38,307 bases of DNA from the NCBI GenBank assembly GCA_040905475.1, contig JBBDRM010000039.1:7128-45434 (forward strand), written 5' to 3'. Both the position numbers and the translations under genes were made by a program. Origin of the DNA: Actinomycetota bacterium (GTDB lineage Bacteria > Actinomycetota > AC-67). This document shows, in pieces, positions 1 through 38,307 of this stretch (the first letter of the stretch is position 1; the number at the start of each line of letters is the position of its first letter). The notes beneath the pieces were generated by a model. That model searched no databases and was not told the DNA's origin. It was given only the letters and a program-made list of their open reading frames with translations.

Positions 1-16
1 CCCCCCCCCCCCCCCC
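1..16. repeat. poly-C homopolymer at window edge
   Basis: Sixteen consecutive C residues open the window, followed by ACCGT and a run of six G, so a C-run/G-run hairpin is possible. Positions 17-167 show no gene with a convincing start and no RNA signature. The run may be an assembly or sequencing end artefact. If genuine it lies downstream of the coiled-coil gene that ends at 168. Confidence 0.6.
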
Positions 17-167
17 ACCGTGGGGGGAGAGGTTGGCGCTCGCGCGCTGTTAGCGAATACATCGGGGCGTAGAACGCTCTTCCCCATGGCTACCCGTGAT
101 GGATTCGCGGTAGTCCGCGTGAGCTATCGCCGCGTGCAGCGTGCGATCGAGCTGTCCCGGTTCGCCG

Positions 168-2417
168 CTATCGTTCGCCGGTTTCGTTCCCGGGGGCCGG
201 CGGGGACGAACGAGCCCGAGCCTCTTCGGCGAGTCGCTCCGCGGTCCGCTTCGCATCCGCCGAGAGCTTCTCCGCGAGGGACCCCGATCCGGCCGGCTTC
301 GCCTTCGGCCGCGGCTCACGTCGTGCGGGCTTCGCCGCTGCCGCCTCCGTCTTCGTCGCTTCCGGCCTTGCGGGATCGGGCTTCGCCGCCTCCGTCTTGG
401 CGGGTTCGCGCTCCGCCGGCTCCGGCTTCTCGGGTGCTTTCTTCACTCGGGAACGGGACGGCCGAGCCGCCGGGACCTTCGCGGGAGCCGCCTTCGCGGC
501 CGCCGGGGTCACCCCGTACGCAGGGGTCGCAGGGGTCGCAGGGGTCGCAGGGGTCGCAGGGGGAGCCGGCGCTCTTTCCTCGACCGGCTTCGCAGCGGCG
601 GACGGCACGTCGGCTTCGTCCTTCTCGGACTCGAGAGGAGGCCGCGCCTCTTTCGCCGGAGGCGGAGTCGGCGTGGGAGCCGGGGCCGTCGGCGTCGGAC
701 GGGCCGTCCCGCTACCGGGCAGCGGGATCGTCGGGAACGGTTTCGGTGTCGGAAGCGAAGCGGCCGGCGGAGCCTTCGGCGTGGGAACCTTCGCGGGCGT
801 CGACGGTTTCGCCTGAGCCTTCCTGGTTTTCGGCTTCGAAGCCTTGGCGGTTTCGACAACGACCTTCGCCGGTTTCGGAGCCGGCGTGGGCTTCGCGGAC
901 TTTGCCTCTTGTTCCGGCTCCGCCTTCGGCCGCATCTTCGGCACGACCCGTCGCTCGTCGATGTCGCGCAAAGCGCCGGACCTGCTCGGGGCCGGTTCGG
1001 ACTTCGCCGGCGCCGGCGCGGGAGCGGGCGGCTCTGGCCGAGCCTGCGCTCGCGCCTGCGCGATCTCGGTCGCCACCTGCGCCACCGCACGATCGACGGT
1101 TTCTGCTTTCATCTCCGGCATGCGCGGAAGCTCGCCGAACACCTGCTGCCGATGCCTCTGCGCATCCCGCTTGTCCCTGCGTCGCTCGAAGGCACGCCGC
1201 ATCCCCGATCCGAACTTCTCACGCTGGCGTTGCGGAAGGTCCGTCGCGTACTCCTCCAGCAGTTCCTGGATGACGCGATCGCGCGACTCCTCGAGCGCGA
1301 CGTCGCGAGCCGCGAGATAGGCCAGCATGGAGTCCTGGAAATCCTTCAACGTCGAAGCGACGTCCTTGGCGGCGCGTGGGAGCGCTGCGCCGTCCCGCAC
1401 GATCGCCTCCGACGCCTCCGTAAGCTTCCGGAGCGCGCCCTCCGCGGTCTCGCCGATCCGGCCGAGCGCGATCGATCCGGCTTCGGAGAGCCGGGCCGCG
1501 GCTGCGTCGGCCGTCGCCGTGGTCTTCTCGAGAACGATGCCTGCCTCGGAGCGGATGCGCTCGGACGCGTGCGCCGCGTCGTCGCGGAGTTGCGCGACGA
1601 TCGCGTCCACGCGCTCGTTGATCGATCGGGTCGCGTCGGCGAGCCCTCGCTCGACGGTCGACTGGAACTCGGAGACCGACTCGAACGACTGCCGAAGCTC
1701 GTCCAGATCGCCGGCGACCGAGGCGTCGAGCGCACCGATCCGTTCACCGAGGCGCTCTTCCGCGGTCTTGACGACCTCCCCCAAGGCACCGCTGCCTGCG
1801 GTGGCTTGCTCGAGCTTCGACTCGATCGCGGTCGTCGCGGCGGTGAGCGACTCTCGGAGCTCCTTGCGCGAAGCCTCCACCGTGGCTTGCAGGCTTTCTC
1901 GCGCCGACTTCAGCGCTTCTCCGAGATCGGCAGCGGTTCGTTGGCCGCTCTCGGCGAGAGCGTTCCTCGCCCCCTCGAGGGCCGAGACGATCTCTTGGCG
2001 CACCGCTGCCACGGTTCCGGGCAGCGCTTCGCGCAAAGCGTCCCCGACCACGGTCGGCATAACGTTCTTGAGCGCTTCGGGGACGGCCGCGTTGATCACC
2101 TCTGGGACGACATCGCGGAGAGCAGCCGGGATCGACGCCCGCACCGCCTCGGGGACCGTCACGTGAACGAGCGGCGTGAGGTCCGGCGTTTCGCCCGCTT
2201 CGGGCGCCGCCGCCGGGCGCTCGGCCAAACGCTCCGCGTACTCTCGTGTCTCCGAGACGCGCGCGGAGAGCGCTGCGACGTCGCCGGTCAGCCTCGCGAT
2301 CGCGTCGCGCACACCGACCATGAGATCGTTGAGCGCTCGCTGCTCGCGAACCTGTTCGTCCGTCGGCTTAGAGAGAAGCTCGTCGATCCTTCGGTACAGA
2401 TCCGACTGCTCGTCCAC
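168..2417 (-). CDS. Long helical coiled-coil protein with Ala/Pro/Lys-rich tail
   Basis: Predicted 749-residue protein with no catalytic family I recognise. I chose the GTG at 2417 because AAGGGAGG lies about 6 bases upstream; the frame stays open further upstream but there runs through the intergenic region and fbiC. Residues 1 to about 430 are almost entirely helical, with heptad-like patterns and amphipathic segments rich in Ala, Glu, Arg and Ser, reminiscent of apolipoprotein-like or methyl-accepting coiled coils but without a membrane segment. Residues from about 430 to the end are low complexity, rich in Ala, Pro and Lys, with a (PAT) run encoded by a 9-bp tandem repeat at 522-557. No signal peptide is seen, so it is probably cytoplasmic, perhaps scaffolding or nucleoid/polar-associated. 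That role is inferred from composition only. Confidence 0.8.
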   Translation of the reverse strand: MDEQSDLYRRIDELLSKPTDEQVREQRALNDLMVGVRDAIARLTGDVAALSARVSETREYAERLAERPAAAPEAGETPDLTPLVHVTVPEAVRASIPAALRDVVPEVINAAVPEALKNVMPTVVGDALREALPGTVAAVRQEIVSALEGARNALAESGQRTAADLGEALKSARESLQATVEASRKELRESLTAATTAIESKLEQATAGSGALGEVVKTAEERLGERIGALDASVAGDLDELRQSFESVSEFQSTVERGLADATRSINERVDAIVAQLRDDAAHASERIRSEAGIVLEKTTATADAAAARLSEAGSIALGRIGETAEGALRKLTEASEAIVRDGAALPRAAKDVASTLKDFQDSMLAYLAARDVALEESRDRVIQELLEEYATDLPQRQREKFGSGMRRAFERRRDKRDAQRHRQQVFGELPRMPEMKAETVDRAVAQVATEIAQARAQARPEPPAPAPAPAKSEPAPSRSGALRDIDERRVVPKMRPKAEPEQEAKSAKPTPAPKPAKVVVETAKASKPKTRKAQAKPSTPAKVPTPKAPPAASLPTPKPFPTIPLPGSGTARPTPTAPAPTPTPPPAKEARPPLESEKDEADVPSAAAKPVEERAPAPPATPATPATPATPAYGVTPAAAKAAPAKVPAARPSRSRVKKAPEKPEPAEREPAKTEAAKPDPARPEATKTEAAAAKPARREPRPKAKPAGSGSLAEKLSADAKRTAERLAEEARARSSPPAPGNETGER
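522..557. repeat. 9-bp tandem repeat (4 exact copies)
   Basis: The unit AGGGGTCGC occurs four times without interruption and decays on the right into AGGGGGAGC. On the minus strand it encodes repeated Pro-Ala-Thr in the low-complexity tail of the coiled-coil protein. Because the unit is a multiple of three, copy-number change would keep the frame. Confidence 0.9.
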
Positions 2418-2499
2418 GAAGCCTCCCTTGCATGCCGTACGAGGTCTGAAGAACACGCGCCGTTGCGGCGGGAATCGCCCGAACGCGACGCGCGAACGC

Positions 2500-2529
2500 A
2501 TCCTAATCGCGCAGCGTGAGCAGGAACAA
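2500..2529 (-). promoter_or_regulatory. Possible promoter of the coiled-coil gene
   Basis: On the minus strand TTGTTC (2529-2524) and TAGGAT (2505-2500) are separated by 18 bases. Transcription would start near 2493, leaving a leader of about 75 nt before the GTG at 2417. Both hexamers are only partial matches to sigma-70 consensus. Confidence 0.3.
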
Positions 2530-2567
2530 CGACCGGCCTGGAATCGAAGCAAGGATTGGTGTATACG

Positions 2568-2660
2568 TAAACCACTCGGCCGCAAAGCCGAGTGCCGGGG
2601 TAATCCCCCGAGCGCATCCCCCGCAGGGAGGGGCCCCCCGCCCCTCCCTGCCCCCTTTTT
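2568..2660 (+). ncRNA. Candidate structured small RNA with three hairpins
   Basis: Read on the plus strand, three stems follow one another. The first is CACTCGGC/GCCGAGTG at 2573-2594 with a CGCAAA loop, a perfect 8-bp stem. The second is GGGG-TAAT-CCCC at 2597-2608. The third is an 11-bp GC stem at 2623-2651 followed by CCCC and five T. A TATACG hexamer at 2562-2567 could be a -10 box, with a weak TGGAAT 17 bases upstream. No open reading frame with a convincing start accompanies it. It sits between the 3' end of fbiC and the start of the coiled-coil gene, both on the other strand. The existence of a transcript is inference. Confidence 0.35.
2623..2660 (+). terminator. Rho-independent terminator-like hairpin with T run
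   Basis: GCAGGGAGGGG (2623-2633) pairs perfectly with CCCCTCCCTGC (2641-2651) across a 7-base loop, then CCCC and TTTTT (2656-2660). The T run is on the plus strand, so it would stop plus-strand transcription, yet no plus-strand protein gene precedes it. Read on the minus strand downstream of fbiC it has no T run. It could still act as a 3' stabilising stem there. Confidence 0.5.
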
Positions 2661-2698
2661 CGACTCGATGTCCTTGGCGTTGACGTGGCTGGTCGGGG

Positions 2699-5230
2699 TC
2701 AGGGGGTGTCGGTTCTGGCTTTGATTCCTTCTTCGGTGATCGGGGTGATTCGGTCGTAGAGGGTGGTGCGTTGGGCGGGGAGGCGGTTGATGGCGCGGAT
2801 GGCTTCGTTGAATTGGGTGGGGGCCATGCGGATGCCGTGGGAGGCGCCGGCCATGCGGGAGATCGTTTCTTCCATGAGGGTTCCGCCGAAGTCGTTGCAG
2901 CCGCTCCGGAGCATCAGCTGGGAGCCTTCCACCCCGAGCTTGACCCACGAGACTTGGATGTTGGGGATCGCCTCGTGAAGCAGGATGCGCGCGAGCGCGT
3001 GCATGCGACGGTTCTCATCGGTCGTCGGGCCCGGGCGCGCTTTGCCGGCGAGGTAGATCGGAGCGTTCTGATGCACGAACGGAAGCGGGACGAACTCGGT
3101 GATGCCGCCGGTGTCTTCCTGGATCCTCCTGATGCGACGGAGATGCGCCACCCAGTGCGGCGGTGCATCGACGTGGCCGTACATGATGGTGGAGGTGGAG
3201 CGGATCCCCAGCGAATGCGCGGTGCGGATGACTTCTTCCCACGTATCGGCCGGGAGCTTGCCCTTCGTCAGCACCCATCGCACTTCATCGTCGAGGATCT
3301 CCGCCGCGGTTCCCGGCGTCGATCCGAGCCCGGCGTCGCGCGCTTCGGTGAGCCACTCGCGGAACGAGATCCCCAGCCGCGCCGCGCCGTTCATCACTTC
3401 CATGGGGCTGAACGCATGGATGTGCATCTCCGGCACGCGCGCCTTGATCGCGCGGAGGATCTCGAAGTAATGATCGCCCGGCAGATCCGGGTGGATGCCA
3501 CCCTGGATGCAGACCTCGGTCGCGCCGTACGCCCAGGCCTCCTCGGCCCGGCCGGCGACCTCGTCCAGGGATAGGAAATACGCATCGGGGTCCACGCGCC
3601 GCTGGGCGAACGCGCAGAAACGGCAACCGACATAGCAGATATTGGTGAAGTTGATGTTGCGATTCACGACGTACGTCACGACGTCGCCGACCGCGTCCCG
3701 GCGCAAACCGTCTGCGATGCGGCAAAGTGCGTCGAGGTCTTCCCCCCTCGCGTCGAAGAGCGCGAGCGCGTCCGCGTCGTCGACCGGTATCCCCTCCGAC
3801 GCCCGCGCCAGGGCCGCGCGGATCTCGCTCGGCGCACGGCGGGGCGACGAGCGCCATGCGCGCGAGAGATCGACCTCGAGCGCCTCCCAGCTCCCGTGGA
3901 TCTCCGACGTGTCGTCGCGGAGGCCGCGGCTCAGCTCCACATGTGAGGCGGCGTCGTCCTCGATCGAGCGCATCGCGCCACCCATGGCTGCCTGGGGCAC
4001 GACGTCAGGCTCCTGCCAGGCGACGCCGCCGGCCCGGGCGCCGGCGCGGGCGAAGCCGTCGGGATCGGCGAGCGCCTCGACGGCGGCCGTGACGCGACCG
4101 TGCAGCCACGGGTCCGGCCGGAGCGCATAGTGCGGATACACCGTCAGCCGCGGCCGGAGCTCGTATCCGCGCTCCTCGGTCGCGCGGCGGAGGCGTTCGA
4201 GGTTCGGCCAAGGCTTCTCGGGGTTCACGTGATCCGGGGTGACCGGAGACACGCCGCCCCAGTCGTTGATCCCGGCATCGAGCAGTCTCGGGAAGTCGTC
4301 GTCGGACAGGTTCGGCGGCGCCTGGAGATTCGCGCGCGGCCCGAGCACGAGTCGTGCGACCGCGATCGCCGCGAGGAACTCGTCCTCGCCGGGGTCGGGA
4401 TGCCTGGACATCGGCGTCGCAGGCTTCGCGCGGAAGTTCTGAACGATCACTTCTTGAACGTGCCCGTACTTGCGCGATAGCTCGCGGATCGCGAACAGCG
4501 ACTCGGCGCGCTCCTCGAGCGTTTCTCCGATGCCGACGAGGATGCCGGTGGTGAAGGGGATCGCCAGCCGGCCTGCGTCCTCGATGGTTCGAAGACGAAC
4601 CGAAGGCTTCTTGTCGGGCGAGCCGTAGTGAGCCGCGCCGGGTGTCGCGTAGAGCCGCTCGGAGGTCGTCTCCAGCATCATGCCCATGCTCGGTGCGACC
4701 GGCTTCAGCCGCATCATCTCTTCCCACGACATGACGCCGGGATTGAGGTGCGGCAGCAATCCGGCTTCCTCGATGACCGCGATCGCCATCGCGCGGACGT
4801 ACTCGAGCGTCGTCGTGTAGCCGCGCTCCGCCAGCCAGGCGCGGGCCTCAGGCCAGCGCATCTCCGGCCGGTCGCCGAGGGTGAAGAGCGCCTCGAGGCA
4901 GCCGGCTCGCTGCCCCGCCCGCGCGATGTCGAGTACCTCCTCCGGCGAAAGGTAGGGAGCGGCGAGCCGGTCGGGCGTCGTCGCGAACGTGCAGTAGCCG
5001 CACCGATCACGGCACAGGCGCGTGAGCGGGATGAAGACCTTCGGGGAGTAGGTGACGACGCGACCGACGCCTGCGTCTCGGACCCGTTGCGCGACCGAGA
5101 GTAACCGGTCGAGATCCTCGCCGCGAGCCGACAGCAGCGCCGCCGCCTCTTCGACAGAAAGGACTTTGCCGTCCTCCGAACGATGGAGCGATCGGCGGAT
5201 CTGGTGCGCGAGGTCGGTCACGGTCGGCAC
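2699..5230 (-). CDS. fbiC: FO synthase, fused CofG-CofH (FbiC)
   Basis: Builds FO, the deazaflavin chromophore of coenzyme F420, from 5-amino-6-ribitylaminouracil and tyrosine using two radical-SAM modules in one chain. The N-terminal CofG half has the cluster motif CRDRCGYC, with Cys73, Cys77 and Cys80. The C-terminal CofH half has CYVGCRFC, with Cys532, Cys536 and Cys539. Both are CX3CX2C. The 843 residues match the roughly 850 expected for actinobacterial FbiC. The GTG at 5230 is preferred; a second GTG nine bases downstream (5221) is possible, and a GTG at 5311 would add a tail unlike the family and overlap fbiA. It is divergent from fbiA, with about 100 bp shared upstream. Family assignment is secure; only the start is uncertain. 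Confidence 0.97.
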
Positions 5231-5252
5231 GCGAGGCCGGGCATCGCGGCGG

Positions 5253-5258
5253 AGCCTA
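5253..5258 (-). promoter_or_regulatory. Possible -10 box of fbiC
   Basis: TAGGCT on the minus strand would place transcription start near 5245, giving a leader of about 15 nt to the GTG at 5230. No good -35 hexamer is visible. Confidence 0.3.
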
Positions 5259-5322
5259 CCACGGTGCCAACCGGCCGGTGACCGGGTCTCACCCGCGGTG
5301 GCGGAGGCCACGCACCGGCGGC

Positions 5323-5328
5323 CATACT
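5323..5328 (+). promoter_or_regulatory. -10 box giving a leaderless fbiA mRNA
   Basis: CATACT ends six bases before the GTG start at 5335, so transcription would begin at or next to the start codon. No Shine-Dalgarno sequence precedes that codon. Confidence 0.45.
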
Positions 5329-5334
5329 CGACCG

Positions 5335-6291
5335 GTGATCGTCGTACTCGCCGGTGGCGTGGGCGCCGCCCGGTTCCTCCGGGGGGTGGTTCGGTCTGTG
5401 CCGCCGGGCGAGGTGACCGTCATCGGAAACACCGGTGACGACTTCATCGTGTACGGCGTCCACGTGTCGCCCGATCTCGACATCGTGACCTACACGCTCG
5501 GCGGTGCGATCAACGACGCGCGCGGATGGGGGCTGGCCGGCGACACGCACGGACTGCTCGAGGAGCTGCGCAGTCTCGGCGTCGACGCCTGGTTCACGCT
5601 CGGCGACCGGGATTACGGAGTCTGCCTGTTCCGGACGCTCGCGCTGTCGGCAGGCCAGACCTTGTCGGATGTGACCGCGCGGATCGCGGAGCGCTTCGGC
5701 GCCGGGATCCGGTTGCTCCCGATGACCGACGCGGCGGTTGCGACGCACGTCTCGGTCGCGGACGAGGACGGCCGCGAGCGCGACCTGCACTTCCAAGAAT
5801 ACTGGGTCCGGCGCGGTGCGCGCGACGACGTCAGGGCCGTCAGGCTCGTCGGCGCCGAGAACGCGCGGCCGGGGCCGGGCGTGCTCGAGGCGATCGCGTC
5901 CGCCGACGCGGTCCTGATCGCGCCGTCGAACCCGGTGGTTTCGATCGGCACCATCTTGACGGTGCCGGGGATCCGCGACGCGATCCGCGAAACGCCCGCC
6001 CCGGTCGTGGGGGTCTCCCCCATCGTCGACGGCGCGCCGGTGCGCGGCATGGCTGACAAACTGATGCCGTCGGCCGGCGCCGAGGTCTCGGCGCTCGGAG
6101 CCGCCCGGCTCTACCGCGATGTGCTCGACGGCTGGGTGATCGATCTCCTCGACGCGAACCTCGGGCAGGTGATCGCCTCCGAGCTCGACGTCCGCGTCGA
6201 GGTCGCGCAGACCTTGATGCACACGGTCGAGGACGCGACCGCGCTCGCGAAAGTGACGCTGGATCTGGCCGAGGCGCTCGCAACGGACTGA
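5335..6291 (+). CDS. fbiA: FbiA/CofD, 2-phospho-L-lactate-type transferase for F420
   Basis: Transfers the phospho-lactyl or enolpyruvyl group from its GDP-activated donor to FO, giving F420-0 or its dehydro form. The 318-residue chain begins directly with the nucleotide-binding signature [11 protein letters not shown] (residues 7-17). It continues with GNTGDD (31-36), LGDRDYG (89-95) and PSNP (197-200), all typical of CofD. The GTG at 5335 gives the family's usual N-terminus; an upstream in-frame ATG at 5278 would add 19 atypical residues. There is no Shine-Dalgarno sequence, and a -10 box ends six bases upstream, suggesting a leaderless message. It is followed by fbiB after 26 bp. FbiD/CofC, which makes the activated donor, is not in this window. 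Confidence 0.96.
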
Positions 6292-6303
6292 GTTCGGTCC
6301 ACG

Positions 6304-6309
6304 TACACT
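6304..6309 (+). promoter_or_regulatory. -10 box giving a leaderless fbiB mRNA
   Basis: TACACT ends eight bases before the ATG at 6318 in the 26-bp gap between fbiA and fbiB. No Shine-Dalgarno sequence is present, so fbiB may be transcribed from its own start as well as from fbiA. Confidence 0.45.
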
Positions 6310-6317
6310 CGACTGCG

Positions 6318-7616
6318 ATGCGGATCGAGATCATCCCCGTCGAAGGGCTGCCCGAGATCGGACCGGGCGCCGACCTCGCGACGCTCATCGCGGATCATTC
6401 ATCCGTCCGCGACGGCGATGTGGTGGTCGTGACGTCGAAGGTCGTATCGAAAGCCGAAGGAAGGCTCGTCGAAATCGACCCAACCGACCGGGAGCGCGCT
6501 CGCCGGGAATGGGCGGAACGGGAGACCGTTCGCGTCGTCGCGCGGCGTGGAGACCTCGTGATCGCGGAGACCGTGCACGGATTCGTGTGCGCCCACGCCG
6601 GCGTCGACGGCTCCAACGTGCCGGCGGATCGGATCGCGCTCCTGCCGATGGATCCCGACGGCAGCGCGGAACGCCTCCGGCAAGGGTTGAAAGCGCGTGG
6701 GGCCGCCGCGGGGATCGTGCTCAGCGACACGTTCGGCCGCCCGTGGCGCGCCGGGCAAACGAACGTCGCGATCGGCGTCGCCGGCCTTGCGCCGATGCGG
6801 GACCATCGCGGCGAGAAGGACGTGTTCGGCACCTTGCTCGAGGCGACCGTGATCGCGGTCGCCGACGAAGTCGCATCCGCCGCCGAGCTCGTCATGGGCA
6901 AGAACGACGGGATCCCCGTCGCCATCGTTCGTGGCCTTCCGGCCCGATGGCTCGGAGCCGGCAGCGCCCGAGAGCTCGTGCGGCCACCCGACGAGGATCT
7001 GTTCCGCACCGGAGTCATCGAGGCGGTCGAGGCCCGCAGATCGATCCGCACGTTCTCGACCCGCGCGGTTCCGAGAGACACGATCGAGCGCGCCGTGGCC
7101 GCCGCCGCAACGGCCCCGGCACCCCACGGATCACGCGCGGCGCCCCCGTGGAAGTTCGTCTGGCTCCGCAACGAAACACCGCGCGGCCGGTTCCTCGACG
7201 CGATGGAGCAGGCCTGGCGACGTGATCTGATCGACGACAAGGTCCCCTCGGGGAAGATCGACCGGGCGATCGCGCGCTCCCGGAGGCTCCTCGGAGGGGC
7301 GCCGGTCTTGCTCGCTTGCTTCGTCTCGCTCGCAGGGGCCGACCCCTACACCGACGCTCGCCGCTTGCTGGCCGAACGCGAGATGTTCCTGAGCGCAGCC
7401 GGAGCGAGCGTTCAAAATCTGATGCTCGCTCTGAACGCTCAGAGTGTCGCCTCCTGCTGGCTGTCGACCAGCATCTTCTGCAGCGACGAGGCGGCCGGCG
7501 CGCTCGGCATCGACAGCGATTGGCAGGCGGTGGGCTGCGTGGTCGCCGGTTTTCCCCTCGAAGGGCCCGCGGCCCGAGGCGCGATCGACCCCTCGGCCTT
7601 CCTGGATATCCGGTGA
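6318..7616 (+). CDS. fbiB: FbiB: F420:gamma-glutamyl ligase fused to FMN reductase domain
   Basis: Bifunctional last enzyme of F420 synthesis, 432 residues against about 448 in mycobacteria. Residues 1 to about 228 are the CofE ligase that adds glutamates to F420-0, shown by VVTSKVVSKAEGR (38-50), SDTFGRPWR (136-144) and MGKNDGIP (193-200). Residues from about 233 to the end form a nitroreductase-fold flavin domain opening with EARRSIRTFS. In mycobacterial FbiB this domain reduces dehydro-F420-0. This fusion is characteristic of actinobacteria, while archaeal CofE lacks the second domain. The ATG at 6318 has no Shine-Dalgarno sequence and fits a leaderless start. Confidence 0.96.
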   Translation: MRIEIIPVEGLPEIGPGADLATLIADHSSVRDGDVVVVTSKVVSKAEGRLVEIDPTDRERARREWAERETVRVVARRGDLVIAETVHGFVCAHAGVDGSNVPADRIALLPMDPDGSAERLRQGLKARGAAAGIVLSDTFGRPWRAGQTNVAIGVAGLAPMRDHRGEKDVFGTLLEATVIAVADEVASAAELVMGKNDGIPVAIVRGLPARWLGAGSARELVRPPDEDLFRTGVIEAVEARRSIRTFSTRAVPRDTIERAVAAAATAPAPHGSRAAPPWKFVWLRNETPRGRFLDAMEQAWRRDLIDDKVPSGKIDRAIARSRRLLGGAPVLLACFVSLAGADPYTDARRLLAEREMFLSAAGASVQNLMLALNAQSVASCWLSTSIFCSDEAAGALGIDSDWQAVGCVVAGFPLEGPAARGAIDPSAFLDIR

Positions 7617-7641
7617 CCATGCCGGCCTGCGGGGGCCGTGC

Positions 7642-7647
7642 TATAAA
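7642..7647 (+). promoter_or_regulatory. -10 box giving a leaderless mRNA
   Basis: TATAAA, five of six matches to TATAAT, ends eight bases before the GTG at 7656. No Shine-Dalgarno sequence intervenes, and a clear -35 element is lacking. Confidence 0.5.
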
Positions 7648-7655
7648 AGCCCCTC

Positions 7656-8399
7656 GTGGCAGACAAGAGGGCAACGAAACGAGAGCGTCGCGACGACGCT
7701 AAGCGCCGCCGTTTGGAAGAGTTGCGTCGCCGCCAGCGGCAGGCGCGCCTTCGCAAGCTGGCGATGGCCGGCGTGGCGGGACTCGTCATCGCCGGGATCG
7801 TGGCGCTGGCCCTTCTGCTCGGCGGTGACGAGAACAGCGAAGCGTCCAACAGGCTCGCCGCGGCCGCGGGATGTGAGCCGGTCGAGAACCCAGCGCTCCT
7901 TGCGGTCGACCATATCCAGCCCCCTGCTACGGCGACCTACAACACGAACCCGCCGACGTCTGGGAACCACTACAACGCGCAGGGACTTGGACCGATCACA
8001 ACCGGCATTCATCGCGCGGTCGTCCAATACGAGGGGTCTGTGCACAACCTCGAGCACGGCCACGTCGTCATCTACTACAAGGAGTCGGTTGGACCGGCGA
8101 TCGCCGCCATACTCGCGGAAGTGGTTCGCAGCGACCCGAACTGGATCATGCTCGCACCCGCCCACTCGGACATGCCTTCTCAGGTCGCGTTCACCGCGTG
8201 GGGCCACATCCAGGAGTGCAACACACCGAACGAGCAGGGGCTGAAGGCCGCGGCCGAGGACTTCGTGGAGCGTTTCCGCGACAACGCGCCGGAATCCGCG
8301 CAGGGAACCCCTGAGCCCGGCACCGACTCGGCCGTGCCGCCGACGACCGCAACCCCGACCGGTTCCGCTTCGCCGAGCCCGTCGCCCACCAGCACCTGA
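7656..8399 (+). CDS. DUF3105 membrane-anchored protein
   Basis: Predicted 247-residue protein. It has a very basic N-terminal cytoplasmic tail (1-34), one membrane segment (about 36-56), an extracellular DUF3105 domain and a Pro/Ser/Thr tail from about residue 215. Diagnostic DUF3105 strings are NPPTSGNHY (98-106) and HNLEHGHVVIYY (130-141). These His, Asn and Glu residues look like a metal or active site, but the biochemical function of the family is unknown to me. The GTG start fits a leaderless message from the TATAAA box upstream. It converges on the GHMP kinase gene with a gap of four bases. It follows fbiB after 39 bp, but nothing links it to F420. Confidence 0.88.
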   Translation: MADKRATKRERRDDAKRRRLEELRRRQRQARLRKLAMAGVAGLVIAGIVALALLLGGDENSEASNRLAAAAGCEPVENPALLAVDHIQPPATATYNTNPPTSGNHYNAQGLGPITTGIHRAVVQYEGSVHNLEHGHVVIYYKESVGPAIAAILAEVVRSDPNWIMLAPAHSDMPSQVAFTAWGHIQECNTPNEQGLKAAAEDFVERFRDNAPESAQGTPEPGTDSAVPPTTATPTGSASPSPSPTST

Positions 8400-8403
8400 T
8401 CGG

Positions 8404-9450
8404 TCAGCCCGAAAGCGCTCCACCGGCCGGCTCACCGATCGTCACCCCGGAGTAGTCAACCTCGACGCCGCGACCGCGCCAGCCCTGGGTTGCGAGCACG
8501 GTTCGCACGTCGTCGCGGTTCGCCGGTGGGCACGCGATCAGCAACGAGCCGGCGAGCCCGGCTCCAGCCAGCTTCCCGCCGTACGCGCCGGCGTGCTTCG
8601 CGAGGAGGAGAACCCGGTCGATCTCCGGCGTCGAAACCTGCGAGTGGAGCCGTCGTTTCGCCTTCCACCCTCGGTCGAGCATGCAGCCGAGCATCACCAT
8701 GTCACCGAGCTCGAGGGCGGTCTTCACCTCGTATGCGATCTCCTTGAGCTCAGCCAGCGCCGCAAGGGTCTCAACGTGATCCGCCGAGATGCGGCGGGCA
8801 AGCTCGGCCAGCGGCCACGCGGAGTTCCGGCGACCACCGTTGGAGAAGAGCATCAGATTCTGGGCGAGATCGCGCCGGGTCTGCTCCGTGATCCGGATCG
8901 GCGTGACGGCGACCGCGCCGTCGCGGGCGAACTCCAGCAGATTGAGGCCGCCGTGAGCTGCGGTGTATTGATCCTGCTTGCCGCACGGTCGTCGCAGGAC
9001 CGTCATCTCGATCCGCGCTGCGATCTCGGCGATGCCGTTACGGTCGAGCGGTTCTCCGAGGTATGCGGCCGAGGCGGCCACCAGCGCAACGCATATCGCC
9101 GCCGACGCTCCGAGGCCGCCTCCGGCCGGCAGCTCGCTCGTCGCGGCGAGTCGCGCACGGTCGAGCGCGAAATGCCACGCGACGGCTTTCTGAAGCGTGA
9201 GGAACTCTTCGGCGAGGAAGGGGTAGCGGACGCGACGAGCGACCCGATCGGCGGGGATCAGCTCACGGGACCCGTGATCCAGTGACACGAGCTCGAGACC
9301 GGTCGCGCACAGGCCGACGTGGGCGGCAGCGCCGATCCCGATCGCGGACGAGACGACCGCGCCGCCGTGACGCTCGTAGTAGGCGGGAACGTCGGTGCCA
9401 CCGCCGGCGAGGGAGACCCGGCCCGAGGCGCGCGCGTATACGGTCGTCAT
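8404..9450 (-). CDS. GHMP-family sugar kinase
   Basis: Phosphorylates a small substrate, probably a sugar or sugar phosphate, using ATP. The 348-residue protein carries the three GHMP motifs: AGGGTD (15-20), PAGGGLGASAA (108-118) and a C-terminal glycine motif GGKLAGAGLAGSLL near residue 300. The opening GRVSLAGGGTDVPAYYE resembles D-glycero-D-manno-heptose 7-phosphate kinase and related HddA-type enzymes. The third motif departs from the usual GAGGGG. The ATG at 9450 follows AGAGGA about nine bases upstream. Nearby nucleotide-sugar genes suggest it activates a sugar for glycan synthesis; the exact substrate cannot be read from sequence. Confidence 0.85.
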   Translation of the reverse strand: MTTVYARASGRVSLAGGGTDVPAYYERHGGAVVSSAIGIGAAAHVGLCATGLELVSLDHGSRELIPADRVARRVRYPFLAEEFLTLQKAVAWHFALDRARLAATSELPAGGGLGASAAICVALVAASAAYLGEPLDRNGIAEIAARIEMTVLRRPCGKQDQYTAAHGGLNLLEFARDGAVAVTPIRITEQTRRDLAQNLMLFSNGGRRNSAWPLAELARRISADHVETLAALAELKEIAYEVKTALELGDMVMLGCMLDRGWKAKRRLHSQVSTPEIDRVLLLAKHAGAYGGKLAGAGLAGSLLIACPPANRDDVRTVLATQGWRGRGVEVDYSGVTIGEPAGGALSG

Positions 9451-9531
9451 GAAGGGGTCCTCTGGCTGAAACGCGGGCGGCCGATCCGTCGCCGGTTCGT
9501 ATCCGGCGGCGGACCGGCCGAAACGCCTTGG

Positions 9532-9846
9532 TTAGGCTCCGCGAGCTACGTTCGGAACGGGCTGGACCGGGGTGCGCTCGCCTTCGGGAAGGACCGCCGA
9601 AAGCGCCTCCCACACCGCGGACGCAAGGAAGCGGCGGTGGCCGCCCAGGGTCCGGATGTAGGGCAGCTTGCCTGCGTCCGCCCAGCAGCGCACGGCGCGG
9701 TGGCTGACGCGGAAGAGCATCGCGACCTCGCCGGTCGTGAGGAGCGCGTCCTCGCGACGGTGACCGTTCTGGATCGCCATCGCCTGACGGCGAAGACGCT
9801 CGATGAGGCGCTCACGCGTGCCGCTCGTGTACGGGGTCTTAGTCAT
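9532..9846 (-). CDS. BldC-like MerR-type helix-turn-helix regulator
   Basis: A 104-residue DNA-binding protein with a winged helix-turn-helix of the BldC/excisionase type. Residues 36-80 contain LTTGEVAMLFRVSHRAV and then IRTLGGHRRF (64-73), nearly the BldC signature. Streptomyces BldC is about 68 residues; this protein carries about 30 extra N-terminal residues and a short C-terminal tail. BldC binds DNA cooperatively at direct repeats and controls development. The ATG at 9846 follows GGAGGG by eight bases. The region upstream contains two GGGAC-N4-GTCCC boxes. It precedes the GHMP kinase gene by 81 bp on the same strand, so the two may be cotranscribed. Confidence 0.85.
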   Translation of the reverse strand: MTKTPYTSGTRERLIERLRRQAMAIQNGHRREDALLTTGEVAMLFRVSHRAVRCWADAGKLPYIRTLGGHRRFLASAVWEALSAVLPEGERTPVQPVPNVARGA

Positions 9847-9960
9847 CTGCCTCGCCCTCCTTCAGGTTCCGTCGCCCGGAGCCGCTACAGCGCGGCATCC
9901 GTGCACCAAAGGAAACGAGCGAGCGAACGAAACCGCACGCACAAGTAGGAGGTTCCTCAC

Positions 9961-10095
9961 GTGGGCCGCCTCCTCGGATCCCGGCGAACCAGGACGCACC
10001 GGGCGGCGCTCGAGGCGCTCGAATGGAGAATGGGGACGTTGGTCCCGCCGGGACGTTGGTCCCGCGGGCCGTTCCGGACCGCTAGCCGCGCATGA
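9961..10095 (+). CDS. Possible 44-residue small ORF
   Basis: A GTG-initiated reading frame preceded by a perfect AGGAGG (9947-9952) at eight-base spacing. It would encode a basic 44-residue peptide beginning VGRLLGSRRT and ending FRTASRA, overlapping the 3' end of the opposite-strand 86-residue gene by 14 bases. No family is recognised and no clear promoter is seen. The 17-bp tandem boxes at 10033-10065 lie inside it and shift frame between copies, which argues against selection on the peptide there. Confidence 0.25.
   Translation: MGRLLGSRRTRTHRAALEALEWRMGTLVPPGRWSRGPFRTASRA
10033..10065. promoter_or_regulatory. Tandem DosR/DevR-like boxes
   Basis: Two identical copies of GGGACGTTGGTCCCGC at 10033-10048 and 10050-10065, 17 bp apart. 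Each holds the inverted repeat GGGAC-N4-GTCCC, the core of the DosR (DevR) box TTSGGGACTWWAGTCCCSAA known from mycobacteria. They lie about 190 bp upstream of the BldC-like start codon. The other neighbour shows only its 3' end here. They could also form two small hairpins in RNA. Confidence 0.5.
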
Positions 10096-10342
10096 AGCCG
10101 GTGGCTCGAGCCTCCGGTGTCGGGGGCTCCAGCTCCCGCGGGACGCCGAGAGCGGAGATCTCCCCGAGGAAAACCAGCGCGTAGGGAGAGGCCGCGCCAC
10201 CCGCCCCGCCGGCGGCGACCTTCAAGAGGACCGCGTCCTCGCGGCGCCACACGATCGAGCCTTGGAGCCAGCCCGCGCCGCCTCGCAACGCGACCGCCAC
10301 CTCATCGCCGTCCTTCAGTTGATCCATCAGATTCTTATCCAT
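10082..10342 (-). CDS. 86-residue protein of unknown function, possibly Sm-like fold
   Basis: A small acidic-to-neutral protein beginning MDKNLMDQLKDGDEVAV. The pattern of a short N-terminal helix followed by alternating hydrophobic strands (EVAVALRGG, WLQGSIVWRR, DAVLLKV, YALVFLGEIS) resembles small Sm/Hfq-like barrels. I have no motif that proves this. The ATG at 10342 is three bases after the stop of the UDP-glucuronate decarboxylase gene and is preceded by GGAGGA, so it is very probably translated in the same operon. No signal peptide or membrane segment is visible. Confidence 0.75.
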   Translation of the reverse strand: MDKNLMDQLKDGDEVAVALRGGAGWLQGSIVWRREDAVLLKVAAGGAGGAASPYALVFLGEISALGVPRELEPPTPEARATGFMRG

Positions 10343-10345
10343 CGC

Positions 10346-11284
10346 TCATGCTCCTCCGAGTTCGGACCGGAACCAGTCGATCGTGCGTTGCAAGCCCTCG
10401 CGCACGGGAACTCGCGGTTCCCACCCCAGCAACTCGCGGGCGCGGCTGATATCGGGGCGGCGGACACTGGGGTCGTCGACCGGTCTGGGCTCGAACGCGA
10501 TCTCCGAGGTCGATCCCGTCAGCTCTTTGATCATCGAAGCCAGCTCGAGAACCGTGTACTCCTCGGGGTTGCCTATGTTGACCGGGTCGTGCTCGCCGGA
10601 CGCAAGAAGCCGGATGAACCCCTCGATCAAGTCGTCGACGTAACAGAAGCTCCGGGTCTGCGACCCGTCCCCGTGGACGGTCATGGGCTCGCCCTTCAGC
10701 GCCTGCACGATGAACGTGCTCACCGCGCGCCCGTCCATCGGGCGCATGCGAGGCCCGAAGGTGTTGAAGATCCGAACGATCCTCGTGTCCAATCCGTGGA
10801 ACCGGTGGTACGCCATGGTCATCGCCTCGGCGTAGCGTTTCGCCTCGTCGTAGACCCCGCGCGGGCCGATCGGGTTCACGTGGCCCCAATAGCTCTCGGG
10901 CTGCGGGTGGATCTGTGGATCCCCGTACACCTCGGACGTCGAGGCGATGAAGTAGGTCGCCTGCTTGGCTTTCGCGATCCCGAGGGTGTGCCACGTCCCG
11001 ATGGCGCCCACCTTGAGCGTGGGGATGGGATGGGCGAGATAGTCGATTGGGGACGCGGGGCTCGCGAAGTTCATGACCGCGTCGATGTCGCCGTCGGGGA
11101 ACAGCGGTGTCGAGATGTTGTGCTCGACGAAGCTGAAGCGGACGTTCGCGGACAGCTCTTCGATGTTGTCCCGCCGTCCGGTGATCAGGTTGTCCACGCA
11201 GACGACCTCATGCCCGTCGTCGAGCATGCGCGTGCACAGGTGGTATCCGAGGAACCCGCCGCCGCCGGCGATCAAGACTCGCAT
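10346..11284 (-). CDS. UDP-glucuronate decarboxylase (UDP-xylose synthase-like)
   Basis: Short-chain dehydrogenase/reductase of the UXS group, 312 residues, that would oxidise and decarboxylate UDP-glucuronate to UDP-xylose with bound NAD. The N-terminus [16 protein letters not shown] carries the Rossmann GxxGxxG. The catalytic YxxxK is Tyr145-Lys149 in [11 protein letters not shown]. Upstream strings [11 protein letters not shown] and [11 protein letters not shown] are typical of UXS rather than dTDP-glucose dehydratase. The ATG at 11284 is chosen because it puts the Rossmann motif at the terminus. It has no Shine-Dalgarno sequence, but a TATCCT box ends nine bases upstream. UDP-glucose dehydrogenase, which supplies the substrate, lies 46 bp upstream on the same strand. 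Confidence 0.9.
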
Positions 11285-11293
11285 CGGTTGAGG

Positions 11294-11299
11294 AGGATA
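11294..11299 (-). promoter_or_regulatory. Possible internal -10 box before the decarboxylase
   Basis: TATCCT on the minus strand ends nine bases before the ATG at 11284 in the gap after the dehydrogenase gene. It matches the leaderless arrangement seen at other genes here, but the gene may equally be read through from upstream. Confidence 0.3.
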
Positions 11300-11330
11300 C
11301 CTGAGGGAACCGGCGCCGACGCGGGAACCT

Positions 11331-12614
11331 CTAGCGGCCGACTCCCTCATAGGTGAATCCGAGCTGGCGGAGCATATGCGGATCGAGGAAGTTCCGCGCG
11401 TCCACGACGACCGGAGTTGCCATGACGTCGCGAACCCGCGCGAAGTCGAGCCAGCGGAACTCGTTCCATTCCGTCAGCAACAGGAGCGCGTCCGCTCCTT
11501 CGACGGCTTCGACGGCTCCCGGAGCCCGCTCCACGCCGTCGAAGGTCCGTCCGGGATCCACGGCGGGGTCGTACGCGCGGATCCGCGCCCCGCGCGCCAG
11601 GATGTCCCGGATCACGGCCAGCGAAGGCGAGTCGCGCACGTCGTCGGTATTCGGCTTGAACGCGAGGCCCCAGACCCCGATCGTCCTGCCGGCGAGTCCC
11701 CCGACGAGTCGCTCCAGCTTGCCGGTGATGACGCGGTGCTGCTCGTCGTTGACCTCGAGCACCCCGCGGAGCAGCCCGAAGTCGTACCCCTGGTTCTCGG
11801 CGACCTGGATCAATGCCCGGCAGTCCTTGGGAAGACACGAGCCGCCGAACCCCGGGCCGGGTTTCAGGAACTCGAAGCCGATGCGCGCGTCGTAGCCCAT
11901 CCCGAGCGCGACCTCCTTGACGTCGGCACCGACCTGGTCACAGATGTTTGCGATCGCGTTGATGTAGGAGATCTTCGTCGCCAGGAACGCGTTCGACGCG
12001 TACTTGATCATCTCTGCGGTCGCCGGGTCGGTGACGATGAGCGGTGCCCCCAACGGCCGGAAGAGCTCGGTCAACAGGCCGGCAGCCCGCTCGCTATGCG
12101 TGCCGATGACGACCCTGTCGGGGTGCATGAAGTCGAACACGGCCGAGCCTTCACGCAAGAACTCCGGGTTCGACGCGACGTCGAACTCGATCTGAGCAGG
12201 GAGCCGCTCGCGGACGATCCGCTCGACCAAGCGGGAGGAACCGATCGGCACCGTGCTCTTGTTGACGATGATCTTGTAGTCGCCGATGTGCTGCGCGATG
12301 TCCACGGCGGCCTGCTCGACGTGGGATAGATCGGCGCTCCCGTCCTCGGCCGGCGGCGTCGGCACGCAGATGAAAACGAACTGCGACTTCCGAACGCCCT
12401 CGCCAAGATCGGTGGTGAACCGCAGCCGCCCGGCGTCGAGGCCGCGTTGCACGACTTCCTCGAGACCCGGCTCGTGGATCGGGATCTGGCCGCCCCGGAG
12501 CTTCTCGACCTTCTCAGCCACGACGTCGACGCAGGTCACTTCGTGACCGAGGTCGGCGAAGCAGGACCCGGTGACGAGCCCCACGTACCCGGTGCCGACG
12601 ATCGTGATCTTCAT
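11331..12614 (-). CDS. ugd: UDP-glucose 6-dehydrogenase
   Basis: Oxidises UDP-glucose to UDP-glucuronate with two NAD. The 427-residue chain matches the family length. [16 protein letters not shown] at the N-terminus binds NAD, and the catalytic Cys260 sits in FGGSCLPKD. The C-terminal UDP-binding domain contains [16 protein letters not shown]. The ATG at 12614 overlaps the stop of the upstream dehydratase/reductase gene by four bases (ATGA) and has a GGGGAG Shine-Dalgarno sequence. Its product feeds the UDP-glucuronate decarboxylase directly downstream, so the pair makes UDP-GlcA and UDP-Xyl. Confidence 0.95.
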
Positions 12615-13576
12615 GCTCGCTCCCCTACCCGGTCTCGCCAATACTCCAAGGTGTCCCACAAGGTCTGCTCGAACGGGATGCTCGGCTCCCATCCAGTCGA
12701 TTCTCGGAACTTGGTCGTGTCGGCTTGAAGCACGAGAACGTCTGAGGGGCGCATCCGCGTCGGATCCTGACGGATCTCGATCGGGACCTTCGCCATCCCG
12801 ATCAGCATGTCGGCGACATCGGCGATCTTCCACGCGCGCCCAGATCCGATGTTGTAAACGTCGCCCGGCTCGCACCGTTCGAGCGCGAGCCAGTACGCCT
12901 TGACGACGTCGCGCACATCGCTGAAGTCCCGTTGCGCATCGAGGTTGCCGACGTTGAGCACCGGCTCCCCCCGCCCGGCTTCCGCGAGCGCGATCTGCTG
13001 CGCGAAGCTCGAGATGACGAACACCTCTCCGCGGCGCGGGCCTTCGTGATTGAAGGCGCGGGTGCGGACGATGTGCATCCCGTAGGACTTGAAGTACTGG
13101 AACCCCATGAGGTCCTGCGCGACCTTGGAGACGGCGTAGGGCGACATCGGACGTAGCGGGTTCGTCTCCCGGATCGGAAGCTCGGAGTCGAGCACCTCGC
13201 CGTATTCCTCGGACGAGCCTGCGATCTGCACGCGGGCGTCGGGAAGGTCTGCCCCGCGGATGGCCTCGAGAAGGTGGACCTGGCATTGCACGTTCGTCGT
13301 GAGCGTCTCGGCCGGCGCCGACCAGGACGCGGCGACGTAGGACTGGGCGGCGAGGTGGAAGATCCGGTCGGGACTGAACGTCGCGATCACGTGGCGGGCG
13401 GCCGTTCCGTCGCGAAGGTCGGCCTCGAACAAGGTTACTCGGTCGCGCACCTCGGCGAGGTTCTCTTGCTGCGACCGCCACCGCATCGTGCCCGCGACCT
13501 CGTGCCCCAGGCTCAGACAGTACTCGGCGAGGTGGCTGCCGACGAAGCCGGTGACACCGGTTATGAGGACGCGCAA
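12611..13576 (-). CDS. GDP-mannose dehydratase/reductase-family SDR enzyme
   Basis: Extended short-chain dehydrogenase of the GMD/RMD group, 321 residues from the TTG at 13576. Residues 1-13 give the canonical LRVLITGVTGFVG. The catalytic pair is Tyr147-Lys151 (YAVSK), and SSEEYG precedes it. The C-terminal MRPSDVLVLQADTTKFRE is typical of enzymes acting on GDP-4-keto-6-deoxymannose, so GDP-D-rhamnose synthesis is plausible; a dehydratase role cannot be excluded. The TTG has GGAGAG upstream and gives the family's usual N-terminus. In-frame alternatives are a GTG at 13612, which would be leaderless, and an ATG at 13633. Its stop overlaps the start of ugd. Confidence 0.87.
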   Translation of the reverse strand: MRVLITGVTGFVGSHLAEYCLSLGHEVAGTMRWRSQQENLAEVRDRVTLFEADLRDGTAARHVIATFSPDRIFHLAAQSYVAASWSAPAETLTTNVQCQVHLLEAIRGADLPDARVQIAGSSEEYGEVLDSELPIRETNPLRPMSPYAVSKVAQDLMGFQYFKSYGMHIVRTRAFNHEGPRRGEVFVISSFAQQIALAEAGRGEPVLNVGNLDAQRDFSDVRDVVKAYWLALERCEPGDVYNIGSGRAWKIADVADMLIGMAKVPIEIRQDPTRMRPSDVLVLQADTTKFRESTGWEPSIPFEQTLWDTLEYWRDRVGERA

Positions 13577-13618
13577 ACCACTCTCCAGATCGGGGCTCGG
13601 GCTGCGGGGCACTGCGAA

Positions 13619-13624
13619 ATTAGA
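13619..13624 (-). promoter_or_regulatory. -10 box for the dehydratase-ugd-decarboxylase operon
   Basis: TCTAAT on the minus strand, five of six matches to consensus, would start transcription near 13612. It lies only three bases from the divergent -10 box at 13628-13633. Confidence 0.45.
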
Positions 13625-13627
13625 GGT

Positions 13628-13633
13628 TAGCAT
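13628..13633 (+). promoter_or_regulatory. -10 box giving a leaderless glycosyltransferase mRNA
   Basis: TAGCAT ends eight bases before the GTG at 13642, with no Shine-Dalgarno sequence between. It overlaps head to head with the minus-strand promoter at 13619-13624. Confidence 0.45.
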
Positions 13634-13641
13634 GGGCCCCC

Positions 13642-14850
13642 GTGGCCCACCACCGGCTCCCGGAACGCATCCTGATCGTCTCGCACTCGTATTTCATGCG
13701 GGATACGAGGCCTCGGCGTCATGCGCAAGCGTTCGTCGACGCCGGCTGGGGGGTCGACGTCCTGTGCGCGCGCGACGAGGGCGAGTCGAGGCGCGAGCAC
13801 GTCGCCGGCGTCGAGGTTCACCGGCTCCCGGCAAGGCGCCGGCGCGGATCGAAGGGACGCTACGCTTTCGAGTACACATCGTTCGGCGCGATGGCGCTCG
13901 GGGCGATCGGCGCGATGCATCTCCGGCGTCGATACGACGTCGTGTACGTCTTCGGGATCCCGAACATCATCGTCCGGAGCGCGCTGGTGCCCCACCTGGC
14001 GGGTACGCGGATCATCCTCGACATGCGCGATCCGTTGCCGGAGTTCTTCCAGTCGCGCTACGGGTTCGCCGACGATCATCGCGCCGTCCGAGCGCTGCTG
14101 CTCGAAGAGCGGCTCAGCTGTCGCTACGCCACGCACGTGCTCACCGTCATCGACGCCATGCGCGACCTGTTCCTGCGCAGCGTCGCTCCCGAGAAGATCA
14201 CCGTCGTCCGCAACGCACCGGACCCGCGCCTGTTCTCGCGCAGCGACGAACTGCCGGCACGAGATCCGGCCGACCGGACGATCTTGTACGCAGGAACGGT
14301 CGCCGGCCGGTACGGCGTCGACCTGATCGTTGAGGCGGTCGCCAGGCTCAAGGATGCGATCCCGGGTATCCGCGCGAGGATCGTCGGCGACGGCGACCTC
14401 GTGCCGCGATTGCGCGAGATCGCGCGAGCCAACGGGATCGAGGACCGGGTGTCACTCGACGGACCGGTGCCGCTGGACGCGATGCCGGGCATCATCGCCG
14501 GCTCGTGGCTGGGCGCTCAGCCGCATCGAGCGGATCCGTTGATGCGCTACAGCTTCTCGACCAAGTTGCTCGAATGGGGCGCGCTCGGCCTGCCGGTGAT
14601 CTGCTCGGCGACCGAGGCGGTCGTCCGCGAGTTCTCGGACGAGGAGATGATGTTCATCCGACCGGGGGACGTCAACACGCTCTGTGAGCGGATCCTCGAG
14701 GCGCATCGGGATCCCGAAGGGCTCGCGCGCAGGATCGAGGGAGGGCGAGCGGCGGCGGGACGGTTCGACTGGAACGTGGAGCGCGAACGCCTTCTCGAGG
14801 CGGTATCCGGCGTAGAGGCGTCGCGCCGGGCCGGTCGCACGGGACTATAA
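13642..14850 (+). CDS. Glycosyltransferase, GT4 type (group 1)
   Basis: Predicted cytoplasmic or membrane-associated transferase of 402 residues with two Rossmann domains (GT-B). The N-terminal acceptor domain opens ILIVSHSYFMRDTRPRRHA. The nucleotide-sugar domain contains ILYAGTVAGRYGVDLIVEA and ends in the usual EWGALGLPVIC followed by a helix. The full length and both domains indicate an intact enzyme. Donor and acceptor cannot be read. It begins a plus-strand set with the Wzm/Wzt exporter and is divergent from the nucleotide-sugar operon, suggesting coordinated expression. Confidence 0.9.
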   Translation: MAHHRLPERILIVSHSYFMRDTRPRRHAQAFVDAGWGVDVLCARDEGESRREHVAGVEVHRLPARRRRGSKGRYAFEYTSFGAMALGAIGAMHLRRRYDVVYVFGIPNIIVRSALVPHLAGTRIILDMRDPLPEFFQSRYGFADDHRAVRALLLEERLSCRYATHVLTVIDAMRDLFLRSVAPEKITVVRNAPDPRLFSRSDELPARDPADRTILYAGTVAGRYGVDLIVEAVARLKDAIPGIRARIVGDGDLVPRLREIARANGIEDRVSLDGPVPLDAMPGIIAGSWLGAQPHRADPLMRYSFSTKLLEWGALGLPVICSATEAVVREFSDEEMMFIRPGDVNTLCERILEAHRDPEGLARRIEGGRAAAGRFDWNVERERLLEAVSGVEASRRAGRTGL

Positions 14851-14851
14851 T
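14846..14851 (+). promoter_or_regulatory. Perfect -10 box upstream of the Wzm-like permease
   Basis: TATAAT overlaps the stop codon of the preceding glycosyltransferase and would start transcription near 14858, giving a leader of about 47 nt to the ATG at 14905. A 14-codon GTG frame (14864-14908) begins almost at that transcription start and ends with its TGA overlapping the permease ATG. Confidence 0.45.
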
Positions 14852-14904
14852 CTGCCGCCGGAAGTGACCTCCTTCTCGATCCGCACCGACCCCGTTCGCC
14901 GCCC

Positions 14905-15780
14905 ATGAAGACTGCCCAGAGCGCCCACGACGCCGTCACGCGCATAAGCGCAGGACAGATGGCCTCCCCGCGTCGCTATATGCGGGAGGCCTGGGAGCGG
15001 CGCAGCCTCGTTCGGGTGCTCGCCAGCCGCGAGCTGAAGAGCACCTACGAGATGAACGTCGTCGGGTTCGCGTGGTGGATCCTCGAGCCCCTCTCGCTCA
15101 CGCTCGTCTACGTCGTGCTCGTCAGCTTCATCCTCAAGGCGGCCGAGCCTGCCTTCCCCCTGTACGTACTGACGGCGCTCCTTCCGTTCAAATGGATGAC
15201 CTCGTCGCTCAGCGGGGCCATGGCCGTCGTGCGCAGCAACACCAACCTCATCCAGGACCTCTACTTCCCGCGGGCGTTGCTCCCGATCGCCGAGGTCGTC
15301 ACCTCGTTGGCACACTTCGCGGTCGGGCTTCTGATCGTGCCGATCTTCATGGCGGTGTATGGGATCGCGCCGTCCTGGCATCTGGTCTTCCTTCCGGTGA
15401 TCATCGCGGCTCAGTTCATCCTCTGCCTCGGCCTGGCCTATCCGCTGGCGGTGTGGGGGCTGAACTACCGCAACCTGCCGGGCTTGATCGGAAATCTGTT
15501 CCGGCTGTGGCTCTATCTCTCGCCCGCGTTGTGGGCGCTCGAGACGAGGGTGAAGAATCCGAACTTCCGCAACCTCGTTCGGTTGAATCCTCTGACGGGC
15601 TTGTTCGAGAGCTATCACGGTGTGATCGGCGTACTCCCCGTCCCCGGATCCGAGACCCTCACGAAGCACGTCGTCCCCGGCTGGGGGCTCGCGTATTCGG
15701 CAGGCTTCGGCGTCGTCGCGTTGCTGCTCGGCGGCTGGTACTTCATCCGCCGCGAGGCCCAGTTCGGAAAGATGCTGTGA
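14905..15780 (+). CDS. Wzm-type glycan ABC transporter permease
   Basis: ABC-2 permease, 291 residues, with about six membrane segments. The N-terminal amphipathic stretch before the first helix, ASRELKSTYEMN (40-51), followed by VGFAWWILEPL, is characteristic of Wzm and TagG-like polysaccharide or teichoic acid exporters. It pairs with the ATPase gene downstream, with which it overlaps by four bases (GTGA). Together they should export a lipid-linked glycan made in the cytoplasm. A TATAAT box 53 bases upstream probably drives both. Confidence 0.92.
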   Translation: MKTAQSAHDAVTRISAGQMASPRRYMREAWERRSLVRVLASRELKSTYEMNVVGFAWWILEPLSLTLVYVVLVSFILKAAEPAFPLYVLTALLPFKWMTSSLSGAMAVVRSNTNLIQDLYFPRALLPIAEVVTSLAHFAVGLLIVPIFMAVYGIAPSWHLVFLPVIIAAQFILCLGLAYPLAVWGLNYRNLPGLIGNLFRLWLYLSPALWALETRVKNPNFRNLVRLNPLTGLFESYHGVIGVLPVPGSETLTKHVVPGWGLAYSAGFGVVALLLGGWYFIRREAQFGKML

Positions 15781-16574
15781 GCGACTACGCGATCCGCGTT
15801 CGCGACTTAGGCATCCGCTTCTTGCTCCGCCACCAGAAGGCACCGACGGTGCACTCGGGCCTGGTGAGGTTCCTCAAGCGCGCGGGGAAGCCCGAGGAGT
15901 TCTGGGCGCTGCGCAACGTCACGTTCGACATCCCTTCGGCCAGCGTGTTCGGGATCATCGGCCAGAACGGATCGGGGAAGTCGACGATGCTGCGTGTGCT
16001 CTCGCGGATCCTCGCGCCGGACGAGGGCGAAGTTGAGCTGCGCGGTCAGGTTTCGAGCTTGCTGTCCCTCGGCGCCGGCTTCCACGCGGAGCTGACCGGT
16101 CTCGAGAACATCACCTACAACGGGATCCTGCTCGGGCTCAGCCGCCAGGAGATCGAGCGGCGGAAGGACGCGATCATCGAGTTCTCCGGTCTCGGCGAGC
16201 GGATCGACACGCCGGTGCGCACGTACTCGACCGGGATGCGCGCGCGCCTGGGATTCAGCGTCGCCGTCCACGTCGACCCCGAGATCCTCGTCGTCGACGA
16301 GGTCCTCGTCGTCGGGGACGCGAACTTCCGGGAGCGATGCGCGAACAAGATGCGAGAGCTTTTCACAGCCGGCGCGACGGTCGTGATGGTCCAGCACAAC
16401 CTCGAGGCGGTCCTGCAGATGTGCCACCGATGCCTGTGGCTCCAGAACGGCAGGATCCGCCAGCTGGGTGATCCGCTCGAGGTCGTGAACGCCTACCTCG
16501 CCAGCCAGAACATCCCGCCGATGTCGATGCCCCGGAACCAGCTGCAGGGCATCGTGAGCGAGACGATGCCCTAA
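15777..16574 (+). CDS. Wzt-type glycan ABC transporter ATPase
   Basis: Nucleotide-binding partner of the permease, 265 residues. Walker A is GQNGSGKST (62-70), the signature is YSTGMRARL (150-158), Walker B is ILVVDE (170-175) and the switch histidine is His207. The string SLLSLGAGFHAELTG is typical of Wzt/TagH ATPases. The chain stops soon after the nucleotide-binding domain, so there is no C-terminal carbohydrate-binding domain like that reading chain ends in Escherichia coli O9a Wzt. The GTG at 15777 overlaps the permease stop. It converges with the beta-helix gene, 18 bp apart. Confidence 0.93.
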   Translation: MSDYAIRVRDLGIRFLLRHQKAPTVHSGLVRFLKRAGKPEEFWALRNVTFDIPSASVFGIIGQNGSGKSTMLRVLSRILAPDEGEVELRGQVSSLLSLGAGFHAELTGLENITYNGILLGLSRQEIERRKDAIIEFSGLGERIDTPVRTYSTGMRARLGFSVAVHVDPEILVVDEVLVVGDANFRERCANKMRELFTAGATVVMVQHNLEAVLQMCHRCLWLQNGRIRQLGDPLEVVNAYLASQNIPPMSMPRNQLQGIVSETMP

Positions 16575-16592
16575 CGGTTCGCCGTCCGGCTC

Positions 16593-18341
16593 TTAGAGCC
16601 AGGCTTCGTCGGAGAATGTGATGTCGTGGGCGCCGGCTGCGTTCGTGTTCCGCAGGAACCAGCTGGACCCTCGCACGACACCCACGGTCGTATGGCCGTC
16701 GCCGTCCCAATCACCCACGACGTGGACGTCCGTGGCGGCTCCGAACGCGAACGTGATCGCGGCGTACGGGCCGAACCCGTCGTTCAGGTACCACGTGTTG
16801 CCGCGCAAAACGCCGGGCGAGTCGGCGCCGTCCCCGTTCCAGTCGCCCACGACGGCGACATCCGTGGGCTGGCCGTACGCGAACGAGACGTCGGCGATGT
16901 TGTCGGTTCCGTTGTTGAGGTACCACACGTTGCCGCGGACGAGCCCGGGCGTGTCGGTCCCGTCGTCGTTCCAGTCCCCTACCACCGGACGGTCCGTCGT
17001 CTTCCCGTAGGCGATCGAGATGTCGGCGATGGCGTCGAAGCCGTTGTTCAGATACCAGAGATTGCCGCGGACGACGCCCGGGGTAGCGATCCCGTCGCCG
17101 TTCCAGTCGCCGACGATCGGCCGGTCGGTCGTCCTCCCGAACGCGAACTCGATCTCCGGCGAGGCATCGAAGCCGTTGTTGAAGCGCCAGACGTTCCCGC
17201 GCCGGAAACCTCCGGTTTCGGTTCCGTCCCCGTCCCAATCACCGGACAGCGGATCGCCCGAGGGAGCCCAGCGCCCATACATCTTGAGCCCAGAGAGCTG
17301 CGGCCGGAACGCGGTGCACCCGAGGGCGTTGAACTTGGGATCCACCCCGAAGAGGTTGCCGCCGCCGTCGATGATCGGCTTCGGCGAGTTCGTGCTCTTC
17401 AGGAAGCGCTCGGCGAGGAAGCCCGCATTGTCGAACGCGATGTTGTTCGCCCCCGTCACGTCCTGTCCGCGCAGGTTCGGGTACCACCACTTGCCGGTGG
17501 ACTTGCCCATCAGATTGCGCTCGAACGTCGTTCGCGTCGTAGCGCCCACGACCATCACGTTCTGGGACGCGTTGTACAGCGTGTTGTTGCGGATGATCAC
17601 GTCCTCCGCTCCCCCTTCGGAGCCGCCGCCCACCTTGATGTTCTCGCCGTTGCTGGCGTTGAACATCACGTTGCGTTCGACGATGCCCGGGCCGGGCTGA
17701 TCCTCGACCTTCAGGCCGATGTAGAGGTTGTGGTCGAGGAACGGCGGATGAGCCGCGTACGTGTCGTGGATGCAGTTGCCGGCGATCCGCCAGCCGGACG
17801 GCTGTCCGACCACGGTTGATCCGACGAACAGACCGGCGTAGGAGCGAGCGCCCCAGATCTCCGCGTTCTTGAACGTCCAACCCACGCCGTGCATGATCTT
17901 CACGAGTGGGTCGCTCGGCGTTCCGGTCGCCGGATCCCACATCGCGTTGATCCCGTCGAAGGTCCAGTAGTTCGATCCCCTGATCTGGAGCACGCCCTTC
18001 ACGATCGGGACCTCGCCCGGGTAGGCGGCCACCGTGATGGGGTTACCGGCGGTCGCCGGGCGGTACACGACGCTCGTGATCCGCTCGACGTACGTCCCGC
18101 CGCGCACGAGCAAGGTGTCGCCGGGGAACAGCGAGGCAAGCCCTTTCCCGACTGTTCTCCAGGGCGCGCCGAGCGTGCCCGCGTTCGCGTCTGCGCCCGA
18201 AACCGAGACGTAGAACGTCGATGCGGCCCGTGCCGGAGCGGCCCGCAACACCGCGAGCGAGACGAGGACGGCCACGGCAAGGGCAAGGGCGCGCCCGCGA
18301 CGTGCGTCGGTTGGGAACGAAGAACGGACGATCTCCACCAC
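16593..18341 (-). CDS. Secreted right-handed beta-helix protein with C-terminal 44-residue repeats
   Basis: A 582-residue exported protein. Residues 1-40 form a signal peptide ending in an Ala-rich cleavage site. STFYVSVSGADANAG and PWRTVGKGLASLFPGD are typical of DUF1565/pectate-lyase-like beta-helix proteins, and the solenoid runs to about residue 355 with many Asn-rich turns (IIRNNTLYN). From residue 367 there are about five 44-residue repeats built on GDWDGDGTDTPGLVRGNVWY, FG-GAP/VCBS-like with an Asp-rich DxDxDG loop that probably binds calcium. The same repeats end the divergent SpoIID gene. Polysaccharide binding or cleavage is plausible. The GTG at 18341 is one of two adjacent GTGs; no Shine-Dalgarno sequence is seen. 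Confidence 0.85.
   Translation of the reverse strand: MVEIVRSSFPTDARRGRALALAVAVLVSLAVLRAAPARAASTFYVSVSGADANAGTLGAPWRTVGKGLASLFPGDTLLVRGGTYVERITSVVYRPATAGNPITVAAYPGEVPIVKGVLQIRGSNYWTFDGINAMWDPATGTPSDPLVKIMHGVGWTFKNAEIWGARSYAGLFVGSTVVGQPSGWRIAGNCIHDTYAAHPPFLDHNLYIGLKVEDQPGPGIVERNVMFNASNGENIKVGGGSEGGAEDVIIRNNTLYNASQNVMVVGATTRTTFERNLMGKSTGKWWYPNLRGQDVTGANNIAFDNAGFLAERFLKSTNSPKPIIDGGGNLFGVDPKFNALGCTAFRPQLSGLKMYGRWAPSGDPLSGDWDGDGTETGGFRRGNVWRFNNGFDASPEIEFAFGRTTDRPIVGDWNGDGIATPGVVRGNLWYLNNGFDAIADISIAYGKTTDRPVVGDWNDDGTDTPGLVRGNVWYLNNGTDNIADVSFAYGQPTDVAVVGDWNGDGADSPGVLRGNTWYLNDGFGPYAAITFAFGAATDVHVVGDWDGDGHTTVGVVRGSSWFLRNTNAAGAHDITFSDEAWL
16596..17243. repeat. Tandem 132-bp repeats (about 5 copies)
   Basis: The 3' part of the beta-helix gene consists of about five in-frame 132-bp units. 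They encode the same 44-residue motif as the units at 20128-21414, but in opposite orientation. Stretches such as the codons for NVWYLNNGTDNIADVSFAYG are nearly identical between the two arrays. Confidence 0.9.
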
Positions 18342-18495
18342 TGATGTTTTTCGGCCATAAACGCCCGAGACTTGACCAGCGTGTTTACGCAAAGGCCCTG
18401 GTAGTCCGCGTCGGCTACGGCGACCGCCTCCGACGGGTCTCAAGGCGTCCTCCGGCCGGGCCGACGTTGAGGATGAAGAAGGGGGGTTTCGTCCG

Positions 18496-21417
18496 TTGCA
18501 TTCGCATCGATCGACGCTCGCGGCGCTGACGCTGGCGAGCGTGGCAGCGGCCGCTTCGCTGGTGTTCGTTCACCCCGCGCTCGGAGCCGGTACGCCCCTG
18601 CCGTCGAACGCCGTGCTCGTAGCCGAAGGACACGGCTGGGGTCACGGGCGCGGCATGGGTCAGTGGGGCGCGAAGGGCCAAGCCGACGCCGGCAAGACGT
18701 GGTCCCAGATCGTGCTGTCCTATTACTCCGGCGTCACCATCGGCACGCGGCCGGCCGACGAGGATCTACGGGTCCTCGTCGAGACTTCCTCCGACGTCCT
18801 CGTGTCGAGCGCCGCGCCGTTCACGGTGAAGTGGATCGGGCAAGGGACGCTCGCAGCGAGCGATGCCACGTTCAAGTTCTTCCGCGCGCGGCACGATGGA
18901 ACCGTGTACATCGTCGAGAAGTCCGCGTCCTCCACCGGGCCCTGGACCGTCGTCGGCACGAACACGGTGCCGGCGCGATTCATGCCGGGCACCGAGCTCA
19001 TGCAACACGTCGAGGAATCCGGCGTCGTTCGCTACTACCGCGGCTTCGTCGACGGGATCAAGACCGGGACGACGTCGATGCGAACCATCAATGAGCTCAC
19101 GATGACGCAGTACCTCTACGGTGCCGTCCCGCGAGAGATGCCGGCCACTTGGGCGCCAGAGGCGGTTCGGGCGCAGTCCGTCGCCGCTCGCTCGTACGCC
19201 ACGTACAAGCGCGACGGCGCGCGCGCCGCCGGTCAGAACTACGACATCTGCGCGACGACGTCGTGTCAGGTCTACCTCGGCGCCGCCTCACGGCCCTCCG
19301 TCGCCTCGACCACAGTGACCCAGCTCGAGCACGCGGCATCGAGCGCAGCCGTCGACGCCACGGCGGGCAAGGTACTCTTCTCGGCCGGGAAGCCGATCCT
19401 CGCCGAGTACTCGTCGTCCACCGGCGGCTACTCGGCGGCGGGCAGCGTCTCCTACCTGTCCGCCGTTCCCGACCAGTACGACTCGGTCTCACCGCATCAC
19501 GATTGGACGACCGACATCACCGCGACGTCGATCGAAGACAACTGGCCCGAGATCGGCGAGCTCGTCGGCGTCAACGTCACCGAACGAAACGGCTTCGGCG
19601 AATGGGGCGGCAGGGTCTTGAAGATGCAGCTCATCGGAACGATCAAGACCCTGACGATCAGCGGAGAGACGTTCCGCTCGGCCTTCTCGTGGCCGTCGAG
19701 CGGTGGCGTAAAGAGCACCTGGTTCCGGATCGCCACCTTCCAGGGCGTGCTCTCCTCAACGCCGGGGAAGCTTCCGGTGGTGGCCGGAGCCTACGGCGTG
19801 CTCCCGATCTTGATGAAGAACACGGGCACCGCAGCGTGGCCGCTCGGTGGAGCGGTCCGTCTGGCGACGCCGGCACCGAGCACGTTCGCCGGTTCCGGAT
19901 GGATCTCTTCGACGCGGCCGGCGGCGGTCACTTCGAACGCGAGCGTTCCGGGGAAGACGTCGATCGGTCCGAACGAGGTCGCCCGGTTCGACGTGCGGCT
20001 GAACACCGGCCTCCTGGCGCCGGGGAGCTACACCCAGGAGCTTCGGCTCGTGAACGACGATCTCGGGACCTCGATCAGCAGCCCCTTCACGATCGCCGTT
20101 CCGGTGGTGCTAAGCATCGTCGGGGTCGTCCGCGGCAACACGTGGTACCTGCACACGGGAGCAGCGGACACGACGCTCGGGTTCGGGAAGACAACCGACC
20201 GGCCGATCGTCGGAGACTGGGACGGCGACGGCACCGACACCCCCGGGCTCGTACGCGGCAACGTCTGGTACCTCAACAACGGAACCGACAACATCGCCGA
20301 CGTCTCCTTCGCGTTCGGGAAGACGACCGACCTTCCCATCGTGGGGGACTGGAACGGCGACGGGACCGACTCGCCCGGCGTCGTGCGGGGCAACCTTTGG
20401 TACCTGAACAACGGCTTCGACAGCACCGCGGAGATCTCGTTCGGCTTCGGCCAGCCCACCGACGCTCCCCTCGCCGGCGACTGGAACGGGAACGGCACCG
20501 ACACGCCCGGCCTCGTGCGCGGCAATATCTGGTACCTCAACAACGCGTTCGACAGCGTCGCCGAAACCTCGTTCGCGTACGGGCAGGCGACCGACCGCCC
20601 GATCGCCGGAGACTGGGACGGCGACGGGACCGACACCGCCGGGCTCGTGCGCGGAAACGTCTGGTACCTCAACAACGGAACCGACGCGATCGCCGACGTC
20701 TCGTTCGCCTACGGACAGCCCACGGATGTTCCCATCGTCGGCGAGTGGAGCGGCCCGCCCAAGACCACCCCCGCCCTCGTGGAAGGGAACGTCTGGGGGA
20801 TCAACATGGGATTCGATCCCGATGCCGACGCCGAGGTGGCCTACGGCGCGCCCGACGACCGGCCGGTCGCCGGCGACTGGGACGGCGACGGAGGCGAGAC
20901 GCCGGGCGTCTTCCGCGGCAATGTCTGGTACCTCAACAACGGGTTCGGGCCGTTCGCCGACGTATCGTTCGCCTACGGGCAGCCCACCGACGCTCCCCTC
21001 GTCGGCGACTGGGACGGCGACGGGACGGACTCGGTCGGGGTCTTCCGCGACAACGTCTGGTACCTCAACAACGGCACCGACAACATCGCGGACGTCTCCT
21101 TCGCCTTCGGCCAGGCCACCGACATTCCCGTCACCGGTGACTGGGACGGCGACGGGACCGACACGCCCGGTGTCGTGCGCGGCAACGTCTGGTACTTGAG
21201 CAACAGCTTCGACGGGCTCGCCGACGTCACGCTGACGTTCGGATCGGCCGGCGGAACACCGTTGGCCGGCGACTGGGACGGCGACGGTACCGACACGCCC
21301 GGCCTCGTCCAGGGCTCCACCTGGAAGCTGAGCAACGGCTTCGACGGCGACGTGGACATCACGTTCTCGTTCGGGTCCGGCTCTGGGCGGCCGGTCGTGG
21401 GACGCTGGATCGGCTGA
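18496..21417 (+). CDS. Secreted SpoIID/LytB-domain protein with 44-residue repeats
   Basis: A 973-residue exported protein. A signal peptide (1 to about 31) is followed by GHGWGHGRGMGQWGAKG (45-61), the hallmark N-terminal motif of SpoIID proteins. The core YGAVPREMPATWAPEAVRAQ near residue 205 contains the conserved catalytic Glu of the SpoIID lytic transglycosylase, and CATTSCQVY follows. Residues about 415-540 look like an Ig-like domain (ILMKNTGTAAWPLGG). Residues 544-973 are ten FG-GAP/VCBS-like 44-residue repeats. The TTG at 18496 is preferred because AAGGGGGG ends nine bases upstream. SpoIID enzymes cut glycan strands lacking stem peptides; here it likely acts in wall remodelling or glycan anchoring, since no sporulation genes are visible. 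Confidence 0.9.
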   Translation: MHSHRSTLAALTLASVAAAASLVFVHPALGAGTPLPSNAVLVAEGHGWGHGRGMGQWGAKGQADAGKTWSQIVLSYYSGVTIGTRPADEDLRVLVETSSDVLVSSAAPFTVKWIGQGTLAASDATFKFFRARHDGTVYIVEKSASSTGPWTVVGTNTVPARFMPGTELMQHVEESGVVRYYRGFVDGIKTGTTSMRTINELTMTQYLYGAVPREMPATWAPEAVRAQSVAARSYATYKRDGARAAGQNYDICATTSCQVYLGAASRPSVASTTVTQLEHAASSAAVDATAGKVLFSAGKPILAEYSSSTGGYSAAGSVSYLSAVPDQYDSVSPHHDWTTDITATSIEDNWPEIGELVGVNVTERNGFGEWGGRVLKMQLIGTIKTLTISGETFRSAFSWPSSGGVKSTWFRIATFQGVLSSTPGKLPVVAGAYGVLPILMKNTGTAAWPLGGAVRLATPAPSTFAGSGWISSTRPAAVTSNASVPGKTSIGPNEVARFDVRLNTGLLAPGSYTQELRLVNDDLGTSISSPFTIAVPVVLSIVGVVRGNTWYLHTGAADTTLGFGKTTDRPIVGDWDGDGTDTPGLVRGNVWYLNNGTDNIADVSFAFGKTTDLPIVGDWNGDGTDSPGVVRGNLWYLNNGFDSTAEISFGFGQPTDAPLAGDWNGNGTDTPGLVRGNIWYLNNAFDSVAETSFAYGQATDRPIAGDWDGDGTDTAGLVRGNVWYLNNGTDAIADVSFAYGQPTDVPIVGEWSGPPKTTPALVEGNVWGINMGFDPDADAEVAYGAPDDRPVAGDWDGDGGETPGVFRGNVWYLNNGFGPFADVSFAYGQPTDAPLVGDWDGDGTDSVGVFRDNVWYLNNGTDNIADVSFAFGQATDIPVTGDWDGDGTDTPGVVRGNVWYLSNSFDGLADVTLTFGSAGGTPLAGDWDGDGTDTPGLVQGSTWKLSNGFDGDVDITFSFGSGSGRPVVGRWIG
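20128..21414. repeat. Tandem 132-bp repeats (about 10 copies)
   Basis: The repeat-unit start GDW recurs every 132 bp, for example at 20212 and 20344, through to the gene's end. The first unit is partial, and one (around 20744-20875) is diverged with EWSGPPKTTPALVEG. The array is inverted relative to the one at 16596-17243. Confidence 0.93.
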
Positions 21418-21439
21418 GCGCGACGGATCCGGCCGGAGC

Positions 21440-22666
21440 TCAGCGACCGGATCGCGAGGCCGCGGGCCGAGCGGATGCGATCCGCTCGTAGGTCTCGACC
21501 AGGATCCTGGCTTGGGCTTGCCACGTGAAACGTGCGGCGGCGGCGGCGGCGCGACCCCGAACCTCCGACAGCCGGCCGGCGGGTGAGACGAGGCGCCGGA
21601 CCGCCGACGCGATCGATCCGGGATCGGCGGCGTCGAAGAGCTCTCCTACCTCGTGTTCCGACACGATACGGCGGATGTCCGGGAGGTCGCTCGCCGCCAC
21701 CGCGAGCCCGGCGTGGAGGTACTCGAAGAGCTTGTTCGGCGCCGCGAGCAGGTTGTTGAGGCCGACGGGAAGATACGGCGCGAGACCAACGTCTGCTCCG
21801 GCGACAACGGCGACGACGTCATCGGGGTCGATCGGCCCGTAGAACGCGACGCGGTCGCCGACGCGCTCGCGTTCCACGAGAGCGCGCAGCTCGGCCTCCA
21901 GCGGGCCCCAGCCGATCATGACCGTCCGGCCCGCGTCGAGCATCCGCGTCGCGAGGACCAGATTCTCGAGGCCCCGGCCCGTCGTGAAACCGCCCGCGTA
22001 GACGAGCAGCGGTTCGCTGCCCCGGCGCAGCCCGGCGATCGGGCTGGCCGCCGGATCGGGCGGCGTCGAGCCGGGCGGGCAGTTCATCACCACGACCGGC
22101 TGCTCGATCGCGTAGCGTTCCGCCAGGACGTCGCCCCGCGCCGGCGACGGCACGATGACGGCGTCCGCTTCGCCGATAAGCCGCCGCTCGACGCGCCTCC
22201 AGCGCTCGCGCTCCCCGGCGCCCAGCCCGGGCATCTCCGTGTACAGCTCGTGCGCGTCGAAGACGAGACGAGCGCTATGGGCCCGCGCGGCGCGCCACGC
22301 CGGCTCGAGCGTGTTGAGATCGTGCGCGTGGTAGACCTCGGCCGGGACCGAGCGCGCCGCGCGGGCGAAACCGCGACCGAGGACGACGTCGCGCAACCAG
22401 ACCGCCTGTGCCGGTCGCGCGAACACGCGCCGCCCGACGGGAGGACCCGCGTGGCCTGCGGCGCCGAGGATCGTGGGCCCGGCCAGCCGCCCGGCGCGCA
22501 CCGCTCGCAGGACGTGTATCCCGTCGCGCTCCTCGCGCTCGGGAAGATCTCCTGTCCCCAACGCGAGCACGGTCACCTCGTGCCCCGCTTCCACGAGCGA
22601 GCGGGCCTCACGCAGGACCCGGGCGTCGCGAACGAAGAGGTTCCGAACCAGCATGCAGACGCGCAT
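21440..22666 (-). CDS. Glycosyltransferase, GT4 type
   Basis: GT-B fold transferase, 408 residues. The N-terminus MRVCMLVRNLFVRDARVLRE is typical of GT4 enzymes. The C-terminal domain carries LVYAGGFTTGRGLENLV and the EX7E-like region around LFEYLHAGLAVAASDLPD. The ATG at 22666 is eight bases after the stop of the UDP-GlcNAc 2-epimerase gene, so the two form an operon and the donor may be UDP-ManNAc or a derivative. Specificity is inferred from context only. Confidence 0.9.
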   Translation of the reverse strand: MRVCMLVRNLFVRDARVLREARSLVEAGHEVTVLALGTGDLPEREERDGIHVLRAVRAGRLAGPTILGAAGHAGPPVGRRVFARPAQAVWLRDVVLGRGFARAARSVPAEVYHAHDLNTLEPAWRAARAHSARLVFDAHELYTEMPGLGAGERERWRRVERRLIGEADAVIVPSPARGDVLAERYAIEQPVVVMNCPPGSTPPDPAASPIAGLRRGSEPLLVYAGGFTTGRGLENLVLATRMLDAGRTVMIGWGPLEAELRALVERERVGDRVAFYGPIDPDDVVAVVAGADVGLAPYLPVGLNNLLAAPNKLFEYLHAGLAVAASDLPDIRRIVSEHEVGELFDAADPGSIASAVRRLVSPAGRLSEVRGRAAAAAARFTWQAQARILVETYERIASARPAASRSGR

Positions 22667-22674
22667 GGGAAGTG

Positions 22675-23799
22675 CTACCCGGCCCGCGACGCCCGGCCCT
22701 CGCCCCAGCGTCCGATGTGCTCGGCGATGCGCTCGCCGGCCTTCCCGTCCCAGAGCGGCGGCCGCGGTCCGGTGGGACGCGGTTCCTTCACGGCCGCGAG
22801 CGCCTCACGGCGGATGCGCTCGGGGTCGGAACCGACGAGCCGGTTCGTCCCCATCTCGATCGTGATCGGACGCTCGGTGTTCGCGCGGAGCGTGAGGCAC
22901 GGGACCGACAGGATCGTCGTCTCTTCCTGGATGCCCCCCGAGTCGGTCAGTACCACGCCGGCCTCCGCCATGAGCCGCAAGAAGTCGAGGTATCCGAGCG
23001 GCTCGACGACCGTGAGCCCGCGGACCGCGCCGTCCATCCGCGGCGCGAGACCCTCAAGGCCGAACCGGTCGATCATCTTCGCCGTCCGAGGATGCGCCGG
23101 GAACACGATCGGGAACTCCCGCCCGACCTCCGATAGCGCGCGAAGGATCCCGGTGAGCACGACCGGATCGTCGACGTTGGACGGCCGGTGCAACGTCACG
23201 AGCCCGTACGCGGCGCCGCCGAGCCCGAGACGCTCGACGACGTCCGAGCGCCGGGCGTGCTCGCGATGTCGCTCGAGCGAGTCGATCATAGGATTGCCGA
23301 CGAAACGGATCCCATCGGCGGCGATCCCTTCTCGGAGGAGGTTCGCCTCGGCTTCGGGCGAGGTCGTGAACAACAGATCCGAGACCTGATCCGTCAGGAC
23401 GCGATTGATCTCCTCCGGCATCGCGCGATCGTAGCTGCGGAGCCCGGCCTCGACGTGCGCCACCGGCACGCCGAGCTTCGCGGCGACGAGCGCGGCCGCG
23501 AGGGTCGAGTTCACGTCTCCGACCACGACGACGAGGTCGGGATGTCGATCTTCGATGACCGGCTCGATCCGCTCCATAACGCGCGCCGTTTGAACCGCGT
23601 GCGACGCCGAGCCGACGTCGAGATGGATGTCCGGCTCCCGCAATCCGAGGTCGGCGAAGAACGCATCGGACATCTCGGTGTCGTAGTGCTGCCCGGTGTG
23701 CACCAGGATCGTCTCGATGCCGCGCGCCTCCAACGCGCGCATCACCGGCGCCGCCTTCATGAAGTTCGGGCGCGCTCCTGCGACGTGCAGTACGTTCAT
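22675..23799 (-). CDS. wecB: UDP-N-acetylglucosamine 2-epimerase (non-hydrolysing)
   Basis: Interconverts UDP-GlcNAc and UDP-ManNAc. The 374-residue chain has the family signatures ARPNFMKAAPV (9-19), GDVNST (94-99), HVEAGLRSYDRAMPEE (115-130) and, towards the C-terminus, LTDSGGIQEE. The ATG at 23799 puts MNVLHVAGARPN at the terminus as in other WecB proteins; the frame continues upstream without a better start. The UDP-HexNAc dehydrogenase at 26588 could convert the product to UDP-ManNAcA. Confidence 0.95.
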   Translation of the reverse strand: MNVLHVAGARPNFMKAAPVMRALEARGIETILVHTGQHYDTEMSDAFFADLGLREPDIHLDVGSASHAVQTARVMERIEPVIEDRHPDLVVVVGDVNSTLAAALVAAKLGVPVAHVEAGLRSYDRAMPEEINRVLTDQVSDLLFTTSPEAEANLLREGIAADGIRFVGNPMIDSLERHREHARRSDVVERLGLGGAAYGLVTLHRPSNVDDPVVLTGILRALSEVGREFPIVFPAHPRTAKMIDRFGLEGLAPRMDGAVRGLTVVEPLGYLDFLRLMAEAGVVLTDSGGIQEETTILSVPCLTLRANTERPITIEMGTNRLVGSDPERIRREALAAVKEPRPTGPRPPLWDGKAGERIAEHIGRWGEGRASRAG

Positions 23800-23873
23800 G
23801 TGCGTCGTCGGCTTCTGTAGGGGATCTGCTCCGATGAGGCAGGCGTATCGTACCGTGTAGGCTGCCTGCCCCG

Positions 23874-26591
23874 ATGAGGCGCAGCACCGCATTCCTGCTC
23901 ATGGCGGCCGCCGCCGTGGCCTTCATGGCTCCGGCGCTCTTCACGGGCCGGACCTTCGGCGCGACGGACCTGCTGATGACGTACGCGCCGTATCGCGAAT
24001 CGTTCGCGACCGCGCCGCCGGTCGGCAACCCGCTCCAGTCGGATCTCGCGCAGCAGCTCTCGTTCGTCGGGGAATTCTGGTCGGCGGCGCGCGACGGGCG
24101 GCTCCAGCTCTGGGAACCGGATGTCGGCGGCGGGATCCCGCTCTTCACCGGCATGTACAACCAGCTGATTCCGCCCTGGTTCCTCGTGTTCCTCGTCGTG
24201 CCGGTCGCGCTGGGCACCACGATCGGGATGGCGATCGCGCTCTTCGTCGGCCAGATCGGCGTCTACGGGCTGGCCCGTCGGTTAGGCCTGTCCGTGTCGG
24301 CGGCAACCTTCGCCGCGGTCGCGTACGCGTTCAGCGGTCCCGTCGCCGCGATGCTGCTGCGCATCCACGGAGCGCTGCTGTTCCCACTCGTGCTGTTCGC
24401 GATCCACGGCGCCGTCACGGAACCCAGCCGACGCGGACGTTACCTCGCGCTGGCCACGGTCGCGATGGTATTCGTGTGGTCGTCGGGCTTCCCGTTCGCC
24501 GGCGTCACGATCACCTACGTCGCCGCGGGCTGGGTCGCCTATCTCGCCGTCGCGCACTCGAAGGGCCAAGACCGAGGGCGTCGCCGCCTCTCCGCGATCG
24601 TCCGGCTGGGCGCGCCCGCGGCCCTGGCGCTCGTCGCCGGAACGATGATCGCTTCGGTCCAGCTGCTCCCGAGCTCGGAGTTCCTCTCCGAGACGGGATT
24701 CCTCGACCGGCGGTTCCCGAACTCGTACAACGTCGATCTCGCCCATCTCGGAGGATCCGGTGTCTCGGGACGATTCTTCGGCGCGTACCAGGACGGCGAC
24801 TGGTGGTGGCCGGAGATCGGCGGCTCGAACCCCTTCGAGGCGTCGTTCACGACCGGCCTCGTCGCGCTGGTCTTGCTCGGCGTCCTGGTCGCCGGCGTTC
24901 GTGGGCGCTCCGACGTTGATCGCTCCCTGACACGTTTCATCATGCCGGTGGGGTTGCTCGTTCTCGCCGGCACGTACGTGGGTGGCATCGTGCTGGCCGC
25001 GCTTCACGTCCTTCCCTACACGGTCAACAATCCCGTCGGCCGCGCCCGGTTCGTCGGATCGCTGGCCGTCGCCTTGGCCGCCGGTTACGGGCTCGACGCG
25101 TTCGTGACGCGTTCGCGCGAGCGCGGCCGGGCTTCGCTCGCGCTGCGCCTGCAGCTGGCCGCGCTGTTCGGAGCGATCGCCGTGGGGCTCTACTTCGCCG
25201 CCCGGGCGGCGAGCCGGCTGGATAAGCTCGGCGCCGTCGCGCGCGACCTCGCGGTTCCCGCCGCGGCGGCGCTCGTCGCCCTCGGCGCATTGTTCCTCGT
25301 TCTTCGCCGGAGCAAGGCCGCGGGCGTCCTCATCGTCATCGTTGCCGCGGCCGCCGAGCTGCAGTGGGGCGCCTGGGGGTTCGTGCCGGCGTCCGATCGC
25401 GACGCCTTCTATCCACGGGATCCGGCCTACGCCGCCATCGCCGGCGACGTCGGGCCCGGCGGCGCGTACCGCTTCCTCGGGCGCGACCGGAACACGCCCC
25501 GCTTCGACACGGCTGCGTTCCTCGATCTGAAGGACGCGCGAACCGCGTTCCCCCGCATGAAGCGCTACCAAGATCTCTGGGTCGCGCTCGACCCGAACGT
25601 CTTCCGCGTCAACCGGTACAACCCAACCTTCGACGCGCTCGACCCCGGCTCCCCGGTCCTCGATGCGCTCTCCGTCCGGTACCTGGTCGAGCCGCTGCAC
25701 CGGGCTGCGCTCGAGACGACCCGCGGCTCGATCGTCGAGCGCACGAGTCGCGAGCCCCTCCCTATGCAGCTTCGGGTCGCCGTTCCCGCAACGGGGATCC
25801 GGTCGCTGATCCTTCCGTTACGAGCCGCCGACCAGACCTGTCTCGACGGATGGGTCGAGCTGCGCGCCGGACCGGTCCTCGCACGACGGCTCCTGCGAGA
25901 GGTCGACGGGGTCCGTTCGAACTTCGTGCTCCCCGACGTCGGGCGGCCCGGCTCGACCCTCACCGTGGATCTTTCGAGCACGTCGTGTCCGGTGGCGCTC
26001 GGCGACGGCGGCGTCGAGGTACGGGCGCCGGAGCGAGACGCCGTGCTCCGCATCAAGAGCATCGCCGGCTGGGTCGTGTACGAACGATCCTCCGCGATCC
26101 CGCGCGCTTCCCTCGCACGGTCCACGATCGCGATCGCCGATCAGGCCGAGACCATCAGCTTCATGTCGCAACGTCCCGCCGGCGGCGCGGTGGTCGTCGC
26201 GGGTGCGTTCGGATCGCGCGAGCTCGGAGGAGGCACCGCGGAGCTCGTCGTCGACCAGCCCGACCGGATCGTCGTCCGCGCAACCAGCGACGGGGCCGGG
26301 CTCCTCGTTCTTCGCGACGTCGACGCCCCCGGCTGGCGCGCGTCGGTCGACGGAGGGCCTGCGCCGATCATCGCCGCCGACCACGCGTTCCGAGGGGTTG
26401 CGGTACCGGACGGGACGTCGCTCGTGGAGTTCCGATACGACCCGCCCACCTATCGCGCCGGGCTCCTGCTGGCGCTCGCCGGGCTCCTGCTCGCGATCGC
26501 ACTGGTCGGAGGACCCGCGATGGGGCGTTCGCTGACGCGACGAAAGCGGACCGCTACAGTGGGATCACCCGAACCCGGACGGACCCATTGA
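23874..26591 (+). CDS. YfhO-family polytopic membrane protein
   Basis: Predicted 905-residue GT-C-like membrane protein with about a dozen membrane helices in the N-terminal 480 residues, then a large extracytoplasmic region and one final helix. YfhO features include the early loop TDLLMTYAPYRE, GGGIPLFTGMYNQ, and the C-terminal RDVDAPGWRASVDGG ahead of FRGVAVPDG. Bacillus YfhO proteins are implicated in glycosylating teichoic acids or other surface polymers, so transfer of sugars from a lipid carrier outside the membrane is plausible. Its stop overlaps the start of the next gene (TTGA), indicating translational coupling. Substrate is unknown. Confidence 0.88.
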   Translation: MRRSTAFLLMAAAAVAFMAPALFTGRTFGATDLLMTYAPYRESFATAPPVGNPLQSDLAQQLSFVGEFWSAARDGRLQLWEPDVGGGIPLFTGMYNQLIPPWFLVFLVVPVALGTTIGMAIALFVGQIGVYGLARRLGLSVSAATFAAVAYAFSGPVAAMLLRIHGALLFPLVLFAIHGAVTEPSRRGRYLALATVAMVFVWSSGFPFAGVTITYVAAGWVAYLAVAHSKGQDRGRRRLSAIVRLGAPAALALVAGTMIASVQLLPSSEFLSETGFLDRRFPNSYNVDLAHLGGSGVSGRFFGAYQDGDWWWPEIGGSNPFEASFTTGLVALVLLGVLVAGVRGRSDVDRSLTRFIMPVGLLVLAGTYVGGIVLAALHVLPYTVNNPVGRARFVGSLAVALAAGYGLDAFVTRSRERGRASLALRLQLAALFGAIAVGLYFAARAASRLDKLGAVARDLAVPAAAALVALGALFLVLRRSKAAGVLIVIVAAAAELQWGAWGFVPASDRDAFYPRDPAYAAIAGDVGPGGAYRFLGRDRNTPRFDTAAFLDLKDARTAFPRMKRYQDLWVALDPNVFRVNRYNPTFDALDPGSPVLDALSVRYLVEPLHRAALETTRGSIVERTSREPLPMQLRVAVPATGIRSLILPLRAADQTCLDGWVELRAGPVLARRLLREVDGVRSNFVLPDVGRPGSTLTVDLSSTSCPVALGDGGVEVRAPERDAVLRIKSIAGWVVYERSSAIPRASLARSTIAIADQAETISFMSQRPAGGAVVVAGAFGSRELGGGTAELVVDQPDRIVVRATSDGAGLLVLRDVDAPGWRASVDGGPAPIIAADHAFRGVAVPDGTSLVEFRYDPPTYRAGLLLALAGLLLAIALVGGPAMGRSLTRRKRTATVGSPEPGRTH

Positions 26592-27895
26592 CAGCGGTTG
26601 ACGACATCCTGACATCCATCGAGCGATGGACGTGGACCGCCGGCGTGCTCGGCCTTGGGTACGTGGGCCTGCCGCTCGTCGTCACGATGAGCCGGGCCGG
26701 GATCCCGGTGACCGGGTTCGACGTCGACGGCGGCGTGATCCCCGCTCTGGCGGAGGGTCGATCGCACATCGACGACGTGTCCGACGAGGATCTCACCGAA
26801 GCGTCCGAACGAACGCGGTTCACGGCGTCGCCGGAGGATCTCCGGAGCGCCGACGTGCTGTTCATCTGCGTGCCGACGCCGCTCGCGGTCGGGAAGCAGC
26901 CGGACATGACGTACATCGAGGGCGCGGCTCGCGTGGCGGCATCGGTGCTGCGGCCGGGCCACACCGTCATCCTCGAGTCGACGACCTATCCCGGCACGAC
27001 CCAGGATGTCGTCCTCCCGATCCTTGCCACGAGCGGCCTGAAGCTCGACGAGGATTTCCTGCTGGCGTACTCGCCCGAGCGCGTCGATCCCGGGAATCCC
27101 TCGTTCCGGACCGCAAACATCCCGCGCGTCGTCGGCGGTGCGTCGCCCACGAGCACGCGCGCCGCGGCGTCGATATACCGGCGATTCGTCGAGAAGGTTC
27201 ATCCCGTCTCAGACGCACGAACCGCCGAGATGGCGAAGCTCGTCGAGAACACGTTCCGGTGGGTGAACATCGCACTCGCGAACGAGCTGTCGTCCGTCGC
27301 CAGAGCGTTCGGCGTCAACATCTGGGAGGTCATCGAGGCAGCGGCCACCAAGCCGTTCGGGTACATGCCGTTCTATCCGGGGCCCGGCGTCGGCGGACAC
27401 TGCATCCCGTTGGACCCGTTCTACCTTCAGTGGGCCGCTCGCCGGACCGGCGAGGGGACGCGGTTCATCGAGCTCGCGGAATGGGTCAACGCACGGATGC
27501 CGCAGGTCGTGGTCGCGCGGGTTATCCAAGCGCTCAACGCTCGCGGCGTCGCGATGCGGGACGCCGGGGTCGTCGTGCTCGGGGTCTCGTACAAGCCGAA
27601 CGTCAAGGACTATCGCGAGTCCCCGGCGATCGAGTGCATGCGCAACCTCTTGACCTGGGATGCCCGCGTCTCGTACGTCGATCCGTTCGTCCCGGAGCTC
27701 ACCTTCGATGAGCAGGCGATGGAGGCCGTTCCGCTGACCAGGGAAGTCGTCTCACAGGCGGATGTCGTCCTGATCCTGTGCGACCACGACGCGATCGACT
27801 TCGAGCTCGTCGCGCGGAACGCAACGCTCATCGTCGACACGCGGAACGCGCTGCGGCGGCGTTCGATCGACTCGGAGAACCTGATCCTCCTCTGA
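26588..27895 (+). CDS. UDP-N-acetyl-hexosamine 6-dehydrogenase (WecC/WbpA type)
   Basis: Nucleotide-sugar dehydrogenase, 435 residues from the TTG at 26588, which overlaps the YfhO stop by four bases. GVLGLGYVGLPLV (19-31) binds NAD, the catalytic Cys272 is in GGHCIPLDPFYL, and GVSYKPNVKDYRESPA is in the C-terminal domain. GGHCIPxDP separates this group, which oxidises UDP-GlcNAc or UDP-ManNAc to uronic acids, from the UDP-glucose type with GGSCLPKD encoded at 11331. With WecB nearby, UDP-ManNAcA is the best guess; UDP-GlcNAcA is the alternative. Confidence 0.92.
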   Translation: MTAVDDILTSIERWTWTAGVLGLGYVGLPLVVTMSRAGIPVTGFDVDGGVIPALAEGRSHIDDVSDEDLTEASERTRFTASPEDLRSADVLFICVPTPLAVGKQPDMTYIEGAARVAASVLRPGHTVILESTTYPGTTQDVVLPILATSGLKLDEDFLLAYSPERVDPGNPSFRTANIPRVVGGASPTSTRAAASIYRRFVEKVHPVSDARTAEMAKLVENTFRWVNIALANELSSVARAFGVNIWEVIEAAATKPFGYMPFYPGPGVGGHCIPLDPFYLQWAARRTGEGTRFIELAEWVNARMPQVVVARVIQALNARGVAMRDAGVVVLGVSYKPNVKDYRESPAIECMRNLLTWDARVSYVDPFVPELTFDEQAMEAVPLTREVVSQADVVLILCDHDAIDFELVARNATLIVDTRNALRRRSIDSENLILL

Positions 27896-27905
27896 GCCTC
27901 GCCCG

Positions 27906-28658
27906 CTAGGCGCGCCGGAGGATCACCGTGTCCTGGAACGTCGGGACGCCGGTCCGGCCGGCCCAGGACCCGAAGAGGATCGGCCCGTCGATGGCGAGGT
28001 CCGACTTGGCGACCTGCTCGCGCACCCAGGTCTCCTCGTAGCCGACGGCGTGCAGCGGGTTCTCGGGGTCCATGAACCGCGTGAACTCGTTCAGCTGATG
28101 GGCGAGCTTGTACCGGCAGCGATCCTCGCGATCGAGCTCGGCCCAGTCCTCGTTGAGCAAGAACATCGTGGCGTTCACGCGGCCGTTCGGCGCGATGATC
28201 CGGCGAAGCTCGGAGAGGTAATGAATGACCTCGTCGGGATACATGTGGGTGAAGACGCTCAGGAGCACCGCGATGTCCGCAGTGGAATCGGCGGTCGGCA
28301 GCGCGACGGTGGTCGGCTGCAGCGTCCCTGCCGGGTTGTAGCGGTCGTTCCGGATGTCGAGATGCTGGAACGAGAAGCGACGCCGGGCGTGCGGCCTCAG
28401 ATTCTTCTGACACCATTCGACGTGTGGCTTGAGGATGTCCATGCCGAGATAGCGCCCCTTGAACCCATCCCAGCGCAGGAGCCCGTGCGCGAGTCGTCCG
28501 TAACCGCATCCGACGTCGACCACGTACGACGCCGGGGTCAGACCGGCGTACTCCTGGAGCTGCGCGACGACTTCCTCACCGAACGCCAGGAAGCCCTCGT
28601 CCGTGTCCCCCATGAATCGCAACGACGACGGTGGTAGCGGAAGGCGTCTGCGTCTCAT
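27906..28658 (-). CDS. Class I SAM-dependent methyltransferase
   Basis: A 250-residue Rossmann-fold methyltransferase. Motif I is VDVGCGYGR (47-55), followed by the acidic residue in YLGMDILKPH and a region DIAVLLSVFTHM corresponding to motif II. It probably methylates a sugar or glycan given its location, but small-molecule targets are possible. The ATG at 28658 has AGGAGA about six bases upstream. A TAGAAT -10 box lies at 28698-28703. It is divergent from the 28854-32260 gene set and converges on the dehydrogenase gene with 10 bp between. Confidence 0.88.
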   Translation of the reverse strand: MRRRRLPLPPSSLRFMGDTDEGFLAFGEEVVAQLQEYAGLTPASYVVDVGCGYGRLAHGLLRWDGFKGRYLGMDILKPHVEWCQKNLRPHARRRFSFQHLDIRNDRYNPAGTLQPTTVALPTADSTADIAVLLSVFTHMYPDEVIHYLSELRRIIAPNGRVNATMFLLNEDWAELDREDRCRYKLAHQLNEFTRFMDPENPLHAVGYEETWVREQVAKSDLAIDGPILFGSWAGRTGVPTFQDTVILRRA

Positions 28659-28697
28659 GTTCTCTCCTGATCCGGCCGCGCATGGAACGCGCACGCC

Positions 28698-28703
28698 ATT
28701 CTA
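28698..28703 (-). promoter_or_regulatory. -10 box of the methyltransferase gene
   Basis: TAGAAT on the minus strand is a five-of-six match and would start transcription near 28691, leaving a leader of about 33 nt that contains the Shine-Dalgarno sequence. Confidence 0.4.
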
Positions 28704-28790
28704 TGAGAGCCCGTTCTCCGCCCGAGGCTGCGGAGGATCAGGACGTGACCGGTTCGCGCCGGGATTCGAGAGACTGCGGAGTCCCCGTGG

Positions 28791-28796
28791 TAGCAT
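28791..28796 (+). promoter_or_regulatory. Possible -10 box of the 28854-32260 gene set
   Basis: TAGCAT would start transcription near 28803, about 50 nt before the ATG at 28854, and the leader contains GGGAGG. The same hexamer serves the glycosyltransferase at 13642. No clear -35 element is visible. Confidence 0.35.
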
Positions 28797-28853
28797 CTGG
28801 CACATCCGCCGCAGCCGGGCGGTCTCGGCGTTGAACCCACCTGGGAGGTGCGC

Positions 28854-29066
28854 ATGAAGGCGGTTCGTGAGCGTGGGACGATCGGATCCCTTCTGTTCGT
28901 CCTGATCCTCGCAGCCGTTTCCGGCTCGGCATACATCGATGCGGGATCCGGAAGCTACATCTTGCAGCTCGTCATCGGGGGAGCCGTCGGCGCAGCCATG
29001 GCCGTCGTCGCGTACTGGCGTCGCATCCGCGCAGCAGTAGGTCGCCGCCTGTCGCGCAAGGGCTGA
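28854..29066 (+). CDS. Small two-helix membrane protein with YIDAGSGS motif
   Basis: A 70-residue protein with two membrane segments (about 10-27 and 33-53) and a basic C-terminus. The loop AYIDAGSGSYILQLVIGG matches a small-protein family whose hallmark is Y(L/I)DPGTGS. Members are often found beside sulfatase-like and glycan genes, and their function is unknown to me. The ATG at 28854 follows GGGAGG by seven bases; a GTG six bases earlier is less well placed. The stop overlaps the next start (TGATG). Confidence 0.8.
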   Translation: MKAVRERGTIGSLLFVLILAAVSGSAYIDAGSGSYILQLVIGGAVGAAMAVVAYWRRIRAAVGRRLSRKG

Positions 29067-30454
29067 TGCCGGTCGAACGTCTCGGGGGATCATTCCGAGA
29101 CCCCGCCGGCTTCGTCTTCACCCGTGACGGCGTTCTCCTCCGCCAGATCAACGAGCTCCACCGCGAGCACTGGGAACGTTTCCTTTCCTCCGACCTCCAC
29201 GATGCCCTCGTCGAACGCGGGCTCATGGTTGCCTCCGAGGACGCGCCTCTCGATCGTGCCGCGGCGCCGGGCGCGTACAAGGTGGTCCGCCCCGAGCCGA
29301 TCCCGTTCATCTCCTATCCTTACGAGTGGTCGTTCGGCCAGCTGAAAGCCGCCGCGCTGGCCACGCTCGAGATCCAGGGCCTCGCCCTCGACCACGGGAT
29401 GTCGCTCCGCGACGCGAGCGCATACAACATCCAGTGGCTGCGGGGGAAGCCCGTTCTGATCGACTCGCTGTCCTTCGAGATCCTGCGCGAGGGGGAGCCG
29501 TGGGTGGCCTATCGTCAGTTCTGCCAGCACTTCCTGGCGCCGCTCGCGCTCGTGGCGCACGTCGACGTCCGGTTGCAGCAGCTCCTCCGCATCCACATCG
29601 ACGGGATCCCGCTCGACCTCGCCAGCGAGCTCCTGCCGAAGCGTTCGCGCATGAAGCCCACACTGATGCTCCACATCCACGCGCACGCGAAGAGCCAGAA
29701 GCGCCACGCGAGCGACGACCCGAAAGCTTCCGCCAAGGGCCGTTCGTTCGGGATGCGCGCCTTCCGGGGCATCCTCGCGAGTCTCGCCTCGGGCATCCGC
29801 GGGCTGGAATGGGATCCGCCCGAGACCGTGTGGACGGACTACTACTCCGACGCCGGCAGCTACACGCAGGAAGGGACGGAGCACAAGCGCATGCTCGTCT
29901 CCAAGTTGATCGAGGAGGTCGGCCCGGCGAGCGTGTGGGATCTCGGCGGCAACGTCGGCACGTTCGCACGGATCGCGTCCGAGAAGGGGATCCCGACCGT
30001 CTGCCTCGAGATGGATCCCGGTTGCGTCGAGCAAGCGTTCCGTGACGCCGTCGTCGGCGCCGGAGACACGAACTTCCTGCCGCTGCTGATGGACCTCACC
30101 AACCCCAGCGCGCGCATCGGCTGGCAGAACACCGAACGGTTCTCGCTCGCCGACCGCGGCCCGGTCGATCTCGCGCTGGCGCTGGCGCTCGTCCATCACC
30201 TGGCGATCGGCAACAACGTTCCGCTGGGACGGGTGGCCGAGTTCTTCGCCGAGCTGTGCCGGTCCTTGATCATCGAGTTCGTGCCCAAGAGCGACCCCAA
30301 GGTGAAGATCCTGCTCACCTCGCGCGAGGACATCTTCTTCGACTACACGATCGACGGGTTCGAGCGCGCGTTCTCGCAACGGTTCAGCATCGAACGACGC
30401 GAGAGCGTCACCTCGTCGGAACGCACCCTGTTCCTCATGCGGAGGAAGGCGTGA
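29066..30454 (+). CDS. NoeA-like protein: kinase-like region plus SAM methyltransferase domain
   Basis: A 462-residue protein resembling nodulation protein NoeA-type methyltransferases. The C-terminal half is a class I methyltransferase with motif I DLGGNVGT (292-299) and a following acidic LEMDPG. The N-terminal half contains SLRDASAYNIQWLRG and then VLIDSLSFE. The spacing Asp116-x4-Asn121-x11-Asp133 copies the catalytic loop and metal-binding Asp of protein or aminoglycoside kinases, suggesting a kinase-like fold, though this is my inference. It is coupled to the small membrane gene upstream (TGATG) and the sulfatase-like gene downstream (GTGA). A role in glycan or lipid modification is likely from context. 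Confidence 0.82.
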   Translation: MPVERLGGSFRDPAGFVFTRDGVLLRQINELHREHWERFLSSDLHDALVERGLMVASEDAPLDRAAAPGAYKVVRPEPIPFISYPYEWSFGQLKAAALATLEIQGLALDHGMSLRDASAYNIQWLRGKPVLIDSLSFEILREGEPWVAYRQFCQHFLAPLALVAHVDVRLQQLLRIHIDGIPLDLASELLPKRSRMKPTLMLHIHAHAKSQKRHASDDPKASAKGRSFGMRAFRGILASLASGIRGLEWDPPETVWTDYYSDAGSYTQEGTEHKRMLVSKLIEEVGPASVWDLGGNVGTFARIASEKGIPTVCLEMDPGCVEQAFRDAVVGAGDTNFLPLLMDLTNPSARIGWQNTERFSLADRGPVDLALALALVHHLAIGNNVPLGRVAEFFAELCRSLIIEFVPKSDPKVKILLTSREDIFFDYTIDGFERAFSQRFSIERRESVTSSERTLFLMRRKA

Positions 30455-32055
30455 GTGATCCGGAGGCGGAGCCCGGCTCGATCGGGCTCGGCGATAAGCC
30501 TCGCCGCCCTCAGATCCCGCTCTACCCGATCCTCTTCGCCGCCTTCCCCGTCCTCCATCTGTTCCGCACCAACCTCGACGAAGTGTCCACCGGCCAGGCG
30601 CTCGGGCCGCTCGGGCTCATCGTGGGTGGCGCGCTGGTACTGCTGGCGCTCGGCTGGCTCGTGCTCCGGGATGTCCGGCGCGCGGGCCTCATCGTCACGC
30701 TGTTCCTGCTCCTTTTCTTCTCGTACGGCTACGTCGCCGACGCGGTCGCGAGCTGGGATGTCGCCGGGGTGGCGATCGGCCGGGATCGTTACGTGCTCGC
30801 GCTGTGGGCGCTGCTCCTCGTGGGCGGTGGTTATCTCCTCCTGCGCGTGCGCCGGTCGCTCCCCGACGTCACGAAGATCCTCAACATCGTTGCCACCGCG
30901 CTCATCGTGACGAGCGTCGTTCCGATCGCCGCCGACAAGCTCGGCGGACCGGCAGAGATCGGCGCGGCGTCCCAACCGTCGATCACCGCGACGCGCCGGG
31001 AAGCCGCCAACGACAAGCGGGACATCTACTACATCAACTTCGATCGGTACGGCGGTGAGGAGTCCTTGCAGGCCTACTTCGACTTCGACAACCGCCCGTT
31101 CCTGAGCACGCTCGAGTCGAAGGGGTTCGTCGTCGCGCACGACGCGCACGCCAACTATCCGAACACCGCCCACTCGATGACGTCGATGCTCAACATGACC
31201 TACCTCGACGAGGTTGCGAAGCAGGTGGGAACCTCAGGCGATTGGACGCCCCTGTACGGGATGCTCAAGCAGCACCGGGTCGGGAGCTTCCTCAAGTCGC
31301 AGGGCTACCGCTACGTGCACGTCGGCTCGTGGTTCGAGCCGACGCGGACGAACCCGCTGGCCGACCTCAACGTCACGTACGACCCGCTGTCGGAGTTCTC
31401 CCGCACCCTCCTCGAGACCACACCGCTCGAGCCGCTCTCGAAGGCCTTCGGATTCGGGGACGACAAGCTCGATCCGCGACGCGTGGCGTGGGCGCGGGTG
31501 TTGTTCCAGCTCGAGCAGCTCGTTCGCGTGGGGAACGACGGGAAGCCAACCTTCGTGCTCGCGCATATCATCATGCCGCACGAGCCCTACGTCTTCGAGC
31601 GCGACGGCGGCTTCCTCAGCCAAGAGGATATGAAGCGGCGACACTGGCATCGGAACTATCTCGAGCAGCTGATGTTCGCGAACGCGATGATGACGAAGGT
31701 GGCGGATCGACTGCTGGCCGGGCCGGACGCCTCCGACCCGATCATCATCTTCTCGTCGGACGAGGGGCCGCCCCCCGGTAGCGACACGGCGAACCCGAGC
31801 GACGATCCGACCTCATGGGTGAGCAAGACCCCTCGCCAGCTGCGTCAGAAGTTCGGGATCCTCGCGGCCTTCCACCTTCCCGGCATCGCCGACCCGGGGA
31901 TCTCCCCGTCGATCACGCCGGTGAACTTCTTCCGCAAGGTGCTCTCGCTCTACCTCGGCGCCGATCTCCCGCCGCTCGCCGACAAGAGCTTCGTTTGGAC
32001 CGACAAGGACCACCTCTACGATCTCATCGACGTGACCGGCAAGCTGACTTCCTGA
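30451..32055 (+). CDS. Membrane sulfatase/alkaline-phosphatase-superfamily protein
   Basis: A 534-residue protein with about five membrane helices (roughly 24-40, 53-73, 78-98, 113-131, 143-160) and an extracytoplasmic hydrolase-like domain. The metal-binding start is YYINFDRYGG (193-202). The nucleophile region NTAHSMTSMLNM lies at 238-249. IIMPHEPYVF and SSDEGPPPG (Asp437-Glu438) supply further expected ligands. The usual Asp-His-Gly of sulfatases reads Asp-Glu-Gly. Such proteins can transfer phosphoglycerol or phosphoethanolamine, or hydrolyse sulfate or phosphate esters, on surface glycans. The GTG at 30451 overlaps the previous stop and follows GGAGGA. Confidence 0.86.
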   Translation: MSDPEAEPGSIGLGDKPRRPQIPLYPILFAAFPVLHLFRTNLDEVSTGQALGPLGLIVGGALVLLALGWLVLRDVRRAGLIVTLFLLLFFSYGYVADAVASWDVAGVAIGRDRYVLALWALLLVGGGYLLLRVRRSLPDVTKILNIVATALIVTSVVPIAADKLGGPAEIGAASQPSITATRREAANDKRDIYYINFDRYGGEESLQAYFDFDNRPFLSTLESKGFVVAHDAHANYPNTAHSMTSMLNMTYLDEVAKQVGTSGDWTPLYGMLKQHRVGSFLKSQGYRYVHVGSWFEPTRTNPLADLNVTYDPLSEFSRTLLETTPLEPLSKAFGFGDDKLDPRRVAWARVLFQLEQLVRVGNDGKPTFVLAHIIMPHEPYVFERDGGFLSQEDMKRRHWHRNYLEQLMFANAMMTKVADRLLAGPDASDPIIIFSSDEGPPPGSDTANPSDDPTSWVSKTPRQLRQKFGILAAFHLPGIADPGISPSITPVNFFRKVLSLYLGADLPPLADKSFVWTDKDHLYDLIDVTGKLTS

Positions 32056-32065
32056 TGGATACCTG

Positions 32066-32260
32066 ATGGCGAAGCCCGCCCGACGGTCCCGACCCCGGCG
32101 CGTCATCCGGGCGATCGTGCTCCGGACGCCCGTGTTCGGCGATCTGCTCCGCGAGCGCACCATGCTGCGCGTCCAACGCCGGGCGCTGCTTCAGGACGCC
32201 GAGAATCTCCGGATCGCCGTGGGGCAGCTCCTCACGGAGGTGCACAAGCTGAAGAAGTGA
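32066..32260 (+). CDS. Small basic protein of unknown function
   Basis: A 64-residue, strongly basic protein (MAKPARRSRPRRVIRAIVL) with a C-terminal helix that could form a short coiled coil (LRIAVGQLLTEVHKLKK). No family is recognised. The start lies 10 bases after the sulfatase stop; between them is a three-codon frame ATG GAT ACC TGA whose stop overlaps this ATG, so reinitiation may be used. It converges on the large glycosyltransferase gene with a 12-bp gap. Confidence 0.6.
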   Translation: MAKPARRSRPRRVIRAIVLRTPVFGDLLRERTMLRVQRRALLQDAENLRIAVGQLLTEVHKLKK

Positions 32261-32272
32261 AGCCCGACCCGG

Positions 32273-34741
32273 TCAGGCTCGCTCGACGAGCTCGCGGAGC
32301 GCGGCGCAGAACTCCTCGGACAGCTGCGACATCGGGGCGGCCAGGGCCTTCTTGAACGCGGCTTCGCGGTAGTGCTCCCGCTTGAGCTCGTCCCCGCGCA
32401 TCATCGCCTGGGTCAGGCCGGCCGGGTCGTCGAGGTCGAATGTGATCGATGCGTCCGGGGTCAGCAGCTCGGCAACACACCCGCGCGCCGGGGCGATCAC
32501 CGGGCGACCGAACGAGAACGCGAGCATCACCGAACCGGAGTTCAGCACCTCGCGATGCGGCAGCACCACGACGTCGGCGGCGTTGATATAGAGCTGCAGG
32601 TCCGTGTCGGGGATCCGGTTGAAGTTGCCGATGATCCGCGGATCGGCTTCGCAGCGATCGATGAGCTCCTCGACCTCGGGGAAGGGGCTGGGCGGACCGA
32701 CGACGATCAGCCGGCTCTCGGGCTTCGCCCCGGCAACGGCGGAGAACGCGTCGAGCAGCGCATCGACGCGCTTGTACGGCCGGATCCCGCCGACGAAGCA
32801 GAACACCGTGTGCTCGGGCTTCAAGCCCAGCTCGGCGCGCGCGCGTTCCTGGTCGATGACGTTCGGATAGACGTCCACGTAGCTGGGATGTGGAACGACG
32901 ACGATCTTGTCCGGCGGCAGCGTGTAACGCGCGGAAACGAGCTCGGCCGTCCCCTCGCACATCACATGGATCAGGTCGGCGCGGTTCGCGAGCTCCTGCC
33001 GGAACGCGGCCTCTTCGTCGGGGAACCGGCACTCGTGCGGGAGCACGTTGTGCACCGTCCAGACGAGCCGCGCACCGCGCTCCTGCAGCGCCGCGACCGT
33101 CGACAAGAACTTCCGTCCGTGCTGCCGTGCCTCCTTGGGCGTCAGCCCGGCCCCGAGGATCGGCGCCGTCCAATGGACGTGCACGACGAGGTTCCGGCCG
33201 AAGGACGCGAGCCGTGACCCGGCGAGCGTGGCGACGTCCTCGACCGGCAGCGCGGTCACGCGCTGTCTCGTCCCGGCCGAATACAGCATCTCCGCGTACG
33301 GGTTCCCGGGAGATTTCGGGTAGTAGGCTACGGCGATCCCCCGCGAGGTCCCCTCGCGCGCGTTGAGGTCGCGCAGGAACGTGTCGAGCTCGGCCGCGCG
33401 ATGCTCGAAGGTGTGCTCGCGGATCACGACCTCCTGGAGCTTGGCGACGAGCGCCTGCGCCTCGGCCGGCTTCGCTAGGAAGCGGCCGATCATGGCCTCG
33501 AGCTCCTCGGGCGTGGTGTAGGACGGCACATCCCCGAGGCCGATGTCGCGCAGGCCCAGGACCGCGTTCGTGATCGGCAGCGACCCGGAGATCAGGCACT
33601 CGTACACGCGGGAGTTCACGTTGCCGTACGGCTGCGTGGTGTGATTCTGATCGTCGAGCACGATCGCGGCCTGGCGGTAGAGCGACGGGAGCGTAAAGAA
33701 GCTCGTCGGCCCCTTCCACGCCGGGAGGAGATCCTCGGCCATCCCCCGCTCCTTGCCGTAGATGGCGAGCGGGAAGTCGAGGCGACAGCTGCGCAACGCG
33801 CGGAAGAGCTGCCGCTCCCGCCCCCAGAGGTTGACGGTCGTCACGACGCCGTGGCGTGGCGTCGACGGAGCGGCCGGCTCGAAGAGCTCGGCGTCGACGC
33901 CGATCCGCAGAACGCCGGTGACGCCGGGGTACACCTTCGTGATCTCGGCCAGCGTCCGCTCGGACGAGCCCAGGACCGCGTCGTACAACGCGAGGGAGGG
34001 CACCACCTTCCACTCGTCGGTTCGGTTCCGGATCCACGCGATCCGGGTCAGGTCCGGCGGGAGGCGAAGGAGATCGACGTCGTCCAGGAGCGCCAGGAAG
34101 ATCTCGGTGCCGTCGGGGACGTCGTACCAGCGGTCGCGCGGCAGGTACACCACCTCGAACCCGAGACGTTCGAGGTAGCGTCCGAGCCCGACGGCCACGT
34201 AGACGTCGCCACGGCCCTCGAAAAGGTCGACGGTGTACACCGCCATCGCGATGCGACGCTTCCCGGTCTGGAACGCGGTCTTGGAGACCGCCTTCAGGTA
34301 CGCGTCCCGGACCCCGGCGGCCTCGGTCAGCTCATGGTCGGCGATGACCTTGGGCATGCGGGCCGCCTTCTCCACGGGCGTGCCCGCCGTGAGCCCGCGC
34401 CGGATGCGCCGCCGGCGGATGCGCTCGAGCGTCGCGCCGGGGTTGCGAAGCGCTCGCAGCACCCCGAACGCGAACCACCCGGCCCGCCACAGACCCGAGT
34501 CGTAGATCTTGGAAAGCCGGCGGTGGTAGGTGGCGGATTCCTCGCGAGCCCGCTGAAGCTGCGCCTTGAGCAGCTCCTCGGAGCGCTCGGCGGCCTCCTT
34601 CTGCGCCGCGAGCATCCTCGTCGCTTCCTCGAGCGCCCGGCGCAGGTCCTCGGGATCGGCCCCCGCGTACGGCTCCTCCCCGGCCGGCGGTGCGGCTTCG
34701 GGGTCGCGCGCGGATTCGTCCGGGGCGTTGCCCTCACGCAC
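32273..34741 (-). CDS. Two-domain glycosyltransferase (CgeB-like plus GT4) with coiled coil
   Basis: An 822-residue fusion. Residues about 31-80 are a Glu/Ala-rich coiled coil. Residues about 150-465 form a GT-B domain of the CgeB/DUF3880-like kind, with EIFLALLDDVDLL, RIGVDAELFEP and YGNVNSRVYECLISGSLP. Residues from about 466 form a second GT4 enzyme, starting GIAVAYYPKSPGNPY and containing FCFVGGIRPYKRVDALLDAF and a closing LNSGSVMLAFSFGRPVIAP. Two transferases in one chain suggest two sequential sugar additions. The GTG at 34741 overlaps the upstream GT2 stop by eight bases; in-frame sequence further upstream lies inside that gene and is unlikely to be used. Confidence 0.9.
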   Translation of the reverse strand: MREGNAPDESARDPEAAPPAGEEPYAGADPEDLRRALEEATRMLAAQKEAAERSEELLKAQLQRAREESATYHRRLSKIYDSGLWRAGWFAFGVLRALRNPGATLERIRRRRIRRGLTAGTPVEKAARMPKVIADHELTEAAGVRDAYLKAVSKTAFQTGKRRIAMAVYTVDLFEGRGDVYVAVGLGRYLERLGFEVVYLPRDRWYDVPDGTEIFLALLDDVDLLRLPPDLTRIAWIRNRTDEWKVVPSLALYDAVLGSSERTLAEITKVYPGVTGVLRIGVDAELFEPAAPSTPRHGVVTTVNLWGRERQLFRALRSCRLDFPLAIYGKERGMAEDLLPAWKGPTSFFTLPSLYRQAAIVLDDQNHTTQPYGNVNSRVYECLISGSLPITNAVLGLRDIGLGDVPSYTTPEELEAMIGRFLAKPAEAQALVAKLQEVVIREHTFEHRAAELDTFLRDLNAREGTSRGIAVAYYPKSPGNPYAEMLYSAGTRQRVTALPVEDVATLAGSRLASFGRNLVVHVHWTAPILGAGLTPKEARQHGRKFLSTVAALQERGARLVWTVHNVLPHECRFPDEEAAFRQELANRADLIHVMCEGTAELVSARYTLPPDKIVVVPHPSYVDVYPNVIDQERARAELGLKPEHTVFCFVGGIRPYKRVDALLDAFSAVAGAKPESRLIVVGPPSPFPEVEELIDRCEADPRIIGNFNRIPDTDLQLYINAADVVVLPHREVLNSGSVMLAFSFGRPVIAPARGCVAELLTPDASITFDLDDPAGLTQAMMRGDELKREHYREAAFKKALAAPMSQLSEEFCAALRELVERA

Positions 34742-35681
34742 CGGCGTACTCCTTCCAGGTGAGCGCGTTGAACTCCGGCCGCACCCCGTCGCGGCCCTCG
34801 GTGCCGTCGGCGATCGCGGCCGCGACGAGGGCCTCGTACGCGCCGAGCAGCTCCGGGTCGATCTTCCTGCGCCACGCCGACAGCGAGCGTTCGAGGTCCT
34901 CGAGCATGACCTCGAGCGGCGACGAAGTGAACGTCCGCCCGAACAGGATCCGGTTCCGCACGAAGTAATAGACGTAGTAGGGCGCCGGCACGCTTCCCCA
35001 CGAGCGCCGGAAGTGCCGCACGCGCGAGCGCGGCTCGAGCAGCACCTTCCAGCCGGCGCGGCGCGCACGGACGTTGAAGTCCGTCTCCTCGAAGTACAGG
35101 AAGTAGCGTTCGGGAAGGAGCCCGATCTCGTCCAGGAGCTGGCGGCGCACGAGCATGCTCGCGCCGGTCGCGTAGTCGATCGGCATCACGCTTCGCGCCT
35201 TGACCTCTTCCTCGGGCTTGCCCATGTCGGGCAGGACCGGCTTCCCGCCCTGGTTCCAGTCGATCCGGCCGCCGTTGAACAGCAGCGTGCTTCCGTCGTC
35301 GCCGCGAACCAGCCGGCTGCCGACGATCCCGGCTTCAGGGAATCGGGACATGGTCCGCGCCAGACGCTCGAGGCTGTCGGGCTCGACGACGGTGTCGGGG
35401 TTGAGGATCCACACGTAGTCGGCGTTGCGTTCCAAGGCGTAGCGGATGCCGAGGTTGTTCCCGCCGGCGAACCCGAGGTTCTCCTCGGACTGGATCAGCG
35501 GCGTCGTGCCGATGCCGGCCGTCAGCTCGGCGCGGGCGGCAGGGTCGGAACCGTTGTCGACCACGACGAGGAACTGATTGCGATACGTGCTCCGCCGGAG
35601 CGACGCGACGCAACGGACGGTGTCGTCGCTCCTCATGTAGTTGAGGACGATCGTGTAGATCCGGGGCGGGAACGAGGTCAC
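34734..35681 (-). CDS. GT2 glycosyltransferase, rhamnosyltransferase-like
   Basis: GT-A fold enzyme, 315 residues, resembling WbbL-type rhamnosyltransferases. DNGS (42-45), NLGFAGGNN (68-76) and the DXD-equivalent NPDT (94-97) bind the nucleotide sugar. YFLYFEETDFNVRARRAGW is the acceptor-side signature of this group. A TAGTTT box ends six bases before the GTG at 35681, matching the leaderless pattern here; a GTG six bases earlier is the alternative. If the GMD/RMD enzyme makes GDP-rhamnose, this enzyme could be a user, but that is inference. Confidence 0.9.
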   Translation of the reverse strand: MTSFPPRIYTIVLNYMRSDDTVRCVASLRRSTYRNQFLVVVDNGSDPAARAELTAGIGTTPLIQSEENLGFAGGNNLGIRYALERNADYVWILNPDTVVEPDSLERLARTMSRFPEAGIVGSRLVRGDDGSTLLFNGGRIDWNQGGKPVLPDMGKPEEEVKARSVMPIDYATGASMLVRRQLLDEIGLLPERYFLYFEETDFNVRARRAGWKVLLEPRSRVRHFRRSWGSVPAPYYVYYFVRNRILFGRTFTSSPLEVMLEDLERSLSAWRRKIDPELLGAYEALVAAAIADGTEGRDGVRPEFNALTWKEYAGA

Positions 35682-35687
35682 GGGCAC

Positions 35688-35693
35688 AAACTA
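35688..35693 (-). promoter_or_regulatory. -10 box giving a leaderless GT2 mRNA
   Basis: TAGTTT on the minus strand ends six bases before the GTG at 35681 with no Shine-Dalgarno sequence between. It lies in the 66-bp gap after the GT2-methyltransferase gene. Confidence 0.4.
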
Positions 35694-35747
35694 CCCGCGG
35701 GCAAGGGTCGCCTCAACGCGGTCGAGCCTCCGTGGCTGGTCACGGCG

Positions 35748-37415
35748 TCAGCGGCCGGGAACCGGCCGGGCGACGACGAGCACGATGTCCCCGAGCCACC
35801 CGAACGGGATGCGGGGGTCGGCGACGGACGCCAGCCCCCGCACGGCGCGCGCGACCTTCTCGTTCTGCCCTTCCATCCGGCCGGCGACGTACGAGAGCTT
35901 GAACGACCGGGGCGCGACCTCCCACTGGACCATCCGGAAGCCGGCGCGCGAAAGCATCTCCGACAGCGTCTCGGGGGCGAAGTAGTGAAGGTGCGAGCGG
36001 ATGAACCACGGCCAGGTGCGCCCGCGCAGCCGGGAGTGAAGCCCGTCCACATTGACGGTCGAAAGCACGAGCATGCCTTCTTCGTCGGTGACACGCCGCA
36101 GCCGCCGGAGCGCGGCGAGCGGATCGCTCAGATGCTCGAGCACGTCGAGCATCACGATCGAGTCGGCGCTGCCGGGTGCGTCGGCGAGGTCCTCGATCGT
36201 GCCCTGGCGGAGGTCGACGCCGAAGCGCTCGACGCCCTGCTCGACCGCCCACTTCGAAGGTTCGATCCCGCGCGCCTCCCAGCCGTGCTGCCGCGCGACG
36301 TCGAGGAAGACCCCCATGTTCGAGCCGACCTCGAGCAGCTTGCGGCCGCGCGCGACGTAGCCTTCCATCGCGCCGGCGATCCACGAGAAGAGCTCCCGGC
36401 GGCCGGCCTCCTCGATGAGGTACTCCTCGTCGACGACGCGGCGGTAGCCCTCGATGATGTCCTCGCCGCCGATCGTCGGAACGGCCGAAACCATCCGGCA
36501 GCGGCGGCACTGAACGATGTCGTCGTGGCTCGACAGAGCGCTCGTCGTGCACGCGAACTCGCTCACCGGCACGTCCCCGTGCGCGGTCGCGCGATAGACG
36601 AGGACCTGATCGTTCGCCCCGCAGAGCGCACACGCGCGCTCGACCTCGGGCCCGTCGCCGAGCTTGCGAGCCTTGCGGCGCTTCGCCGCGACGGGGTACC
36701 GGCTCCCGCGGCGACCGCGCTCCCCGAACCGCTTCGAGGCGTACCCGACGCTTCCCGTGACGTACTTCAGCGAGCGCGACACCGAGATCGACGACGACTC
36801 CTTGGTATAGCGCGTCGGGATCGGGACCTCGACCACGCGCTGACCGGAGGTGACCGCGTCGATCAGGAACTGCGAGTCGAACATGAAGTCGTCGGAGTAG
36901 CTCCGGAACGGCATCGAGAGCAGGCACGTGCGCGTGTAGGCGCGCAGGCCCGAGTGCATGTCGGTGAACCGCGCCCCGAGCAAGAGGTTCTCTACGGTCG
37001 TCGTGAATCGGTTGCCGAGGTACCGGTACAGCGGCATCCCGCCGCCCATCGGGTCGCCGAGCCCGGCGAACCGCGACCCGAAGGTCATGTCGGCGTCGCC
37101 GGCCAGGATCGGCGCGATCAGCAGCGGCACCGCCTTGGGGTCGTACTGGTAGTCGGGATGCAACAGCACGATGACATCGGCGCCTGCGCGAAGCGCCTCG
37201 GCGTAGCAGGTCTTCTGGTTGCCGCCGTAACCACGGTTGACCTCGTGGACGTGGACCTCGATCCCGAGGTCGCGGGCGAGCTGCACGGTCTGGTCGGAGC
37301 TCGCGTCGTCCACCAGGATGAGCTGATCCGCGACGCCGGCCGGGATGTCGGCCACCGTCTTCGCGAGGGTTGCCTCCGCGCGGTAAGCGGGAAGCGTGAT
37401 GACGACCTTGGGCAA
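35748..37415 (-). CDS. GT2 glycosyltransferase fused to zinc-motif methyltransferase
   Basis: A 555-residue fusion. Residues 1 to about 225 are a GT2 domain of the polyprenyl-phosphate glycosyltransferase kind, with LPAYRAEATL, LVDDASSDQT and HPDYQYDP as the metal-binding site. Residues about 262-310 carry two CxxC pairs (CALC at 262-265, then CRRC), as in zinc-motif C-methyltransferases of deoxysugar pathways. The rest is a class I methyltransferase with LEVGSNMGVFLD and MLDVLEHLSDP. The TTG at 37415 follows GGAG by five bases and gives a normal GT2 N-terminus; the open frame extends 54 residues further without a family match. A TAACAT box (37450-37445) is a suitable -10. Confidence 0.88.
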   Translation of the reverse strand: MPKVVITLPAYRAEATLAKTVADIPAGVADQLILVDDASSDQTVQLARDLGIEVHVHEVNRGYGGNQKTCYAEALRAGADVIVLLHPDYQYDPKAVPLLIAPILAGDADMTFGSRFAGLGDPMGGGMPLYRYLGNRFTTTVENLLLGARFTDMHSGLRAYTRTCLLSMPFRSYSDDFMFDSQFLIDAVTSGQRVVEVPIPTRYTKESSSISVSRSLKYVTGSVGYASKRFGERGRRGSRYPVAAKRRKARKLGDGPEVERACALCGANDQVLVYRATAHGDVPVSEFACTTSALSSHDDIVQCRRCRMVSAVPTIGGEDIIEGYRRVVDEEYLIEEAGRRELFSWIAGAMEGYVARGRKLLEVGSNMGVFLDVARQHGWEARGIEPSKWAVEQGVERFGVDLRQGTIEDLADAPGSADSIVMLDVLEHLSDPLAALRRLRRVTDEEGMLVLSTVNVDGLHSRLRGRTWPWFIRSHLHYFAPETLSEMLSRAGFRMVQWEVAPRSFKLSYVAGRMEGQNEKVARAVRGLASVADPRIPFGWLGDIVLVVARPVPGR

Positions 37416-37444
37416 GGGAGCTCCGAGCCGATCTCGACGTTCCC

Positions 37445-37450
37445 ATGTTA
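37445..37450 (-). promoter_or_regulatory. Possible -10 box of the GT2-methyltransferase gene
   Basis: TAACAT on the minus strand places transcription start near 37438, leaving a leader of about 22 nt containing the GGAG that precedes the TTG at 37415. Confidence 0.4.
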
Positions 37451-37601
37451 GCCCGCCCCGCAGCACGAGGACGGAACCGGGCGTAGCAAGGGGGCGTACG
37501 GGACACGAGCTGTTAGAGTTGCTCAGGGTGGCATACCACCAGCGTCGACACTCGTACACGATCAGTATCTCCCCCATCTTCGACTCGTACAGGGCTTGCG
37601 T

Positions 37602-38084
37602 GTGATACGCACCGCGGCTGTCATCGCAGGATCGATCGCCGGACTTGGAGTCGTCGTAACCTGGCTCGGGAGCAGGGATCCGATGCGGCGTGGCCGGATC
37701 GCGGCGATCGCCTCGGGGTCGTCGATCGTGGTCGGGATCGCGCTCGCCTGCTCGGCGCTCGTAACGCTCGGCGATCAGACTCTTTCCTTCGCGCGCGCGA
37801 ACCAGACGGAGGTCGGACGGCTGCCGCCGCCCATGCCGGAGGCCCTGGTGTCCGCGGCTCGGAGCGAGCTGCGCCGGGGGGAAACCTGGACGCTGTACAC
37901 GGCGAGCGGTCGCTGCCGCGAGGACGCGCTCCGCTATTTCTGGATCGCGTTCAGGCTTCTGCCGAATGCGGCGGAATGCGACAAGGTTGCTTCCGTGATC
38001 ATCGCATATCGCCTCGACGACTTCGCGGAGGTCCTTGGGAACGTCGTCGCGAGAGGGAACGGTTGGGAGGTGATCCGCCCATGA
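37602..38084 (+). CDS. Small two-helix membrane protein of unknown function
   Basis: Predicted 160-residue protein with two N-terminal membrane helices (roughly 4-22 and 35-58) and an extracytoplasmic domain of about 100 residues with two Cys (in SGRCRED and NAAECDK) that could form a disulfide. No family is recognised. The GTG at 37602 is chosen because AGGG lies seven bases upstream; a TTG six bases earlier is an alternative. The stop overlaps the next start (ATGA), so the two genes are coupled. It is divergent from the GT2-methyltransferase gene, and the 186 bp between shows no other gene. Confidence 0.7.
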   Translation: MIRTAAVIAGSIAGLGVVVTWLGSRDPMRRGRIAAIASGSSIVVGIALACSALVTLGDQTLSFARANQTEVGRLPPPMPEALVSAARSELRRGETWTLYTASGRCREDALRYFWIAFRLLPNAAECDKVASVIIAYRLDDFAEVLGNVVARGNGWEVIRP

Positions 38085-38307
38085 GACCCGCGGTCGCTGG
38101 GCTGCTCACCACCGTCGTGCCGGCCATAGTCGGCCGCCGCTGGATCTCCGGCGCGGCGCCGTTGCGGTGGGGCGCAGGAGGCCTGCTCGGGTTCGTCTTC
38201 CTCGGATGGGGCGCGATGCTGGGGGGCCTGCTCGGCGGTGTCCTGCCGGGCGCGTTCGTCGTTCTGGCCGGCGCCTGGATGCTCGGACCCCGGTTCCGCA
38301 TCCGCCT
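38081..38307 (+). CDS. Membrane protein, 3' end beyond the window
   Basis: Only the first 75 residues are present, beginning MRPAVAGLLTTVVPAIVG. Three hydrophobic segments are visible, rich in Gly and Leu, consistent with the N-terminus of a polytopic membrane protein. A GGGAGG lies about ten bases before the ATG, which overlaps the preceding stop. Location beside a glycan locus suggests a polymerase or flippase, but too little sequence is present to tell. Confidence 0.65.
   Translation, partial: MRPAVAGLLTTVVPAIVGRRWISGAAPLRWGAGGLLGFVFLGWGAMLGGLLGGVLPGAFVVLAGAWMLGPRFRIR

Follow-up and report, generated by a model that had tools for sequence, protein, structure and literature searches.

Comparison of a four-gene locus of an Actinomycetota bacterium with the NoeA/NoeB systems, and the small YLDPGTGS membrane protein that accompanies them

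Closest described systems

The names noeA and noeB reportedly date from 1995, when the title of a paper by Ardourel is said to have presented nodL-noeA-noeB as a host-range operon. In S. meliloti, the gene order is nodL, an unnamed gene for a 71-aa YLDPGTGS member, noeA and noeB; the order small gene-noeA-noeB of this operon (nod box n5) matches that of a unit located in a 38,307-nucleotide stretch of DNA of an Actinomycetota bacterium, referred to as the window. The two differ in their surroundings, since the unit of the window has no nodL and is part of a polysaccharide locus. The operon is described as a host-range operon in the relevant parts of two papers (PMC9048898, PMC4053727), and in the portions of the literature considered the roles of NoeA and NoeB are still at the level of hypotheses.

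The conserved neighbours of the NoeA family (Lani_1194) were partly described in 2022; according to the pertinent sections of that paper, 816 Lani_1194 neighbourhoods contain Lani_1193 in 65% and Lani_1195 (NoeB type) in 38% of the cases, and the family pairs a kinase with a methyltransferase, as gene 2 of the window is predicted to do (PMC9758233). Its Section 8 describes neither the small membrane protein carrying the motif, nor its fusions, nor the copies found without NoeA.

WbdD, the chain terminator of the E. coli O9a O-antigen, phosphorylates and then methylates the glycan end (PMC3482155). It joins a kinase and a methyltransferase in a single protein, as is predicted for gene 2, and the two methyltransferase domains can be compared with Z 16.7 over 184 residues (rmsd 2.8); the order of the domains is methyltransferase, kinase and coiled coil in WbdD, whereas it is reversed in gene 2, with the methyltransferase at the C-terminus. 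WbdD is not known to have a small partner protein. EptA/EptC/MCR-1 and LtaS/LtaP share with gene 3 the membrane helices, an outer domain with the alkaline-phosphatase fold, a Thr nucleophile and the metal ligands; gene 3 differs from them in sequence (about 10-14% identity), in the DEG motif found in the window and in having a regular small partner.

Organization of the locus and its genes

The features of the locus are the following:

28843-28850: Shine-Dalgarno-like GGGAGGTG upstream of gene 1, read by eye
28854-29066, + strand: gene 1, 70 aa, small membrane protein of the YLDPGTGS family with its own motif YIDAGSGS
28932-28955, + strand: YIDAGSGS motif, residues 27-34 of gene 1, right behind an SA-Y signal-peptidase-like site
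29066-30454, + strand: gene 2, 462 aa, predicted NoeA-like bifunctional kinase-methyltransferase, cytoplasmic
29819-30451, + strand: methyltransferase domain, residues 252-462 of gene 2, where the chains from the fold comparison align (Z 16.4-18.5)
30451-32055, + strand: gene 3, 534 aa, GTG start, five-helix membrane enzyme of the alkaline-phosphatase superfamily
31153-31194, + strand: nucleophile motif NYPNTAHSMTSMLN of gene 3 with T239
31759-31767, + strand: metal motif DEG, residues 437-439 of gene 3, replacing the usual DHG
32066-32260, + strand: gene 4, 64 aa, basic, with a coding-like GC pattern

The ORF coordinates confirm the compactness that a sequence-only reading of the window had pointed out, i.e., stop-to-start overlaps between genes 1 and 2 (TGATG) and between genes 2 and 3 (GTGA), and 10 bases between genes 3 and 4. 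The genes around the unit (an epimerase, a UDP-sugar dehydrogenase and glycosyltransferases) make the window a glycan locus.

Residues Y27, G33, S34 and Q38 of gene 1 are invariant in 63 aligned relatives, and the motif is extremely conserved across 85 small-protein sequences, in 62 of which it is preceded by Ala; a signal peptide may be inferred to be cleaved ahead of YIDAGSGS. The two membrane helices previously read in gene 1 did not hold, because the first hydrophobic stretch is missing from 29 of the 85 relatives (their start codons having been picked by script), which makes a signal peptide followed by one helix the likelier arrangement; the protein probably consists of a signal peptide, an outward-facing motif, one membrane helix and a basic inner tail. 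The family defined here has no entry in Pfam or NCBIfam, a PDB sequence search with it returned nothing useful (best 0.093) and a literature search for the motif found none; the small membrane protein accompanying NoeA seems to be undescribed so far.

Gene 2, judged from its sequence, is a NoeA-type kinase-methyltransferase; the likeness to NoeA noticed earlier corresponds to a full-length homology with the S. meliloti protein (36% identity over 99% of the query). The presence of a C-terminal class I SAM methyltransferase domain is documented by fold comparison and by the SAM-binding residues D292, G294, N296, G298 and D317, invariant in 63/63 family sequences. In the AF2 model (pLDDT 93), the top Foldseek match is WbdD, limited to the methyltransferase part, where many methyltransferases score equally, and a PDB sequence search with NoeA gave mostly methyltransferases (best 0.045). 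As for the kinase, R26, D116, N121 and D133 are likewise invariant in all 63 sequences; in the section of PMC9758233 concerned, the kinase residues of the family are the equivalents of D166, N171 and D184 of PKA, with Arg replacing K72, and the correspondence of the four residues of gene 2 is based on that paper together with residue spacing. Pfam gives a kinase match in just one of the 63 members (RIO1, at 0.069), and no kinase is present among the fold-comparison matches listed for gene 2, a list that the methyltransferase domain may have filled.

Gene 3 codes for a polytopic protein with the alkaline-phosphatase fold, similar to EptA and EptC, in which a Thr and the metal ligands are conserved; the phosphatase/sulfatase fold assigned to it by the sequence-only reading is upheld by PF00884 (E 5.4e-9) and by matches to this fold. 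The AF2 model (pLDDT 89.5) comprises five helices (25-165) and a domain (168-534); MCR-1, EptC and EptA are among Foldseek ranks 1-4, EptC gives Z 23.4 in the structure comparison, and MCR-1 and EptA span the full chain in the Foldseek alignment, but with an rmsd of 14.7. Position 239 is T in 41 and S in 1 of the 42 aligned sequences, T239 being placed as the nucleophile by the motif and the order along the chain, without superposition. D437 is conserved in 42/42, and the following residue is H in 36, E in 5 and T in 1. Formylglycine-type sulfatases use a Cys or Ser nucleophile within a CxPSR-like motif. Gene 3 has an NYxxT motif and no such Cys/Ser motif, and was discarded as a true sulfatase; since Thr replaces the sulfatase Cys/Ser, phosphotransfer is likelier than sulfate hydrolysis. 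Candidate catalytic residues for mutation are thereby defined in the kinase, in the methyltransferase and at the Thr.

NoeB and gene 3 are distant relatives (profile E 4e-20), and gene 3 is the probable NoeB counterpart. On the strength of these homologies, genes 1-3 are to be classified as a NoeA/NoeB module and are thus already named; the statement that the combination had no established name has to be withdrawn, the arrangement being that of S. meliloti noeA/noeB, with neighbours partly reported in the sections considered of PMC9758233.

Gene 4 is probably coding, because its GC content by codon position (0.77/0.44/0.91) is close to the values of genes 2 and 3 (about 0.66/0.43/0.90). It has no accepted protein family, a search of 40 other genomes gave no relative at E<=0.01, and in the nearest relative no similar frame occurs after gene 3 in the short stretch up to the contig end. 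Of the four-gene unit originally proposed, genes 1-3 stand as conserved neighbours, whereas gene 4 was rejected as a member. A defence system was dismissed, the sole PADLOC match being a weak one to a methyltransferase (mad2, E 0.0003), and so was a phage origin (no PHROG match).

Distribution of the unit among genomes

The shared task proposed for these genes would call for their co-occurrence in other genomes, and this is what was found: among 695 sampled genomes, NoeA is present in 64, the small protein in 67, both in 62, and the two are adjacent in 60. The association of genes 1 and 2 has Fisher p values of 4e-36, 5e-31 and 4e-10 in 296, 201 and 198 genomes (which are not phylogenetically independent), arguing that the grouping of genes 1-3 is not due to chance. 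The small protein also occurs in 46 of 47 further NoeA genomes, and its gene directly precedes noeA in 82 of 92 loci, some of them redundant (L002 and L009 represent the same place and derive from a single genome or from near copies; S. meliloti accounts for both L088 and L089, and the pairs L010/L013 and L046/L050 seem almost identical). The other ten loci are L011, L019, L022 and L024, with <300 bases upstream of noeA; L012, L030 and L091, with the small gene elsewhere within the locus; and L005, L007 and L076.

A gene 3-type enzyme lies immediately 3' of noeA in 43, and a larger PF00884 protein in 5 more, of 80 loci that are the best 80 of 579 and hence biased toward near relatives. No alkaline-phosphatase-fold gene directly follows noeA in 31 of the 77 loci with at least 600 nt downstream; therefore, gene 3 is optional. 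Small copies also occur away from NoeA: 14 were found, and 12 of the 13 examined (G280 being left out) either adjoin an enzyme with the alkaline-phosphatase fold or form a fusion with it. The genome of the window itself harbors a paralogue (L123) consisting of a small gene and a gene 3-type gene without noeA. The fusions are L130, L131 and L132, the gene 3-type score of L131 being weak (0.029) and its assignment made by likeness to L130. The small protein is the partner that NoeA and the gene 3-type enzyme have in common.

The carriers among the best 80 of 579 loci span many bacterial phyla and archaea, and are mostly not known plant symbionts. Genes 1-3 are, with near certainty, a widespread unit conserved across phyla, of which noeA/noeB is one instance; in the S. 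meliloti operon, the 71-aa ORF between nodL and noeA is a component that seems to have gone unnoticed. Mantel correlations over 33 loci (NoeA-gene 3, r 0.71; NoeA-small protein, 0.48; gene 3-small protein, 0.43) include species relatedness and count for little.

Possible function of the module

Genes 1-3 probably decorate a cell-surface sugar. The suggestion of a glycan-decoration module made by the sequence-only reading is borne out as regards the glycan genes around the unit in the window, while the decoration itself remains inferred. In many genomes the unit lies outside any glycan cluster; the flanking genes are mixed, without strong glycan enrichment, the commonest glycosyltransferase family accounting for 4 of 111 flanking proteins scanned (out of 156, from loci with <=57% GC, many Anaerolineales being omitted as repeats).

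The main reading, to which a probability of roughly 0.45 is given, is that a NoeA/NoeB-type module acts on an envelope glycan or glycolipid from the inner and the outer side of the membrane, with the small protein as coupler. The NoeA-like protein would phosphorylate a membrane-linked sugar in the cytoplasm and methylate that sugar, or perhaps its phosphate, in the manner of WbdD. The single-span small protein, with its motif outside and its basic tail inside, would keep NoeA at the membrane and dock the gene 3 enzyme via YLDPGTGS, and this enzyme would move a phospho-substituent from a lipid donor onto the glycan outside. In loci without gene 3, the small protein and NoeA might act alone, and in those without NoeA the small protein might do so with the gene 3-type enzyme. 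This reading is weakened by the optional nature of gene 3, by the scarcity of Pfam kinase matches in the N-terminal half of gene 2, by a WbdD match confined to the methyltransferase part, by the mixed flanking genes and by DEG in place of DHG in the window. A broader version is doubtful, namely that the YLDPGTGS protein stands at the centre of a new kind of machine decorating glycans across the membrane, in which it would be a one-helix coupler between the kinase-methyltransferase of the cytoplasm and the phosphotransferase outside; such machines would be used whole or by halves in bacteria and archaea, and would have been borrowed by rhizobia, where the small gene would be the unrecognised fourth gene of the nodL-noeA-noeB operon.

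It is rather unlikely that a phosphate or methyl-phosphate put on by the NoeA-like protein is removed outside by gene 3, acting as a phosphodiesterase or phosphatase, with the small protein linking the two enzymes. The alkaline-phosphatase fold suits hydrolases and transferases alike, and some small copies (L156, L157) adjoin PF01663 phosphodiesterase-type genes; however, the Thr nucleophile and the five-helix membrane part of gene 3 resemble those of phosphotransferases such as EptA, and pairs of small and gene 3-type genes occur without an adjacent NoeA.

The extreme conservation of the motif in the 85 sequences and the near-obligate linkage to NoeA would also be expected if the small protein were the substrate, its outward Y-D-(S/T)-S-Q face being modified by gene 3 and its tail, or an attached lipid, by NoeA; this is quite unlikely, as the enzyme fusions L130-L132 suit a subunit better than a substrate. 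Similarly unlikely is a module acting on a secreted signal rather than on the envelope, as proposed for rhizobial Nod factors: the host-range character of nodL-noeA-noeB, in the parts cited of PMC9048898 and PMC4053727, agrees with it, but the carriers extend over many phyla and archaea and are mostly not known plant symbionts, which excludes the Nod factor as a substrate common to all.

Finally, that the genes are ordinary neighbours of a polysaccharide locus, with overlaps reflecting genome compactness only, fits the glycan locus of the window and holds for gene 4, which has no relatives, but has a negligible likelihood for genes 1-3, for which it is refuted by the same order of three genes across phyla, by the association of genes 1 and 2 (lowest Fisher p 4e-36), and by natural fusions of the gene 1 and gene 3 types, of which L132 additionally carries YidC and TagF-like domains.

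Conservation of genes 1 to 3 as neighbours

The open reading frame check of the window returned, at exactly the coordinates of the sequence-only reading (28854-32260), the four frames of the unit, encoding a small membrane protein (gene 1), a NoeA-like protein (gene 2), an alkaline-phosphatase-superfamily enzyme (gene 3) and a 64-residue basic protein (gene 4). The stop-to-start overlaps are also as described, with TGATG common to genes 1 and 2, GTGA common to genes 2 and 3, and 10 bases between gene 3 and the start of gene 4; a ribosome-binding-site-like sequence lies upstream of gene 1. The surrounding locus is of the surface polysaccharide type and includes glycosyltransferases, a UDP-GlcNAc 2-epimerase, a YfhO-type membrane protein, a UDP-sugar dehydrogenase, methyltransferases and the following feature:

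Window 35751-37577 (-): family 2 glycosyltransferase and methyltransferase domain in a single reading frame

When gene 2 was searched against one-genome-per-species contigs, at least 579 encoding stretches were found, the best 80 of which were retained; their record titles include Chloroflexota, Planctomycetes, Armatimonadetes, Zixibacteria, Bacteroidetes, the archaeon Methanoculleus and others. A small-protein profile placed this gene immediately upstream of noeA, in the same orientation, in 82 of 92 loci (several of them redundant); four of the 10 remaining loci lie near contig ends. Whole-genome scans were performed in three phyla: that of the window (296 genomes: NoeA in 34, small protein in 36, both in 32, adjacent in 31), that of the genome carrying locus L012 (201 genomes: 25, 26, 25 and 24, respectively) and that of the genome carrying locus L020 (198 genomes: five in each case). 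NoeA occurs without the small protein in two of these genomes: the match in G037 is partial, and that in G182 lies at a contig end; 46 of 47 other NoeA genomes possess the small protein. A gene 3-type enzyme directly follows noeA in 43/80 loci (41/77 where at least 600 bases are available downstream). In five further loci (L014, L021, L038, L062 and L087), noeA is followed by a larger protein; a PF00884 match is shown by name for two of these five, and the flanking set holds exactly five PF00884 members. On the basis of these locus and whole-genome counts, which bear out the proposed co-occurrence of genes 1-3 outside the window's genome, the small protein and NoeA form a near-invariant core and gene 3 is the usual third member. 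Gene 4, also assigned to the unit, is to be excluded from it, since family searches disclosed no accepted family and a search of 40 other genomes no relatives (E 0.01 or lower), despite its coding-like base composition.

In locus L026 (9456-10445), gene 3 is replaced after noeA by a membrane protein (about 330 residues) that is conserved at similar places in other Anaerolineales loci; the L026 copy has no Pfam match.

The small protein and its copies distant from NoeA

The small-protein family is covered by no family in Pfam or NCBIfam. Y27, G33, S34 and Q38 never vary in the alignment of 63 relatives, and D29 and W55 are almost as strictly conserved. The motif is directly preceded by alanine in 62/85 relatives, and the hydrophobic stretch before it is absent in 29/85; these observations fit a signal peptide plus one helix better than the two-helix protein originally proposed. 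Thus, the first hydrophobic part of gene 1 is most plausibly a signal peptide; the mature protein would then consist of a single helix, its motif facing outwards and its basic stalk inwards.

The whole-genome scans disclosed 14 copies without an adjoining NoeA, 13 of which were examined. In 12 of these 13, an alkaline-phosphatase-superfamily protein is either a neighbour (loci L123, L124, L125, L126 (two), L128, L166 (divergent), L156 and L157, the last two with partners of the PF01663 branch) or lies in the same reading frame (L130, L131 and L132):

L123:345-2244: second small-protein copy with a gene 3-type partner, without noeA, in the window's own genome (contig C111)
L156:5274-7268 and L157:5013-6998: small-protein variant MYIDPNTGG and PF01663 phosphodiesterase-type protein
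L132:3640-7770 (-): small domain, alkaline-phosphatase-fold enzyme, YidC-type and CDP-glycerol glycerophosphotransferase domains in one frame of 1377 residues, the last domain scoring just under the Pfam cut-off
L130:1825-6070 and L131:81-4077: YidC-type and CDP-glycerol glycerophosphotransferase domains adjoining the small/alkaline-phosphatase-fold fusion

In the thirteenth case, L012, a single gene, presumably NeuB-like, separates the small protein from noeA.

The two enzymes and a possible mechanism

Gene 2 was correctly recognized as NoeA-like: 99% of its product aligns with Sinorhizobium meliloti NoeA, at 36% identity. This family has been described as joining a kinase to a SAM methyltransferase (PMC9758233). 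All of the 63 sequences compared retain R26, D116, N121 and D133 as well as the SAM motif. The predicted model is confident (pLDDT 93), and Foldseek placed WbdD, the Escherichia coli O9a O-antigen chain terminator, at the top of its list. A second structure comparison gave close scores for ChlM (Z 18.5), NodS (18.0), a methylphosphate capping enzyme (18.0) and WbdD (16.7), all aligning on residues 251-462; the presence of phosphate methyltransferases among these matches is suggestive but does not constitute proof.

The sulfatase fold attributed to gene 3 is supported by a Pfam Sulfatase match (E 5.4e-9) and by the second structure comparison, where EptC was the best match (Z 23.4, rmsd 3.7, 301 residues) and YejM and sulfatases scored Z near 21. 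In the predicted model, five membrane helices precede an outer domain; the best Foldseek matches of this model are the phosphoethanolamine transferases MCR-1, EptC and EptA. Among 42 aligned gene 3-type sequences, D198, H372, H377 and D437 never vary, and position T239 is threonine in 41. Since sulfatases use cysteine or serine as nucleophile at this position, a phosphotransferase of the EptA/LtaS kind appears likelier than a sulfatase. One site deviates:

Window 31759-31767: DEG replacing DHG at the expected metal site of gene 3

DEG occurs in 5/42 sequences, a small group including the window, its nearest relative L009, and L018, L022 and L074; given this replacement, their metal chemistry may differ.

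As regards reaction, substrate and contacts, we infer as most likely that a membrane-bound sugar would be phosphorylated and methylated on the cytoplasmic side by the NoeA-like protein, that the gene 3-type enzyme would carry out phosphotransfer on the outer face, and that the small protein would be a membrane subunit common to both. Its placement with the outer enzyme is based on the fusions and NoeA-free pairs, and that with the inner enzyme on its near-universal pairing with NoeA.

Published precedents and the S. meliloti nod operon

A 2022 paper describes the kinase-methyltransferase and two conserved neighbours, one of the NoeB type and the other Lani_1193 (PMC9758233); Lani_1193 could be the small protein. 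The motif and its family, the fusions, the NoeA-free pairing and the nod operon member were not found in the open-licence literature searched and are apparently new.

On pSymA, the gene order is nodL, a 71-residue YLDPGTGS protein, noeA and noeB, with the frame of the second overlapping the annotated noeA start:

L088:4757-4972 (pSymA, CP140953.1) and L089, same coordinates: YLDPGTGS-family protein of 71 residues between nodL and noeA, annotated in CP140953.1 as hypothetical only

The nod box n5 operon, given as nodL, noeA and noeB in three papers (PMC9048898, PMC10945364, PMC4053727), may have a fourth gene. Strain M162, reported to have a truncated noeA, failed to nodulate 17/27 Medicago truncatula genotypes (PMC4053727). 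The gene 3 profile recognizes NoeB with E 4e-20.
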